The notes beneath the pieces were generated by a model, which ran no database searches, had not been told where the DNA came from, and saw nothing but the letters and a program-made list of their open reading frames with translations. Positions 1 to 64,000 of a stretch of DNA of 64,000 nt are shown here, in pieces. How positions within the stretch are numbered: position 1 is the first letter of the stretch; the number at the start of each line of letters is the position of its first letter. This DNA comes from Tunturibacter gelidoferens (GTDB taxonomy: Bacteria > Acidobacteriota > Terriglobia > Terriglobales > Acidobacteriaceae), in NCBI RefSeq assembly GCF_040358255.1, contig NZ_CP132938.1, positions 3,038,001-3,102,000 of the forward strand, given 5' to 3'. The translations under genes were made by a program, and so were the position numbers.

Positions 1-3000
1 GACTCCGTAGATGATGTCCGCTTGGGACATGGTGCGTTTGCTATGGGTGATGACGACGAATTGTGTATTTGCGCTCATTTCGTGGATGAGTTTTGCGAAG
101 CGGCCTACATTAGTTTCGTCCAGCGGTGCGTCGACTTCGTCGAGGATGCAGAAGGGGGCGGGTTGGAACTGGAAGATTCCAACGAGGAGGGAAAGAGCGG
201 TGAGCGCTTTTTCTCCTCCGGAGAGCAGGAGGATGTTTTGAAGCTTCTTCCCTGGGGGGGAGGCAATGATGTCGATGCCGCTCTCGTTGGAATTTTCGGC
301 ATCGGTGAGTTTCATGAGGGCCTGACCGCCACCGAAGAGCTTGGTGAAGGTGACGGAGAAGTTTTCGTTGATGACCTTGAAGGCCTCATCGAACTTGAGA
401 CGGGAGACGTCGTCAATCTCCTTGATGGAAGCTTGTGTGTTCTCGATGGAATCGAGCAGATCTTTGCGTTGCGTTTCGAGGAAGCTGTGACGGGTGACTG
501 TTTCGTTGTACTCGTCGAGGGCCATCATGTTGACCGGACCCATGGCTTCAAGTTTTTGCTTGAGGGCACGGGATTCTTCCTCCTGGGTGTGGAGGTCGTC
601 GCCTTCGATCCGGGTGATGGTCTGGTCTTCGCGGAGCGTGATGGCTTCGGCGCCAAGATCGTTGAGGCAGGTGGCGTCGATGTGCTCAATGTCGGAGGTG
701 AGCTTTGCGGCGCGGGCAGTTAGAGCTGCACGCTGCTCGCGGAGGGCTTCGGTCTCGTGGCGAAGGGTGCGGAGACGAACGTCGAGGTCGGCCATAGAGA
801 CGCGCAAAGCGTGGGCCTCTTCCGTGAGGCGTGCGCCTTGAGCTACGGCATAGGCGCGAACGTCTGAGAGTTCGGTGTGCTGGACCGCGAGAGCGGCGGT
901 CTCTTCTTCGCGGCGGAGTCTCTCTGCGCCGGCAGAGGAGATTTGCTGGTCGAGTTGCTGGATACGCTGGTTTTGACCGTTATATAGGCGCGTCGTTTGC
1001 TCGAAGTTTGCGGCTGCGTTGCGGCGACGCTCTTCTAATCCGGCGAGCGCGGCGGAGGCGGCTGCTGCGCCCTGTTGAAGATCTTCGCGTCGGGCGCGGA
1101 GCTCTTCGAGTTGCTCTTGAAGGGCGGCCAGGCTGGCTTCCAAGGTGCTGCGCTCGTTCTCGAAGGCTTCCGCCTCCTGCTGACGACGCGCGATCAGGTC
1201 CGCTTTCTGATTGCGTGCTTCCCGATTGCGTTCGTTGGTGAGAGCCCAGTCCTGCAGGCGGCGCTCAATGCGAGCGACCTCCGACTCCATTTGCCGGAGA
1301 GCTGCTCCGGAGTTTGCGGACTCGCGCTCGGCGTCGCGGCGTTCGTGGGTTTTGCCTTCGATCGTCGCATTGAGAGCGGCCATCTGGTGCTGCAGTTCGA
1401 TGGTGTTTCGGTCTGTCTGAGCCAGATCGCGCTCGACTTTTTCCAACTTCTGCTGCACCTCTGCGAGTTCGCGTTTGAGAGCGAGGGGCCCTTGCGTGCG
1501 GGGGCGTCCGCTGGTGACCGTGACGTTGTGGAAGGTCTCACCGGTGGGGGAGAGGAAGAATGCCTGGGGGTTTGAGAGGGCGAGCGAGCGGGCAGTGTAG
1601 GAGTCTGGAGCGACGAAACCCTCACGGAGTTTGGGCAGAATAACCTCGAGGGATTTGCCGAAGCCGTCGAGAACACGGACGCACTCTTTGAGGGGGACGA
1701 CGCCTTCGATCCCTTCGATGTTGGTCTGGGCGATGCTTGGCATGCCATCGGCAAAGGCGAAGTTAGCCTGGGAGTCGTTGGGGTGTACGAGGAAGGTGGC
1801 GCGGCCTGTGACGTCGGTCTGCAGGAGATGCATTCCTGCGTTCGCGGCGTCCCAGGATTTGACCACGACGTAGTTGAGCTCGTCGCGGAGGAATTCGTCG
1901 ACGACATTTTCGTACTTGCCGTCTACTTCGAGAAAGTCGGCGAGAGTGCCAACAGCCGCCATGCCATCGGCATTCTGCTTATAGGCGTCAGTCTTGAAGA
2001 GATTTCGAACGGTATCGGTGGAGTAGCTGTGTTCGCGAATCAGCGCTTCGAGGGAGGTGCGGCGGCCGGCGAGGGATGCTACCTCGCCTCGCAACTGGTC
2101 GCCGCGGCGTTTGGACTGAGACTCCTCGTTGCGGCGGGCTTCTACCTGGTGGCGAAGTTCGGCGATCTCGGCCTCGAGACGCTTAAGGCGCTCGGTCACC
2201 GACTCGAACGACATCTTGACCTGCCCACGCTGCAGACCCAAAGTTTCGAGTTCCTGTCTGGCGATCTCCGACTCGGAGAGGAGCCGTTCAGCTTCACGGT
2301 CGAGACCAGCAAGAGCTGCTGCTGCCTGAGCCTCTTCGTTGCGAGTCTGGGCGATGCGTTGGACGAGTTGCATGGTGGAGCGGCGGTTTTGTTCAGCCTG
2401 CTGCTCGGCTGCCGCGACGCTGCGGACGGCCTCCTGCGCCTGCGCCTGATGGCTCTGGGCGGCCTCTCGTGATTCGGCGGACTCGACCGTGGCGCTGTTG
2501 AGGAAGTTGCGATGCTCTTCAAGTTCGCCGGCGAGGCTGGCAAGCTGTTCGCGGGCCTGAGCGAGATCGTCGGCGCCAGTTGCGATGCGGTTGGTGAGTT
2601 CGGCGATGCGGTCGGCGTTCGAGGCCGAGCGGGCAGAGATGCGCTCGAGTTCGACGGCAGACTGGTTCGCCTGAGCTCCGGCTTCGCGGATCTGCTGATC
2701 GAGACCGTAGCCGGAATTGACGCCTTCAGTGTGTTCGGCGTCCATCGCTTCAACGGTGGTGGCCTGAGCGTCGATCTGGGCAGCGAGCGCTGTGATCTTC
2801 TCGGTGGTGGCGGCCTGCTCGATATCTAACTGCGACATGCGGCTGGCGAGGACGACGCGAAGGCGAGTGCGGAGTTCATCGCGGAGCGCGCCATAGCGTT
2901 CAGCCTTGGCGGCCTGGCGCTTCAGCGTGGTCATCTGACGGGTGACCTCGTCGAAGATGTCGTTTACGCGGGCAAGATTCTGGCGGGCTGATTCTAGACG

Positions 3001-3801
3001 CAACTCGGCGAGGCGTTTTTTTGTCTTGAAGCGAGTGATGCCTGCGGCTTCTTCGATGATGGATCGGCGGTCGTGAGGCTTGGCGGAGAGGAGCTGACCG
3101 ATGCGCTCCTGGCCGATGATGGCGTAAGATTCACCACCAAGGCCTGTGCCCATAAAAATGTCCTGAATGTCTCGTAGGCGGCAGATCTTGCCGTTAAGCA
3201 GATATTCGCTGTCGCCGGAGCGGAAGAGGCGGCGGGTGATGGTGAGTTCGCCGGCGCGGACGGGGGCGCGGCCGAACTTTCGGCGACGAATCTTGAGGAC
3301 GACATTGTTGGGATTGGCAAGTTCGGCTGCCGCGTCTGTCTCGGTTGGAGGTGGAAGGATTTGTAGGCCCTTGGCCTCGCCCTCGATGACAGTGCCGGGT
3401 TGGGCCTCGGCGACGGCTTCTTCGGTTTCTTCGGAGCGCTGCTGGCGCAAGGTGGTCTCGTCCCAGTCGGTGGGAAGGTTTTCATCGATGATGATTTCGG
3501 GGTCGTCCTGGAGGCTGGCTCCATCGTAGACCTCGGGGTCGACGAGGGTCAGCGAGACCTCGGCCATGCCGGTGGGCTTGCGTTCTCGGGTGCCGGCGAA
3601 GATGACGTCCTCCATCTTGATACCGCGGAGGCTTTTGGCGGACTGTTCGCCCAAGACCCAGGTGATGGCGTCGGATATGTTGGATTTCCCGCACCCGTTG
3701 GGGCCGACGATGGCGGCGATGCCCTCGCCGGAAAGCTGAACTTCGGTGCGATCACAGAAGGATTTGAAGCCGAGTATCTGGACTTTTTTGAGCTTGAGCA
3801 A
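1..3801 (-). CDS. smc: Chromosome segregation protein SMC (C-terminus beyond window)
   Basis: SMC ATPase that organises and segregates the chromosome. The reading frame is open for 1267 codons from a TTG at 3801 and runs off the left edge, so the last residues are missing. Walker A GPNGCGKS lies at residues 33-40. Long coiled-coil arms flank a hinge at about 610-765. The ABC signature LSGGEKALTALSLL is near residue 1190, followed by Walker B (CILDEVDAPLDE) and the switch segment VVITHSK. I chose TTG because TAGAGG sits 5 nt upstream; a GTG at 3807 is the alternative, but it directly abuts that Shine-Dalgarno. An acidic stretch of about 75 residues (about 88-165) interrupts the N-terminal head, where most SMC proteins have only a short turn. 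Family assignment is certain; the start codon is not. Confidence 0.97.
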   Translation of the reverse strand, partial: MLKLKKVQILGFKSFCDRTEVQLSGEGIAAIVGPNGCGKSNISDAITWVLGEQSAKSLRGIKMEDVIFAGTRERKPTGMAEVSLTLVDPEVYDGASLQDDPEIIIDENLPTDWDETTLRQQRSEETEEAVAEAQPGTVIEGEAKGLQILPPPTETDAAAELANPNNVVLKIRRRKFGRAPVRAGELTITRRLFRSGDSEYLLNGKICRLRDIQDIFMGTGLGGESYAIIGQERIGQLLSAKPHDRRSIIEEAAGITRFKTKKRLAELRLESARQNLARVNDIFDEVTRQMTTLKRQAAKAERYGALRDELRTRLRVVLASRMSQLDIEQAATTEKITALAAQIDAQATTVEAMDAEHTEGVNSGYGLDQQIREAGAQANQSAVELERISARSASNADRIAELTNRIATGADDLAQAREQLASLAGELEEHRNFLNSATVESAESREAAQSHQAQAQEAVRSVAAAEQQAEQNRRSTMQLVQRIAQTRNEEAQAAAALAGLDREAERLLSESEIARQELETLGLQRGQVKMSFESVTERLKRLEAEIAELRHQVEARRNEESQSKRRGDQLRGEVASLAGRRTSLEALIREHSYSTDTVRNLFKTDAYKQNADGMAAVGTLADFLEVDGKYENVVDEFLRDELNYVVVKSWDAANAGMHLLQTDVTGRATFLVHPNDSQANFAFADGMPSIAQTNIEGIEGVVPLKECVRVLDGFGKSLEVILPKLREGFVAPDSYTARSLALSNPQAFFLSPTGETFHNVTVTSGRPRTQGPLALKRELAEVQQKLEKVERDLAQTDRNTIELQHQMAALNATIEGKTHERRDAERESANSGAALRQMESEVARIERRLQDWALTNERNREARNQKADLIARRQQEAEAFENERSTLEASLAALQEQLEELRARREDLQQGAAAASAALAGLEERRRNAAANFEQTTRLYNGQNQRIQQLDQQISSAGAERLRREEETAALAVQHTELSDVRAYAVAQGARLTEEAHALRVSMADLDVRLRTLRHETEALREQRAALTARAAKLTSDIEHIDATCLNDLGAEAITLREDQTITRIEGDDLHTQEEESRALKQKLEAMGPVNMMALDEYNETVTRHSFLETQRKDLLDSIENTQASIKEIDDVSRLKFDEAFKVINENFSVTFTKLFGGGQALMKLTDAENSNESGIDIIASPPGKKLQNILLLSGGEKALTALSLLVGIFQFQPAPFCILDEVDAPLDETNVGRFAKLIHEMSANTQFVVITHSKRTMSQADIIYGV

Positions 3802-3915
3802 GTGCACCTCTATGGGGAGGACCGATGAGTCTTGAGAAACTTTCCCCAGTCGAATAAGACTGATTCAACTCTAGCTCCGGTTCGGCATGGAATCAACGGG
3901 TACAACACTACATAT

Positions 3916-3924
3916 TGTGGATAA
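3916..3924 (-). promoter_or_regulatory. Perfect DnaA-box match upstream of smc
   Basis: TGTGGATAA on the plus strand is the reverse complement of the consensus DnaA box TTATCCACA. It lies about 115 bp upstream of the smc start. It is isolated, so it is not an origin; a role in smc control would be inference, and a chance match is possible. Confidence 0.3.
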
Positions 3925-4052
3925 TTGGACTGAAACGCAATAAATGGGTGGCTTGAGCAAGATTCGTCTCAGGATTGTCATAGTGAGTTTGTATTCCCTG
4001 GATTTCACCAAGTTGATGGGATCGTAATGTGGGACATTGCATGAGATTTTAA

Positions 4053-4193
4053 TCAGCCAGCGATGCAGCCGAAAGAGAGCACCATGCGGCCGCCTAGCAC
4101 CACGTCAATGGCAATCATGAGGCCGCCCATGAGCACGCGGTCACGGCGCACCAACACTCCACTCAAGCGCACGAGCATTCGACAGATGCTCAT
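4053..4193 (-). CDS. Possible 46-residue hydrophobic mini-protein
   Basis: A short frame starting ATG at 4193 and ending TGA at 4053. The product begins MSICRMLVRLSGVLVRRDR and is rich in Leu, Val and Gly with spaced Arg, continuing with a hydrophobic segment (VLMGGLMIAIDVVLGGRMV) that could enter a membrane. I see no convincing Shine-Dalgarno. The gap between smc and the TPR gene (3802-4556) otherwise holds no recognisable gene. The repetitive VLVRR/GGLM character resembles small hypothetical proteins often called in GC-rich bacteria, but it could also be an open frame by composition alone. Function unknown. Confidence 0.25.
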   Translation of the reverse strand: MSICRMLVRLSGVLVRRDRVLMGGLMIAIDVVLGGRMVLSFGCIAG

Positions 4194-4556
4194 CTTAGTC
4201 AGCAGCGCATAAGTAGCTTACTTCGGTAGAACAAGACACCTGACCGACGCGAGTTGGTCGGGGTCTCTGTTTTGGGGCTGCTTGTTCGCTATGAAGTCCC
4301 CGGACGCGATTGTTCGTGTATAACACTTTTATTGCTGCTAAAGGTTGGGTCAGCTTGCGTTTTGAGCAACGGCGTTTCTATAATCCGCATCATCATCCCG
4401 GATTGCTACGAACACTTCAACCGTCTGGCCGAAGGGTTAGGCACGGCGAGGACAACCACTGAGGCATTATGATCGGTTTCTGTTTCGTCTTATATCCAAG
4501 TGGCCCCGGAAGCATCGGTGACACATTTGAAAGAAAGATTTATTGAGGAGTGTGGA

Positions 4557-5867
4557 ATGAAGAAGGTAGTCGTTGCGTCTCTCCTGGCGGTCGCTAGCAT
4601 GGCAAGTGCTGCGGGACCCCTTGTGGCACAAACCCAGGTCAATCTTGGTTCCAACGCGCAGGCCGCGAGCGGCGGAGTACAGCTGTCGCCTGCTGAATAT
4701 AAAGCCTATAATGATGCGATAAGCCAGACCACGCCCCAGACCAAAGCATCCGCAATTGAAGCTTATCTGACGGCCTATCCGCAGTCCCCGGTGAAAGCAT
4801 CCGTGCTGGAGCAGCTGATGCTGGCGTATGCTGCATTTGATCCAGCTAAGACCTTGGATGCAGCGGATCGGCTGTTGCAGGTAGACCCGAACAATCTGCG
4901 CGCCCTGACCTTTGAGGTTTACTTCCGGAAACAGCAGGGAGATCAGGCGACTGACCCGACCGCAAAGCAGGCGGCGCTGGACAAGGCGGCCGAGTTTGCG
5001 CAGAAGGGGCTGGCGGTCACTACCAAACCGGCAGATATGAGCGACGCAGACTTCGCCAAGGTCAAAGACGCAGCGACTCCTGTGTTCTACGGCGCGATTG
5101 GTGCGGCTGCTTTGAACAAGAAAGATACCGCTACCGCGATTACAAACTACAAGTCTGAATTGGGTAGCGTTCCAGTCGCGCAGACCCAGACCCCCGGCGT
5201 GCTCTTACAGGACACCTTTATTCTGGGGCAGGCTTACTACCAGTCGACTCCTCCCGACTATGTGAACTGCACCTGGTACGCATCGCGTGCCGCGGCTTTT
5301 GCGCCCGAGCCCTACAAGAGCCAGATGTTGCCGCTCGCGAAGTTCTGCTACAAAAAGTATCACGGTGCTGACGATGGCTACGATGCAGTCACGGCTGCCG
5401 TGCAAACGAATCTTAATCCACCTGCCGACTTTAAGATCAAACCGGCGCCGTCGCCAGCCGATATTGTCGCCGGTGTTATCTCAAGCACGCCAGACCTTTC
5501 TACACTGGCGATCAGTGATAAAGAGTTCATCCTTGCCAATGGCAAGCCTGAGGATGCTGCAAAAGTCTGGGATACCATGAAGGGTAAGTCAGTCCAATTC
5601 CCAGATTCGACTGTAATATCTGTCTCCGATACTGCGCTGCAAGTTGCTGTTTCTGACGATGCCGTGCAATCCAAGACGGCAGATTTTATCTTCCAGCTGA
5701 CGGCGCCGTTGAAGACGCCACCCGCGGCGGGAGCGAAGGTCACCGTGAGCGGCACTTACGCGTCATTCACCCCCAGCCCCATTTTGATTACGATGAGCGA
5801 TGGAGCTGTGGTCGAGCCGAAGAAGACTCCGACCAAAGCACCCGTGCATCATCCTGCTCATCACTAG
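4557..5867 (+). CDS. Exported TPR-type protein
   Basis: A 436-residue protein starting with a clear signal peptide (MKKVVVASLLAVASMASAAG, cleavage near AQT). The region after it is alpha-helical and Ala-rich with TPR-like helix pairs (for example at residues 40-110: PQSPVKASVLEQLMLAYAAF, then LDAADRLLQVDPNN). The C-terminal third is predicted beta-rich and ends in a His-rich tail (HHPAHH). GAGGAG 6 nt before the ATG at 4557 decides the start; the frame is open further upstream but without a ribosome site. It is probably periplasmic or outer-membrane associated. Proteins of this shape are common in Acidobacteriota and have no assigned role. It converges with the citrate synthase gene across a shared terminator. 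Confidence 0.85.
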   Translation: MKKVVVASLLAVASMASAAGPLVAQTQVNLGSNAQAASGGVQLSPAEYKAYNDAISQTTPQTKASAIEAYLTAYPQSPVKASVLEQLMLAYAAFDPAKTLDAADRLLQVDPNNLRALTFEVYFRKQQGDQATDPTAKQAALDKAAEFAQKGLAVTTKPADMSDADFAKVKDAATPVFYGAIGAAALNKKDTATAITNYKSELGSVPVAQTQTPGVLLQDTFILGQAYYQSTPPDYVNCTWYASRAAAFAPEPYKSQMLPLAKFCYKKYHGADDGYDAVTAAVQTNLNPPADFKIKPAPSPADIVAGVISSTPDLSTLAISDKEFILANGKPEDAAKVWDTMKGKSVQFPDSTVISVSDTALQVAVSDDAVQSKTADFIFQLTAPLKTPPAAGAKVTVSGTYASFTPSPILITMSDGAVVEPKKTPTKAPVHHPAHH

Positions 5868-5882
5868 ACCCCTATAGCTTAC

Positions 5883-5911
5883 AAAAGGCAGCCCGCAAGG
5901 GCTGCCTTTTT
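5883..5911. terminator. Bidirectional rho-independent terminator
   Basis: AAAGGCAGCCC and GGGCTGCCTTT form a perfect 11-bp stem with a GCAA tetraloop, flanked by A-run and T-run. It sits between the convergent TPR and citrate synthase genes and can serve both. Confidence 0.92.
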
Positions 5912-5977
5912 GTGTTTAGGAAAGTCGGAAAATCGGTGGGATTCTACGTGCCGCTAGTTAGTAGGAAGGTGTAAAAG

Positions 5978-7111
5978 TTAACGTTTTTCGATGGAGGTGT
6001 AGCTCGCAGGGTAGGCCGGGCCGGTGTAGTCGGCGCGTGGGCGTATGAGGCGGTTGTCGTCGTGCTGCTCTATGACGTGGGCGGCCCAGCCTGAGATCCG
6101 GCTGATGGCGAAGATGGGCGTGAAGAGATCTATATCGATACCGAGGGTGGTGTAGGTAGAGGCAGAGTAGAAGTCGACGTTGGCGTTGAGTTTCTTTTCC
6201 TGCTTTACGAAGAGCTCAATCTTGCGGGATAAGTCGAACCACTTGGTGTTGCCGGCGGCTTTGCCCAGTTCCTCGGACATGCGGCGGAGATGGGTCGCCC
6301 GGGGATCTTCTGTGTGGTACACGCGATGGCCGAAGCCAGAAATCTTTTTCTTTTCGGCGAACATCTGCTTGACGTACTCGACGGGATCAGCACCTGCCTT
6401 ATCGATGGCGTAGAGAAGGCGCATAGTCGCCTCGTTCGCTCCGCCATGGAGAGGGCCTTTGAGGGCGCCAATGGCACCGGTGATCGCTGAGTGGATATCG
6501 GCTAGGGTAGCTGCGATGACACGCGCAGCGAAGGTGCTGGCGTTGAGCTCGTGGTCGGCATGAAGGATCAGGGCAATGTCAAAGGCACGCGTAGCAGTGT
6601 CGGAGGGCTTTTCGCCGTTGAGCATCCACAGGAAGTTGGCGGCGTGGGAGAGAGACCTGTCGGCTTCGACGGGGGGCTTGCGTTTGCGAATGCGGTCGAA
6701 GAGAGCGACAATCATCGGGATTTGCGCGGTCAGGCGAAAGGATTTGCGGACGTTAGCGTCGTGAGTGCAGTCGGCCTCGTCGGCGTCGTAGATGCTGAGA
6801 AGAGAGACAGCGGTTCGGAGAACCTGCATCGGTGTGGCATCGGCAGGGACACCGCGAAGGAAGTCGACAATTTTCGGATTCAGTTCGCGTGCGGCGGAGA
6901 GATGCTTGATGAACTCAGCTAGCTCGGCCGCGTTGGGGAGTTTGCCGAACCAGAGGAGGTAGGTAGTCTCCTCGAAAGTGGAGAGCTGCGCGAGTTCGTG
7001 GATATCGATGCCGCGGTAGGAGAGAACGCCAGCATCGCCGTCGATCCAGCAGATGGCAGACGTGGTGGCTACGATGCCTTCCAGGCCTTTCGGTGCGACA
7101 GCGGTGGACAT
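5978..7111 (-). CDS. gltA: Citrate synthase
   Basis: Condenses acetyl-CoA and oxaloacetate to citrate, the entry step of the TCA cycle. 377 residues, the length of the short (citZ/Gram-positive-like) class rather than the ~430-residue allosteric type. Catalytic landmarks are visible: His222 in PLHGGANEATM, a second His in GFGHRVYHTEDPR, and Asp in NVDFYSASTY. GGAGAAG lies 8 nt upstream of the ATG. A 2-methylcitrate synthase activity cannot be excluded from sequence, but no prp genes are nearby. Transcribed alone, ending at the shared terminator. Confidence 0.95.
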   Translation of the reverse strand: MSTAVAPKGLEGIVATTSAICWIDGDAGVLSYRGIDIHELAQLSTFEETTYLLWFGKLPNAAELAEFIKHLSAARELNPKIVDFLRGVPADATPMQVLRTAVSLLSIYDADEADCTHDANVRKSFRLTAQIPMIVALFDRIRKRKPPVEADRSLSHAANFLWMLNGEKPSDTATRAFDIALILHADHELNASTFAARVIAATLADIHSAITGAIGALKGPLHGGANEATMRLLYAIDKAGADPVEYVKQMFAEKKKISGFGHRVYHTEDPRATHLRRMSEELGKAAGNTKWFDLSRKIELFVKQEKKLNANVDFYSASTYTTLGIDIDLFTPIFAISRISGWAAHVIEQHDDNRLIRPRADYTGPAYPASYTSIEKR

Positions 7112-7228
7112 AAGGCGCTTCTCCAGGAGCGAATTTGATGCGGGCTCAAACTAAGTACATCTGGTTATAGCGCAGCGGAGAAACGGTTGTCACGACGGGA
7201 TGGGCGAATATCGGCGATGTCGTGCGAA

Positions 7229-8308
7229 CTAGGGTGACGGAAGCAGAGATAGGGATCGTGCTGGAGAGTACGGCGAGAGGTCTATGGGAGGTCTTTCGCC
7301 GACGATTAATTCTGCCATGACGTGTGCGGCGGCTGGCGCGAGGAGGATACCGTTGCGATAGTGGCCGCAGGCGATGAAGTGATTCGGGTGACCTGGGATC
7401 ACTCCGAGGAGGGGAAGACCGTCGGGAGTCGCGGGACGCAGTCCTGACCAGGCTTCTAGTTGAGGAGCGTGACCAATTGCCGAAAGGAGAGAGGAGGCCA
7501 GGAAACGGAGACGGTCTATATCAATTGAGTGGACGGTCTTGTCGAAGCCGACATCTTCGACCGTGGCTCCGACGATGGCACGACCCGCAGCGGGGCCAAT
7601 GGTGCGGGGCACAATGTAAATGTCGGGGGTACGGACGACGAACTGCAGAGGAAGCGAGGAGGGAAGGGATACGGAAAACATCTGACCCTTCTTGGGCACC
7701 ACCGGAATATTCAGCAGGCGCGAAGCAGCGGCCGCCCAGGCTCCAGCGCAGTTGATGAACTGTGCTGCATGAATGATGCCACTGGGAGTTGTGATCTCAA
7801 CCTCGTTGCCGATGGAACGAGCGGAGAGGACAGGAGTATGCGGTCGGAGATCGATCTTGGTGGAACCGATCGCGGCGAGGACGGCTGAGGCGAGTTGTCG
7901 GGGGTCGAGGCTGTGTTCGTCGAGAAGGATGAATCGATAGTCCCCCGGCGTGAGAGCGGGAAGCAGATGAGCCAAATCTTCTTGGGTCAGTTCGGTGTTT
8001 GCTGGGGTATTGGGAGAAACGGATTGTAGGGTCGCGTGGGTCTGGAAGGGGATGTTGATGCCGGAGAGGGCGCGGATACGATCGAGGAACTCGGGATAGA
8101 GCGAGAGGCTGAGATTGGCCAAAGTCAGGAGTTGGGGCGGGTTTTCGGGATCATGGGCGGCCAGCATACCGGCAGCCGCAGTGGAGGACTCGGCGAGCGG
8201 AGCGCCCCGGTCAAGTACGACGACGCGGTAGCCGCGGCCGTGGAGCTCAAGGGCAAGAGAGAGGCCGATGATGCCGGCTCCAGCGATGCACACGTCGGGG
8301 TGGTTCAT
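7229..8308 (-). CDS. thiO: Glycine oxidase ThiO (FAD-dependent)
   Basis: FAD-dependent amine oxidase that oxidises glycine to iminoglycine for the thiazole half of thiamine in aerobic bacteria. 359 residues. The N-terminal Rossmann motif is VCIAGAGIIGLSLALELHGRG. The C-terminal FAD/substrate region reads WSGLRPATPDGLPLLG, followed by HYRNGILLAPA, both typical of ThiO and DAO-family enzymes. No thiC, thiG or thiS lies next to it, and I see no TPP riboswitch in the 120-bp gap shared with the divergent coiled-coil gene. A related D-amino-acid oxidase is the main alternative. Confidence 0.88.
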   Translation of the reverse strand: MNHPDVCIAGAGIIGLSLALELHGRGYRVVVLDRGAPLAESSTAAAGMLAAHDPENPPQLLTLANLSLSLYPEFLDRIRALSGINIPFQTHATLQSVSPNTPANTELTQEDLAHLLPALTPGDYRFILLDEHSLDPRQLASAVLAAIGSTKIDLRPHTPVLSARSIGNEVEITTPSGIIHAAQFINCAGAWAAAASRLLNIPVVPKKGQMFSVSLPSSLPLQFVVRTPDIYIVPRTIGPAAGRAIVGATVEDVGFDKTVHSIDIDRLRFLASSLLSAIGHAPQLEAWSGLRPATPDGLPLLGVIPGHPNHFIACGHYRNGILLAPAAAHVMAELIVGERPPIDLSPYSPARSLSLLPSP

Positions 8309-8430
8309 GGAATTAGTTTAGTTGGCTTAGGGAGAGGTTATAGTTTGGGTGTGTCTGTTTTGCGCGGACGAGTAGTCTGTGAAAGCAGAGTTCACGATGC
8401 TTCAAAGGAAGAGAAGCTTAGGAGAGAGTG

Positions 8431-9258
8431 ATGAGCGAAGAGTACGTGGAGCAGAGATCGATCTCGGGAGCACTGCTTGGAGTGGTGGCGGTCGCGTTGC
8501 TGGCGGCGCTAGGTGGACTGGTGTGGTGCTACGGTTTGCAAAATCATCTTGCCGCAGCAGAGCAGAAGATCGTGGCGGCCGACCAGAAGAACACTGAACT
8601 GACGGAAAAATTGGAGGCAACCAACGCGCGGCTGCGAGCGACGAGCGAGACGCTCGGACAAAGCGTTGGTGTTGCGCAGAAGCAGATTGAGCTGCGGACG
8701 CAGAGTATCATCGCGCAGCAGAAGGTTGCGACGGCGAAGCTGGAGGAGGAGGCGGCAAAAAATTCCAAGCAGATCGGCGCAGTGTCGACCGATGTTGCCA
8801 GTGTCAAGACGGATGTAGGCGGTGTGAAGACCGACGTTGCAACTACAAAATCTGACCTTGAGGCGACCAAGACGCAATTGAATCGCGTGGTCGGCGATGC
8901 CGGTGTGATGAGCGGGCTGATCGCTACGAATCATGATGAGTTGGAGGTTCTAAAGCACAAGGGTGATCGTAACTACTTGGAGTTCACGCTGCAGAAGGGC
9001 GCGAAACCTACGCTGTTGTCGACGGTCAAGCTGCAACTGAAGAAGGCGGACGAGAAACATTCGCGCTACACATTGAATGTGAGCTCGGACGACCGGACGA
9101 TTGAGAAGAAGGATAAAGGGCTGGATGAGCCGGTGCAGTTCTATAACGGCAAGGATCCGGTGCTGTATGAGTTGGTGGTGAATGTAATCGAGAAGAATAA
9201 GGTGTCAGGATATCTATCGACGCCGAAGAACGCGGCGAAGGCGGTTTCGACACCATAA
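8431..9258 (+). CDS. Membrane-anchored coiled-coil protein
   Basis: A 275-residue protein of unknown function. Residues 12-35 form one transmembrane helix (GALLGVVAVALLAALGG). A long coiled coil covers residues about 40-165, with a heptad-like run of SVKTDVGGVKTDVATTKSDL. A compact mixed domain of about 90 residues closes the protein (residues about 180-275, with YLEFTLQKG and VQFYNGKDPVLYELVV). The arrangement suggests a periplasmic or extracellular stalk with a terminal beta domain. ATG 8431 follows AGGAG by 6 nt. It is transcribed alone, divergent from thiO, and ends in a very strong terminator. Confidence 0.85.
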   Translation: MSEEYVEQRSISGALLGVVAVALLAALGGLVWCYGLQNHLAAAEQKIVAADQKNTELTEKLEATNARLRATSETLGQSVGVAQKQIELRTQSIIAQQKVATAKLEEEAAKNSKQIGAVSTDVASVKTDVGGVKTDVATTKSDLEATKTQLNRVVGDAGVMSGLIATNHDELEVLKHKGDRNYLEFTLQKGAKPTLLSTVKLQLKKADEKHSRYTLNVSSDDRTIEKKDKGLDEPVQFYNGKDPVLYELVVNVIEKNKVSGYLSTPKNAAKAVSTP

Positions 9259-9277
9259 CTACAGGCTGTTTCAAATG

Positions 9278-9316
9278 CAGAAAGGGGGACGCTTATTGCG
9301 TCCCCCTTTCTGTTTG
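9278..9316 (+). terminator. Strong rho-independent terminator
   Basis: A perfect 15-bp inverted repeat (arms CAGAAAGGGGGACGC and GCGTCCCCCTTTCTG) with a TTATT loop and a T-rich end, 20 bp after the coiled-coil gene. It also faces the end of the minus-strand KKAA peptide gene. Confidence 0.9.
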
Positions 9317-9327
9317 CCTTGGTTGGA

Positions 9328-9396
9328 TTACTTTTTGGTTGCCTTTTTTGCTGCCTTCTTCGCTGGTGCTTTTTTTGCGGCTTTCTTGGTTGCCAT
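9328..9396 (-). CDS. 22-residue Lys/Ala-rich histone H1-like peptide
   Basis: ATG at 9396 with AGGGAGA about 9 nt upstream, TAA at 9328. The product consists only of Met, Ala, Thr, Lys and Pro, starts MATKKAAKKAPAK, and carries the AKKAxKKA pattern of the C-terminal tails of histone H1 and of bacterial HU-like proteins with basic tails. It is strongly cationic, so nucleic-acid or nucleoid binding is the natural inference. The gene ends 12 bp from a strong terminator, so it looks like a discrete unit rather than a fragment. A remnant of the tail of a longer HU- or H1-like gene is possible, since no globular domain is encoded upstream. Confidence 0.6.
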   Translation of the reverse strand: MATKKAAKKAPAKKAAKKATKK

Positions 9397-10019
9397 GTGC
9401 CTATTCTCCCTAGTGATTAGACATTGACTCTACAACTAGCTGCAATGCAGCTAACGAAGGTATAGATTTACGAAATTTCACTGTCAAGCAAAAAATGAAG
9501 GTAAGGCAAATTCTTTTTGCATGGGGACGTTCGAAACGACTGCCACGTCTGCTTTGGAAGTTTGTTCTGGAGTTGTGCGGAGCGAGGGCGGCCCGTGAAT
9601 GCTGAGAGATGAAACGCTGGTGAGAGTACGACCTTTGTGTGATCGGAGCGATGGAAAGAATTACAAAAGTTGTCATGCAAGCCGAGGCTCAGGAGATTGA
9701 GTCGAAGAGGAGAGCGCTTGTTGCATACGAAGAGAACGTCCAAATGTGTGTCCTCCTTTGCAAAAACGCGGCGATGAGGAAAGCTCACTGAGCGAAGGTA
9801 TGTGTCTACTTGCGATGGTTTGGAAGAACCGCAGCATTGCCGGAATGTTACTGATTCAAATTTTTGTTAATAGGCATACGAATTCGAGGATAGACAGATG
9901 GCGGGGATTAAGAGGGTTTGTCTTATGAACGGGGACCTGTCTTCGCTTCGGGACACGGATTGCCGATTGGTGCGAAGTCCAACCAGAGGAGTAGAGTTTT
10001 TCTCGAGGTATTTCGATCG
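9397..10019. other. Intergenic stretch, no supported gene
   Basis: About 620 bp between the KKAA peptide and the thiolase. Only short frames with no Shine-Dalgarno, no recognisable domain and unlikely composition occur here. It presumably holds the promoters of both neighbours; I see no convincing box or RNA structure. Confidence 0.5.
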
Positions 10020-11201
10020 ATGAAGGATGTTGTGATTGTTGCTGCGGTACGGACACCTGTGGGCAAGTTTCAAGGGGCGTTTGCGGAGATGACGGCCGTA
10101 GAGCTTGGTGCCATCGCAGTTCGCGAGGCGGTGAAGCGGGCTGGGATTGATGCGGCGAGCGTGGACGAGTGTTTAATGGGCTGCGTGCTCCCTGCGGGGC
10201 TGGGACAGAACCCGGCGCGACAGGCAGCGTTACGAGGCGGGCTGCCGGATACGGTTTCGGCGATGACGATCAATATGGTGTGCGGGTCGGGTTTGAAGGC
10301 TGTGGCACTGGCGGCGCAGGCAGTGATGGCTGGCGATGCCGAAGTTGTGGTGGCAGGGGGGATGGAGTCGATGTCCAACGCACCTTATCTGCTGCCGCAG
10401 GGGCGGAAGGGATTCCGTATGGGCGACTCAGTCGTGGTCGATTCGATGGTGAAGGATGGGTTGTGGTGCGCTTGTGAGGACTACCACATGGGCATCACAG
10501 GGGAGAACGTCGCGGAGAAGCATTTAATTACCCGAGAGGAGCAGGATGCCTATGCGCTGGCTTCGCACCGCAAGGCGAGTGCTGCTTGGAAGGAGGGGCG
10601 GTTCGATGCGGAGGTGGTGCCGGTGAACGTGCCGGGGAAGAAGAGTGCAGTAACCGTGGTGTCGCGGGATGAGAGTGTGCGGGAGGACGCTTCGGCGGAG
10701 GCGCTTGCTGCTTTGAAGCCGGCCTTCAGGAAGGATGGGACTGTGACGGCGGGAAATGCTCCAGGAGTGAATGATGCGGCTGCGGCGGTGGTGGTGATGT
10801 CGGCAGAGCGGGCAAAGGAGCTGGGCTTGAAGCCGATGGTGACGATCAAAGCGCAGGCTACGAGCGGAGTCGCTCCCAAGTGGGTGATGCTAGCTCCAGT
10901 AACCGGGGTGCAGAAGGTCCTGAAGAAAGCTGGGTGGGAGCGGGATGACGTCGATTTGTTCGAGTTGAATGAGGCGTTCAGCGTTCAAGCGTTGGGGGTG
11001 ATGAGGGAGTTAGGTCTGGATGCCAAGAGGGTGAATGTGAATGGCGGTGCGGTAGCGATTGGGCACCCTATTGGAGCGAGCGGTGCGCGGGTACTGGTTA
11101 CCTTGATCTACGAGATGATGCGAAGGGATGCGAAGAAGGGGATAGCTGCGCTTTGTTTGGGTGGAGGAAACTCGGTCGCGTTAGCGGTGGGACGAGGGTG
11201 A
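10020..11201 (+). CDS. Acetyl-CoA C-acetyltransferase (thiolase II)
   Basis: Reversible condensation or cleavage of acetoacetyl-CoA, used in ketone-body, PHB or short-chain fatty-acid metabolism. 393 residues, the normal thiolase length. Nucleophile Cys88 is in [11 protein letters not shown], His in [15 protein letters not shown] and the second Cys in [11 protein letters not shown]. The ATG at 10020 begins the family-typical [19 protein letters not shown] lies about 10 nt upstream. The frame is open 34 codons further, but that extension looks non-coding. No phaB or phaC is adjacent, so the physiological direction is open. Confidence 0.93.
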
Positions 11202-11315
11202 TGTTTCACTACCAAAAATTTCCGTATGAGGACAACTGGAGTTCGTGAAACGGACATCTTAAGCCCCTATCTATAGATTTTCTGAAATGAGTGTCAAAAC
11301 CTGGGCCCCTTTTAG

Positions 11316-11338
11316 TTTGATTCCTAATTTGAATCAAA
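11316..11338. promoter_or_regulatory. Inverted repeat upstream of DUF937-OmpA gene
   Basis: TTTGATTC-N7-GAATCAAA is a perfect 8-bp inverted repeat ending 25 bp before the ATG at 11364. Its position, close to the ribosome site, suits an operator or a leader hairpin. Which of the two is not decidable here. Confidence 0.4.
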
Positions 11339-11363
11339 AATCATTGTCTAAAAAGGAGAACTT

Positions 11364-12551
11364 ATGGCGGGTTCTATCGTGGAAAGCCTCATGGGTCTGC
11401 TGGGTCCTCAGGTGATTGGCCCAGTGGCTTCGCAACTTGGAGAGTCTACTGATACCGTCCAACGCGGCTTGCAGACTGGGTCCGCTGCTATGCTCGCGGG
11501 TCTTGTCGCGAAGATCGGTCAACCTGGATTTCTGGGACAGGTATTTAGTCTCATTACAAACCCCGCGAACGGTCCGAGCGCTCTTTCAAACCTTACGTCG
11601 AATCTGGGATCGTTGGCCTCGGGCGCTACGTCCTCCCCGGTCGCAAATCTTGGCAGCCAGTTTCTATCAAGCATCTTCGGTTCAAATACGTCCTCAGTGA
11701 CCGATTCGATCGGTCGTTCCGTAGGTCTTTCGAGCGGTAAGGCTGGGTCGCTCCTGGCTATGGCTGCTCCACTGGTTCTTGGAGTTTTAGGGCAGCACGT
11801 TCGACAGAACAATTTGAGCGCTGCTGATCTTGGTTCAACGTTGAAGGCGGAGGCCCCAAGCTTCCAGCGGTTTCTGCCAGCCGGACTTGGTAGCTTGTTC
11901 GGTGGCGCTTCGAATCTAACCGCGGCGGTTCCGGCAAAGGTTGCTACCGGCAATCGTTGGTTGTGGCCTGTCGTTCTGCTGGTCGCATTGTTGCTATGCC
12001 TGTTTTGGTTTTTCAATCGAACCAAGGCGCCTGTTAGTGATGCAGTCCAAACTGCTTCAACTGCGGCTGCAAATGCAGGCACTTCGGCTCTTGGAGACTT
12101 TTTTAAAACGAAGCTACCCGATGGGGTCGAACTAAATATTCCCCGCTTCGGTATTGAGAGCAAACTGATCAGTTTTCTGGGGGACTCGTCCAAACCCGCA
12201 GATACAACAACATGGTTTAATTTCGATCGCCTGTTGTTCGACACTGGTAAAGCTGAACTCCAGCCATCTTCACAGGAACAGTTGGGCAATATTGCTGCGA
12301 TTCTAAAAGCCTATCCCAACGCTCACGTAAAGATTGGCGGCTATACCGATAACACGGGGGACGCAGCTGCAAATGTTGCTCTCTCAAGTGCGCGCGCTAA
12401 GAACGTGATGGATGCTTTGGTGGGGGCAGGGATCGATTCGTCGCGGCTCGAGTACAAGGGGTACGGAGATCAGTATCCGGTTGGCGACAATGCCACTGAG
12501 GAGGGACGCGCTCAAAATCGCCGCATTTCTCTGCTGGTGACTCAGAAGTAA
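11364..12551 (+). CDS. DUF937 - transmembrane - OmpA-like protein
   Basis: 395 residues in three parts. Residues 1-175 match DUF937 (YidB-like): SIVESLMGLLGPQVIGPVAS, then Gly/Ser-rich helices with GSLLAMAAPLVLGVLG. A single transmembrane helix follows at about 195-213 (WLWPVVLLVALLLCLFWFF). The C-terminal 110 residues form an OmpA peptidoglycan-binding domain, with NFDRLLFDTGKAELQPSSQE, the GGYTDNTGD core and AQNRRISLLV. This suggests an inner-membrane protein displaying the OmpA domain to peptidoglycan while DUF937 stays cytoplasmic. Start has AAAGGAG 6-7 nt upstream. The DUF937 role is unknown. Confidence 0.9.
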   Translation: MAGSIVESLMGLLGPQVIGPVASQLGESTDTVQRGLQTGSAAMLAGLVAKIGQPGFLGQVFSLITNPANGPSALSNLTSNLGSLASGATSSPVANLGSQFLSSIFGSNTSSVTDSIGRSVGLSSGKAGSLLAMAAPLVLGVLGQHVRQNNLSAADLGSTLKAEAPSFQRFLPAGLGSLFGGASNLTAAVPAKVATGNRWLWPVVLLVALLLCLFWFFNRTKAPVSDAVQTASTAAANAGTSALGDFFKTKLPDGVELNIPRFGIESKLISFLGDSSKPADTTTWFNFDRLLFDTGKAELQPSSQEQLGNIAAILKAYPNAHVKIGGYTDNTGDAAANVALSSARAKNVMDALVGAGIDSSRLEYKGYGDQYPVGDNATEEGRAQNRRISLLVTQK

Positions 12552-12678
12552 TACCGCGATTGAAGCGGTCGAATAAATGTCTCAGGGGCCGATGCATAGA
12601 TTTGTATCGGCTTTCTTGTGTGGGAGTACGAAGACAGTTATTGTCCGAGGGCACGAAAACCGCATCTTACCTATCACG

Positions 12679-13452
12679 ATGAAACACACCGACAGATTTA
12701 CTGGGCGAGTTGAATCCTATGAGCGGTATCGCCTACGGTATCCGCCAAAGGTGATTGAGATCCTGGCGGATCATTGCGGACTGCAGCGGGAACATATGGT
12801 TGCAGATATCGGGGCTGGAACAGGCATGCTGGCTGAGCTTTTTCTGGAAAACGGGAATGCCGTTGTAGCGATAGAGCCGAATGATGACATGCGTGCGGCT
12901 TGCGAGCAAATGGCAACGGCCTGGCCCGGGCTGACGGTGAGGAGGGCCACGGCTGAAAACACCGCTCTAGCAGACGCCTCGGTGGATTTTGTGTCTGTGG
13001 GTCGGGCTTGGCATTGGTTTGACCGAGAGAGGGCCGTGAGGGAGTTCCGACGAATCCTCAGACCGGCTGGTTGGGTCGTTCTGGCGAGCAACCGTCGAAG
13101 CCAGGATGGGTCGGCTGAGGCGGAGGCGTATGAAAAAATCTTGATGAAGTTCGGAAGGGACTATCGCGAAACGCACCAGCCGACTCGAAGGATGGTAGAG
13201 GTTGCACCTCTGTTTGCTGAGGGAGCGGTGGTTCGTCAGGAGGTGTCTGGGGAACAGGTGCAGACTCTCGACGAGTTCTTGGGGCAGACACAGTCATTTT
13301 CCGCAACTCCGAAGCCCGGAGATGGGGGGTATATGGGGATGCAAGTTGCGCTGGAGGATTTCTTCGCGCGGTTCGAGCATGACGGGTTGCTGCACACAGG
13401 GACCATCTGTTCGGTCATGGCTTGTCAGGGGAATGGGAGGTCTGGCAGCTAA
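12679..13452 (+). CDS. Class I SAM-dependent methyltransferase
   Basis: A 257-residue methyltransferase of the UbiE/type-11 kind, substrate unknown. Motif I is VADIGAGTGMLAELFLENG, the acidic motif II is VVAIEPNDDM, and the post-motif is FVSVGRAWHWFDRERAVREF, typical of the SAM-binding fold. I start at ATG 12679, because the family begins with a KHTDRFTGRVESYERYRL-like segment; the 34 codons upstream look non-coding. The tail from about residue 245 (CQGNGRSGS) is unlike the family. A different frame across 13420-13450 reads GLSGEWEVWQL, so a late frameshift is possible. Confidence 0.88.
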   Translation: MKHTDRFTGRVESYERYRLRYPPKVIEILADHCGLQREHMVADIGAGTGMLAELFLENGNAVVAIEPNDDMRAACEQMATAWPGLTVRRATAENTALADASVDFVSVGRAWHWFDRERAVREFRRILRPAGWVVLASNRRSQDGSAEAEAYEKILMKFGRDYRETHQPTRRMVEVAPLFAEGAVVRQEVSGEQVQTLDEFLGQTQSFSATPKPGDGGYMGMQVALEDFFARFEHDGLLHTGTICSVMACQGNGRSGS

Positions 13453-13551
13453 TCATGAGAGGCTATGAAGTTCTGTTCTGTGCAACGCGTCTTATTGTTT
13501 CATGCCACCACCTTTCGCCGACGCAGCGTGGTCAAAGAAGCCGCGACGTCA

Positions 13552-15009
13552 CTAACACTCGATGATGTTGAGGGCGAGTCCGGCAAGTGAGGTTTCTTTG
13601 TATCGAGATTGCATGTCGAGGCCGGTCTGGTACATGGTGGCGATGATCTGATCCAGGGAGAGTTTGTGGTCGCCGGTTTCGTGCATGGCCATGCGGCAGG
13701 CGTTGATGGCTTTGACGGCGCCCATACCGTTGCGTTCGATGCAGGGGATCTGGACAAGGCCGCCTATGGGATCGCAGGTCATGCCGAGGTTGTGCTCCAT
13801 CGCGATTTCGGCTGCATGTTCGATTTGGGCATTCGTGCCATTGAGTGCGGCGACCAGCCCACCCGCGGCCATGCTGCAGGCTACGCCTACCTCTCCCTGA
13901 CAACCTACTTCGGCGCCCGAGATGCTGGCGTTTTCTTTGTACAAAATACCGATCGCTGCAGCGGTAAGAAAGTAACGGAGGATGCCCTCTTCCTTCTCTG
14001 CTTCGGTTCCATCGATGAAGCGAAGGTAGTAGTTACCGATGGCAGGAATCACTCCGGCGGCTCCGTTTGTGGGAGCGGTCACCACTCTGCCTCCGCCGGC
14101 GTTCTCTTCGTTGACGGCCATGGCGTAAACGGTAACCCAGTCGATGGGCGCTAGAGGGTCTTTGGAGCCAATCGTGTTAAGGCGCTCTGCGAGGCGATGG
14201 GCGCGGCGGCGAACGTTGAGTCCCCCTGGGAGGATGCCTTCGGTGGCGATACCGCGTTCGGTGCACTGCTGCATGGTTTGCCAGAGGGCGAGGATGCTGG
14301 CGCGAATCTTTTGTTCGGCTGAAAGATTGATCTGCGATGAAGCGGATATTGTCTGCGGGCGAGTAATAGAGATTGCCGGGTCGTTTAGCAGCGCGACTTC
14401 GTTGGCGAGCATGAGGTGCGCAATGGTGAGATTGTGTTGTTTCGCCAAGGCGAGGAGATCGGCGGCACTGCGGAAAGGATAAGGAACGGTGCGCGTATCG
14501 GTTGCGGATACTGCGGTGCGTTCGGCCTCGGAGACGATGAAGCCGCCGCCGATGGAGTAGAAGACTTCTTCGGCGAGCTTTCGGCCGGCGTTGTCGAAGG
14601 CGGTGAAGCGCATGCCGTTGGGGTGCGAGTGCACGGCGGGATCGGGGTACATCTGGTTGCGGCGGAAGTTGAGGTCTTCGGCTTCGGAGAAGGGGATGGT
14701 TTTGCTTCCGCCGAGAGCGAGGGTGTTGGTGTTGCGAATGGCGGCGATCTTTGTTTCGACGGTGTAGGGGTCGACGGTGTCGGGCGTTTCGCCGAGGAGG
14801 CCGAGGAGGATGGCGCGGTCGGTTCCGTGGCCGATACCGGTGAGGGCGAGCGATCCGTAGAGGTCGACTTTGACTCTTGCGGTTTGTTCGAGGAGGTTCT
14901 TTTCCTTGAGTTCGCGGGTGAAGCGGAGGGCGGCCCGCATGGGGCCGACGGTGTGGGAGCTTGAGGGGCCGATGCCGATTTTGAAGAGTTCGAAGAGGCT
15001 GGTGTTCAC
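13552..15009 (-). CDS. sdaA: L-serine ammonia-lyase (single-chain, iron-sulfur)
   Basis: Deaminates L-serine to pyruvate using an oxygen-sensitive [4Fe-4S] cluster. 485 residues, with the beta domain first ([20 protein letters not shown]) and the alpha domain after it, as in single-chain bacterial SdaA. Cluster-region cysteines are in [18 protein letters not shown] and the later [14 protein letters not shown]. The apparent start is GTG at 15009. The promoter side carries a 14-bp GGTACC-centred palindrome and tandem repeats. Transcribed alone. Confidence 0.94.
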
Positions 15010-15173
15010 GGAAGCTATTTTAGGTGGCCGCGGGTGTCTTTGGTTGAGGCGCAGACTTGGTAGATTTCAGCTGCGGCTACCGGGAGCTCGAGGGCGAGGC
15101 GGCGGAAGAGAGCTATGCGTGATTTTGTTGGCATCTTCGTCCCCTTCTGCTCTTCTGGCTCCTTCTGTCCTGA

Positions 15174-15190
15174 GGGGGGTACCCCCCCCC
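15174..15190. repeat. GGTACC-centred G/C palindrome, copy 1
   Basis: GGGGGGTACCCCCC is a perfect 14-bp palindrome extended by three more C, 165 bp upstream of sdaA. The same core occurs at 22274-22287 upstream of ribD. Confidence 0.7.
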
Positions 15191-15243
15191 ATATTACCCG
15201 CGTGTAAGTATCTTCGTTTCAATGGTTTACGGGTAGTCATGGT

Positions 15244-15301
15244 CTGTAAAATATTGCAAGCAAAGAAGTTACCTGCAGAATATTACAAACAAACGAGTTA
15301 G
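15244..15301. repeat. Two tandem 29-bp repeats
   Basis: Units 15244-15272 and 15273-15301 align without gaps at 22 of 29 positions. The shared core is AATATT, then ACAA or GCAA, then AGTTA. A poorer, out-of-register relative may lie at 15202-15230. The AT-rich core contrasts with the GC-rich surroundings. Function unknown. Confidence 0.65.
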
Positions 15302-15348
15302 CGCGCAATCCTATCTGGAACCTGGGCTTTCTCTCCACTATTTAAAAG

Positions 15349-15440
15349 TATAGTCAGTCAGACCTAACTAAAGTGCCAAGTGGATCTCCTTATAATTCAG
15401 AGGTTTAGATGGGTTTTGGGCTTGACATGCGATTTTTGGG
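15349..15440. repeat. Dispersed ~90-bp element, copy A
   Basis: Order of conserved blocks: TATAG, 8 nt, ACcTAACT, then GCCAAGTGGATCTCCTT, exactly 26 variable nt, then GGGCTTGACA and a T-run/GGGC. Copies B (22457-22550) and C (39920-40010) keep the same order and the same 26-nt spacing. It lies 340 bp upstream of sdaA. DNA from here to 15830 shows no recognisable gene. Confidence 0.7.
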
Positions 15441-15835
15441 CTGGATTTGAAGAGATATTTGTGGGATTCTCTTCCACCTGCTGGTTTTTTGCGTCCCTGT
15501 CCGCATCCTCCGCGAGCTTGTTGCCTGCCGGATGGCCACGTGAGTTCTTGCCTTCGCGACACCATACGAGAGCTCCGCGATGTCCGCTCGACGACGCACA
15601 GGACTTTGCCGACCTCCTCTTCGTCACGCGACAGATGGTGATTGCGATTGAACGCGAGAAAGACGCGACCGGCAAAGATACTGGAAGTGACGGAGAGCTA
15701 TGGAACAGGAACGATGCTCGACCTGTATCCATCGCACCATGCTGCGAACACCTGACGCCGCGAGATTCTGCTACGACTCGCTAGTGTAGCGTCTCAGAAG
15801 TTCGCAGCATATTTTCCGATTTAATCGCCAGTGGA

Positions 15836-16036
15836 TCAGTTTGAATTTCTCGCGATCCCGCTACGAAGTGCCCAACCAAAGCATAGTAATGACAGGATCA
15901 CTTCAATAGTGAACACCGTTAGCGTCACTCGAGAAGAGTAGTAAAGGTGCGCCAGCAGCACCCCAGCAGAGACGGCTGCGAGTAGAGCAAAAAAGCTGCC
16001 CAATGCAATGCCTGTGATGAATTTCCCTGTCTTCAT
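15836..16036 (-). CDS. Small two-helix membrane protein
   Basis: 66 residues from an ATG at 16036 (MKTGKFITGIALGSFFALL). Two hydrophobic helices (about residues 6-28 and 35-56) are joined by a short polar turn (YYSSRVT), with a basic C-terminus. A TTG 27 bp upstream is the alternative start and has a slightly better AGAG upstream. It lies alone in repeat-rich DNA. No family recognised; gene status rests on length, hydrophobic pattern and charge bias. Confidence 0.5.
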   Translation of the reverse strand: MKTGKFITGIALGSFFALLAAVSAGVLLAHLYYSSRVTLTVFTIEVILSLLCFGWALRSGIARNSN

Positions 16037-16063
16037 TTTTGTAGGCTTATGGTAGCAAACCAA

Positions 16064-16530
16064 TCATCTCTGCAATCGACCAAACGTGGTCGGTGATACC
16101 CTGCTTCCAACGCGTGAGAGGATGGCGGGCATGGGTTGATTTCAAGGGCAATAGACAAACTACCCACTTGGGTAAGTACTTTTTGTAGCCATAACGATCC
16201 CCGTGAGCCTATATTGCATCGCTCACTATGGCTTTTGGTCTTTCCTGCTGCACGTGATATTTAGCCCGTCTCTATAAATTTCAAGCTGACCCACTACCAT
16301 CTAATCTGTTTGCCAACCGGAACAAACTGCAAGTCCTTCGACTGCGTTGGCGCAAAAAAAGCGCCAAACTTCGCTCAGGATGACACCCATTGATGCAACG
16401 AACTTTAGAGGAGAGACACTAGTTCCCCGCTGTTTCGTTGAAGGCGATTCGCTTCCTGAGCCTGTGAGGTGATGAGGCGGGTGCTATACTCGGCAAAATC
16501 TTCCGCCCCTAAGGGTTCATCGGCTTATTC
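16064..16530. other. Intergenic region with palindrome and REP-like hairpin
   Basis: No gene seen. TACCCACTTGGGTA (16161-16174) is a perfect inverted repeat with a 2-nt centre. At 16335-16388 lies a REP-like unit: CTTCGACTGCG, a TTGGCGC/GCGCCAA hairpin with an A7 loop, then CTTCGCTCAGGATGACA. The comM promoter presumably lies in the last 100 bp. Confidence 0.6.
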
Positions 16531-18123
16531 ATGCTTTTCAAGGCTCGCAGTGCTGCAGTGTATGGGATTGACGCCCACATCATCGATGTAGAAGTCGATT
16601 TTTCCAACATCAAGTTAGACCAGGAACAGTTTCACACGGTGGGATTGCCGGACGCAGCTGTGCGGGAGAGTCGTGACCGTGTGCGTTCTGCGATCAAGAA
16701 CTCTGGTTTCGAAATCCCGCCCACGCGGATCACGATCAACCTGGCTCCCGCAGACTTAAAGAAAGAAGGTTCGGGATTCGACCTACCTATTGCGATCGGG
16801 ATATTGGGAGCCTATGGCTCACTGCACATCAAGGATCTGAGCGATTATCTGCTGGTGGGGGAGTTGGGGTTGGATGGCAGCCTGCGGGCGGTGCAGGGGA
16901 TGCTGCCGATTGCGGTGGCGGCGCGCGCAAAAGGGATTCCGAACCTCATTATTCCGGCGAGCAATGCGCGGGAGGCGGCGGTAGTTGAGGGTGTCAACGT
17001 TTATCCGGTGAAGTCGCTGCTGGAGGTGCGAGAGCTGTTGAACTCGGCGGTGCTGGGTGGCATCAAGGCTACTCCGCTAAAAGTGGAGACGACTGATCTG
17101 CTTAACGAAATGCAGCACTTTCCATTCGACTTCAAAGACGTGCGCGGCCAGCAAGTAGCGAAGCGCGCTCTCGAGGTAGCGGCCGCTGGCGGACACAATA
17201 TTTTGATGATTGGACCGCCAGGATCGGGCAAGACGATGCTCGCCAAGCGACTGCCGTCCATCCTCGCTCCGCTTAGATTCGAAGAGGCGCTTGAAACGAC
17301 GAAGATTCACTCGGTTGCAGGTGTTTTGGATTCTGAGCAAGGACTGGTGGCCCATCGGCCGTTCCGGTCGCCACACCACACGATTTCAGACGCCGGTTTG
17401 ATTGGCGGCGGGATGATGCCGCGGCCGGGCGAGGTGTCGCTGGCCCACAACGGGCTGCTCTTTCTGGATGAGCTGCCGGAGTTTCCGCGAAACGTGTTGG
17501 AGGTGCTGCGACAGCCATTGGAGGACGGTCATGTAACGATCGCCCGTGCGGCGATGAGTTTGAGCTTTCCTGCGCGGTTCATGCTTGCAGCCGCAATGAA
17601 TCCTTGCCCCTGTGGATATTTCAACGACAAGTCGCGGGAGTGCATGTGTACGCCGCCGATGATCCAGCGATATGTTTCGAAGGTCTCCGGGCCCTTACTT
17701 GACCGGATTGATATTCATATAGAGGTTCCCGCAGTGCAATATAAGGAGTTGCGGGGTGGGGCAGCGGCAGAGGGGTCAGAGCAGATTCGTGAGCGCGTTC
17801 TGGCGGCGAGGGAGCGGCAGCATAGGCGGTTCGCGCAGGCGGGGGATCGGACCAAGGGCTCAGCGAAAGCAGCTTCACGGCAGATATTTTCTAACTCACA
17901 GATGAATACACAGCAGATACGTGCCTATTGCGAGCTATCGTCTGATGCTGAACGACTGCTCGAACGCGCCATGCAGCAGCAGGGGTTGAGTGCTCGGGCA
18001 CATGACCGTATCTTAAAGGTAGCAAGAACGATAGCAGATTTGGGAGGGGAGCAGGATATCGCAGTTAAACATATCGCAGAAGCAATTCAATACCGCACTT
18101 TAGACCGAAGTTACTGGTCCTGA
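16531..18123 (+). CDS. comM: ComM/YifB-type AAA+ ATPase (Mg-chelatase-like)
   Basis: A 530-residue hexameric AAA+ helicase-like protein; in naturally competent bacteria ComM promotes branch migration during transformation. Domains in order: a Lon-protease-like N-terminus with [19 protein letters not shown] and [20 protein letters not shown] (residues 36-90); an AAA+ core with Walker [18 protein letters not shown] near 227 and Walker [11 protein letters not shown]; and a C-terminal Mg-chelatase helical domain ending in [12 protein letters not shown]. Length is standard. dprA, another competence gene, is also in this window, but the two are 32 kb apart. Confidence 0.94.
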
Positions 18124-18597
18124 AGAACGGATGTCTCCCATTTCTGGAATATCTTTATTCGCTGGTTCCCGAAAAAAGTATTGACCTTGAGCGTCGAACA
18201 GTTTACTTTCCTTGAAGTCGTAGTTTGCTCTGGGTCGCAGGATCTCTTAAACACGAACCGGTTTCTACGATAACTTCTGGGTTTGCCAGGTTTCTGGCGA
18301 GCTTCCTGTTTCACACTTGGGCGCGGCGAGCGCTGAATCCTACGGAAGAAACAGATTCAGCTAAGAACGCTAACTTAGCTAACAGGGCAGGTTGTTGTCT
18401 TGCAGACGCAATATGTCAGATATCAAGATAGTCGAGATTTCTGACGAATTGCGGAGTCCCCGGATGGATTCTCTGCGTCTAATGTGTGAGGCTTAAACAC
18501 GGTAGCGATCTCTAGATCGGTTGCCACATTTTGAATGATTTCGGGCGAGTTAGCGCTAACAAGACGCTTCAGCTTCGGAAATTGAAAGGGAGAAACT
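18124..18597. other. comM-rpoZ intergenic region with 12-bp palindrome
   Basis: GTTAGCGCTAAC at 18549-18560 is a perfect palindrome, 38 bp before the rpoZ ATG. A partial relative (ACGCTAACTTAGC) lies near 18368. A 27-codon frame at 18413-18496 has no support. The palindrome could be an operator for rpoZ. Confidence 0.45.
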
Positions 18598-18819
18598 ATG
18601 CGCTCGGATCTGATTTTTGGAGCTCTCACGCACGTGAACAACCGCTATGAGCTTTGTCAACTGGCGTCGAAAGCGACGCGTAAACTGCATAAGCCAAACA
18701 CGCGGTTGCAGGACACCACCAACGAAGTTCTGGATCGCTTCAAGGACACCATTCCAATGGATGAGTCTGGCGAAGCTGTCGTAGAAAAGGTACAATTACA
18801 AGAGCGCCGCGCGGCATAA
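18598..18819 (+). CDS. rpoZ: RNA polymerase omega subunit
   Basis: 73 residues. Omega chaperones the beta-prime subunit into RNA polymerase. The sequence carries the family core NNRYELCQLASKATRKL near the N-terminus, corresponding to the region that clamps beta-prime. GGGAGAAACT precedes the ATG. It lies 175 bp upstream of rho in the same direction, so two transcription-machinery genes are paired. A GC-rich hairpin overlaps the stop codon. Confidence 0.9.
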   Translation: MRSDLIFGALTHVNNRYELCQLASKATRKLHKPNTRLQDTTNEVLDRFKDTIPMDESGEAVVEKVQLQERRAA

Positions 18820-18832
18820 CGCGCGGCTGTTT
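18806..18832 (+). terminator. Hairpin over the rpoZ stop codon
   Basis: GCCGCGCG and CGCGCGGC pair over a 6-nt loop that contains part of the TAA. Only TGTTTC follows, so it is a weak intrinsic terminator or an attenuation or mRNA-stability hairpin before rho. Confidence 0.4.
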
Positions 18833-18996
18833 CACCTCTCCAACTTTTGGATCAATCTAACCTCTAATCCGCTCTACAATCCATCCGCTTTTCGAATTTT
18901 TCACCACACATCCGGCCTTCCGCACGACCCTCTGTCAAGCAGATCCCGCCTCAGTTCCAAACAATCCCTCCTAAAATTCAAATTTCCAGGTAAAAC

Positions 18997-20247
18997 ATGA
19001 CTATTTCCGAGTTAAAAGAACACAACATCGCGGAGCTGGGTAAACTAGCGCGCGGTCTCGACATTGCCGGAACCAGTGGTCTCCGCAAGCAAGACCTTAT
19101 CTTCAAGATTTTGCAGGCGCAGAGCGAAAAAGAGGGGCATATCTTTGCAGAAGGTGTGCTTGAAATTCTGCCCGATGGTTACGGCTTCCTTCGCTCTCCC
19201 GACTACAACTATCTGCCCGGTCCCGATGACATCTACGTTTCTCCTTCACAGATTCGCAAGTTTGACCTGAAGACAGGGGACACGATCAGCGGCAATGTCC
19301 GTCCGCCGCACGAGGGCGAGAAGTACTTCGCGCTGGTCAAGATCGAGGCGATCAACTTCGAGTCGCCGGAAGAGACACGAAATAAGATTCTGTTCGACAA
19401 CCTGACGCCTTTGTACGCCCAGGAGCGGGTGAAGATGGAGACGGTTCGCGAGCATATCTCCGGCCGGGTGATGGATTTGCTGACGCCGGTTGGTAAAGGG
19501 CAGCGAGGGTTGATTGTGGCTCCCCCGCGTACTGGCAAGACGATGTTGCTGCAGTCAATCGCTAATAGCATCACGGCGAATCATCCGGAGGTGGTGCTGA
19601 TCGTTCTGCTGATCGATGAGCGCCCGGAAGAAGTGACCGATATGCAGCGTAGCGTCAAAGGTGAAGTGATAAGCTCCACCTTCGATGAGCCGGCGGCGCG
19701 TCACGTCCAGGTTGCTGAGATGGTGATCGAGAAGGCCAAGCGGTTGGTGGAGCACAAGCGCGATGTGGTGATCCTGCTGGACTCGATCACGCGTCTGGCG
19801 CGTGCGTACAACACGATCGTTCCACCTTCGGGCAAAGTGCTCTCAGGCGGTGTGGATTCGAATGCTCTGCAGAGGCCGAAGCGCTTCTTCGGTGCGGCTC
19901 GCAACATCGAGGAAGGTGGTTCGCTGACCATCATCGCGACTGCGCTCGTTGATACCGGCTCGCGCATGGATGAGGTGATCTTCGAGGAGTTCAAGGGAAC
20001 CGGCAACATGGAAGTGATTCTGGATCGCAAGCTGGTAGATAAGCGCGTGTTTCCGGCGATCGACATTCAGCGTTCCGGGACACGTAAGGAAGAGCTGCTG
20101 ATTCCGAAAGAGGATCTGCAACGGACCTGGATTCTGCGCAAGGTACTGAATCCGTTGTCGCCTGTTGAAGCGATGGAGCTGCTGACCGACAAGCTGGCAA
20201 AGACTCGGAACAACCAGGAGTTTCTACACAACATGAGCTCGATCTAA
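18997..20247 (+). CDS. rho: Transcription termination factor Rho
   Basis: A 416-residue RNA-dependent hexameric ATPase. The N-terminal helical Rho_N domain starts [20 protein letters not shown]. The cold-shock-like RNA-binding domain is at about 50-120 ([16 protein letters not shown]). The ATPase core has a Walker A-type [12 protein letters not shown] near residue 172, and [15 protein letters not shown] for Walker B. The Q-loop [13 protein letters not shown] follows. Length is typical and no insertion is seen. It is followed directly by a strong intrinsic terminator. Confidence 0.97.
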
Positions 20248-20268
20248 CTTCGAGGTAAGAAGCACGCA

Positions 20269-20300
20269 AGAGCGCGGCCTTTTGGCCGCGCTCTTTTTTG
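20269..20300 (+). terminator. rho intrinsic terminator
   Basis: AGAGCGCGGCC-TTTT-GGCCGCGCTCT, a perfect 11-bp stem followed by TTTTT. It also separates rho from the convergent ribE. Confidence 0.95.
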
Positions 20301-20345
20301 TTTTCTGCTTGATTCGCTCAGATTCGTCTCAAGCATCACGCTCTG

Positions 20346-21005
20346 TCAGTAGCCGTTGGCGATGAGGTACTCCTCGGTGAGGGTGAATTTTTCTGGTAAG
20401 TGTTGGCGTTCGGCGTATTTGCTGAGGACGTCTACCTCAATGTTGAGGGGGGAGCCGGGGGTGAGGGTGTGGAGGCTGGTGGAGGCGTAGGTGTGGGGGA
20501 TGATGGCTACCTCGACCACGTTGTCCACGATGGAGGCTACGGTGAGGCTGATGCCTTCGATGGTGATGGAGCCCTGGGGAACTACGTATCGGGTAAGCGT
20601 GTCGGGGAGCTGGATGCGGAGACGCCAGTCGGTATCGGGCTGGTTGGGCGTGATGGGGGCGAGGGAGATGAGGGTCGCGGTTCCGTCGACGTGGCCTTGA
20701 ACGACGTGGCCGCCTAGCGGCGAGCCTGCTGGTGTCGGGAGCTCCAGGTTGACGATGGCATCGGGGCGCAGGTGGGTGAGGGTGGTGCGGGCGATGGTTT
20801 CGCCGGCCAGGTCTGCCGAGAAGCGCGGCGGGAAGGCGTTGGGCTCGATGCTGAGAGCCGTCAGGCAGACGCCGTTGACTGCAATGCTGTCGCCGGTGTT
20901 AAGGCGCGCGGTGAGCGTGGGCGAGGCGATGGTGATGCGGGTCGCGCCTGCGGTTGGAGTGATGGCTAGAAGCTTGCCGGTGGTCTCGATCAGTCCAGTG
21001 AACAT
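20346..21005 (-). CDS. ribE: Riboflavin synthase, alpha chain
   Basis: Dismutates two 6,7-dimethyl-8-ribityllumazine molecules to riboflavin. 219 residues with the expected internal duplication of two lumazine-binding barrels: MFTGLIETTGKLLAI with GDSIAVNGVCLT in the first, and GGHVVQGHVDGTATL with GSITIEGISLTV in the second. It follows ribD with only 4 bp between stop and start, so the two are co-transcribed and probably translationally coupled. ribBA and ribH are not in the window. Confidence 0.95.
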   Translation of the reverse strand: MFTGLIETTGKLLAITPTAGATRITIASPTLTARLNTGDSIAVNGVCLTALSIEPNAFPPRFSADLAGETIARTTLTHLRPDAIVNLELPTPAGSPLGGHVVQGHVDGTATLISLAPITPNQPDTDWRLRIQLPDTLTRYVVPQGSITIEGISLTVASIVDNVVEVAIIPHTYASTSLHTLTPGSPLNIEVDVLSKYAERQHLPEKFTLTEEYLIANGY

Positions 21006-21009
21006 GGTC

Positions 21010-22248
21010 TTAGCTTATCGCTTTCGATGGTGGTGGGACGGGGTTGGGCCATGGGTCGTGGAGGTAGCCGGTGACGCAGGCATCGGGGCCGTAGGTGGCA
21101 CGGGTGACACGGTGCAGGGACTCTTCGAAGAGGTAGGGGGAGCCGATGCCCTGGGCGAAGGGGATGGCCTGGTCGCCTAGCTCGGTCTCGGCGTAGATGA
21201 GGACGGCTTTGTCGACCAGGTTTTGCTGAAGGAAGGCTCCGTTGAGGTGGGAGCCGCACTCGAGCAGGAGGCTGAGGATGTTGCGCTCGGCGAGGGTGGA
21301 GAGGACGGCGGGGAGGCTGAGGCGTCCAGCGTGGTCGGGGAGGGTTTCCACCTGTATGCGGAGGTCGGTTAGAGCAGTGATCCTGGCATTTGGCGCAGTC
21401 TTACCGCAGAGGATTAGCAGGTCTGGCTCGCCTGAGTCGTGGGGGTTGTTGGCGGAGCGAACCAGTTGGGAGGAGAGAGGGATCCGGAGTTGGGTGTCGA
21501 GGATGACGCGGAGGAGGGGGCGGCGTCGTGGGAGGTTGTTGGGTCCGAAGAGCCCGCTTCTGTCGGTGAGTTGCGGGTCGTCGGCGAGGACGGTGCCGAT
21601 GCCGGTGAGGACTGCGTCGGAGGCGTGGCGAAGGAGTTGGACTTCGTAGCGTGCGGCGGGGCCGGTGAGCCAGTGAGGTTGGTTGGGGAAGCGGGAGGCT
21701 GGTGGCGGTGCGAGTTTGCCGTCGACCGAGAGCGCGGCCTTGAGTGTCACGAAGGGAGTGCGGTGCTGGATGAAGTGGGCGAAGGCATCGTTTAGGTCGC
21801 GGGCGTGCTGTTGGAGGAGGCCGACGGTGACCTCGATGCCTGCTGCGCGGAGCTTGGCTAGTCCCTCGCCGCTGACCTGCGGGTTGGGGTCCTGGGTGGC
21901 GACGACGCAGCGACTGACGCCAGCGGCGATGAGGGCGTCGGCGCAGGGGCCGGTGCGGCCGTGATGGCTGCAGGGTTCGAGGGTGACGTAGGCAGTAGCT
22001 CCTACGGTGGAGAGGCCGCGCTGGGCAGCTTGTTTGAGGGCTACGATCTCGGCGTGGTCGCGGTTGGCGTAGAGATGCGCTCCTTCGCCGATGATCTTCG
22101 GGACGCCTCCGCTGGGTGGCATCTGGGTGAGGACGCAGCCTACCTGCGGGTTGGGCGAGGCAAGGACGATGGTCTCTGCGGCGAGCTTGAGCGCTTGCTG
22201 CATGAAGGCCTGATCTTGGGCGGCGCGGGTTGGTTGGGCAGGCTGCAT
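21010..22248 (-). CDS. ribD: Bifunctional riboflavin deaminase/reductase RibD
   Basis: Catalyses the second and third steps of riboflavin synthesis. 412 residues. The N-terminal cytidine-deaminase-type domain has the zinc ligands in HAEIVALKQA and EPCSHHGRTGPCADALI. The C-terminal reductase domain starts near 165 (VTLKAALSVDGKLA), with SDAVLTGIGTVLADDPQLT and LLLECGSHLNGAFLQ. First gene of ribD-ribE. I looked for an FMN riboswitch in the leader and see none; a GGTACC palindrome and copy B of the dispersed element lie upstream instead. Confidence 0.95.
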   Translation of the reverse strand: MQPAQPTRAAQDQAFMQQALKLAAETIVLASPNPQVGCVLTQMPPSGGVPKIIGEGAHLYANRDHAEIVALKQAAQRGLSTVGATAYVTLEPCSHHGRTGPCADALIAAGVSRCVVATQDPNPQVSGEGLAKLRAAGIEVTVGLLQQHARDLNDAFAHFIQHRTPFVTLKAALSVDGKLAPPPASRFPNQPHWLTGPAARYEVQLLRHASDAVLTGIGTVLADDPQLTDRSGLFGPNNLPRRRPLLRVILDTQLRIPLSSQLVRSANNPHDSGEPDLLILCGKTAPNARITALTDLRIQVETLPDHAGRLSLPAVLSTLAERNILSLLLECGSHLNGAFLQQNLVDKAVLIYAETELGDQAIPFAQGIGSPYLFEESLHRVTRATYGPDACVTGYLHDPWPNPVPPPSKAIS

Positions 22249-22273
22249 TCGGTCTTCGGGTTGTTCCGTCTTC

Positions 22274-22287
22274 AGGGGGTACCCCCT
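22274..22287. repeat. GGTACC-centred palindrome, copy 2
   Basis: AGGGGGTACCCCCT is a perfect 14-bp palindrome 26 bp upstream of ribD, immediately followed by GGGGGGTA. Same core as 15174-15187. Confidence 0.7.
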
Positions 22288-22412
22288 GGGGGGTATCTCC
22301 GTGGAAGTGACTTCTTTTCATGCACTTGCAAAAATGGGTGTCTGTTAAATCGTCTATCTAAATGGCTTAAGGCTAAATTCGTCTTTCCAGAGGGGTTAGC
22401 TCCTTAATCAAG

Positions 22413-22445
22413 AAAGGGCTCCGAAACTCGGAACCCTTTTTCTTT
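22413..22445 (+). terminator. Terminator-like hairpin with no plus-strand gene before it
   Basis: AAAGGGCTCCGA and TCGGAACCCTTT form a stem with one G-T wobble and a 3-4 nt loop, followed by a T-rich run (TTTTCTTTT). Nothing on the plus strand between ribD and here encodes a protein, so it may end an unrecognised small RNA. Confidence 0.5.
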
Positions 22446-22456
22446 TCTTAAACAAG

Positions 22457-22550
22457 TATAGCGGATTGGACATAACTGATACGCCACGCGAATCTCCTTG
22501 TCTGGCGCGGGTTTTGGTGGGTAGGGGGCTTGACAGGATTTTGATGGCCG
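22457..22550. repeat. Dispersed ~90-bp element, copy B
   Basis: TATAG, 8 nt, ACaTAACT, GCCACGCGAATCTCCTT, 26 nt, GGGCTTGACA, then TTTTGATGGCC. Same block order and spacing as copies A (15349) and C (39920). It sits 209 bp upstream of ribD. Confidence 0.7.
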
Positions 22551-22585
22551 GGCTTTGCAACAATGGCGAAGGTAAAGCGGGGTGA

Positions 22586-22663
22586 TGGAGGGTTTGGGTT
22601 GGAAGGTTCGAATGGTATGGGTGGGTGGAATGTGTTGGGATCCTTCACTTCGTTCAGGATGAC
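22586..22663. repeat. 78-bp direct repeat, unit 1
   Basis: Identical to 22758-22835 at 74 of 78 positions. It ends with GATCCTTCACTTCGTTCAGG then ATGAC, the REP-like core found elsewhere in the window. Read on the minus strand this gives the peptide ILNEVKDP, a well-known artefact of this repeat type; it is not a gene. Confidence 0.85.
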
Positions 22664-22757
22664 AGCCAAGGGGCGTGCAACGGCAATGGCTAGTACGGCG
22701 GTTTTTCGGCTGCGTTGTTCACGGTGAGGCTGTTAGTGGGTGGAGGAGCGGGAACGG

Positions 22758-22835
22758 TGGAGTGTTTGGATTGGAAGGTTCGAATGGTATGGGTGGGTGA
22801 AATGTGTCGGGATCCTTCACTTCGTTCAGGATGAC
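22758..22835. repeat. 78-bp direct repeat, unit 2
   Basis: Second unit, starting 172 bp after the first. The minus-strand frame through it reads HPERSEGS, the other classic artefact peptide of this repeat class. Confidence 0.85.
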
Positions 22836-22849
22836 GACCAAGAGCGGGT

Positions 22850-23010
22850 AACGGCAACAGCGAAGACATCAGCAAAAGCAAAAGCAACGACAACTGCTAA
22901 GGCAACGGCAAGGGCAACAGCTAAGGCAACGGCCACAGCAGAAGTAACGGCAATAGCAACAGCTGAGGCAACGACAACGACAAAAATGGCGACAGCGAAG
23001 GCGAAATGCG
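22850..23010. repeat. Degenerate hexanucleotide tract (GCAACG/GCAACA type)
   Basis: About 160 bp built from variants of GGCAAC, ACGGCA, AGCAAA and GCAACA in near-continuous 6-bp phase. The top strand is almost free of T. Reading it gives Ala-Thr-Lys repeats (ATAKATA), but no start, ribosome site or domain supports translation. Confidence 0.8.
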
Positions 23011-23015
23011 GGGGG

Positions 23016-23073
23016 TTCTTCGACTGTGTTGCTCACAGAAAGCGTGAGCGGCTTTGCTCAGAATGACGGGGTG
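23016..23073. repeat. REP-like hairpin unit
   Basis: CTTCGACTGTGTTGCTCAC, loop AGAAAGC, GTGAGC, then TTTGCTCAGAATGACGG. The middle forms a GCTCAC/GTGAGC stem. Related units are at 16335-16388, 22637-22663, 22809-22835, 27831-27874 and 62966-63002. Confidence 0.7.
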
Positions 23074-23328
23074 TTTTTCTGTGATTTTCAGTTGGTTTTG
23101 GTTTGGGCTAGAACAGAGCGGAGCCGTTTCGGCTACAATCCTCGAACTTGAAAAAACAGTTTGCTTTGGCGTTGAAGCCTGAGCGTGTTATGGGGAAGGC
23201 ACTGTGTAACCTGCCCGACTGGCTTCAGGCAAAGCTGTAGTTGGCATCTCTGGGAGGGCTTTCTCGTTGCTCTCTTGTCGTTGGCGAAGAATGAACCGTT
23301 TCGGCAGAAAGAGAAGGAATATCGGGCT

Positions 23329-26025
23329 ATGTCTTTGAAGAAGAGCAAGTACCTTGCAGTGGCTTTTTGTCTGGGTGCATTGAGCGTTGTGTCTGTTGCC
23401 TCGTGGGCACAGGCGGTTCCGGCAGAGAAGGCCGATGAGGCGCGGGTGGATCGGCTGCTGAAGCAGATGACGCTGGAAGAGAAGATGAATCTGATCCGCG
23501 GTGGGCTTGAGGATCCTTCTGTTTATCAAGCGCAGGCGGGATATCTGCCTGGAGTGCCGCGGCTGCATGTTCCTTCGCTGCGCATGGCCGATGGGCCGCC
23601 GGGTTTGTTGACGCGGGTGGCGGGGCAGGCGGAGACGGCGACGATGGGTGTTGCTGCGACCTTCAGCGCGAAGGATGCCGAGGCGAACGGTGCGGTGATT
23701 GGGCGTGAGGCGCGGTCGCTGGGCATCGATGTGGTGCTGCAGCCGTTTATCAACATCGATCGCGATATCACGTTCGCGCGCGCCTACAACACGTTTGGGG
23801 AAGACCCGATGCTGAGTGGCGCGATGGGCGCGGCGGAGGTTCGCGGAGCACAGGCGCAGGGCGTGATGGCGATGGCGAAGCACTATGTGGGGTACGACTC
23901 GAATGGCTACAACATCTTCATCGACCAGCAGACGCTGCACGAGGTTTACGCCGCACCGTTTGTGGATGCGATTGGGGCCGGCGTGTCGTCGGTAATGTGC
24001 TCTTACAACCGCATCAATGGGCCGTTTGCTTGCGGCAATAGCGATACGCTGAAGACGATTTTGAAGGAGGAGATGGGGTTCAAGGGGTTTGTGACCTCGG
24101 ACTGGGGCGGCGTGCACAGCGTTCTGTTTCTGAACGAAGGGCTGGATATGGAGATGCCTGGCGCGGCGGAGGCGGATAGTCCGTTCAAGGCGTTCATCAA
24201 TAATTATTTTGTGACGGCTCCGCCTGACACTACGCCGGTGAAGCCTCTCGACCCGGAGGCGCTGGCGGGAATTCTTGGCGGGCCGATTCCGGAGGAGCCG
24301 CAGGGGAATGGGCTGGACCTGGGTGGTTTCCCGCGCGATAACGACAAGACGACGATGCGGGAGGCTCTGAAGAACGGGACGGTGACCGAGGCTACGATTA
24401 CGGCTGCTGCGCGGCGCGTGCTGTATGAGATCGATCGGTTCGGCTATCTGGATGGCAAGCAGAAGCATACGGTGACGGCGCAGGATGTGGAGGCTAATGC
24501 TGCGGTGATTCGGAAGACGGCCGAAGATGCGGCGGTGTTGTTGAAGAATGAGCACGCGCTCCCGCTGGGCAATGATGACTTGCAGTCGCTGGCGATGATC
24601 GGGCCGGGGGCTGGTCAGGTTGCGGCGATCGGGACGTTCGGAGAGCGGAGTCCGGGGTTGACGGAGCGGCAGATTGGTCCGCTGGAGGCGCTGAAGAAGG
24701 GTGCTCCCACGGCCAACATTACGTATGCGGTGGATGACGATATGACTGGCGTGCCGGTTCCGGCGGCGGCGCTGTCGCATGATGGGAAACCGGGGTTGTT
24801 GCGTATTGATAGCAGAGGAAGCAAGGTTGAAGACGCGCAGTTGGATTTTACGCACAGCAATGGAAAGTCACTGCCGGCGAGTGGAACCGTGACGTGGAAG
24901 GGAACGCTGACGGTGCCGAGCGCGGGGGAGTACTGGATGTACCTGCAGGTGCTGGGTGCGCGTGGAAGGCTGATGATCGACGGCAAGCGCGTGGGGCAGA
25001 CGGGCGCGGCGAAGGGTACGGTGCACGGCGATGTGCAGTACGCGACGCAGGATAATGGATTTCCGACGGTCGATGGGCTGGACAATGTTCGGCGTGCGGT
25101 GCAGCTGACTGCGGGGCCGCACTCGATTACGGTGATGGCGAGTAGCGATACTTCGAATAAGCCAGAGCAGATTCGGTTGAACTGGACGACGCCGGAGCTG
25201 CGGGAGAGCAACCACAAGGCGGCTATCGATGCAGCGAAGAAGGCGCATACGGCGGTGGTGTTTGTGTGGACGCGAGGCAAGCCGGACTTCGCACTGCCAG
25301 GAGAGCAGGACAAGCTCGTGGATGAGATTGCGGCTGTGAATCCGAACACGATTGTGGTGATGAACGTCAGCCAGCCGGTGGCGATGCCGTGGTTGGGCAA
25401 AGTAAAGGGCGTGCTGCAGATGTGGTGGACGGGGGATGAAGGCGGATGGGCTACGGCAGATGTTCTGCTGGGCAAGGTTAGTCCGGCTGGGCGGTTGCCG
25501 TTTACGTGGGCGAAGCAGCTGACGGACTATGCGGCGAATGATCCGGCGCATCCGGAGCGGTCGGCTAAGGGTGTGGATGGGAAGACGACGTACTCGGAGG
25601 GCGTGGATGTTGGGTACCGGTGGTTCGATAAGGAGAAGATCGAGCCGCTGTTTCCGTTTGGATTCGGGCTTTCATACACGACGTTTGAGTACTCGGATCT
25701 GAAGGTGGCGAAGGCTTCGGATAACGGGCTGGATGTTTCGATTCGGGTGAAGAATACGGGCGCGGTTGCGGGGGATGAGGTGCCGCAGGTGTACCTGGAT
25801 GCTCCGGAGCAGCAACCGCAGGGGGTGCAGTTTGCGCCGAAGACGCTGGCGGCGTTTGATCGCGTTACGCTGGCGCCGGGCGAGAGCAAGGATGTGACGA
25901 TGCATGTGTGGCCGCGTGCGCTCGAGTACTGGTCGGTTGCGGAGAAGAAGTGGGTGCGGTCGGATGCGCGGCGAGTGCGGGTGGGGTCGTCTTCGCGGGA
26001 TTTGAAGCTGACTGCTGAGAAGTAG
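23329..26025 (+). CDS. Secreted GH3 beta-glucosidase with PA14 insert
   Basis: An 898-residue glycoside hydrolase of family 3, likely releasing glucose or xylose from beta-linked oligosaccharides. A signal peptide (KYLAVAFCLGALSVVSVASWAQA) begins after MSLKKS. The GH3 N-terminal barrel carries KQMTLEEKMNLIRGG and nucleophile Asp258 in VTSDWGGVHS. A PA14-like beta domain is inserted into the second GH3 domain at about 480-640 (YWMYLQVLGARGRLMIDGKR). A fibronectin-III-like domain ends the protein (GEVPQVYLD-like, with ARRVRVGSSSRDL). ATG 23329 is chosen because it starts the signal peptide. The family also includes beta-xylosidases, so substrate is open. Confidence 0.95.
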   Translation: MSLKKSKYLAVAFCLGALSVVSVASWAQAVPAEKADEARVDRLLKQMTLEEKMNLIRGGLEDPSVYQAQAGYLPGVPRLHVPSLRMADGPPGLLTRVAGQAETATMGVAATFSAKDAEANGAVIGREARSLGIDVVLQPFINIDRDITFARAYNTFGEDPMLSGAMGAAEVRGAQAQGVMAMAKHYVGYDSNGYNIFIDQQTLHEVYAAPFVDAIGAGVSSVMCSYNRINGPFACGNSDTLKTILKEEMGFKGFVTSDWGGVHSVLFLNEGLDMEMPGAAEADSPFKAFINNYFVTAPPDTTPVKPLDPEALAGILGGPIPEEPQGNGLDLGGFPRDNDKTTMREALKNGTVTEATITAAARRVLYEIDRFGYLDGKQKHTVTAQDVEANAAVIRKTAEDAAVLLKNEHALPLGNDDLQSLAMIGPGAGQVAAIGTFGERSPGLTERQIGPLEALKKGAPTANITYAVDDDMTGVPVPAAALSHDGKPGLLRIDSRGSKVEDAQLDFTHSNGKSLPASGTVTWKGTLTVPSAGEYWMYLQVLGARGRLMIDGKRVGQTGAAKGTVHGDVQYATQDNGFPTVDGLDNVRRAVQLTAGPHSITVMASSDTSNKPEQIRLNWTTPELRESNHKAAIDAAKKAHTAVVFVWTRGKPDFALPGEQDKLVDEIAAVNPNTIVVMNVSQPVAMPWLGKVKGVLQMWWTGDEGGWATADVLLGKVSPAGRLPFTWAKQLTDYAANDPAHPERSAKGVDGKTTYSEGVDVGYRWFDKEKIEPLFPFGFGLSYTTFEYSDLKVAKASDNGLDVSIRVKNTGAVAGDEVPQVYLDAPEQQPQGVQFAPKTLAAFDRVTLAPGESKDVTMHVWPRALEYWSVAEKKWVRSDARRVRVGSSSRDLKLTAEK

Positions 26026-26060
26026 ACGGCTGGGGTCTGTCCGGCGGGAATGCTTGATGT

Positions 26061-26160
26061 GTCCTGCCGGACGGGCCTCCTGCGCGGAGGGCGGTCACTT
26101 CGTGACTTGTGTACCGGTCTTGGCGGGTTAGGTGCTTGGTCCTCCCGTTGGTCGGAGGGG
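26061..26160 (+). repeat. ~100-bp interspersed repeat family, copy 1
   Basis: Runs from GTCCTGCCGGACGGGCC through GGTCACTTCGTGAC, a small hairpin, and TTGTGTACC to GGTCCTCCCGTTGGTCGGAG. It fills the gap between the convergent GH3 and ftsY genes. Other copies: 29351-29450 and 45649-45750, plus an inverted part at 45760-45842. Confidence 0.85.
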
Positions 26161-26166
26161 AGCGCT

Positions 26167-27168
26167 TTAGTCGAGGAGCGAGTCGATGAAGCTGGCGCTG
26201 TCGAAGGGGATGATGTCTTCGAGCTTCTCGCCGATACCCGCATAGATGACGGGGAGTTTTAGTTCGGTGGCGATGGCCAGTACGATGCCGCCCTTGGCGG
26301 TGCCGTCGAGCTTGGTGAGGACGATGCCGGTGACGTGGGCGGCTTCGGTGAAGAGACGGGCCTGGGTGAGACCGTTCTGCCCGGTGGTGGCGTCCATGAC
26401 GAGGAGGGTCTGGTGCGGAGCGCCGGGCACCAGCTTTTCTGCCGTGCGGCGCATCTTGTCGAGCTCCTTCATGAGGTCGGTCTTGGTGTGGAGGCGGCCG
26501 GCGGTGTCGACGATGAGGACCTGGGTGTTGCGGGCTTTGGCGGCGACGCAGGCGTCGTAGAGGGCCGCTGATGGGTCGCCGCCTTGCTTGGTCTTGATGA
26601 TCTGAACGTCAGAGCGCTGGGCCCAAACTTCGAGTTGTTCGATGGCGGCGGCGCGGAAGGTGTCGGCGGCGCAGAGCAGAACGGTGCGGCCTTGTGCGGT
26701 GAAGTGCGCGGCGAGCTTGCCGGTGGTGGTGGTCTTTCCGGTGCCGTTAACCCCGACCATCATGATGACCTCGGGGGGCGTCGCGGGGTGGGTGATGGGA
26801 CGGGCTACGTTGTCGAGGACCTGCTTTAGTTCGGCCTTGAGTAGGCGCTTGAGGTCATCGCCACCCTGGATGCCGACGCGGAGGGCGCGCTGGCGGAGGT
26901 TCTCCATGACGAGGGCGGTGGTGGGGGCGCCGAGGTCGGCGGCGAGCAGGAGAGGCTCGAGGTTGACCAGGGTGGTCTCGTCGACCTCGCGGGTGAGGGC
27001 GATGACGGAGCTAATCGACTCGGAGAAGGACTCACGGGTGCGGGTGACCGCCTGCTTCATGCGGTCGAAGAGTCCGCGCTTCGGCTCCTGCGGTTCGGGA
27101 GCTACTGCGGTGGGCTGGTCGGGTTGCTGGTCGGGTTTGTCGCGTTTGCCGAAGAGGGAAAAAGCCAT
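26167..27168 (-). CDS. ftsY: Signal recognition particle receptor FtsY
   Basis: SRP receptor GTPase that docks ribosome-nascent chain complexes at the Sec translocon. 333 residues: a short charged N-terminal segment (to about 30), an NF four-helix bundle, then the G domain with G1 GVNGTGKTTTTGKLA, DTAGRLHTK (G3), TKLDGTAKGG (G4) and AGIGEKLEDIIPFD. It lacks the long acidic A domain of E. coli FtsY, which is usual outside Proteobacteria. The RNA partner gene ffs is in this window at 44236. Confidence 0.96.
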   Translation of the reverse strand: MAFSLFGKRDKPDQQPDQPTAVAPEPQEPKRGLFDRMKQAVTRTRESFSESISSVIALTREVDETTLVNLEPLLLAADLGAPTTALVMENLRQRALRVGIQGGDDLKRLLKAELKQVLDNVARPITHPATPPEVIMMVGVNGTGKTTTTGKLAAHFTAQGRTVLLCAADTFRAAAIEQLEVWAQRSDVQIIKTKQGGDPSAALYDACVAAKARNTQVLIVDTAGRLHTKTDLMKELDKMRRTAEKLVPGAPHQTLLVMDATTGQNGLTQARLFTEAAHVTGIVLTKLDGTAKGGIVLAIATELKLPVIYAGIGEKLEDIIPFDSASFIDSLLD

Positions 27169-27287
27169 GCTCTTGCTAGTTTAGCAATGTTGGAGATATG
27201 GCCCGATGGCGGGTCTTTCGTGCTCCTTGGATCGTTGACTTTCGCGGTGGCAGGCTTATCGTTGATGATGATGAATCGTTGACGATT

Positions 27288-27710
27288 ATGACGAAGGCGG
27301 AGCTTTACGAGTTCCTGGCTGCGCATACGCTGGGGGTGTTGGGAAGCATCTCGGGGGAGGGTGTGCCGCAGTCTGCCCTTGTCGGGATTGCGGTGACGGA
27401 AGATCTTGAGATCGTCTTCGACACTCTCAACATCACGCGCAAATACCGGAACCTTACCTCGAATCCAAAGGCCTCCCTGGTGGTGGGGTGGGAGGGAGAG
27501 AGGACGGTGCAGTTGGAAGGTGAGGCGTTTCTGCCGGTGGGGGAGGAACTGACGCAGTACAAGAATATCTACTTCTCGGCGTGGCCGGATGGAGTGGATC
27601 GTCAGAACTGGCCGGGGTTGGTGTACTTCGTCGTTCGTCCGCAATGGATTCGATTCAGCGACTTCGATCAGCGGCCACCGCGGATCGAGGAGATGGTGTT
27701 TGGAATGTGA
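27288..27710 (+). CDS. PPOX-class flavin-binding split-barrel protein
   Basis: A 140-residue pyridoxamine-5'-phosphate-oxidase-like protein; family members bind FMN or F420 and act on small molecules or haem. It shows the family start MTKAELYEFLAAHTLGVLG, the strand-turn GVPQSALVGIAV, and the KYRNLTSNPKASLVVGW segment that follows the first barrel strands. I chose ATG 27288 from family similarity and because it leaves 120 bp for promoters divergent from ftsY. An ATG at 27198 in the same frame is the alternative, but its spacing to GGAG is only about 2-3 nt. Substrate unknown. Confidence 0.8.
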   Translation: MTKAELYEFLAAHTLGVLGSISGEGVPQSALVGIAVTEDLEIVFDTLNITRKYRNLTSNPKASLVVGWEGERTVQLEGEAFLPVGEELTQYKNIYFSAWPDGVDRQNWPGLVYFVVRPQWIRFSDFDQRPPRIEEMVFGM

Positions 27711-27830
27711 GGGTTCTCGCGCTGATGGCGAGGATAAGCATTGCGGAGGCAAAGACGAAAATACAGGGATCTTGACGGATACCGCAGAATTCATCGGTTC
27801 GCTGCAACTGAGAGATGTGGCCGCAATCCA

Positions 27831-27874
27831 CTGCGTCGCGCGATGAGACTGCGCGACTTCGGTCGAGATGACGA
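27831..27874. repeat. REP-like unit
   Basis: CTGCGTCGCGCGATG, AGACTGCGCGACTTCGGTCG, AGATGACGA: the CGCG/ACTTCGGTC/GATGACG pattern of the REP-like family, in the 255-bp gap between the PPOX and panE genes. No gene is seen in that gap. Confidence 0.55.
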
Positions 27875-27965
27875 GTCCCAGAGAGTACCGGTCTTAGAAA
27901 TTAACGTCTACGTCGGACCGGAGACAGCCTGAAAAAGCGCGAAGGCGAGTGGGTGCAGGCGAGTG

Positions 27966-28895
27966 CTAATGATTTTTTGAATTTATCGAGTTCTGATAGA
28001 CGCGGAGGTGAACGCAACAGGCCTGGAGCAGAGGGGCTTCGATGTGGTGGGCGTGGCCGTGGTCGAGCAGGTCGCCGAGGATGGTGTCGACTTCCACTGG
28101 AGCGCCTTTTTGCAGGTCGCGGTACATCGACGAGGTGAACTTTGAGTCTTTGTCGGTGGCTAGTTGGCGGACATATTCGAGGTGAGGCTGCGGGGTAGGG
28201 AAGCCGCACACCTTCGCGATTGCGGCGCATTCGTCTATGGCCTGGAGGGCGGTCTGTTTGCCGTCGGAGACCGCGTTAATTTCGCCAACGGGACCACCCA
28301 GCAGACAAGTGATGAGACCGAAGGAGGCGATAGTCACCCACTTGTCCCACATTGCCTGAGTGATGTTGGTGGAGAGTTGAGTTTCGAAGCCGGCGTTGCG
28401 CAGGGTTTCGTCGAGGGAGCGAATGCGAGTAGTGATCTCCCCACTGCGCTCCCCGTAAATGATCTTGTCCAGGGGGGTGAGTTGCACGATGCGGCCTTGC
28501 TCATCGAGGTCGGTGGAGACAAGGCAGACACCGCCGAGGACGGGTTGCTTGCCGAAGCTATGCACGAGCGAGTCCATGTGGCGCATACCGTTGAGCACGG
28601 GATAGATCATTGTGTCGGGGCCGACGGCGGGGGTCATATCTTTGATCGCCTGGTCGAGGGCCTGGGCCTTGACGCTGAGAAAGACGACGTCGTAGGGGCT
28701 GGTGATCTCGGTGCTGGTGGCAGTCTTTGGCTTGAGAATGGCGTCGCCGTGAGGACTCACGATGCGGAGTCCATCGCGTTGAAGCTGCTGCGCTCGAGCG
28801 GGACGAACGAGAAAGGTGACGTCCCGGCCTGCCTGAATGAGACGTGCTCCGAAGTAACCGCCGACTGCTCCAGCACCTACGATCAGAATCTTCAT
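27966..28895 (-). CDS. panE: 2-dehydropantoate 2-reductase (ketopantoate reductase)
   Basis: NADPH-dependent reduction of ketopantoate to pantoate in pantothenate/CoA synthesis. 309 residues with Rossmann motif ILIVGAGAVGGYFGARL, the VKAQALDQAI segment with the family Lys, NGMRHMD for substrate binding, and a C-terminal helical domain containing WDKWVTIASFGLITC. AAGGACG precedes the ATG. IlvC can share this reaction and is also present (57137). Because the family is broad, a related 2-ketoacid reductase is possible. Confidence 0.88.
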   Translation of the reverse strand: MKILIVGAGAVGGYFGARLIQAGRDVTFLVRPARAQQLQRDGLRIVSPHGDAILKPKTATSTEITSPYDVVFLSVKAQALDQAIKDMTPAVGPDTMIYPVLNGMRHMDSLVHSFGKQPVLGGVCLVSTDLDEQGRIVQLTPLDKIIYGERSGEITTRIRSLDETLRNAGFETQLSTNITQAMWDKWVTIASFGLITCLLGGPVGEINAVSDGKQTALQAIDECAAIAKVCGFPTPQPHLEYVRQLATDKDSKFTSSMYRDLQKGAPVEVDTILGDLLDHGHAHHIEAPLLQACCVHLRVYQNSINSKNH

Positions 28896-29096
28896 ACTCG
28901 TCCTTGTAGTTTTCGAGACACCGTGTTCCGGACCACAGTGTGTCTCAGCTTAGTCTGATTGCGTCGGCCGGGCTCATCGATGGGCCAGCTGGCGTGACCT
29001 GCGAGGTTGGGTGCGGGTCCTTGGATTGGAAGTTGGATGCGTGAGCTCTCCGTTGGATTTGCATAACTGAGGCGATTCGATGCGACACGGTGAAGG

Positions 29097-29303
29097 TTAG
29101 TTTGGAGCGGGGGTGGATGCCGGAGCGGGCGCAGGGTGAGCCGCGGATGGCCAGACTGAAGGGCGCACGAGGAGGAGGAGGTAGAGGAAGAGGATTGCGA
29201 TAAGGACGAGGCCGCCGATGAAGATGTGGGGACGGAATCCCATGTAGGTTTTGTGTTGGGGCAGGTCTGGCGGAGGGATGTGTCCGTGCTCGTGATCATG
29301 CAT
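29097..29303 (-). CDS. Small His-rich single-helix membrane protein
   Basis: 68 residues: a His/Pro-rich N-terminus (MHDHEHGHIPPPDLPQHK), one transmembrane helix at about 28-47 (IFIGGLVLIAILFLYLLLL), and an Ala/Pro tail (PAPAPASTPAPN). The start has no clear Shine-Dalgarno. It lies between gpsA and panE on the same strand. The His cluster might bind metal, but that is inference; no family recognised. Confidence 0.6.
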   Translation of the reverse strand: MHDHEHGHIPPPDLPQHKTYMGFRPHIFIGGLVLIAILFLYLLLLVRPSVWPSAAHPAPAPASTPAPN

Positions 29304-29350
29304 GCGTACCAGCTTAGGCGCAAAACGATCTGCGTGCCAGCTACGGGGGC

Positions 29351-29450
29351 GTCCTGCCGGACGGGCCCACTGCGCGTGGCGCGGTCACTTCGTGACTTGT
29401 GTACCTTGTCTCGGCGGGGCTGATATCTTTGGTCCTCCCGTTGGTCGGAA
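29351..29450 (+). repeat. ~100-bp interspersed repeat family, copy 2
   Basis: Same sequence order as copy 1 (26061-26160): GTCCTGCCGGACGGGCCCAC, GGTCACTTCGTGACTTGTG, GGTCCTCCCGTTGGTCGG. It fills the gap between the small membrane protein gene and gpsA. Confidence 0.85.
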
Positions 29451-29480
29451 GAAGAGATAAGGCTTACCCATCTGTAGAGG

Positions 29481-30473
29481 CTATTCGTCGCGGCCGGGGC
29501 GTGCCATGAGTTCGCGAATGGCTTCTTTGGGGCTTTTGTTTTGGTGGAGGATTGCGTCCACCTGCTGGGTGATAGGCATCTCGACGGCGTAGCGGGCGGC
29601 GAGGCCGAGGGCGGCGGCGGTGCTGCGTATGCCTTCGGCTACTTTGCCGTTGAGGCCGGCGATGATGTCGGGAAGCTGGCGGCCACGGCCGAGTTCTACG
29701 CCGACGGCACGGTTGCGGGAGAGAGAACCGGTACAGGTGAGGATGAGATCGCCTGCGCCGGAGAGGCCTGCGAGGGTTTGACGGCGGCCACCGCAGGCTA
29801 CGGCGAGGCGGGTCATCTCGGCGATGCCACGGGTGATGAGGGCCGCGGAGGAGTTGTGGCCGAGGTTGAGGCCGTTGGCAACGCCTGCGGCGAGGGCGAT
29901 AACGTTTTTGAGAGAGCCGCCGAGTTCGACACCGGGTACGTCTTCGTTGGTGTAGACGCGCAGGCTTGAAGAGGTGAAGTCGCGCTGGATGGTCTGAGCT
30001 ACGTTCGGAACCTCGGAGGCGACGACGACTGCGGTGGGCATGCCGGCTGCGACCTCCTGCGCGAAGGAGGGACCACTGAGGACGGCGAAGGGATTGCGTG
30101 TAACGGAGGCGACGACCTGTGACATGCGGAGATAGCTGGTTTCTTCGATGCCCTTGCTGGCGCTGAGAATGATCTGGTCGCGGGTGAGCAGAGGGGCGAT
30201 GTGCGTGAGAACTCCGCGCAGGTGTTGCGAGGGGGTGACACAGAGGAGGATGTCGGCTTCGAAGATGGCGCGCGGGAGGTCGGAGGTGACGTGGATATCG
30301 ACGGGCAGGGTGAAGCCGGGAAGGTAGGGCAGGTTTTCGCCGGCTTCGCTGAGCTGATCGGCGAGGGCGGGGGAGTGAGACCAGAGGAAGAGCTGGTGCC
30401 CGCCGCGACGGGCGAGGGAGAGGGCGAGGGCGGTGCCCCAGGCACCAGCTCCCAGGACGGCGATTCGGCTCAT
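29481..30473 (-). CDS. gpsA: Glycerol-3-phosphate dehydrogenase [NAD(P)+]
   Basis: Makes sn-glycerol-3-phosphate from dihydroxyacetone phosphate for phospholipid synthesis. 330 residues. Nucleotide-binding motif VLGAGAWGTALALSLARRG; catalytic-lysine region SLKNVIALAAGVANGL; and GLSGAGDLILTCTGSLSRNR, a GpsA signature. Its start overlaps the plsY stop by 4 nt (ATGA), so the two consecutive steps in lysophosphatidate synthesis are translationally coupled. Confidence 0.96.
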   Translation of the reverse strand: MSRIAVLGAGAWGTALALSLARRGGHQLFLWSHSPALADQLSEAGENLPYLPGFTLPVDIHVTSDLPRAIFEADILLCVTPSQHLRGVLTHIAPLLTRDQIILSASKGIEETSYLRMSQVVASVTRNPFAVLSGPSFAQEVAAGMPTAVVVASEVPNVAQTIQRDFTSSSLRVYTNEDVPGVELGGSLKNVIALAAGVANGLNLGHNSSAALITRGIAEMTRLAVACGGRRQTLAGLSGAGDLILTCTGSLSRNRAVGVELGRGRQLPDIIAGLNGKVAEGIRSTAAALGLAARYAVEMPITQQVDAILHQNKSPKEAIRELMARPGRDE

Positions 30474-31081
30474 GCTACCGCCTTTTTCTTGCCGAAGCGG
30501 CTCTCGGTGCCAGCGAGGAGGCGGCCAATGTTTTGATGGTGCTTGACGATGACGAGGAGCGGAATGAAGACCAGCCCGGCGATGACAATGGGGGTTCGCT
30601 GAGGAAGGAAGTAGAGGCCGAAGAGAGGGAAGGTGGCTGAACCGATCATCGAAGCGAGAGAGACGTAGCGGGTGAGGAGGACGATGACCAGAAAGATGCC
30701 GAAGGTGCAGGCTGCTGCGGCCAGACTGAGGGCCAGCATGACACCGAGGGCGCTGGCGACGCCTTTGCCGCCGCGGAAGCCGAGCCAGATGGGGAAGACG
30801 TGTCCCAGGATGGCGGCGACGGCGGTTGTGACGGCAAGGTCGTAGTTGCCAGGTGCGATATGCTGGGCGATTTTGACAGCGAGGAAGGACTTGCCGATAT
30901 CGAGCAGGAGCGTGGCGATGCCGAGGCCCTTGGCTCCGCTGCGAGCTACGTTGGTGGCACCGATGTTGCCGCTGCCGGTGGCGCGAATGTCTTCGTGGCG
31001 AAAGGTTTTTACGAGCAGATAGCCGAACGGGATAGACCCAAGAAGATACGCGAGCGGAATGGAGAGGAGCCAGGGGTTCAT
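30470..31081 (-). CDS. plsY: Acyl-phosphate:glycerol-3-phosphate acyltransferase PlsY
   Basis: Integral membrane enzyme transferring the acyl group from acyl-phosphate to glycerol-3-phosphate. 203 residues, about six hydrophobic segments. The three family motifs are present: GSIPFGYLLVK with TGSGNIGATNVAR, GHVFPIWLGFRGGKGVA, and the C-terminal HHQNIGRLLAGTESRFG. I start at ATG 31081 (MNPWLLSIPLAYLLG); the frame is open upstream, but that part is His/Pro-rich non-coding DNA. Downstream gpsA overlaps by 4 nt. Confidence 0.95.
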   Translation of the reverse strand: MNPWLLSIPLAYLLGSIPFGYLLVKTFRHEDIRATGSGNIGATNVARSGAKGLGIATLLLDIGKSFLAVKIAQHIAPGNYDLAVTTAVAAILGHVFPIWLGFRGGKGVASALGVMLALSLAAAACTFGIFLVIVLLTRYVSLASMIGSATFPLFGLYFLPQRTPIVIAGLVFIPLLVIVKHHQNIGRLLAGTESRFGKKKAVA

Positions 31082-31182
31082 TGTCGTCCGAATGAGTCTA
31101 CCAAGTGCGGAGGAGGATGGTCTTACGGCGTGCGTGTGCGTGTGCGGGCTCGAGTGTGAGTGCGGCGGGGGTGGAGTGCAGG

Positions 31183-32454
31183 CTAGAGGATGTGATGGCG
31201 GATCAGTTCGAGGGCGTGCTGGCTGGCCCACCAGCGGATCATCTCGCGGTCTCCGCGGAGGTTGAGTTCCTTGACCTGGGTGGTTTGTGCGCTGGCGAGT
31301 GCGATGTAGACGAGGCCGATGGGTTTGTCGGCGTCTGGGCCGGGAGCTCCGGGGCCGGGGCCGGCGATACCGGTGATGGAGATGCCGAGCGAGGCTCCGG
31401 TGCGGGTGCGGATGCCTTCGGCCAGGGCGCGCGCTACCTCGGATGAGACGGGGCCTTTGGTTGCGACGAGTTCGGTGGGGACGTCGGCGAAGGTGGTTTT
31501 GAGCGCGTCGCTGTAGACCACTGCGCCGCCGAGAAAGTAACGCGAGCTGCCGGGGATCGCGGTGAGGCGCTCTGCGAGGAGGCCACCGGTGCAGCTTTCT
31601 GCGGTGGCCAGGGTGAGATCGCGGAGGCCGAGGTTGAGGAGCACGACCTCTTCGAGGGATTCGCCGTGCGAGGAGAAGATGGAGTCTTCCATCTCGGCTT
31701 CGATCTTTTCGACGAGGTCGTCGACGCGGCGCTGGGCTTCGGCGAGGGTGGGCTTGGCGCAGAGGAAGTGGAGCTGGATCTCGCCTGAGCCGGCGAGGAT
31801 GGTGGTCTCGACGTCGGAGTATTGAGTGTAGATGGGTGAGGTTCTGGCGTCGACGTGCGATTCGGGGATGAGGGCCATGCGAAGGAGGCGCTTGGCGAGG
31901 TGGCGCGGGGGGAGAGCGGCAGCGAGGCGGGGTTTGACCTGGGTGTCGAAGAGGGGCTTCAGCTCTCTGGGCGGGCCGGGGAGGAGGATGACGATCTTGC
32001 GGATGGGCTGGTTGGAGGCGTCGAGGACGGTGGTGTCGAGGAACTGGCCGGGGGCGCTGCCGTTGGGGTTATCGAGGATGATGGCGCGGTCGAGCACGTC
32101 GGCCTGTTTGGCGTTGTTGGGCGGCATGACCATCTGGCGTGCGGCGAATCGCTTGTAGAGCTGGGTAAGGATGGCGGGGTCGGAGCGTAGCTCGATGTTG
32201 AGTGCGGCGGCGGCGGCTTCGCGGGTGAGATCGTCTTCGGTGGGGCCGAGGCCGCCGGAGAAGATGACGATGTCGGCGCGGGCGATGGCGATGGAGGCGG
32301 CGCTGGTGAGGTGGGAGAGGTTGTCGCCGACGATGGTCTTGAAGGCGACTTGTACGCCGAGGTCGTTGAGGCCGTCGGTGAGGTAGAGGGAGTTGGTGTC
32401 CTGACGGTAGGGCGTGAGCATCTCGGAGCCAGCAGCGATGATTTCAGCGATCAT
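31183..32454 (-). CDS. cinA: CinA: competence/damage-inducible protein with NMN amidohydrolase domain
   Basis: 423 residues, the full two-domain form. The N-terminal MoaB/MogA-like domain (MIAEIIAAGSEMLTPYRQDT, FSGGLGPTEDDLT) acts on ADP-ribose or nucleotides in characterised homologues. The C-terminal CinA domain (LTLATAESCTGGLLAERLT, then RYFLGGAVVYSDALK, GIAGPGPGAPG) deamidates NMN to nicotinate mononucleotide. It lies 100 bp upstream of plsY on the same strand. A competence role is not established for all species, though dprA and comM are also here. Confidence 0.95.
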   Translation of the reverse strand: MIAEIIAAGSEMLTPYRQDTNSLYLTDGLNDLGVQVAFKTIVGDNLSHLTSAASIAIARADIVIFSGGLGPTEDDLTREAAAAALNIELRSDPAILTQLYKRFAARQMVMPPNNAKQADVLDRAIILDNPNGSAPGQFLDTTVLDASNQPIRKIVILLPGPPRELKPLFDTQVKPRLAAALPPRHLAKRLLRMALIPESHVDARTSPIYTQYSDVETTILAGSGEIQLHFLCAKPTLAEAQRRVDDLVEKIEAEMEDSIFSSHGESLEEVVLLNLGLRDLTLATAESCTGGLLAERLTAIPGSSRYFLGGAVVYSDALKTTFADVPTELVATKGPVSSEVARALAEGIRTRTGASLGISITGIAGPGPGAPGPDADKPIGLVYIALASAQTTQVKELNLRGDREMIRWWASQHALELIRHHIL

Positions 32455-32532
32455 GAGTGGTGGTGGGCTTTCCAGGCCGTGTCGGTGGCTCTGTCATTGA
32501 TGATATGGGTTGTGCGTGAGTTTTGTTGAGCT

Positions 32533-32970
32533 TCAATACAGATGCTTGCTCTCGATGAAGCTTTCGGCCGTTCCGTCGGTGGGGTTTACGAAGTGAACGT
32601 CGCTGGGGTCGCGGCGCGGAGTGTCAACGGCGAGGACGACGAATGGCTCTTCGAGAATCTCCGGTGTGCCGTGAATGGTGCCCTGTTTGAAGAAGATGAG
32701 CTGGCCTGGGCCGACTTCGAAGGGCGGGGCTTCGCCGAGGAAGAACTTTGCGCGGCCGGAGAGAACGGAGAGATATTCGTCGCAGGTTGCGTGATAGTGG
32801 GCCGCGACTGGACGGTAGACGCGAAAGACGCGGGAGCTGGCGTGAGGCTCGTCGGTGAGACGAGTGTCGATCAGCATGGTGTCGGCACTGTCTGGAAAGC
32901 TTGCGGCGATTTTTTGGATGTTGAAGACAGCGGTGTCGGCGGGTGAGGCGTGTTCGGTGTTGTTCGGCAT
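32533..32970 (-). CDS. Cupin-domain protein
   Basis: 145 residues with a single conserved beta-barrel. The metal-binding motif 1 is represented by HYHATCDEYLSVLSGRAKFFLG and motif 2 by GQLIFFKQGTIHGTPEIL, giving plausible His/Glu ligands. ATG 32970 has a G-run (GGGGGG) 7 nt upstream; the 11 codons before it look non-coding. It lies between the cinA group and a histidine kinase. Cupins range from isomerases to dioxygenases; function unknown. Confidence 0.85.
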   Translation of the reverse strand: MPNNTEHASPADTAVFNIQKIAASFPDSADTMLIDTRLTDEPHASSRVFRVYRPVAAHYHATCDEYLSVLSGRAKFFLGEAPPFEVGPGQLIFFKQGTIHGTPEILEEPFVVLAVDTPRRDPSDVHFVNPTDGTAESFIESKHLY

Positions 32971-33037
32971 CAGGAGACCCCCCTTATGCATAAGATGACG
33001 CACAGGGGCCTGAGGCCGCGAGCAATTTAGCTCGCGG

Positions 33038-34852
33038 CTAATTTACGGCTAGGTCGTTTTGTGGCTGGTGTCCGTTGAGTTGGGCGGCTGAGTGCGGGCC
33101 TCCCTGGAGCGGCAGGAAGATGGAGAAGACGGTGCCGCATCCTGGAGTGACGGTGCGGGAGCGGACGCGGAGACTGCCGCCGTGCTTTTCGACGAGTTCG
33201 CGCGAGACCCAAAGGCCGAGGCCGGTGCCGGTATCTTTTTTCGTCGTGAAGAAGGGTTCGAAGACGCTGTCGAGATGCTCGGGAGGGATGCCTTGTCCCG
33301 TGTCCGCGATGGTGATGCGAACGCCCTGGCGCGTGGAATCGCGCGGGTCGGTGGCGGAGTTTGCTTCGAGGCGGATCGTGTCTCCCCTGGAGCATGCGTC
33401 GAGGCCGTTGGCCAGGAGGTTGGAGAGGACCTGGCGCAGCTCCCCGGCGGTGCCGAGAACCTCACGCTCCGTGGTGGTGTTGACGACGAGGGCCACGCCG
33501 AGAGTTGCCGCCCGGGCGGTGTAGAAGTCGCTGACCTCGTGGACGACGGTGGCCGGCTTGAAGTGCGCGGCGATAGCGGTCTCGCGATAGAAGCCCAGGG
33601 ACTGGCGGGTGATGTGGGCGATGCGGCCAAGTTCGCTCTCGGCCTGCGAAAGAAGGTGGCGGATCTCGTCGAGTTCGTCGGAGCGGCGAGCGATGTAGAC
33701 GAGATTGGTGAGGCCTTCGAGGGGATTGTTGACCTCGTGTGCGACCGAGGCGGCAAGGCGACCGGCGGCGGCGAGCTTTTCGGCACGCATGAGAGCGCCC
33801 TCGGACATGCGCCGCTCGGTGATGTCGCGGAAGACGAGGACGATGCCGATCATCTTTCCGGAGCTGTCGCAGATAGGCGCCCCGCTGTCGTCGATGCAGA
33901 TCTCGCTGCCGTCTTTGGAGACGAGAAAGGTGTGGTTGGCAAGGCCAACGATCGTGCCGAGGCGGCGTACCTTGTCGACTGGATTTTCAACGGCGGCGCG
34001 AGTGTCTTCATTGAAGATAGGAAAGACCCTGTGCAGCGAGATCCCGTGGGCCTCTTGTTCCTGCCAGCCAGTGAGTTCTTCAGCGACACGGTTCATGAAG
34101 ACGATGGTGCCCTCGGTGTCGCAGGCTATGACGGCATCCCCGATACTTCGGATGGTGGTGTTCAGCCACTGCTCGCGCGCATAGGATTCGTCGACGCGTT
34201 GCTTGATCTCTTTGATCTGCTGGTTATAGGCGGCGGTGAGGACGCGGAAGATTCTTCGCGTCTCCCAGACAAGAAGACCCGCGATGAGTGCGACGGCGAA
34301 GAGGAGCAGAATCCTTGCGTTTCGGTTGACGAGAATATCTTCCGCAGAGCGCTGGGCGCGGCGGCCGATGAAAATATTCAGGAACTCATCTATCTGGACG
34401 CGCAGATCGTCCATATCCTGCTTGCGCTGGAGCATATGTTGCTCAAGCGTGGACTCATCCTGGGGGAAGGCATCGATCTCGTGGTAAGCCTCTAGCTCCC
34501 ATTGCTTGTGGGAGGCCTGAATACGATGCAGCCGGGCGAGCTGATCGGGACGTTGAATCAGTGTAAAGAGGGTGTCGAACTCGGGTTCGATCTGTAGATC
34601 TGCTGAGTGCAGAGGCTGCAGGAAGACCGGATTGCGTGTCAGTAGAAATCCGCGCAGGCCGGTCTCTTCATCGAGGATCAGTTTGGTTAGCCGGTTGCCG
34701 TGGAGGATGACCACGTCGGCCCGGTCGATGGCCTTTGCGCTTTCTTCGACACGTTGGAGACCGTATCCAAGGATCAAAGCGAGAAAGGCAAGTGCTGCAA
34801 CGGGTAAAGCGAGGAGTCGAAACAAAAGTCTGTTGTAAAGCCGCGATTCCAA
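33038..34852 (-). CDS. Membrane histidine kinase (CHASE3-like sensor, PAS, HATPase)
   Basis: 604 residues. A transmembrane helix (ALPVAALAFLALILGYGL), a CHASE3-type extracytoplasmic helical domain (about 30-180, with LDEETGLRGFLLTRN), and a second helix near 185-200 (LLLFAVALIAGLLVW). A PAS domain with a PAC tail (VLVFRDITERR) comes next. The HisKA phosphoacceptor is in LAASVAHEVNNPLEGL, and the ATPase has N-, G1- and G2-box motifs (LSNLLANGLDA, ADTGQGIP, TGLGLW). I use TTG 34852 with GAGGA 7 nt upstream; a GTG at 34879 lacks a ribosome site. No response regulator is adjacent, so it is an orphan kinase here. Confidence 0.93.
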   Translation of the reverse strand: MESRLYNRLLFRLLALPVAALAFLALILGYGLQRVEESAKAIDRADVVILHGNRLTKLILDEETGLRGFLLTRNPVFLQPLHSADLQIEPEFDTLFTLIQRPDQLARLHRIQASHKQWELEAYHEIDAFPQDESTLEQHMLQRKQDMDDLRVQIDEFLNIFIGRRAQRSAEDILVNRNARILLLFAVALIAGLLVWETRRIFRVLTAAYNQQIKEIKQRVDESYAREQWLNTTIRSIGDAVIACDTEGTIVFMNRVAEELTGWQEQEAHGISLHRVFPIFNEDTRAAVENPVDKVRRLGTIVGLANHTFLVSKDGSEICIDDSGAPICDSSGKMIGIVLVFRDITERRMSEGALMRAEKLAAAGRLAASVAHEVNNPLEGLTNLVYIARRSDELDEIRHLLSQAESELGRIAHITRQSLGFYRETAIAAHFKPATVVHEVSDFYTARAATLGVALVVNTTTEREVLGTAGELRQVLSNLLANGLDACSRGDTIRLEANSATDPRDSTRQGVRITIADTGQGIPPEHLDSVFEPFFTTKKDTGTGLGLWVSRELVEKHGGSLRVRSRTVTPGCGTVFSIFLPLQGGPHSAAQLNGHQPQNDLAVN

Positions 34853-35026
34853 AGTATTGTCCTCACGCGTGCGCTGCACATCCAGATCGTGTCCAGAGTA
34901 GAGGATTCCTGGCGCTTCTTGATTTTACTGATGCGGAGTCGATCTGGCGACAGAATCGATGGTGACGTTACAACATACTCAATAACGGAAGCGAAAGTTT
35001 TATAGCCGTAACGACCTGAGGACAGG

Positions 35027-36100
35027 CTAGATGAGCCTGCGGCCTTCGATGTCCACCGCAACGTGGTAGAGCGCGTCGCGCGTGGCGAGGGTGGCGTTCC
35101 CGTCTTCGAGGAAGGCGAGGCCTACGAGGTTGTTGCCGGAGACGACGAGAGAGGCCTGATGGTGACGGTCGATGCGAATGATGCCGCGCTGGCCGTGGAG
35201 GCTGGCGGCCACGTAGAGGTTGTCGTCAACGTCGAAGGCCATGCCCTGGGCGCGACCGAGACCCTGATAGAAGACAGTCGCGTTGCCGTCGCGGTCTATG
35301 GCGTGGATGACCTGGTTCGAAGAGGTCGTGGGGCCAGTGACGAAGAGCGTGCCGGCGTCGTTGAAGGCGAGGTGGTAGGCGGCGATGCTGGGCTCGAGCG
35401 TGGCGTAGACGAAGATCTCGCCGCTGGTGCCGTCGATGTTCCCGCGGCTGATCTTGAAGATGGTGCCTGAGCGGTCGCCGACGTAGAGGTTGCCGTCGCG
35501 GTCGAAGGCGATGCCGGTGGCGATGCCCATGCCTTCGGCGTAGGTGGAGGTGGCTCCGTCGGGGGAGATGCGGTAGACGGTGCCTTCGGCACGAGAGCTG
35601 GCGTAGAGGTAGCCATCGGGACCGAAGGCGAGACCGGTGACGTTCATCACGTCGCGGACGAAGGGGCGGATCTGGAAGTCGCGTTGAATTTGGAAGATCG
35701 AAACCGGAACGGCCTGGCCGCGGGAGCCCGAGACCGTGGCATAGACGTTGCCTTCGGCATCGACCGCCGGGTTGGCGACGGGGTGAAGATTTTCCGCCAT
35801 GGGCACCGCGATGCGAACGTGGAGCGGGTTGCTGGCGTGGCTGCCGTGGTGCAGGATGAGGTCGCCGGTGATGGTTCCTTCGGGAATGCGAATGGTGGCG
35901 CGGGTGGGGCGGCTGAGCAGGAGTGGAGCGGAGATGTCGCCGATGGTCGCGCGGGGCAACAGGGCGCCGTGGGGCTCGAGGTGCGCGCCGTGGACGTCGA
36001 TCTCGCCGCCGGGCATCGCTGCGAGTGGCGTGACGCGGTCGAGATGCGGCGGGGGTGCATCGGGCTTATCGGATGTCAGGAGCGAACGGAGTGTGGTCAT
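35027..36100 (-). CDS. NHL/SMP-30-type beta-propeller protein
   Basis: 357 residues. The N-terminal 90 residues look like an IPT/TIG immunoglobulin-like domain (MPGGEIDVHGAHLEP). The rest is a six-bladed-type propeller with repeats of the form GLAFGPDGYLYASSRAEGTV, GIAFDRDGNLYVGDRSGTIF and GMAFDVDDNLYVAASLHG. No signal peptide is evident. Relatives are called gluconolactonase/SMP-30 or NHL proteins, but the catalytic metal ligands cannot be confirmed by eye. ATG 36100 chosen; the upstream extension is Pro-rich and unlikely. Confidence 0.85.
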   Translation of the reverse strand: MTTLRSLLTSDKPDAPPPHLDRVTPLAAMPGGEIDVHGAHLEPHGALLPRATIGDISAPLLLSRPTRATIRIPEGTITGDLILHHGSHASNPLHVRIAVPMAENLHPVANPAVDAEGNVYATVSGSRGQAVPVSIFQIQRDFQIRPFVRDVMNVTGLAFGPDGYLYASSRAEGTVYRISPDGATSTYAEGMGIATGIAFDRDGNLYVGDRSGTIFKISRGNIDGTSGEIFVYATLEPSIAAYHLAFNDAGTLFVTGPTTSSNQVIHAIDRDGNATVFYQGLGRAQGMAFDVDDNLYVAASLHGQRGIIRIDRHHQASLVVSGNNLVGLAFLEDGNATLATRDALYHVAVDIEGRRLI

Positions 36101-36164
36101 GGGCCTGAAAGCTAGCGTAGACGGCTGCGGGGGCGAGCGCAACTAGGGCCTGGCGAGATGGAAG

Positions 36165-36674
36165 TTAGAAGCGCAGGTGGATGAGTTGCGCGACGGCTAG
36201 CGCGAAGAGGCCAGCGCCTACGTCATCGAGCATGATGCCGGTACCGCCGTGGAGGCGTTCGAGTTGGCGGATTGGAGGGGGTTTGAGGATGTCGAAGAAG
36301 CGGAAGAGAAGGAGTGAGAGCGCGGCGTGTTGCCAGTCGGCTGGGATGGCGATGAGGGCGATAAGCTGGCCGGCGACCTCGTCGATGACGACGTGGCCGG
36401 GATCTTCGCGGCCTGATTCGTTGGCGACGATGGTTGCTGCGGGGATACCGACGAGCGTGGCGAGAGTCGCGGCAATGGTGGTGCCGACTGCGAGTGCGAT
36501 TGGAGCCGGGTGGAGGATGTGGGCAGCGGCGTACCAGAGGAGGACTGCTGAGATGCTGCCATAAGTGCCGGGGCCGGGCTTCAGCAGGCCTGCTCCGAAG
36601 AAGGTGCCGACAGCCCACGCCCAGAGGGTCTTTGTTTCGGACGGAGGATGAGTCTGGATGTTGGAGTTCGCCAC
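36165..36674 (-). CDS. pgpA: Phosphatidylglycerophosphatase A
   Basis: Dephosphorylates phosphatidylglycerol phosphate in the last step of phosphatidylglycerol synthesis. 169 residues, several membrane helices. Family motifs: FFGAGLLKPGPGTYGS and VIDEVAGQLIALIAIP, then RFFDILKPPPIRQLERLHGG and MLDDVGAGLFA. I place the start at a GTG that shares one base with the yacG stop (TAGTG), which fits the family N-terminus. The open frame extends upstream into yacG, where it is a shadow. Confidence 0.93.
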   Translation of the reverse strand: MANSNIQTHPPSETKTLWAWAVGTFFGAGLLKPGPGTYGSISAVLLWYAAAHILHPAPIALAVGTTIAATLATLVGIPAATIVANESGREDPGHVVIDEVAGQLIALIAIPADWQHAALSLLLFRFFDILKPPPIRQLERLHGGTGIMLDDVGAGLFALAVAQLIHLRF

Positions 36675-36910
36675 TAGTTCACGTCGTCGTCGTTCTGGCG
36701 ATTGTGCTTGTTGGAACGGGCCAGCTCTTCGAGCAGATCGGGATCCTGGATGGGCGTGGAGATCTTGTAGTCGCCGCTGGCCCATTTGCCGAGATCGATG
36801 CGGCGGCAGCGATCGGAGCAGAAGGGGAAGTCTTCGCCTGTAGCAAGGACGATGTTACGGCAGGTGGGGCAACGGAGGGTTTTGAGTTTCGGGTTGGCGG
36901 CTTTCGACAT
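36674..36910 (-). CDS. yacG: YacG-like zinc-ribbon protein
   Basis: 78 residues. Zinc ligands Cys14, Cys17, Cys31 and Cys35 in RCPTCRNIV and FPFCSDRCRRIDLGKWASG match YacG/DUF329, which in E. coli inhibits DNA gyrase by binding GyrB. The C-terminal tail is acidic and Asn-rich. Translationally linked to pgpA (overlapping TAGTG). Confidence 0.9.
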   Translation of the reverse strand: MSKAANPKLKTLRCPTCRNIVLATGEDFPFCSDRCRRIDLGKWASGDYKISTPIQDPDLLEELARSNKHNRQNDDDVN

Positions 36911-37005
36911 AACAGAATTAGTTTAATACTTTTGGTCTGCAAGAAGACGTGGCGAAGTGTGGGGAGTTGAGCCTGGAGATACGTCTAAAAAGGGTAGAGG
37001 TCTTT

Positions 37006-37812
37006 ATGCGCTGGGTTCGTAGCGTTCACAAGATGAAGTTGGGCGTATGGTGCTTCGGTTTCTTGCTGATGTTTCAGGCCTTCGGGGGGAGAGCAGCAGA
37101 GGCTGAAACTCATGGTCAAGCCATTACGGAGTTGCAGCCGCTGCCGGGAGGCATTACGTTGCCCGTCGCCATGGGGCGAACGCTTCGCGCCGGAAAGACG
37201 AGGCCTGGAACCGCCTTTCAGGTGAAGACGACGCAGCGTGTGCCGGTCTCGGAGACGGCCTATCTGAAGCGGGGAGCCGTGGTGCGTGGAGAGGTGGTTG
37301 CGTCGGACGCCGGAGATGGATCGGCGCTGCATCCGTCGACGCTGACGATCCGGTTTACGCAACTGAGCTATGGAGGCAGGACGGTTCCTTTGATGACGCG
37401 GGCGGTTGCGATTGCGAACCTGATGGTTGTGGACGATACGTTTCTGCCGGCGACGGGAAGTACGGACCGCGGAAATTCGAATCCGGCGAGCTGGACAACG
37501 AGGCAGGTTGGGGGCGACGAGGTTGCGCGGTCGGGCTGGGTGGGGCCTGTGGTCGGCAGCGGGACGCGAACGGTGGGGAGTGCGGACTACTACGGTGTCT
37601 ACAGTCTGCCGGCGAAGCTGGAGGGAGCCAATGGCGCGTTGGTGCCGCGCGCGATGGGCGTGTTTTCGACGACTGCTGAAGGACTTTACGGATTCGATCA
37701 GGGGGCTCAGCTGTCTTCGTCTGGGGGATTGATTACGATCACCGATGCTAAGGGACGCGCCGTGATTCGGGATGGAGATCATCTGCTGCTTGAGGTGGTG
37801 GCGGGTCGATGA
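37006..37812 (+). CDS. Exported protein of unknown function
   Basis: 268 residues. After MRWVRSVHKMK a hydrophobic stretch (LGVWCFGFLLMFQAFGGRA) forms a signal peptide. The mature part is predicted beta-rich, with YLKRGAVVRGEVVAS resembling a small barrel that controls surface or conjugation-like proteins, but I cannot place it in a family. GAGG 5 nt before ATG 37006 supports this start over an upstream in-frame ATG at 36949. It is divergent from yacG and convergent with rimO. Confidence 0.75.
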   Translation: MRWVRSVHKMKLGVWCFGFLLMFQAFGGRAAEAETHGQAITELQPLPGGITLPVAMGRTLRAGKTRPGTAFQVKTTQRVPVSETAYLKRGAVVRGEVVASDAGDGSALHPSTLTIRFTQLSYGGRTVPLMTRAVAIANLMVVDDTFLPATGSTDRGNSNPASWTTRQVGGDEVARSGWVGPVVGSGTRTVGSADYYGVYSLPAKLEGANGALVPRAMGVFSTTAEGLYGFDQGAQLSSSGGLITITDAKGRAVIRDGDHLLLEVVAGR

Positions 37813-37860
37813 GTGAGCTTCGACTGGTGAGTTAGACGTCCAGATCACTGCGCGAAGAAT

Positions 37861-39678
37861 CTATTCGAGGATGCGGGCGACTACGTCGTAGTCGTGGGAC
37901 TCGGTGATCTCGGCGCGGTAGAAGGTGCCGGGGACGAGGGTTTCGTGCGGGCCGAAGTCGTTGATGAAGACCTTGCCGTCGATCTCGGGGGCGTGGAGCG
38001 AGGTGCGGCCCTCCCAGAGGAGTTCGGTCTCTTCGGATTCGCCTTCGACGAGGAGGTCGATCTCGCGGCCTACCCATTCGGCTTTGGATTTGGTGCTGAT
38101 CTTCTGCTGGAGCTTCATCAGCTTGCGGCGGCGGGCCTGGATGGTACGGTTCGGGACTTTGGTGTCGTCGGCGAGGTTGAACGCTGCGGCGCCCTCTTCG
38201 TCGGAGTAGGTGAAGACGCCAAGCCAGTCGATCTTCGCGGCGGTGATGAAGGCTTCGAGCTCTTTGTAGTCAGCCTCGGTTTCGCCGGGGAAGCCGACGA
38301 TGAAGCTGGTACGGATGACGATGCCGGGGACGATGCGGCGGGCCTTGGCGATGAGGTCAAGGAAGATCTGCGCGTTGCCGCCGCGCTTCATCGTCTTGAG
38401 TACGCTGGCGCTCGCGTGCTGGAGGGGCACATCGAGATACTTTGAGATGGTGTCGTGCGTGGCCATCGTCTCGAGCAGGCGCGTCGTGACCTTGTTCGGA
38501 TAGGTGTAGAGGAAGCGCAGCCAGCGGAGGCCGGGGAGTACGGCGAGGGCGTCGAGAAGTGTTGCGAGGCCGTCGGTGAAGCCGAGGTCTTCGCCGTAGC
38601 AGGTGGTATCCTGGCCGATGAGTGTGATCTCGCGGACGCCTTGCTTGATGAGGTTTTCGGCCTCGGCGATGATCGACGACATGCGGCGCGAACGGAACTT
38701 GCCGCGAAGCTGCGGGATGATGCAGAAGCTGCAGGGATGGTCGCAGCCTTCGGCGATCTTGATGTAGGCGGACGCGCGGGGGGTGGTGAGGATGCGTGGG
38801 GTGGCGTCGTTGTAGAGGTACTCGGGGAGGGCTGCGGCGGCTCCGCCCCATGACTCGCGGGAGAAGCGCCCCTGCTGCTGACGGAGGTCGCCTTCGGGGC
38901 GGCTGGTGTTGCCGGGGTCGATTCCAACGGGCAGGTGCGCGATGTGGTCGCCGGCGTGGTTCAGAGGCTCGTCGCCGTGGGTGGTGCCGGTTTCGGCGAG
39001 AGACTGGACGATGCGGAGCTGGGGGGCGATCTCGCGGTCGTGTTCAGGGTCGGCGAGTGGGCGGGAGTGCTGCGAGACGGCGCTGGGGGCGCGGTCGATC
39101 AGATTCTGTCCTGCCTGCTGCATGCTGGTCGCTTCGAGTTGCGCGACCTCGCCGTCGGTCTGGGACATGCTGATGGCGTGGGTGTGGATCGTCGCCTCGG
39201 GTGTGCCCTGCGGGAGGATATTGAAGGGAGAGTTATTGTTCGCGTGGCCGCTTGGGGTGAGGCCTGCTGCGGCGAGGATGGCTTCGAGCTCGCCGGTGCC
39301 GACGACGGCGTCTACCTCGGGAATGTTCTTCTGGATCTCGTCGCGGTAGCGCTCGACGAGGCAGCCGGCGACGACGATGCGCTGGGCCTTGCCGCCGAAC
39401 TGACGCTTGTGCTGGACCATCTCGAGGATGGTGTTGACTGACTCCTGCTTGGCCGAGTCGATGAAGCTGCAGGTGTTGATGACGATGATCTCGGCGTCTT
39501 CGGCGCGCGGAGTGAGCTCAGCTCCATTGTGGTGGAGGAGGCCCATCATGACCTCGGAGTCGACGAGGTTTTTGGGGCAGCCGAGGGAGACGAAGCCTAC
39601 CTTGGGGCGAGGCGCAGCAGCCTGGAGGGGTTCGGCTTCGATGGTTGCCTGATTGGTCACAGTCTTATAGTGTACCAA
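37861..39678 (-). CDS. rimO: Ribosomal protein S12 methylthiotransferase RimO with long insertion
   Basis: Radical-SAM enzyme that methylthiolates the conserved aspartate of ribosomal protein S12. The N-terminal UPF0004 domain has cluster ligands Cys34, Cys70 and Cys106. The radical-SAM domain has CxxxCxxC at Cys312, Cys316 and Cys319 (GCDHPCSFC), and a TRAM domain ends the protein. At 605 residues it is about 160 longer than usual, because residues about 141-283 are an extra, polar, Gln/His/Ser-rich segment between the two cluster domains. The start is TTG 39678 (weak AGG upstream) or GTG 39660. Core identity is certain; start is not. Confidence 0.93.
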   Translation of the reverse strand: MVHYKTVTNQATIEAEPLQAAAPRPKVGFVSLGCPKNLVDSEVMMGLLHHNGAELTPRAEDAEIIVINTCSFIDSAKQESVNTILEMVQHKRQFGGKAQRIVVAGCLVERYRDEIQKNIPEVDAVVGTGELEAILAAAGLTPSGHANNNSPFNILPQGTPEATIHTHAISMSQTDGEVAQLEATSMQQAGQNLIDRAPSAVSQHSRPLADPEHDREIAPQLRIVQSLAETGTTHGDEPLNHAGDHIAHLPVGIDPGNTSRPEGDLRQQQGRFSRESWGGAAAALPEYLYNDATPRILTTPRASAYIKIAEGCDHPCSFCIIPQLRGKFRSRRMSSIIAEAENLIKQGVREITLIGQDTTCYGEDLGFTDGLATLLDALAVLPGLRWLRFLYTYPNKVTTRLLETMATHDTISKYLDVPLQHASASVLKTMKRGGNAQIFLDLIAKARRIVPGIVIRTSFIVGFPGETEADYKELEAFITAAKIDWLGVFTYSDEEGAAAFNLADDTKVPNRTIQARRRKLMKLQQKISTKSKAEWVGREIDLLVEGESEETELLWEGRTSLHAPEIDGKVFINDFGPHETLVPGTFYRAEITESHDYDVVARILE

Positions 39679-39919
39679 CTTTTGCCTGCTTCCTGCGCGA
39701 TCTGCCGGTATCTCCCACCCTGCGTTTTGATGTCAAAGTCTTCATTCTTTTCGGGTTAAGCGTGTACATGGACTTGCGCCGAGGAGCCAAAGTCCTAATT
39801 TTATTGAGAGCGCCGTTGCAAACTATTCATTCTGCTTGGGTTGTATGCCTTCGGAGGCTAACTTTTTGTTTGCGAGAAAGTCTCGGGATTTATCCCGGCG
39901 CTTTTCACCCTCTTTCAGG

Positions 39920-40010
39920 ATAGCTGTTGGGGTAGAACTAATGCGCCACGCGGATCTTCTTTTTTATGAGCTAGATAGGGTCGAATGGGGCTTGACAGCG
40001 TGGATTGGGC
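39920..40010. repeat. Dispersed ~90-bp element, copy C
   Basis: ATAG, 9 nt, AGAACT, GCCACGCGGATCTTCTT, 26 nt, GGGCTTGACA, then TTGGGCG. Same block order as copies A and B. It lies 242 bp upstream of rimO in a 360-bp gap that holds no gene. Confidence 0.7.
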
Positions 40011-40040
40011 GTAAAAAGTGTCTGGCTTGCGCTTGGAAGG

Positions 40041-40790
40041 CTATTCGGCGGGTGGAGTTTCGTCGACGACCTTGTAGGTGGGAGGAACGGCGAAGACGGA
40101 GGCGTCAGGTTCGTGGCGTACTACGTTGCTAACGGCTACGATCTGCTCGCCGGTGCGAGGGTCGTTGTGTTTGATGATCATGTAGATGGAGAGATCGGGC
40201 GAGTACCAGTACTCATCGACGATGACGATGTCGTGGCCGGTGCCACTCATGGTGGCGGGGATAGTGTGGGACTTGCGAATGCCGGTGAGCGTGAGGCCGC
40301 CGAGGGGCTGGGTGCCGATGTCTTCCTGCTTGAAGTAGGGATCGTTGACCGGAGTGCGGGAGGGTACGGCGTTTGTCGGGGCTGCGGGAGGCTGAGCGAG
40401 GATGGTCTCTCGGGCGAGGCGCTCGTAGGGGTTATAGAAGATGCTGAGGCGGCTTGATGGGTCGTAGATGTGAGCGGAGAGGAGCTGAGGTTCGCCCTTG
40501 AGGTTGGTGGGGACGAGCTGGCGACGCTCGTTGTAGATGCGTCCCGAGGAGGAGCGGGCGATATGGGCGGAGGTGGTGCGGGTGTTCACGGAGCCGTCGG
40601 GGAGGTTCTCGTGCGAGAGGATGTCGATGGTGGCGCTGAACGGGGCGTTGGGGACGGGTGTGACAAAGATGCCGGGAACGAAAACCTGGACTCCGCGATA
40701 GTCGCGGGGCATCTGCTGCTGGTTTTGTGCGTGGGCGGGGATCGCGAGAAGAAGACTGACGACAGCGTGGCCGGAACGGAAGCAGCGCAT
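40041..40790 (-). CDS. Exported protein of unknown function
   Basis: 249 residues with a signal peptide (MRCFRSGHAVVSLLLAIPAHAQ) and GGAGG 6-7 nt before the ATG. The mature part is predicted beta-rich, with a motif series seen in acidobacterial secreted proteins (FYNPYERLARETI, then EDIGTQPLGGLTLTGIRKSH and DEYWYSPDLSIYMIIKHNDP). The pattern PLGGLTLTG resembles short lipoprotein-like domains, but I assign no family. Confidence 0.8.
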   Translation of the reverse strand: MRCFRSGHAVVSLLLAIPAHAQNQQQMPRDYRGVQVFVPGIFVTPVPNAPFSATIDILSHENLPDGSVNTRTTSAHIARSSSGRIYNERRQLVPTNLKGEPQLLSAHIYDPSSRLSIFYNPYERLARETILAQPPAAPTNAVPSRTPVNDPYFKQEDIGTQPLGGLTLTGIRKSHTIPATMSGTGHDIVIVDEYWYSPDLSIYMIIKHNDPRTGEQIVAVSNVVRHEPDASVFAVPPTYKVVDETPPAE

Positions 40791-40985
40791 GAGTGACCTC
40801 CCGATGAGCATGAGGATAGCGCAAATGGTGTGGATGGACAGGTGAATTTTGAGGTAAGCGGGGATTCTTGCAACTCAATGAGTGACTCGGCCTGAATGCG
40901 TCGACTGAAATCCGCACCGGGTATTTGGTGGATGTGAACCGACATTCCGGACCGGATCAAATTGGTTGATCCGATCCGACGACGA

Positions 40986-42116
<1,131 letters not shown>

Positions 42117-42613
42117 GAAGCACCTCCTGGAGTTTGAAGCGATTCTTTGGTCAATCCGTCATTGCGATGTTCATGGTTAACGGGCGATTTCCCGTCATCG
42201 TCCATCCTTGATGGTAGTACACGCTGAGATAGCGAAGGTGAATTTTCCCCTTATAGCTATCCCGTCAACCGCAGCCCGGAAAACCAACCCGGTCGTGTAG
42301 CAACTTCAGAGAAACGATACACGTTTGTTTCGTCCTGGCAGGGCCGTTCTTAAGGACGCATTCGGAATTTCCCCAACACGTGCCTGCGATTTGGGGATTG
42401 GCCACCGACAATCTAATATCGAGACCCTTTCTGCGTTCCCAGTGGATTGTCCGCGATCCAGAAGTTATCACTCCGTTGTCCCAGTTGGTGCTAAATCGCC
42501 AACGCACTCAGCCAGGGCTTCGACAGCTGCGGGGCAGGAGATACTGACGCTCGCACTGAGGCCCAACTGCGGGCAATCCGGAGATGATCGTCCGGTTGCC
42601 CGTCAAGAGTTCT
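42117..42613. other. Intergenic region, no supported gene
   Basis: About 500 bp between two minus-strand genes. One minus-strand frame (42265-42507, 80 codons) has no ribosome site and no recognisable domain, though it carries four Cys near its C-terminal half. It may be a decayed fragment. No repeat of the families noted elsewhere is seen. Confidence 0.4.
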
Positions 42614-44074
42614 TTAAGCAAGGCCGTTGCGGGCGATGACCTCGCGGTAGAAGTGCGCGCTAGTTTTGGGTGTGCGCTTCTGGGTAGCGAAGTCGACGTA
42701 GTGGATGCCGAAGCGGTAGGCGTAGCCGTCGGCCCACTCGAAGTTGTCCATCAGGCTCCAGAGGAAGTAGCCGCGGACGGGAACGCCCTCTGACACGGCG
42801 CGGTGAAGCTGCGTGAGGTAGTTGCGGAGATACATGACGCGATCGGAGTCGTACACATGACCGTCCGGTGTGAGGACGTCGGTCGAAGAGGCGCCGTTTT
42901 CGGTGATGTAGATCTCCTTGATGTTCCAGAGCTGCGCGGCGAGCTTCGGTCCCCAGTAGAGCGCCTCGGGACCGACGTGCAGCCAGGGGCTCATCATGTG
43001 CGGGTAGGATTCGGGCGAGGGGATGCGAGCGAAGCCGGCCGGGGAGTCGTCGGCACGGACGTAGGTGGGGGTGTAGATGTTGAGACCGACGAAGTCGACC
43101 GGTGTGCCGATGGCCTTCATGTCGGCGTCGGTAAACTTCGGCGCGTCGGCTCCGGCGTGTGCGAGGTAGGCGTCGGTGTAGCGGCCCTCCATGATGACGG
43201 TGAGATAACCGGCGTTAACCTCGCGCATGGCTTTGGCTGCAGCGGCGATGTGCTCTGGCGTTTCGATGATGGGGACGCAGGCGCTGGCGTTCTCGGCGAG
43301 ACCTACTTTGGTGCCGGACTTTGCATGGGCGCGGATGGCTTGCACTCCGAGGCCATGGGCAAGCACCGCGTGATGACGAACCTGGTTGACGCCAGCGGGT
43401 GGAAGCGTGAGGCCTGGGGCATGGCGAGGCGAGGCGTATCCGCTGACGAAGGAGCTCATCTCGTTGAGCGTCATAAAGTGCTTGACGCGGTCGGAGAGAT
43501 GCTCGGCGACGTAGCCTGCGTAGTTGGCGAAAGCCTCGGAGGTGTCGCGCGACTGCCAGCCGCCCTTGTCTTCGAGCGCCTGCGGGAGATCCCAGTGGTA
43601 GAGCGTGCAGTAGGGTTGGATGTCGGCTGCGAGCAGCTCATCGACGAGGCGATGGTAGAAGTCGAGGCCTTTGGGATTGGGTGTGCCTGTGCCCTGAGGG
43701 AAGACGCGTGGCCATGCGACCGAGAAGCGGTAGGTCTTGAGGCCGAGCGCCTTCATCAGCTGCACGTCTTCTTTGTAGCGATGGTAGTGGTCGTTGGCGA
43801 CGTCGCCGGTGTCTCCGTTTTTGATCTTGCCCGGGATGTGGGAGAAGGTGTCCCAGATCGAGGGGCCACGGCCGTCTTCGTTGACGGCACCTTCCACTTG
43901 ATAGGACGCTGTAGCGGATCCCCAGAGGAAGCCTTTTGGAAAGGCTCGCGCAGCAGGTGCGGAGGGAGCGACTTCGCCGGAGGCCGGTGTGGCGATGGTT
44001 GTGAGTGCGGTGGGGGCGAGTGCGGCAGATCCGAGCAGACGGGCGAAAGTGCGGCGGCTAAATCGATTGAGCAA
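42614..44074 (-). CDS. GH1 beta-glucosidase with Tat-like signal
   Basis: 486 residues, glycoside hydrolase family 1, cleaving beta-glucosides and related sugars. The N-terminus MLNRFSRRTFARLLGSAAL carries a twin-arginine signal (SRRTF), so it is exported folded. The acid/base is Glu205 in TLNEM and the nucleophile Glu392 in ITENGAS, both in family positions. I start at TTG 44074, 7 nt after GAGG; the frame is open another 35 codons upstream but without a signal or ribosome site. It acts alongside the secreted GH3 enzyme (23329) in glucan breakdown. Confidence 0.94.
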   Translation of the reverse strand: MLNRFSRRTFARLLGSAALAPTALTTIATPASGEVAPSAPAARAFPKGFLWGSATASYQVEGAVNEDGRGPSIWDTFSHIPGKIKNGDTGDVANDHYHRYKEDVQLMKALGLKTYRFSVAWPRVFPQGTGTPNPKGLDFYHRLVDELLAADIQPYCTLYHWDLPQALEDKGGWQSRDTSEAFANYAGYVAEHLSDRVKHFMTLNEMSSFVSGYASPRHAPGLTLPPAGVNQVRHHAVLAHGLGVQAIRAHAKSGTKVGLAENASACVPIIETPEHIAAAAKAMREVNAGYLTVIMEGRYTDAYLAHAGADAPKFTDADMKAIGTPVDFVGLNIYTPTYVRADDSPAGFARIPSPESYPHMMSPWLHVGPEALYWGPKLAAQLWNIKEIYITENGASSTDVLTPDGHVYDSDRVMYLRNYLTQLHRAVSEGVPVRGYFLWSLMDNFEWADGYAYRFGIHYVDFATQKRTPKTSAHFYREVIARNGLA

Positions 44075-44235
44075 AATAGACCCTCGTGAAGATGCCAAAA
44101 ATTGTAGCTGCTTCAAACAAGAGATGACAACGACGGCGAGTGAAAAAGATTTGCGACGATTTGTCGCGAAGTTTTGCACCAGATGGAGATAGCGGTGCGA
44201 GCACAGTTCGTGTTTGAAGTGGTAAACTAGCTCAT

Positions 44236-44334
44236 GTGCCGGGTCCTACGCGACGTAATCCCGCCAACCCCGCCAGGTCCGGAAGGAAGCAACGGTAACG
44301 GGTCATTACGGGCGCAGTAGGTCGCCCGGTGCAC
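44236..44334 (+). ncRNA. ffs: Small signal recognition particle RNA (4.5S type)
   Basis: About 99 nt. The apical loop CAGGTCCGGAAGGAAGCA (44274-44291) is the near-invariant Ffh-binding motif. The 5' and 3' ends (GTGCCGGGTCCTACG and GTCGCCCGGTGCAC) pair into a long hairpin with bulges typical of the short bacterial form. Boundaries are set by the end of pairing, so +/- 5 nt. Its protein receptor ftsY is in the window. Confidence 0.95.
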
Positions 44335-44375
44335 AATCTTTCCCTGCTTCTACTTTCGCCGCAGCCTCTCGCAAT

Positions 44376-44399
44376 GGCGCAGTAGGTCGCCCGATGCAC
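44376..44399 (+). repeat. Duplicated 3' end of the SRP RNA
   Basis: GGCGCAGTAGGTCGCCCGAT then GCAC repeats 44311-44334, the ffs 3' strand, at 23 of 24 positions, exactly 65 bp downstream. The rest of the ffs sequence is not repeated, so it is a partial duplication. Confidence 0.85.
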
Positions 44400-44614
44400 T
44401 ATCCCTCCTCCTTCTTTTCCCGCTCAGGACATTTGTGAGATTCGCCAATCCCGAAGGGCGAGGTGTGTCTTTTTTGGGTCGCTGCTCGTCAATGAACTCG
44501 TCAGGGGAACGTGACACGCGTACGCTTCTCAGAGAGAATGGTCCGACGGTGAACGACGGTTCATTTGAAAACGGGTTTATCTTTTATTGCTTTGACACTA
44601 GATGAGGTGAGAGT

Positions 44615-45631
44615 TTGAGTTTGACGTTGAGACCGCAGACGCGGGTACGCGCGAAGATCAGTTCAGTAGGGGCGTATGTTCCGCCGCGTTTGTTGACCAA
44701 TGCGGATCTGGAAAAGATGGTCGCAACCAACGACCAATGGATTACCGAGCGGACGGGAATTCGTGAGCGTCATATTGTGGAGGCGGGTGTCGCGACCAGC
44801 GATCTGGCGGTGGAGGCGGCGAAGAAGTGTCTTGCGGCTCGCGGCATCGAGGCCAGTGAGCTGGAGGTGATCATCGTCGCGACGGTGACGCCCGATATGT
44901 TCTTTCCGGCGACGGCGTGCCTGGTGCAGGACAAGCTCGGTGTAAAGGGAGCATGGGGGTTCGATCTTTCGGCAGCCTGCTCGGGATTTCCCTATGCGTT
45001 GCAGGTGGGGGCGAAGCTGGTCGAGAGCGGGATGCACAAGAAGGTGATGGTGATCGGAGCGGATGTGATGAGCTCGATCATCGACTACACCGACCGGGCG
45101 ACCTGCGTAATCTTCGGCGATGGCGCTGGCGCGGTGCTGCTCGAGCCATGCGAAGACGGAGAGATCGGGCTGGTCGACTACTGGCACGAGATCGATGGCT
45201 CTGGTGCGGCAGCGCTGAATATGCCGGGTGGGGGAAGTTTGAATCCGCCGACTGCGGAGACGGTCGCAGCGAAGATGCATTATGTCCATCAGGATGGGCA
45301 GGCGGTGTACAAGTTTGCGGTGCGCAAGATGGCGGAGGCCGCGGAGATCATCCTGACGCGCAACGGCGTGGAAGGGAAGGACCTTGGCTGCTTTATTCCG
45401 CATCAGGCGAATAAGCGGATCATTCTTTCGACGGCGGAGCGACTGGGCATGCCGGAGGAGTCGGTGATCATCAACATCGACCGGTACGGCAACACCACGG
45501 CGGCTACGATCCCCATGGCGATGCAGACGGCGCTTGAAGAGAAGAGGTTGAAGAAGGGCGATCTCGTTCTGCTGGCTAGTGTTGGAGCTGGCTTTACCGT
45601 GGGAGCCACTTTGTTGCGGTGGGAGTTTTAA
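44615..45631 (+). CDS. fabH: Beta-ketoacyl-ACP synthase III
   Basis: Starts fatty-acid synthesis by condensing acetyl-CoA (or another primer) with malonyl-ACP. 338 residues. The Cys-His-Asn triad is Cys122 in [12 protein letters not shown], His in [11 protein letters not shown] and Asn in [14 protein letters not shown] start at 44615 with GAGGTGA 5 nt upstream. No other fab gene is adjacent; the nested inverted repeat follows 10 bp after the stop. A chain-length or branched-primer preference cannot be read from sequence. Confidence 0.95.
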
Positions 45632-45641
45632 GAGGCTGTCC

Positions 45642-45849
45642 AGAAACTGTCCTGCCGGACGGGCCCACTGCGCGGAGCGCGGTCACTTCGTGACGTGTGT
45701 ACTTTGTCTTGGCGAGGCTAGCTGCTTCGGTCCTCCCGTTGGTCGGAGGAGAAGTTGATTCCGACCAACGGGAGGACCGGGCGAAGCTTTAAAAAGGCGT
45801 GTGAACGCCCGCTCCACGCGCAGTGGGCCCGTCCGGCAGGACAGTTTCT
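45642..45849. repeat. 208-bp nested inverted repeat (head-to-head repeat copies)
   Basis: Outer arms 45642-45674 and 45817-45849 are perfect 33-bp inverted copies. Inner arms 45729-45747 and 45760-45778 are perfect 19-bp copies around a 12-nt loop. The left half is copy 3 of the ~100-bp interspersed family; the right half is a shorter copy in reverse. It lies between fabH and padR. As RNA it would form one long hairpin. Confidence 0.92.
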
Positions 45850-45962
45850 AAAGCACGGGATCTAAAAGATTTTTGAGCGGGTGAGGGCGGAGATGCTTCA
45901 CCCGTTTTCATTTAACCTCTGATTTTTGTCCGTCCCAGGTTTCAGGGATTTTTTCTTGCTTA

Positions 45963-45981
45963 ATATATCTTTTAGATATAT
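45963..45981. promoter_or_regulatory. Probable PadR operator
   Basis: ATATATCT-TTT-AGATATAT, a perfect inverted repeat ending 12 bp before the padR ATG, in an AT-rich promoter. PadR-family proteins bind ATGT/ATAT-type dyads, so autoregulation is likely. Confidence 0.65.
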
Positions 45982-45992
45982 ATCTTGGAGCT

Positions 45993-46565
45993 ATGAAGAT
46001 CGAAGGCGGTTCGACTCCCAATGCTTTGCTTGGACTTCTGAGCCTGAGGCCGATGTCCGGATACGACATTCGCCAGATGGTCGCTCAATCCATCGGGCAC
46101 TTCTGGAGCGAGAGTTATGGACAGATCTATCCAGGGTTGAAGCGCCTTGCGGCAGCGGGTTTGATCGAGAAGAAGACCGAGCGCAACAAGGGAAAGCCTG
46201 ACCGAAACCTGTATTCGCTTACGGCAGAGGGACGAGAACGGCTGCAGGAGTGGCTGAAGATTCCGGTCTCCGAGGAGGTGGCCAGGAACGAATTGTTGTT
46301 GAAGCTCTTCTTCGGCGCGCATGTCTCGACGAGCGTCAATCGGGAGCATGTGATCTCGAACATGGAGTTTCATCAGCGGGCGCTGAAGGTGTACACGGCG
46401 ACGGCGAAGCAACTGCGGCAGGACGAGGCGAATGATCCTAATCTGCCGTACTGGTTGATGACGTTGAACTACGGACGACATTACAGCGTAGCGATGTCGA
46501 AGTGGTGCAGGGAGACGCTGGCGGAGTTGGATGAGATAGAGAGCAAGGAAAAAAGGAGGCGGTGA
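45993..46565 (+). CDS. PadR-family transcriptional regulator
   Basis: 190 residues. The N-terminal winged helix (NALLGLLSLRPMSGYDIRQM, SYGQIYPGLKRLAAAGLIEK) is followed by a coiled-coil dimerisation domain (about 95-185), the two-domain Vir/AphA-type PadR layout. TTGGAG precedes the ATG. It overlaps the next gene by one base (TGATG), so the likely target, apart from itself, is the downstream membrane protein. The dyad at 45963 is a good operator candidate. Confidence 0.92.
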   Translation: MKIEGGSTPNALLGLLSLRPMSGYDIRQMVAQSIGHFWSESYGQIYPGLKRLAAAGLIEKKTERNKGKPDRNLYSLTAEGRERLQEWLKIPVSEEVARNELLLKLFFGAHVSTSVNREHVISNMEFHQRALKVYTATAKQLRQDEANDPNLPYWLMTLNYGRHYSVAMSKWCRETLAELDEIESKEKRRR

Positions 46566-47251
46566 TGCATGCACTCGATCCGTTGTGGGTAAAGATCTTT
46601 CTTGCGATTCATATTGCTGCGGGGGCTTCGTCGTTTCTACTTGCTCCCGTTGCGCTGGCTACGGCGAAGGGCGGCAAGCAGCATAAACGCTGGGGGAAGG
46701 TTTACCTGTGGTCGATGGGGATCGTTGCGGCGACTGCAATCCCTATGGCGTTCTTCTTCCCGGTGCGGTTTCTGGCACTGGTGGCGGTGTTCAGCTTCTA
46801 CTTTGCGTTTTCGGGATTTCGCGTTCTGCGGCTGAAGGAGTTGGCGCGCGGCGGTAGCGCAGAGTCCATCGACTGGATTGCGGGCGTCGTTACCTTTGCG
46901 ACGAGCGCGCTGCTGGCGTGGCTGTCGTGGTTCCGTCCCGCATCCATTGAGGTGATTCCGCTGGTGGGCGTGGTTTTCGGATTTATCGGAATGAGAGGCG
47001 CGGCGACTCAGTTGCTCTCGTTCGTGCGCAAGCCGAAGGAGAAGATGTTCTGGTGGTACACGCATCTCGGAAATTTTATTGGAAGCTACATCGCAGCGTG
47101 GTCCGCCTTCAGCGTGGTCACGCTAACGCGAGTCATTGGCAATCACTGGTACGTGTGGTTGTGGCCGACGATGATCGGAGTGCCTGCAATTATTCTGACC
47201 ACGGCGTACTACCAGCGTAAGTTCGCTCCGCGGGCGAAGGCTGTGACGTAA
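46565..47251 (+). CDS. Multi-pass membrane protein (padR partner)
   Basis: 228 residues, six to seven hydrophobic helices, starting MHALDPLWVKIFLAIHIAAG. Conserved-looking His residues sit in helix 1 and in KGGKQHKRWGKVYLWSM, the pattern of DUF2306-type membrane proteins, some of which are haem-binding; family placement is tentative. The ATG shares a base with the padR stop and has AAAGGAGG 6 nt upstream, so it is the co-transcribed partner of padR. Confidence 0.82.
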   Translation: MHALDPLWVKIFLAIHIAAGASSFLLAPVALATAKGGKQHKRWGKVYLWSMGIVAATAIPMAFFFPVRFLALVAVFSFYFAFSGFRVLRLKELARGGSAESIDWIAGVVTFATSALLAWLSWFRPASIEVIPLVGVVFGFIGMRGAATQLLSFVRKPKEKMFWWYTHLGNFIGSYIAAWSAFSVVTLTRVIGNHWYVWLWPTMIGVPAIILTTAYYQRKFAPRAKAVT

Positions 47252-47261
47252 AGGCTTGAGC

Positions 47262-47987
47262 TTAGGCGGTGGTGTTAGAAGGCTTGGCGAGGCCTCGAGA
47301 GCGGGGGTGGACGGCACGCGAGGTCTTATAGAGCTTCCAGAAGGCGAAGGCGCAGCTTGCGAGAATCCCGGTCCAGATGACGACGAGAACAGGGGTCGCG
47401 TACTTGTCGGAGAGATTGTTCCAGAGATGGAGGATGTGCCGTCCGTAGTGGATCCCAAGCCAAGCCGCAACCGTGTGCCGCAGGCATCGGCTGATAATGA
47501 AGGTGGTGAGAAATTTTCTGCGCGACATATTCAGCGCGCCAGCCGCGAGGACGAAGGGGCTAAGCGGCATCGGCGGTGGCAGGATCGCCGGCAGGGCTAC
47601 GGAGAGGATGGCGTGGTTTTCCATCCATTCACAGACGCGCTTGAAGGCACGAGGTGGAACGTGCTTTTCGAGGAAAGCCATGCCTCCGGACTGGCCTACC
47701 TGGTAGCTGAACCATCCACCGAGTCCTGAGCCTATTGTTGCGAGCAGGATCAAGAGAAACCAGCTTTGATGCTGCGCGGAAAGCACGATGATCATGATGT
47801 CGGTGATGCCGGGCAGAGGGAGCGGAACGAAGGAGCTGTCGACGATCGAGACCAGGAAGACGCCGAAGAGGCCGAAGCTGAAGAGCAGATGGAGGAACGG
47901 ACTGCGCGCGCGGTGTGCTGCGGCAGCCGTCTGCGCTGCTGCGGCGAGGCTCTTGGATAGGGTCATGGCAGCTGCGCGCAGGCTCAT
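47262..47987 (-). CDS. DedA/VTT-domain membrane protein
   Basis: 241 residues. The SNARE-associated (VTT/DedA) core has FLVSIVDSSFVPLPLPGITD, GSGLGGWFSYQVGQSGG and LPAILPPPMPLSPFVLAAG, followed by a helical C-terminus. Members of this fold move or scramble phospholipids, and bacterial members act in undecaprenyl-phosphate or PE recycling. The start is uncertain (ATG at 47987 or in-frame ATG at 47966). Confidence 0.88.
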   Translation of the reverse strand: MSLRAAAMTLSKSLAAAAQTAAAAHRARSPFLHLLFSFGLFGVFLVSIVDSSFVPLPLPGITDIMIIVLSAQHQSWFLLILLATIGSGLGGWFSYQVGQSGGMAFLEKHVPPRAFKRVCEWMENHAILSVALPAILPPPMPLSPFVLAAGALNMSRRKFLTTFIISRCLRHTVAAWLGIHYGRHILHLWNNLSDKYATPVLVVIWTGILASCAFAFWKLYKTSRAVHPRSRGLAKPSNTTA

Positions 47988-48066
47988 AGAGATTAAGACG
48001 CGACCCAGGGAGGAGAAGTCGCTGAAATTCTAAAAGATTGGTTGAGCCGCGAGTATAACAGAGGAC

Positions 48067-48909
48067 TTACAGAAAGCGGAGATCGGGCAGCGCGGGAAGA
48101 ACATCAACCTCCGCGGCGTACTGGCGAAAGAGTTTGATGGCACGCATGCAATCCGTATTCAGAACATAGTGGATGTTGCTGGAAAGATAGTGGCGGATGA
48201 CGGCGGGGCTGAGGTTGATTCGTGGAGTCCACTCTTCGACCAGATCTTCGATGTGCAGGAGGCCATGATTGCGCGAGGCTTCAAGGTCTTCGACGAGTTG
48301 AGCGGCGGAGAGGCGAGGGGCGCCGAGGGACTCTGGCCGCACGGCCCAGACTGCGGCAACCCAAGGTACGTTGGTGCGGATGTGCCACTCGCGAGCGAGA
48401 TCAAACCACTGGCACGGGCCAACCGCCGCTTCGATCTGCTCCCGGTGTTCGAGGGCGAGCAGGGCAGGATCACCGATCAGGATGGCAGCATCTGCCTGCT
48501 GCAACATTGCGATGGGGTCGGCGGGCGCGGGATGAAACGTGGGAGAGTTGTTGGCGAACTTACGAAAGAGGATCTCGGCGTAGGCGAGCGAACTGCGGGA
48601 GGCGGTGTCGGCCGAGACCGTCTTCACCGTGCTGAACGTGTGAGGAGATTTGACGATGAGCTGAATGGAGCGAACTTCGTTCAGCGAAGCGATGGTGCAG
48701 CCAGGGACGACGGCAAGCTCCGGCGTGAGCGCTGCGATCGGGATAAGGCCGAGGTCGGCGCGGCATGCGAGAAGTTCGGCGGCGCACTGCGAGGGCTGGG
48801 TGTAGTGCAGCGAATAGCGCTGTGCCAGCTCCTGCGCGAGAGGTGCGTGCTCGAAGTCCCACATCAGCGGTGCGGGGTTGAGAAAGTTGATGGCAGCGAC
48901 ACGAAGCAT
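48067..48909 (-). CDS. mqnA: Chorismate dehydratase MqnA (futalosine menaquinone pathway)
   Basis: 280 residues. Dehydrates chorismate to 3-(1-carboxyvinyloxy)benzoate, the first step of futalosine-route menaquinone synthesis. Periplasmic-binding-protein-like fold with INFLNPAPLMW, ADLGLIPIAAL, AILIGDPALLAL and a C-terminal PRINLSPAVIRHYLSS. I start at ATG 48909; a TTG 24 bp upstream adds only Ser. MqnD is homologous, but length and N-terminus favour MqnA. mqnB, mqnC and mqnE are not in the window. Confidence 0.88.
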   Translation of the reverse strand: MLRVAAINFLNPAPLMWDFEHAPLAQELAQRYSLHYTQPSQCAAELLACRADLGLIPIAALTPELAVVPGCTIASLNEVRSIQLIVKSPHTFSTVKTVSADTASRSSLAYAEILFRKFANNSPTFHPAPADPIAMLQQADAAILIGDPALLALEHREQIEAAVGPCQWFDLAREWHIRTNVPWVAAVWAVRPESLGAPRLSAAQLVEDLEASRNHGLLHIEDLVEEWTPRINLSPAVIRHYLSSNIHYVLNTDCMRAIKLFRQYAAEVDVLPALPDLRFL

Positions 48910-48969
48910 GGAAGATGAAGACGAAGTGTTCAAAGGACTAGTTTATTGGATGTGGAGGAGGCGTGCTCG

Positions 48970-49164
48970 ATGCTGAGGCGAGTGGTGGGTTTTTATCAGG
49001 ATGAACAGCAGCACTGGGCGACCCAGCTGGACTGCGGTCATGGGCAGCATGTGCGGCATGATCCCCCGTGGACGGTGCGCGAATGGGTGACGACGGAAGA
49101 GGGAAGGGCTGCGCGAATCGGGAGTTTGATGGAGTGCAAGAGGTGCGATGAGGAGGAAAAATAG
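48970..49164 (+). CDS. DUF3565 protein
   Basis: 64 residues, matching DUF3565 throughout: VVGFYQDEQQHWATQLDCGH, GQHVRHDPPWTVREW, ECKRCDEEEK. Three Cys and several His (CGHGQHVRH, CKRC) look like a metal site. GGAGG precedes the ATG at 48970; a longer frame from 48946 lacks a ribosome site. Function unknown. Divergent from mqnA. Confidence 0.85.
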   Translation: MLRRVVGFYQDEQQHWATQLDCGHGQHVRHDPPWTVREWVTTEEGRAARIGSLMECKRCDEEEK

Positions 49165-49223
49165 CAGGTTGGTAGTAGGATTCTCGCGAGACTGCACAGT
49201 TCATTCGGAAGGGAGCAGAAAGA

Positions 49224-49997
49224 ATGGATGGATTGTTGAAAGCTGGCCGCCTCTTCTTTGCCATCGCAATGGCCCTCTTCGGCGTGGAGTATTTCATCTA
49301 TGTCGCAGGGTTGAAGGGCCCGATCCCTGGCCCTCCGTGGATACCGGGGTCGCACGCGGTAGCTGTGCTGACCGGTGCCGCGCTGATCGCGGTTGCGGTC
49401 TGCATCGTGACGGAAAAACTGGCGCGGCTGGCGGCGGCGCTTTTGGGTGTTGCTCTGTTTTTGTACGTCCTGTTTCTGCAACTCCCCAGGCTCATCGCGC
49501 AGCCGCATAGTCCCGATCCCTGGACCAGCGGCTTCGAGCTTCTGGCTTTGATGGGTGGCGCCTTCGTGCTGGCCAGGATCGAGATTCCGGACGGGCTCAG
49601 GCTTGAGCCGACCAACAAGGTCTTGTCACATTTAGCCATCTTCGGGCGCGTCGGGTTTGCTCTCGCGCTTGTGGTCTTCGCCGTGCAGCATTTCCTGTAT
49701 GCGAAGTTTGTGGCGACAATTGTCCCCGCATGGATTCCCGCGCGCCTCTTCTGGTCGTACTTTGTCGGAGTGGCGTTTGTCGCAGCTGCTCTGGCGATCG
49801 TTACCAGGCAGATGGCGCGGACTGCCTCAATCCTGTTGGGCACAATGTTTTTTATCTGGGTCGTTATACTTCACGTGCCCCGCGTCGCAGCCCAACCGCG
49901 CAATGGCGACGAATTCACTAGCCTTCTAGTTGCATTGGCGATGAGTGGCGCGTCTTTTATTCTTGCGGAGAGTTTCGCACCCGACCTCGTCGCGTGA
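49224..49997 (+). CDS. Internally duplicated DoxX-like membrane protein
   Basis: 257 residues, eight hydrophobic helices in two related halves. Half 1 has MALFGVEYFIYVAG, PPWIPGSH and LQLPRLIAQP; half 2 has VVFAVQHFLYAKF, PAWIPARLFW and LHVPRVAAQP. Each half resembles a four-helix DoxX-type unit. GGAAGGGAG precedes the ATG. No known substrate. Confidence 0.82.
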   Translation: MDGLLKAGRLFFAIAMALFGVEYFIYVAGLKGPIPGPPWIPGSHAVAVLTGAALIAVAVCIVTEKLARLAAALLGVALFLYVLFLQLPRLIAQPHSPDPWTSGFELLALMGGAFVLARIEIPDGLRLEPTNKVLSHLAIFGRVGFALALVVFAVQHFLYAKFVATIVPAWIPARLFWSYFVGVAFVAAALAIVTRQMARTASILLGTMFFIWVVILHVPRVAAQPRNGDEFTSLLVALAMSGASFILAESFAPDLVA

Positions 49998-50093
49998 GAT
50001 GCGATACAGTGACGGTGAGCCTCTGTCAGCGCTGATTCTTGAGAATCGTCGAGGGCGGAGGCTTGCGAAGCATACCGATGAAGAGGACGATGA

Positions 50094-51278
50094 ATGGCTT
50101 TGGCGCAGCAGGATGCAGCAGTAGTAAAGGAACAGGCACGTTTGGCATGGGTGGCATTGACGCTGACGCCGGGAATGGGACCCACACGAATCTGGAAGGC
50201 GATGAATCGGCTGGGCGCAGCGGAGCGGGTGCTTGAGGCTTCGCTTACCGAGCTGGAAGGCGCGGGGATGCCGGCGCAGTCTGCGCAGTTTGTCTTCGAA
50301 GGCAAAGCGAAGGCAGCGGCTGAAGACGAGTTGAAGCGTGTAGGCGAAGCCGGCGGCAGTATATTGACGCCTGAAGACGAGGCCTACCCTGAACGGCTGC
50401 GTGAGATCTACGATCCTCCGTCGGCGCTCTGGATCCGCGGCGAGGTCTCTCTGCTGGCGCGGCCGGGAATTGCGGTCGTGGGAACGCGACAGCCGTCGCC
50501 GTACGGAGCGGGGATGGCGGAGCTGCTCTCGCGTGACCTGGCGAATCGGCGGATGGTGATCCTCAGCGGCATGGCTCGTGGCGTCGATACTGCCGCGCAC
50601 AAGGGCGCGATCGAAGCTGGTGGAAAGACCGTCGCGGTGTGGGGCACGGGCATCGACGTCATCTATCCCAAAGAGAATAAGAAACTGGCGGAGCAGATCG
50701 TCGCGACCGGGGGGACAATCGTCAGCGAGTACCCGCTCGGAACATTTCCTGCGCCGCAGAACTTTCCTATTCGCAACCGGATTCTGAGTGGAATGAGCGT
50801 CGGCGTGCTGGTCATCGAAGCCGCCGAGTACAGCGGAACCAGAATTACGGCGCGGTGCGCGATGGAGCAGAATCGCGACGTTTATGCCGTCCCCGGGAAC
50901 GTGACGAACAAGAACGCATGGGGGCCTAACACCCTGATAAAACAGGGGGCTAAGCTGACGGCTACCTGGGAGGACATCTGGGAGGATCTGCCATCGCAGA
51001 TCAGGCTGGCCCTGGAGGACGAGCAGGCAGCAGCCGGAGGCGGCTCTGAATCGAAACCGGGAGGTGCTGCATCTCTATTTAACGATACGCCGCTTCCCGA
51101 GCACGAAAAGATCGTCTTCGAAAAGCTGCGGCACGATGAGTCGACGCAACTGGACGAGCTGATCGAACAGTTGGAGGCAGAGTTGGGATCCGCAGAGATC
51201 TTTACCGCGCTGTTCGAACTGGAGCTTGCAGGACGCGTTCGGCAACTGCCCGGAAAAAATTATGTGCGAGCGTTTTGA
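50094..51278 (+). CDS. dprA: DNA processing protein DprA
   Basis: 394 residues. Loads RecA on incoming single-stranded DNA during natural transformation. A SAM/HhH-like N-terminal domain is followed by the Rossmann-like DprA core (IAVVGTRQPSPYGAG, ILSGMARGVDTAAHKGAIEAGG, TVAVWGTGIDVIYPKEN, RNRILSGMSVGVLVIEA). The C-terminal winged helix (about 330-394) includes ELIEQLEAELGSAEIFTALFELELAGRV. It is followed 270 bp later by topA, a pairing common in bacteria. Confidence 0.95.
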   Translation: MALAQQDAAVVKEQARLAWVALTLTPGMGPTRIWKAMNRLGAAERVLEASLTELEGAGMPAQSAQFVFEGKAKAAAEDELKRVGEAGGSILTPEDEAYPERLREIYDPPSALWIRGEVSLLARPGIAVVGTRQPSPYGAGMAELLSRDLANRRMVILSGMARGVDTAAHKGAIEAGGKTVAVWGTGIDVIYPKENKKLAEQIVATGGTIVSEYPLGTFPAPQNFPIRNRILSGMSVGVLVIEAAEYSGTRITARCAMEQNRDVYAVPGNVTNKNAWGPNTLIKQGAKLTATWEDIWEDLPSQIRLALEDEQAAAGGGSESKPGGAASLFNDTPLPEHEKIVFEKLRHDESTQLDELIEQLEAELGSAEIFTALFELELAGRVRQLPGKNYVRAF

Positions 51279-51362
51279 GTCTCAGTGGCAAGGTTGATTC
51301 CTGCGGCGAAGTGGATGCCGCAAACATAAACGTAAGCTCAGAGTTTCGTTCGACTTGGCGAG

Positions 51363-51371
51363 TTATCCACA
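51363..51371 (+). promoter_or_regulatory. Perfect DnaA-box match upstream of topA
   Basis: TTATCCACA lies 178 bp before the topA ATG, in the dprA-topA gap. Single copy, orientation plus. Not an origin cluster. Confidence 0.3.
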
Positions 51372-51548
51372 GCGTGGGTCGGCTTGTCAGTTTGAGTTGC
51401 TGTGCTATGACCTTCTCAGTCCGATTTCGTCAGTTGAGGAATCATGGCGAGATGACGTGTTTGCAGAACTCGTGTTAGGTTCGCAATGGAATAAGGATGT
51501 GTGGAACGTTTTGCCTCGGCAATGCGTTCTGGTGGATGAAGGGAACAA

Positions 51549-54455
51549 ATGGGTAAATCATTAGTTATCGTCGAATCGCCGGCGAAGGCGAAGACGATTG
51601 GGAAGTATCTCGGCAGCGACTACGTGGTGGAGGCCTCGATCGGCCACATCATGGACCTGCCGAAGAACGACATCGGCGTAGAGCTGAAGAGGCGGACGTT
51701 CGAGCCGACGCTGATTGTGTCTCCAGGTAAAGAGAAGGTGGTGGATCGGCTGAAGAAGCTGGCGTCGAAGGCGGACATGGTCTACCTTGCGCCGGACCCC
51801 GACCGCGAAGGCGAGGCGATTGCCGCGCATCTCTCGATTCAGCTGCTGCCGATGATGAAGGACAAGTCGAAGGTTCGGCGTGTCACCTTTAATGAGATCA
51901 CCAAAAAGGCCGTGCAGGCTGCGTTTTTGAACGCTCGCGATATTGATGAGGATCTGGTGGATGCGCAGCAGACGCGGCGCGTGCTGGACCGGCTGGTGGG
52001 TTATCAGGTCTCTCCGCTGCTCTGGGACAAGGTTCGGCGCGGGCTTTCGGCGGGACGTGTGCAAACCGTCGCGCTGCGGCTGATCGTCGAGCGCGAGCAG
52101 GAGATTAATGACTTCAATCCAGTGGAGTACTGGACCATCGATGCACAGCTTGAGCCGACTGCGAATAAGCAGAGCTTTACGGCACGGTTTGTCGGTGTCA
52201 ATGGCGTTCCCGCCCGTGTTGCAAACGGAAAAGATGAAGAGGGCAAAGAGCTCTTTCTGTCGAACGCGCTGCCTGATCACGAGGCGGTAGACGAGGTTGT
52301 CAGCGAGCTGAAGGTTGCAAAGTGGAGTGTTCGCTCGGTTGAGAAGAAGGAGCGCAGAAGCAATCCGAAGGCTCCGTTCACGACCAGCAAACTGCAGCAG
52401 GATGCTGCCGGTCGTCTCGGCTTCAACGTACGACGCACGATGGGCGTGGCGCAACGTTTATATGAGGGAGTAGAGATTGGCTCCGAGGGCACGGTCGGTC
52501 TTATTACCTACATGCGTACCGACTCCACCCGTGTCAGCGCAGATGCGATTGCAGAGGCTCGCGAATTTATTGGCAAGCTGGGCGCGAAGTATCTGCCCGC
52601 AACCCCTAACGAGTATCTCGGCAAAAAACAGGTTGAGGCACAGGACGCACACGAGGCCATCCGGCCGACAAGCGTGAAGTACACGCCGGACTCGATCCGG
52701 AAGTATCTGAGTGACGAGCAGTACAGACTCTACAAGCTGATCTGGCAGCGCTTTGTCTCGAGCCAGATGACGCCAGCGGTCTTCGACCAGACGACTGTGG
52801 ATATCGTCGCGCAGGCGAAGCTCGCCTACGACTTCCGCGTGACCGGCAGTGTGTTGAAGTTTGAGGGGCACCTGAAGTTCGAAGAGGAAGACAAGCGCGC
52901 TCGCCAGGCAGCCAAAGATAAGGCCGCGAAGGAAGAGGCGTCCGCAAAGCCAGTTGTAGATGCAGGGGCAGCCGCGCAGGCAGGAAGTGAAGAAGAGGAT
53001 GAGGCAGAAGCAAGGTTGCCGGAGTTGAGCAACGGCGAGGCACTGCGTCTCGAGAAGCTCGATCCGCTGCAGAAGTTTACCCAGCCGCCGCCGCGATTCA
53101 ACGAAGCGAGCCTCGTGAAGACGCTCGAAGAGAAGGGAATCGGCCGGCCTTCCACCTATGCGTCCATCATTAATACGATCCAGGATCGCGACTACGTGAA
53201 GAAAATCCAGTCGAAGTTTGTGCCGACCGAGATTGGTACGGTGGTTACAAAGCTTCTGGTAAAGAACTTTCCCTACATCTTTGACACCGCATACACCGCG
53301 ACGCTCGAAGGGGAACTCGACGCGGTCGAAGATGGGACGGAGCGATGGACGGATCTGCTGAGCGGATTCTACGACCACTTTGAGAAGGAGCTGAACGTCG
53401 CCAGCGACAACATGGAAGACGTCAAGCGGATGGAGCAGAAGACCGACGAGATCTGCGACAACTGCGGTAGTCCTCTCATTCTGAAGTGGGGCAAGTTCGG
53501 CAGCTTCTACTCTTGCAGCAACTTCACCAAGGTAAAGCCGATGACGATTGCGGCCGGACCCTGGAAGAAGGATCCCAAAGCTGTAACGAAAAAGGTTACA
53601 AGTGCATTCGCATTCCCGCTGATCGTGAAGGCAACGACAGAAGACGTGATTGAGTTCTCGAAGGAGGTCGGCGATGCGAAGGAGATGACTGCTGCCATCG
53701 CGCACGCTGGCGAGCACGGCAAGAAAATCACCGTCGAGCCGGTAAGTTGCGACTTCACCAAGGAGAACTTCGCGGCAAAGCCCGACCTGAGCGCCCCCGG
53801 AGCCGACGAGACGCCCGAAGAGGAGGCCTGCGATAACTGCGGACGCACGATGGTTTTGCGCAACGGCCCCTGGGGACCGTTTATGGCCTGCCCCGGTTAC
53901 AACGAGGATCCGCCCTGCAAGACGATTCGCAAGCTGAACCAGAAGGTCCAGCAGAAGCCGCCGGTCCAACTGGAAGAGGCCTGCCCGAAGTGCGGCAAAC
54001 CTCTGCTTCTCCGCAACGGTCAGTACGGCGAGTTCATCAGCTGCAGCGGATATCCGAAGTGCAAGTACATCAAGCAGGAGCTGCTCGACGTAAAGTGCCC
54101 GAAGGATGGCGGCGATATTGCCGTCCGCAAGACCAAGCGCGGCGATCTCTTCTACGGCTGCGTGAACTATCCCAAGTGCGACTTCGCCTCGAACCTGAAG
54201 CTGGTGAACCAGACCTGCCCGAAGTGCGACAGCGCATACGTCCTTGAGGTGGTCAACGACAAGGGCACCTACCTCGTATGTCCGAACAATCGTGAGGCGC
54301 TTCCGAAACGCCGCAAGAAGAAGGGCGCTCCGGAAGAAGAGCCGACGACTCCGCCGTGCACTTACGAGAAAAAGATTGCCGGGCCGGCTCCGATACCCGT
54401 CATCGAACGGCCCGATCCTGAGAAGACCCGGGCAGTTGTCGAGAGCGTAGCTTAA
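51549..54455 (+). CDS. topA: DNA topoisomerase I
   Basis: 968-residue type IA topoisomerase that relaxes negative supercoils. The Toprim domain is SLVIVESPAKAKTIGKYLG with the metal-binding DPDREGEAIA. Active-site Tyr321 is in GLITYMRTDSTR. A charged linker rich in Glu/Lys/Ala (about 455-490) interrupts the core. Four C-terminal zinc-ribbon modules follow from about 635, with Cys pairs such as CDNCG, CPKCGKPLLLRNGQYG and CPKCDSAYVL. Length is typical for the multi-zinc class. AAGGGAA precedes the ATG. Confidence 0.97.
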   Translation: MGKSLVIVESPAKAKTIGKYLGSDYVVEASIGHIMDLPKNDIGVELKRRTFEPTLIVSPGKEKVVDRLKKLASKADMVYLAPDPDREGEAIAAHLSIQLLPMMKDKSKVRRVTFNEITKKAVQAAFLNARDIDEDLVDAQQTRRVLDRLVGYQVSPLLWDKVRRGLSAGRVQTVALRLIVEREQEINDFNPVEYWTIDAQLEPTANKQSFTARFVGVNGVPARVANGKDEEGKELFLSNALPDHEAVDEVVSELKVAKWSVRSVEKKERRSNPKAPFTTSKLQQDAAGRLGFNVRRTMGVAQRLYEGVEIGSEGTVGLITYMRTDSTRVSADAIAEAREFIGKLGAKYLPATPNEYLGKKQVEAQDAHEAIRPTSVKYTPDSIRKYLSDEQYRLYKLIWQRFVSSQMTPAVFDQTTVDIVAQAKLAYDFRVTGSVLKFEGHLKFEEEDKRARQAAKDKAAKEEASAKPVVDAGAAAQAGSEEEDEAEARLPELSNGEALRLEKLDPLQKFTQPPPRFNEASLVKTLEEKGIGRPSTYASIINTIQDRDYVKKIQSKFVPTEIGTVVTKLLVKNFPYIFDTAYTATLEGELDAVEDGTERWTDLLSGFYDHFEKELNVASDNMEDVKRMEQKTDEICDNCGSPLILKWGKFGSFYSCSNFTKVKPMTIAAGPWKKDPKAVTKKVTSAFAFPLIVKATTEDVIEFSKEVGDAKEMTAAIAHAGEHGKKITVEPVSCDFTKENFAAKPDLSAPGADETPEEEACDNCGRTMVLRNGPWGPFMACPGYNEDPPCKTIRKLNQKVQQKPPVQLEEACPKCGKPLLLRNGQYGEFISCSGYPKCKYIKQELLDVKCPKDGGDIAVRKTKRGDLFYGCVNYPKCDFASNLKLVNQTCPKCDSAYVLEVVNDKGTYLVCPNNREALPKRRKKKGAPEEEPTTPPCTYEKKIAGPAPIPVIERPDPEKTRAVVESVA

Positions 54456-54549
54456 CAGAAGGCAAGGGAACGACGAGATGCGCTGTGGAGGACTCCTGGA
54501 CCGGTCAGCGCGCCTTCGCGTGATCCAAGCCTGAAAACTCGGTAGTGGG

Positions 54550-54819
54550 TCAGTTTGGACTCGAGCGAACGTGGTAATACTGCCGCGTGGTTTCCACGAT
54601 GACACCGGCTAATGCATAGGTTGCGGCATTTGCAATCAGGACGAAGTAGAAGCCCTGCGGGTGTTGGCGTGCCATCGCGATCGGGCAGGTTAGATAGACG
54701 AGAGCCCGTCCAAGGCCGCCTGTACCAAGCGGATTCGAAAGAGTCGCCGAGATATAGACTCTCCAGACGAAGACAATGATCGCGCCCACGGTGGCCCAAA
54801 TGGCGATTCGGCTTTTCAT
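54550..54819 (-). CDS. Small membrane protein of unknown function
   Basis: 89 residues with two to three hydrophobic helices (IAIWATVGAIIVFVWRVY; ALVYLTCPIAM; FYFVLIANAATYALAGVIV). GGGAGC about 8 nt before the ATG. It converges on topA, 95 bp apart. No family recognised. Confidence 0.65.
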   Translation of the reverse strand: MKSRIAIWATVGAIIVFVWRVYISATLSNPLGTGGLGRALVYLTCPIAMARQHPQGFYFVLIANAATYALAGVIVETTRQYYHVRSSPN

Positions 54820-55055
54820 GCAGCAGCTCCCTCTACCTTAGCTCCAATTATCCTCCTGACACCGCAATCTTGCAGACTGGTCGACCCGCGGGCAATCTGA
54901 AACTGCGCCAAGCCTGAAAATCCGCGACTTTCCTTTTTTGCATCGTTTCTGTTACAAATGCATCACGGCCTCACGGTTTCTTAATGTCCCCGGCAATGAT
55001 CGCCGGGCGTTGGCTAACGAACGTAACTCGTTGAAAAGAATGCAGGTAGTGGACT

Positions 55056-55340
55056 ATGGCGAAGGCAGTTTGGAATGGCCAGACACTGGCCGAAAGCGAA
55101 ACCTATGAAACGGTCGAGGGAAACATCTACTTCCCCGAAGAGTCAGTAAAGCGAGAGTTTTTGAAGCCCAGTTCGACCACCTCCAGTTGCCCCTGGAAGG
55201 GCCAGGCCCGCTACTACACCATCGTGGTGGACGGCCAGGACAACCCGGATGCGGCGTGGTACTACCCCGACCCGAAGCCGGCGGCGCGCAATGTGAAGCA
55301 CCACATCGCCTTCTGGCGGGGTGTCGAAGTCACGAAATAG
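55056..55340 (+). CDS. DUF427 protein
   Basis: 94 residues matching DUF427 along its full length: AVWNGQTLAESETYETVEGN, YFPEESVKREFL, CPWKGQARYYTI, AWYYPDPKPAARNVKHH. Family function unknown. A CCCGGC/GCCGGG hairpin (54988-55007) lies in the leader. Confidence 0.88.
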   Translation: MAKAVWNGQTLAESETYETVEGNIYFPEESVKREFLKPSSTTSSCPWKGQARYYTIVVDGQDNPDAAWYYPDPKPAARNVKHHIAFWRGVEVTK

Positions 55341-55389
55341 CTAAGGTAAAAGATAAAGAAGATGGGCTAAATACCTCTCCCCATTTGCT

Positions 55390-56889
55390 TTAGTAAGCCT
55401 GGAGACGATCGAGTGGCAACCGGACCTGGAAACAGGTAGCTCCCGGCTTCGATTCAACCGTAACGAACCCAGAGTGCTTATTGACGATGCGCTGAACGGT
55501 GTCGAGTCCAAGTCCAAGCCCGCGGCCCGGCGCCTTGGTGGTGAAGAATGGCTCAAAGATCCGCGACTTGATCTCCGGCTCGATTCCAGGCCCCGAATCC
55601 CAGACTTCTACCAGGGCCATCTGGCCACCTTTGTGGGTCGTCAGCCGCAGCGTTCCCATATCATTCATGGCGTCGAGCGCATTTTCGATCAAGGCGGTCC
55701 AGACCTGGTTGAGTTCGCTACCGTAGGCGCTCACCGGCTCCAGACCCTGATCGAACTCAAGCTCCACCTTGACGTTTCTGAGCCGCGAGTTGAACATTAC
55801 CAGCGTATTTTCAAGCGATTGCGCAAGGTCGACGTCCTGGATCGGCGCCTGGTCCATGTACGAGTAGTCCTTGATCGCGCTGATCAGGTCAAAGATGCGC
55901 ACCGTGGAATCGACTACCGTCTCAGCCATACGCTCCACCCGCAGGGAGCTGGCGACCGTCGCAACGGCGACCGGAAGCACCTCAGGGCCGACGATCGCCG
56001 CGAGCTCATCGAGCAGGTCAAACGCCAGCGTCGTCTCCGACAGCGCGGGTGCGATCGTCCACGGATTGGGAACGTTATGAGCGTTGAGCCACTGAATCAG
56101 CATCTCTTCGCGATCTGTGTTCGCCAGCGGATTCTGCGAGCCCTTGGGCAGGTTGGAGTAAGCAGACATCCGCGCACGCGCATTCTTGATCCACTCGCGA
56201 TACTTCTCTGTCGTCTCATCGGGCAGGCAAAGCTTGCCCATACGATACTTCTGGTCGCCATACTCGCGCAGTTCGCCGAACAGGCTGGCGGCAGAGCGTT
56301 GCGCTGCGGAGGCGGGATTGTTCAGTTCGTGGGCTAGATTCGCAGCGAGCTTTCCAAGTGCATTGAGCTTCTCGGACTGCTGCTCAATGCGGGTCACCTC
56401 GCGCACGCGGTCCAGCAACTGTGAGACGCTGCGCTGCGCCATCGATGGGATCGCGACCATCATCTCCGGAAACAGAGACTCATGAACATCGATCGCCCAT
56501 ACCGGACCAACCGAGTAACCTTCGCCGCCGTAGGTCTTCATGCGAGAGAAGGGCAGCTTGCCCGTCATCGAGCCGGCCCGGCCGATAAACAGCGCAGCAT
56601 TCGAGTGGCGACGGCGTACCTGCACCTCTCCCTGGAGGATGAAGTTCATATTGCAGGCAGGTTCACCCTCGCGGAAGACGATGGAACGATCCTGGCCAAC
56701 GCGCTCGGTCCCTTTTGTCGCAATCCAGGTGTACTCCTCGTCCGTCAGACCGTCGAGCGGAGCAATGGTGCGCAGCCCGGCGACGATATCAGCAACGGGG
56801 GACGGTTGAGCGGGAGGACCTGCCACCTGATCTGCCGAGGGAGCGGGAAGTGTCGATAGGAGGCTTTCAACGTTGTTCAAAGTGGCCAT
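55390..56889 (-). CDS. Soluble histidine kinase with cNMP-binding-type sensor
   Basis: 499 residues, no transmembrane segment. Residues about 45-160 form a cyclic-nucleotide-binding-type barrel ([19 protein letters not shown]), then a coiled link, a HisKA-like helix pair with [18 protein letters not shown] as the likely phosphoacceptor, and a HATPase_c domain ([31 protein letters not shown]). The barrel may sense a small ligand, but nucleotide contacts are not clear by eye. No response regulator is adjacent. Confidence 0.92.
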
Positions 56890-57136
56890 TCCTGGAGCTC
56901 CTTCTGTCGCGCTGGCGTCTGAATCGGTTCAGTTAGATCTACATCTCCATTGTTACAGAGGTTCCGCTTGGTGGTTGTTCCTGGCTCATAAATTTCAAGC
57001 AGGCTGGTCCAGCCGACGCGATATTCGCGGGTTCGAGAATCATTCTGAGATGGAAACAGAGGAAGCGACACCCTCTTAGATGCCGCTCCTCGTCTCTTCG
57101 ATTGGTAAAAACTTGCAGCTGTTTAGACGTGCAACT

Positions 57137-58162
<1,026 letters not shown>

Positions 58163-58223
58163 TGTGTTTTCTACTTTCCTTATTTAGAGATGGGTTGTGT
58201 TGTCGATGTGGTTCAAGGGATAA

Positions 58224-59201
58224 CTAGTGTTTTAATTTGCGAATTGAAATTGAGTCTCCAGAGAAGGTTGCGAGAAGGTCACCTTCTGGACTGAGAGCCG
58301 CCGATCGTTCGCCAGTTTTCGTCACGAATTGTTCACGGTAAATCTCTGCTCCGGTGTCGAGATCGAAGACTGCTAAGCGGAAATAGGGAAATAGGCCTGC
58401 GGCGTCTGTAACGGGAAAACGAGAGCCATTTGAGATGACCAATATTCTACGTTCTTTCGTAGTCACCACTTCAAACGCAGTTCCGGCATCGTAAGCCTGG
58501 CAATATTTATCGCAGGGAATAACCCAACTAAGATCCGCAATTTTTCTTAGCGTTCCTTCGTTCCCTCGCTCGCTTAGATGGCTTCCGTCTAGAACCAATT
58601 GCCTTCCGTCGCCTTCAGCATAAACGGGCCGCGGTTCGCCTGGCTTGATCTCGCTACGAGGATCGAATCGCAGGTACAGAAGTGGTGTTCCTCCAAAAAC
58701 AAGAGTTCCATTCGCTACAGCTAGACGAATTCTGTCGGTGCTCTCGGAAGAAAGAAAGCCACCCAAAGATTTTGCCTGATCCGGAAGTGGGAGCACTTGA
58801 ATCGTTGCGAGTCTGTCGTTTACCACCTGAAGTTCAGTCAGGTTAGAGAGCGCAATTCGCTTGGAAGGCAAAACAATTGTTGAAAATGTAGAGGGCCATG
58901 GTTTGCGAGCCAAAATGTGTCCATCGAGCGAAATAACGATCAATTCAAGTTGGCTGACTGATTGATAGCACTTCTCTGTTGGACCTGCCTGCAACAGTAA
59001 TTCTTCTTCAGAGATGAATTGAACTGATCTTTGCCCCAGAGCGCACGCATGTTCTGCGCCAACGACTTTGTGAAGGTCAATGGAGACCTTATCGGGCGTC
59101 TCCGCTTTTGCGTTCCAGGGCGAGAACCAGGCGAAGGAACTCAATCCGGCTAGTACAAAATGGGCTAAATGTAGCGCGTTCGATCGTTTCTGAAAGATCA
59201 C
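58224..59201 (-). CDS. Exported beta-propeller-like protein inside the ilv cluster
   Basis: 325 residues with a signal-like N-terminus (LHLAHFVLAGLSSFAWF, then AKAETPDK). The mature part is predicted all-beta with repeated segments (LLLQAGPTEKCYQSVSQLEL, GTPLLYLRFDPRSE, LAVFDLDTGAEIYREQF, AALSPEGDLLATFSG) suggesting propeller blades. Base composition is more AT-rich than the ilv genes. GTG start at 59201 overlaps the ilvN stop by 4 nt (GTGA), so it is translationally coupled. Acidobacteria have many such quinoprotein-like exported propellers. No role in valine synthesis can be deduced. Confidence 0.8.
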   Translation of the reverse strand: MIFQKRSNALHLAHFVLAGLSSFAWFSPWNAKAETPDKVSIDLHKVVGAEHACALGQRSVQFISEEELLLQAGPTEKCYQSVSQLELIVISLDGHILARKPWPSTFSTIVLPSKRIALSNLTELQVVNDRLATIQVLPLPDQAKSLGGFLSSESTDRIRLAVANGTLVFGGTPLLYLRFDPRSEIKPGEPRPVYAEGDGRQLVLDGSHLSERGNEGTLRKIADLSWVIPCDKYCQAYDAGTAFEVVTTKERRILVISNGSRFPVTDAAGLFPYFRLAVFDLDTGAEIYREQFVTKTGERSAALSPEGDLLATFSGDSISIRKLKH

Positions 59202-59803
59202 TGGCTGTCCTCGGAGAACTCGCTCGGGAGAATCTCATCCGCTTGTGGCTTTTCAGGAAACGACGTCTCATCGTGGTGGTCAGGATCAGGCGTGCCGAGC
59301 GCCTTCAGCACGCGGCTGGTGTGGTGGCCGCGGCGCATCGCCATCCGTCCCGTGCGCGAGACCTCAAGAATCGTGTAGCCGCTCTCGGTGAGCACCTGGA
59401 TCAGTCCTTCAATCTTACTGGCCGCGCCCGTCATCTCGAGCATGACCGACTCGGGCGCGAGATCGACCACACGCGCCCGGAAGACGTTGGCAAGCTCGAA
59501 GATCTGCGAGCGAGTCTTCGGCCCGGCTGCAACCTTGATCAGGCAAAGCTCGCGAATGACAGCGTCGGCGCGCCCCACCTCGTCCACGTCCACCGTGATC
59601 TCCAGCTTGTACAGCGAGGCGCGAATGCGGTGCGCGGCATGGTCAGGCGCCTCGCAGACGATCGTCATGCGCGACACTTCAGGCCGCTCGCTCTCGCCCA
59701 CCGTCAGCGAGACGATGTTGATGTTGAGTCGACGGAACAGGGAGGCGACACGCGTCAGCACGCCGGGTTTGTCTTGCACGAGAGCTACAAAGGTGTGGAG
59801 CAT
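59198..59803 (-). CDS. ilvN: Acetolactate synthase small (regulatory) subunit
   Basis: 201 residues. An N-terminal ACT domain (TFVALVQDKPGVLTRVASLF, RLNINIVSLTVGESERPEV) binds valine for feedback control, and a C-terminal domain stabilises IlvB. Its stop overlaps the next gene's start. It follows the exported-protein gene by 26 bp, downstream of ilvB. Confidence 0.95.
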   Translation of the reverse strand: MLHTFVALVQDKPGVLTRVASLFRRLNINIVSLTVGESERPEVSRMTIVCEAPDHAAHRIRASLYKLEITVDVDEVGRADAVIRELCLIKVAAGPKTRSQIFELANVFRARVVDLAPESVMLEMTGAASKIEGLIQVLTESGYTILEVSRTGRMAMRRGHHTSRVLKALGTPDPDHHDETSFPEKPQADEILPSEFSEDSQ

Positions 59804-59829
59804 AAGTGCCTTTCAACGGAGTTCGGCGT

Positions 59830-60369
59830 TTAGTTTGGACTATGAGGCATGGAATCGACAGGCGGTGCAGGGTACTGGCGAAGATAAGTCTTGGGAACCT
59901 CGTAGAGGATCAATTCGCCGGGCTTGGCCTTCGGGCTCGCACTGCTGCAAAGATTGCCGGTTGTGACTCCAGTGCTGAGAATCGCAGCGACGGAGTAGTT
60001 GGTATAAAGCTCGCTCCGCGGCCTGCAGTCCGCATACATATTCGCGAGGATGCGGAGAATGGTCGCCCTCTTCGGATCCACCAGGATGATCCCGTTCTTG
60101 TCGGTCCCCATGGCGACCGACCCGATCTGATCCACGCGAAGAGCCACATTCAACCTCTCATCGTGGACGGGCTGGTTGGTGAGCGCATTGATCACCCGGA
60201 TGCGAACCTGACCCGGCGGTGGCGGCGGTTCGGTCGGAGCAGCTTGAGCCGGCGCAGCAGATTGAGCCGAAGCAGACGCCGCAGACATCGAGATGCCCAG
60301 AACCAGCCAGGCCACGCATGCGACGACTCCGAATCTTCTACTCGCTCCAGCTCCAAATCGACTCGGCAT
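59830..60369 (-). CDS. Small exported protein inside the ilv cluster
   Basis: 179 residues: a signal peptide (FGVVACVAWLVLGISMSAASA), an Ala/Pro-rich linker (APAQAAPTEPPPPPG), then a beta-sandwich-like domain resembling carboxypeptidase-regulatory or transthyretin-like folds (VRIRVINALTNQPVHDERLN, GIILVDPKRATILR). GGGAGGGG 7 nt before ATG 60369 decides the start; the longer frame is non-coding. It lies between ilvB and ilvN. Function unknown. Confidence 0.75.
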   Translation of the reverse strand: MPSRFGAGASRRFGVVACVAWLVLGISMSAASASAQSAAPAQAAPTEPPPPPGQVRIRVINALTNQPVHDERLNVALRVDQIGSVAMGTDKNGIILVDPKRATILRILANMYADCRPRSELYTNYSVAAILSTGVTTGNLCSSASPKAKPGELILYEVPKTYLRQYPAPPVDSMPHSPN

Positions 60370-60454
60370 CGGTAACCCCTCCCTCAAAAGATCACAACCG
60401 TGCAGCGGGCAAAAAATAAACTTCAAAAACGTGGCGCATTTTTCGAGGCCAAAA

Positions 60455-60530
60455 AGCACGTTGCTAACGCACCACGTTTACCACGCATTTCACCACGTTC
60501 TCACCATCAAAAAATCACGTTCAGAACACC
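60455..60530. repeat. CACGTT/ACCACG short-period repeat tract
   Basis: Irregular repetition of CACGTT and ACCACG-type units (GCACGTTGC, ACCACGTTTACCACGC, CACCACGTTC, TCACGTTC) every 10-22 bp in the ilvB to exported-protein gap. Tract length and spacing vary. Confidence 0.6.
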
Positions 60531-60622
60531 GGTTTTCACAAAACACCCCTCAAAAACAAGGGAAAACAGAGGTCTTCGCTCCTCGACCACCAGCCGGAAT
60601 TTTTTCTGCGGAAAACGGAAAA

Positions 60623-62503
60623 TTATTCATCCTCCGCCGTCTCAAGAAGTGGATCGCTGGCAGGCCGCCGCACCATCTCGTGAAGCGCTGCCCCAGGAGC
60701 GATCATCGGATAAACCCCATCCTCTTTTTCAACCTGAAAGTTGATAAGAAACGCCTTACCGCTGGTGCGCGCTTTCGTAACCGTCGGTGTAACATTCTTT
60801 CGCTCGCTAACATGCGCCCCATCAATACCATGCGCGCCAGCCAGCTTCACAAAGTCAGGCGACAGGATCGGCGAAGCCGCGTAGTTCTTCTCATAAAACG
60901 CCTCCTGCCATTGCCGAACCATGCCCAGAAACCCGTTGTTGATCACTGCAATGTTGATCGCCAAACCCTCTTGAACAATGGTCGAAAGCTCAGCAGCCGT
61001 CATCTGAAAGCCACCATCGCCAGCGATCACCCAGACATCTTTGTCAGGACAAGCGACCTTCGCTCCAATCGCCGCAGGAAGCGCAAAACCCATGGTGCCA
61101 AGGCCCCCGCTGGTGATCAGCGAACGAGGCGCATCGTGCTTGTAGTACTGCGCCTCCCACATCTGGTGCTGCCCTACATCGGTCACGATGATAGTCTGAT
61201 CGGCGCGGCCGGCAGCGTGTGCTTCGCGCCAGATGTCGTTGATCACATGGGCTGCATAAAGATGGCCATTGTCGGGCAGATTGATGATGTCGCGGACGGC
61301 TGCATCGCCCTTCATGGCGTTGATCTCGCGGAGCCAGTCGGTGGTTGCACGTGGTACGTTTCCCGCTGCTCCGCTGCCTTGACGGGAGCCGCCTGGATCG
61401 CCGGATGGAGGGCGCTTTCCGTCGGCGCCATCTCCGAATCGGATGGTGCCTTTGTCGCGATCGAGTGTGTAGCCAGTGGAGTCGAGAAGCGGGAGCAGGA
61501 GTTCGAGGACCTCTTTGAGGTCGCCGATGAGGGCTACGTCGGCGCGGACGTTTTTGTTAATCTCCGACGGATCAATCTCGATGTGAATCTTCTTTGCGTT
61601 GGGTGCATAGTGGGCGAGGTTGCCGGTGACGCGGTCATCGAAGCGCATACCGAGGGCAAGTAGCAGATCGGCTTGCTGGATGGCGTTGTTGACCCACGAT
61701 TCGCCGTGCATCCCCATCATGCCGAGCGAGAGCGGATGATAGGTCGGGAAGGCTCCAAGGCCAAGCAGCGTGCTGGCGACAGGAATCTGCTGGCGCTCTG
61801 CAAAGGCGAGAACTTGTGCTTCGGCGCCGGAGTGCGTGATGCCGTGACCGGCGAGAATGACGGGTTTCTTTGCTGCTTTGATGAACTCGATGGCTTGCTG
61901 GATGGAGGAGGACTCCGCGCGCAGCATGGGGTGAGGGCGGTAGGACGCGGGTGCAGCAGCTTCAAAGTTGAAGGCGGCGGTGTTCTGCTGTGCATCCTTG
62001 GTGATGTCGACCAGCACCGGACCAGGGCGGCCATTGGTCGCAACCTGAAAGGCTTCGCGCAAGGTTGGTGCGATGTCTTCGGCGCGCGTGACGAGGTAGT
62101 TGTGCTTGGTGATGGGCAGAGTGATGCCGGTGATGTCGACCTCCTGGAATGCATCGGAGCCGAGAACTTTACTGCCAACCTGACCAGTGATACAGACGAT
62201 CGGGATTGAGTCGAGCATGGCGGTTGCTATGCCGGTAACGAGATTCGTAGCTCCGGGGCCGCTGGTGGCAATACACACACCGACCTTCCCCGAAGCACGG
62301 GCGTAGCCGTCAGCCATATGCGATGCGCCCTGCTCGTGGCGGACGAGGATGTGGTGGATAGGGAACTTGCGCAGTGCGTCGTAGGCGGGAAGGATGGCTC
62401 CGCCAGGGTAGCCGAAGACCTTGTCCACGCCCTCGCCGACGAGTGTGGCCCAGATGATCTCGGCTCCAGTGAGTTGGGGGTGGTGATTTTTATTAATTGA
62501 CAT
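60623..62503 (-). CDS. ilvB: Acetolactate synthase large subunit
   Basis: 626-residue thiamine-diphosphate enzyme making acetolactate or acetohydroxybutyrate. Domains: N-terminal pyrimidine-binding (AEIIWATLVGEGVDKVFGYPGG, HEQGASHMADGYARASG), central FAD domain, C-terminal ThDP-binding (GDGGFQMTAAELSTIVQEGL with NGFLGMVRQWQEAF). GGGAGG precedes ATG 62503. An extra Gly/Pro-rich linker (GADGKRPPSGDPGGSRQGSG, nt about 61330-61480) makes it longer than usual. The first codons overlap the DUF4288 reading frame. Confidence 0.96.
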   Translation of the reverse strand: MSINKNHHPQLTGAEIIWATLVGEGVDKVFGYPGGAILPAYDALRKFPIHHILVRHEQGASHMADGYARASGKVGVCIATSGPGATNLVTGIATAMLDSIPIVCITGQVGSKVLGSDAFQEVDITGITLPITKHNYLVTRAEDIAPTLREAFQVATNGRPGPVLVDITKDAQQNTAAFNFEAAAPASYRPHPMLRAESSSIQQAIEFIKAAKKPVILAGHGITHSGAEAQVLAFAERQQIPVASTLLGLGAFPTYHPLSLGMMGMHGESWVNNAIQQADLLLALGMRFDDRVTGNLAHYAPNAKKIHIEIDPSEINKNVRADVALIGDLKEVLELLLPLLDSTGYTLDRDKGTIRFGDGADGKRPPSGDPGGSRQGSGAAGNVPRATTDWLREINAMKGDAAVRDIINLPDNGHLYAAHVINDIWREAHAAGRADQTIIVTDVGQHQMWEAQYYKHDAPRSLITSGGLGTMGFALPAAIGAKVACPDKDVWVIAGDGGFQMTAAELSTIVQEGLAINIAVINNGFLGMVRQWQEAFYEKNYAASPILSPDFVKLAGAHGIDGAHVSERKNVTPTVTKARTSGKAFLINFQVEKEDGVYPMIAPGAALHEMVRRPASDPLLETAEDE

Positions 62504-62908
62504 GATTGCTACCTCCCGTTGACGCTTTTCCTCGCTTTGCTCCATGTGCCTCAATCGCTCCTAGTTGCGCTCTTGGCTTAATCATTTCTTGAATGCCTTG
62601 TTCGCTGACGTCTTCTTGCTCTTCCCACATAATCTCCGCGCCGTCTTCAAGCTTTTCGTAAACCAGAAGCAGGTCACGAAGTCCTCTAAATTGTGAGACG
62701 ACCTGCTCCCACTGGTGTTGGTCCAAGAATCCTCGTAGAGTTTTCCGCGATTCAACGCCTTCTCGTAGGCTTCATCCGGCGAACTTGCTCTGATGAGATG
62801 TGTATTGATCCAAACGGTGGAGTCTTCCGCACCTGCGACCTTCAGTTCTTGAATCATGTCGGCGAGGAACCACTCCATGTCCTTCGGAATCCATTTCGTT
62901 TTTGACAT
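62493..62908 (-). pseudogene. DUF4288 gene with a probable 1-base frameshift
   Basis: From ATG 62908 the first part (MEWFLADMIQELKVAGAED, INTHLIRASSPDEAYEKALN) matches DUF4288. Past the codons for WTNTSG the frame becomes unlike the family, while the -1 frame reads EQVVSQFRGLRDLLLVYEKL and then EDGAEIMWEEQE, the expected C-terminal half. Inserting one base in the GGG/CCC run at 62708-62710 would restore one frame of about 138 residues ending at 62493, overlapping the ilvB start by 11 nt. It could be a real lesion or a read error; without correction a 108-residue product ends at 62582. DUF4288 has no known function. Confidence 0.7.
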
Positions 62909-62965
62909 AGAGCGGTTACCTCATGGGCTAAAGCCAGGTTTTGTGTGCAACCTCAAGATCGAGAA

Positions 62966-63002
62966 GCAGATTCCTCCGCTTCGCTGCGGAATGACAACAA
63001 CG
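62966..63002. repeat. REP-like unit between ilvD and DUF4288
   Basis: GATTCCTCCGCTTCGCTGCG then GAATGACAAC, a CCGC-TTCG-GCGG type hairpin plus the GAATGAC tail of the REP-like family. Confidence 0.6.
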
Positions 63003-63007
63003 AAAAA

Positions 63008-64000
63008 CTAGATTGTGACAGCTCCTTCGCTGGCGCTGCTTACTGAGTTGGTGTACTTGGCGAAGACGCCGCGTTTGAAGCGGGGTTCGGGGGCCTTCCA
63101 TGCGGCGAGGCGAGTGGCGATCTCGGCTTCGGGGACGTTGAGGGTTAGCTTGCGGTTGGGGATGTCGAAGGTGATGGTGTCGCCTTCGTGCACGGCTGCG
63201 ATGGGGCCGCCGAGTTGGGCTTCGGGGGCGACGTGACCGACCATGAGGCCGCGGGTGGCTCCGGAGAAGCGGCCGTCGGTGAGGAGCGCTACCGTTTCGC
63301 TGAGCTCTGGGATGCCTTTGATGGCGGCGGTGACGGCGAGCATCTCGCGCATGCCGGGGCCGCCGCGTGGGCCTTCGTAGCGAATGACGCAGACGTCGTT
63401 GGGGTTGATCTTGCCGGCTTCGACGGCGGCGTGACACTCGTCCTCGGACTCGAAGACGCGAGCTACTCCTTCGTGGAAGAGACGCTCGTGGCCGGCGACT
63501 TTGACGACGCAGCCCTCGGGCGCGAGGTTGCCCTTGAGTATGACGAGGCCGCCGGTGGCCTTGAGTGGGTGCTCGGTGGTGTAGATGACGGCCTGGTTAG
63601 GCGTCTCGACGGCGGCGGAGGCCTCTTCAGCGAGGGTCTTGCCGGTGACAGTTATCTGGCTGCCGTCGATAAGACCGGCGTCGAGGAGGCGCTTGGCGAG
63701 GAGGCGGCTGCCGCCTGCATCCTGATAGTCCTTGGCGGCGTATTTGCCACCGGGGGAGAGGTCGCAGATGTGCGGTGTGCGGTCGCTGATGGCGTTGAAG
63801 TCGTCGATGGTGAAGGGGATGTTGAACTCGCGCGCGATGGCGAGCAGGTGAAGTACGGCGTTGGTGCTGCCGCCTGAGGCGCAGGCGGAGACGTAGGCGT
63901 TCTCGATGGCCTTGCGGGTGACGATCTTGGAGGGGCGAAGGTCGTTCTTTGCGAGATCCATGACGATACGGCCGGCTTCGCGGCTGGCCGCGGCTTTATC
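63008..64000 (-). CDS. ilvD: Dihydroxy-acid dehydratase (N-terminus beyond window)
   Basis: 331 C-terminal codons, running off the right edge. IlvD dehydrates dihydroxy-isovalerate/methylvalerate using an Fe-S cluster. Visible family segments: ENAYVSACASGGSTNAVLHL, ICDLSPGGKYAAKDYQDAGG, GNLAPEGCVVKVAG, VIRYEGPRGGPGMREML and LTDGRFSGATRGLMVGHVAP. First visible gene of the ilv cluster. Confidence 0.96.
   Translation of the reverse strand, partial: DKAAASREAGRIVMDLAKNDLRPSKIVTRKAIENAYVSACASGGSTNAVLHLLAIAREFNIPFTIDDFNAISDRTPHICDLSPGGKYAAKDYQDAGGSRLLAKRLLDAGLIDGSQITVTGKTLAEEASAAVETPNQAVIYTTEHPLKATGGLVILKGNLAPEGCVVKVAGHERLFHEGVARVFESEDECHAAVEAGKINPNDVCVIRYEGPRGGPGMREMLAVTAAIKGIPELSETVALLTDGRFSGATRGLMVGHVAPEAQLGGPIAAVHEGDTITFDIPNRKLTLNVPEAEIATRLAAWKAPEPRFKRGVFAKYTNSVSSASEGAVTI

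Follow-up and report, generated by a model that had tools for sequence, protein, structure and literature searches.

The palindrome immediately behind fabH is best explained as a full-length dimer of a largely genus-restricted, REP-like repeat family whose copies act as two-way 3′-end hairpin modules, a reading to which we give slightly better than even confidence and in which the function is what we infer. The family is dispersed through the genome, its local hairpins are conserved, its copies stand beside stop codons, and at fabH the element is an insertion; it has the look of an element scattered over many gene ends and not of a singular structure. The Acidobacteriota thereby gain a lineage-specific, multi-hairpin REP-like family for which the usual REP transposase was not found and in which the placement behind stop codons is the same, so that the reasons for which REP-like repeats settle at gene ends can be tested where no RAYT partner is evident. 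Throughout, “the window” is the whole 64-kb stretch analysed (C2:3038001–3102000) of the genome under study (G000, 5.58 Mb), and positions given without a contig or locus name are those of the window.

Architecture of the element behind fabH

The initial annotation had described two nested, perfect arm pairs around a single centre. The 33-bp perfect outer pair is real and forms the first part of outer arms (45642–45682 and 45809–45849) that are 93% complementary over 41 nt; the inner arms measure 20 nt rather than 19, and the centres of the two pairs, calculated from the coordinates as 45745.5 (outer) and 45753.5 (inner), lie 8 bp apart rather than coinciding. The left half does belong to an interspersed family, as had been proposed, with relatives in the window at about 26061–26162 (89% over the aligned part) and 29351–29452 (87%), and the arrangement as two family copies set head to head likewise holds. 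The right half, taken at first for a shorter copy, is instead a variant of about the same length as the left half, and its third hairpin differs. The element is the sole local inverted repeat of at least 30 nt in the window (exact seed of 14), the two other inverted pairs from the scan joining distant copies of its own family.

Four local stem-loops in a row, H1, H2, H3, and the central H5, make up the repeat unit of about 102 nt, and in a dimer two such units face each other across the central stem (Table 1). The fold predicted for the single fabH copy, in contrast, is one long hairpin and not the local ones (45632–45859, −158.4 kcal/mol, z −14.7; none of 200 shuffles as good). Just outside H1 of the window copy lies CTGTCCAGAAACTGTCC, and CTGTCCAGAAACT-like motifs are likewise found in the flanks of a copy in G014, a genome of the same species (L115, ~1484–1723); from these flanking motifs, an outer repeat may exist beyond H1.

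Table 1. Positions of the element, its parts, its neighbours, and two further family copies in the window.
Feature	Position	Strand	Basis or remark
fabH, 3-oxoacyl-ACP synthase III	44615..45631	+	10 nt separate its stop codon from the element
Whole element, two repeat units head to head	45642..45849	.	Arm search, genome search; insertion against empty sites
Left half unit, type A	45649..45751	+	95.2 bits against the 102-position covariance model R1 (G000:C2:3083649-3083751)
Right arm, type B	45769..45842	-	Third hairpin GGCGT-TCAC-ACGCC, then TTTTT on the - strand
Outer perfect 33-nt arm, left	45642..45674	+	Inverted-repeat search
Outer perfect 33-nt arm, right	45817..45849	-	Inverted-repeat search
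Central stem	45728..45779	.	20-nt arms 45728-45747 and 45760-45779, 100% complementary
Local hairpin H1, GTCC-TGCC-GGAC	45649..45660	+	Sequence and family structure
Local hairpin H2	45663..45680	+	Left-arm stem here a mismatched hybrid, CCAC opposite GGAG
Local hairpin H3, GTCAC-TTC-GTGAC	45682..45694	+	Sequence and family structure
Type B hairpin, then five T on the - strand	45791..45809	-	Intrinsic-terminator-like by eye; absent from the promoter/terminator scan
Terminator-like hairpin with T run, fabH's own	45875..45907	+	z −2.8, 4 of 200 shuffles as good; loop too long for the terminator scan rule
padR-family regulator gene	45993..46565	+	Gene call
Single (half) family copy between convergent genes	~26061..26162	+	Similarity search; 5 nt from one stop codon
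Single (half) family copy	29351..~29453	+	Similarity search and covariance model

A dispersed family of single and paired units

A search of G000 with the whole element gave at least 108 matches (from the best 40 of 183 candidates), and its 17-base end motif is found 214 times when two mismatches are allowed, against 9 times for the backward control. The covariance model of the half unit gave at least 150 matches, each of at least 64.9 bits (the best 150 of 2095 first-look candidates). Over the 861,600 bases of G000 examined, 157 arm hits fall into 104 clusters, made up of 52 single halves, 50 opposed pairs, and 2 compound clusters, numbers that are approximate, several “singles” being in truth dimers whose second arm has degenerated (e.g., 1806225 and 3993604). 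The opposed pairs span 163–246 nt, with the exception of one 55-bp mini palindrome, and the 49 dimers typed comprise 26 A–A, 20 A–B (the fabH copy among them), and 3 unclear. The mini form (G000:C2:5261775–5261829) is built of H1–H2 against H2′–H1′ alone, while a single unit at L269:2510–2621 carries an extra nested hairpin in the H2 region, as if hairpin insertions were tolerated.

By its FabH relatives, the best of them from Edaphobacter lichenicola M8UP30 (99%), G000 belongs in or near Edaphobacter. A search of related genomes, of the kind proposed at the outset, gave a match to the repeat in 37 of 60 genomes of the genus (G000 included), with very uneven numbers per genome, counted as minima. 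Under stricter filters, the covariance model matched 4 of 150 genomes across the taxonomic family (G000 included), in 2 of 79 genera, and gave no match in the genus member G012. The only matching genome outside the genus, G158 from another genus of the same family (L304, L308), has seven weak model matches (best 48.7 bits), possibly distant relatives or the result of transfer. Arm hits were also seen, among 80 named loci, in Granulicella sp. S190 (L034; three) and a Terriglobus MAG (L069; two), so that, going by organism name, the range may exceed Edaphobacter.

Within G000, the best near-full-length match of a copy has a median identity of 87.3% and a maximum of 93.7% (92 of 101 copies have such a partner); none of the copies examined is near-identical to another, and thus no recent burst is seen. 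A collapsed palindrome or other assembly artefact, raised as a danger by the initial annotation, is unlikely because dozens of similar dimers exist elsewhere in the genome and an orthologous copy occupies the same site in a related genome, G025. Rfam returned no match at gathering score for the element, the hits being to microRNAs only (25.7 of 197 and 25.5 of 80 bits); both are far below threshold and taken as chance, and identity with a known Rfam RNA was dropped. No published description of the repeat was found by title or abstract, in a search with most subscription journals outside its reach.

Conserved local hairpins and matched stem changes

Alignment A1 holds 39 of 51 single units, 99–105 nt long; 51 of 52 singles start with GTCCT, the unit start at GTCC having been set by our own selection. 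RNAalifold gives the same four hairpins as those drawn by hand, differing only in outer and inner H5 pairs, and the hand-drawn structure was itself derived from the sequences used to test it. Changes on both sides of a stem occur at 9 of the 21 drawn pairs and amount to 58 cells in the 39 units, compared with 15.4 for shuffled data (none of 500 shuffles as high), a covariation signal that is lost in the slid-partner control; further pair types are not raised (13, against 13.8 in shuffles; 456 of 500 as high). Pair 19–27, for example, is A–T in 16 units, C–G in 15, and G–C in 8, with zero mismatches. H5 is only 68.8% paired, two of its six drawn pairs being unpaired in 37 and 35 of the 39 units, respectively.

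Across all 21 drawn pairs there are one G–T cell and two C–A cells, and the extra RNAalifold pair 86–102 contains 11 U–G cells. For the four pairs of H2, 495 of 508 cells are Watson–Crick (1 G–T, 5 C–A, and 7 other) in the 127 of 150 G000 arms that fit the pattern, as are 153 of 156 in the 39 fitting arms out of 53 from other loci, a set in which the G025 dimer L114 is counted twice, being present in the G025 stretch as well. RNAs usually show more G–U pairing. Because G–T cells are nearly absent from the drawn pairs, either both strands must fold or the constraint acts on the DNA.

The same distinction arises at orthologous sites. At site B, G000 and G025 have a common linker and an H2 stem altered on both sides (CCAC/GTGG to CGCC/GGCG); at site E, where the linker is less similar, CCAC/GTGG stands against CTCC/GGAG. 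Matched stem changes of this kind, at orthologous sites of close relatives, offer a clean case for RNA selection versus DNA-level correction. On the second view, stems would be rewritten as matched pairs on DNA by hairpin-templated correction or inter-copy conversion, with both sides swapped at once and the hairpins kept perfect without G–U or A–C intermediates. The element would then be a self-correcting, direction-neutral 3′-end module replacing ordinary terminators between convergent genes, a combination that we consider unlikely.

The initial annotation had also taken the identity of the arms as a sign that the repeat formed recently or is actively maintained. As a general rule this is not supported: over 49 dimers (the 55-bp mini palindrome and the two compound clusters excluded), the arms of a dimer share 25.39 of their first 35 positions and arms of different elements 25.59, with 1295 of 2000 permutations as high. 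Since two arms within an element resemble each other no more closely than arms taken from different elements do, the long hairpin is not a conserved feature; the arms change independently, each as its own hairpin chain, and the long palindrome seems to be incidental. We therefore regard it as highly improbable that one long perfect hairpin is the functional form, as an RNase III target or a cruciform kept by arm-to-arm correction. Half units make up 52 of the 104 clusters, and at least 33 perfect nt from GTCC are found in only 3 of the 49 dimers (at least 25 in 5), even though the −158 kcal/mol fold of the fabH copy would suit such a form and its perfect 33-bp arms run out partway through the left H2 and disrupt it, which is what a recent tract of correction would do. 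For this one copy, that break, beside the unlike ends of the orthologous G025 copy, is fair reason to think that the perfect 33 bp may be copy-specific, the result of recent arm-to-arm correction.

Placement next to gene ends

Both neighbours were called for 103 of the 104 clusters, of which 51 are convergent, 43 co-directional, and 9 divergent, against 15.8%, 51.1%, and 33.0% of control spacer bases (convergent excess, binomial p about 2e-15 against the control share), figures that carry the bias of a home-made hexamer gene caller and of copies picked by similarity search and exact end motif rather than at random. A single cluster of the 104 lies inside a called gene. Stretches of 400 kb from G014 and from G025 contain 8 and 15 copies, none of them divergent, several of these sites being orthologous to G000 sites and so not fully independent.

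A dimer facing the 3′ end of a gene lies a median of 8.5 nt from the stop codon and one facing a start 52.5 nt away, and a stop is found within 20 nt in 36 of 52 dimers and compounds; singles were assigned a fixed 101-nt span, which makes some of their distances negative. In convergent spacers with a dimer, the leftover sequence has a median of 19 nt, compared with 128 nt for control spacers (26 dimers; Mann–Whitney p 0.003), and 17 of the 26 have no more than 40 nt to spare, in which a further terminator would hardly fit. Behind stops that an element adjoins, T-tailed hairpins show no significant deficit (4/107 vs. 28/387, p 0.27), and a depletion of T-tailed terminators beside elements was rejected on those counts. 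Post hoc, the same 4/107 differs from 9/39 where the element is further off (p 0.001), a contrast that has a trivial reading, namely room for a terminator.

Avoidance of harm alone does not obviously predict so short a distance to the stop codon, set against the 128 nt of control convergent spacers. This bears on a possible, if doubtful, alternative in which the family is a purely selfish dispersed repeat that spreads by some route and survives where it is harmless, behind stops, its hairpins serving its own copying and not the host. Copy numbers running from undetected to many within one genus would agree with a selfish repeat, as would presence and absence at orthologous sites inside one species and stems that are nearly all Watson–Crick with little RNA-type wobble; REPs of other bacteria, in the available part of PMC3733652, have the same placement. 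The lack of near-identical copies or a recent burst, and of any mobility gene seen near the copies, tells against it.

Mobility and relation to known repeats

The element shares with MITEs its terminal inverted repeats, short length, non-coding nature, and insertion with empty sites. To the eye, genes between neighbouring copies appear ordinary and partly housekeeping, and none resembles a transposase. Alignment at ten orthologous sites gave no convincing target-site duplication, the occupied and empty flanks differing too much and the spacers often having been replaced wholesale.

Movement by a Y1 transposase of the RAYT/IS200 type, as proposed for GTAG REPs and TIRYT-associated repeats, would make the family a non-autonomous element. 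G000 does have one Y1_Tnp gene, and TIR-flanked tyrosine transposases are reported in Acidobacteria in the available part of PMC3733652, as are class 3 Y1 proteins with atypical flanking structures in that of PMC6006769. However, the copy-rich genomes G014, G002, G028, and G029 have no Y1_Tnp match at E 0.001, and Y1_Tnp shows no association with repeat count over 60 genomes (Fisher p 0.73; Spearman −0.04, with repeat counts as minima). No arm was found at E ≤ 1 beside any of 30 Y1 loci from a longer match list, in flanks of up to 1.5 kb, and no inverted repeat of at least 14 nt surrounds the G000 gene. A RAYT/Y1 partner is thus unsupported by the arm-free loci, the missing genome association, and the missing repeat, and we rate this route, already weakened by these results, as improbable.

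The closest likeness is to the REPs. In the available part of Di Nocera et al. 2013 (PMC3733652), GTAG and CGTC REPs form many intergenic palindromic copies, as singles and head-to-head dimers, which in two species are mostly found no more than 20 bp from the 3′ ends of both convergent genes. CGTC families are without a dedicated transposase, and none was found for the present family. The family described here similarly stands beside stop codons, mostly in convergent and co-directional spacers. It differs in its unit of about 102 nt with four hairpins, where a REP, in that account, is one 20–40 bp palindrome. The flanks examined have no consistent GTAG or CGTC at either border of the units (with the start at GTCC set by us) and, unlike in GTAG REPs, no linked RAYT gene flanked by the family repeat was found among the 30 Y1 loci. 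BIMEs are mosaics of REPs in alternating orientation. The family resembles them, as far as the available accounts go, as a composite of inverted units at 3′ ends and departs from them in having one unit type with two third-hairpin variants (A and B) and a central stem. With TIRYT-associated TIRs, in the available part of PMC3733652, it shares the phylum and the dispersed inverted repeats; no family arm stands beside any of the 30 Y1 loci examined.

Intrinsic terminators are also similar in having a strong hairpin just behind the stop and, in type B halves, by eye, a T run on one strand (the − strand here). They differ in that type A halves are without a T run and the family is repeated with recognisable sequence.

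The fabH locus and a possible role at 3′ ends

At fabH the element is an insertion between the stop codon and the gene's native terminator-like hairpin. It is present in 2 of the 30 genus fabH loci fetched (G000 and G025, from 58 genomes matched) and, by eye, in none of 13 named fabH loci. The empty site that the initial annotation suggested looking for at the fabH–padR junction exists in same-species G014. The native hairpin with its T run stands 25 nt beyond the element and is also recognisable in relatives without it, so the element, judged from sequence, is probably not the sole terminator of fabH. A related GGGTGA…TCACCC-type hairpin follows the stop, by eye, in at least 7 of 28 empty loci, two of them with imperfect stems. 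G025 has the same insertion and is missing the native hairpin, which G000 retains behind the element. After the fabH element itself, the copy in G025 scores best against it in the 60 genomes (89%), which makes a single shared insertion likely; G014 and G032 would then have kept the empty site or returned to it. Of six G000 sites in 404 kb, G014 also has a copy at A, B, D, and F and has none at fabH and E; presence or absence at orthologous sites differs within one species.

A promoter/terminator scan of 45400–46100 gave two terminator-like sites on the + strand, 45589–45608 and 45932–45949 (0.8 expected in shuffles). Both are outside the element and outside the native hairpin, and neither the type A nor the type B half is listed.

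In the module reading, which we favour, the local hairpins would fold one after another as they are transcribed right behind the stop codon, and the chain would set the mRNA 3′ end by stopping or slowing the polymerase and by blocking 3′ exonucleases. Near-perfect Watson–Crick stems could work from either side, which would suit convergent genes; where these are separated by little beyond the element, both 3′ ends would form in the element or in the opposite gene. A polymerase entering from the type B side would meet a hairpin and then T on its strand. Because type A halves have no T run, several mechanisms are possible for them, namely U-tract-free termination, Rho-linked pausing, or exonuclease blocking. 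At fabH, the element would be an added 3′-end module ahead of the native hairpin. Another route would be an effect of the hairpins on ribosomes near the stop, as for E. coli REPs, for which the available part of PMC12306157 describes ribosome effects from hairpins within 15 nt of the stop. The termination or 3′-end protection envisaged in the initial annotation fits the position just behind stop codons, with function read from that position.

Several points weigh against a 3′-end module. Type A halves are without a T tract and so are not canonical intrinsic terminators; the native fabH hairpin is still present in G000; T-tailed hairpins show no significant deficit beside elements; further pair types are not raised, and two drawn H5 pairs are mostly unpaired; the fabH copy by itself is predicted to fold into the long hairpin; the scarcity of G–T could equally mean a DNA constraint; and REPs in general, in the available part of PMC3733652, sit behind stop codons, so placement alone is no proof of function.

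The surroundings of fabH hold further repeats. A small SRP RNA gene lies just upstream (44237–44334, Rfam), and a 33-nt stretch overlapping its 3′ end (44311–44343) is repeated at 88% identity 65 nt on (44376–44408), as if partly duplicated. Elsewhere in the window, two 85-nt direct repeats of 93% identity (22586–22670 and 22758–22842) contain the motif CCTTCACTTCGTTCAGGATGAC, which resembles sequence in the fabH–padR spacer of L036.
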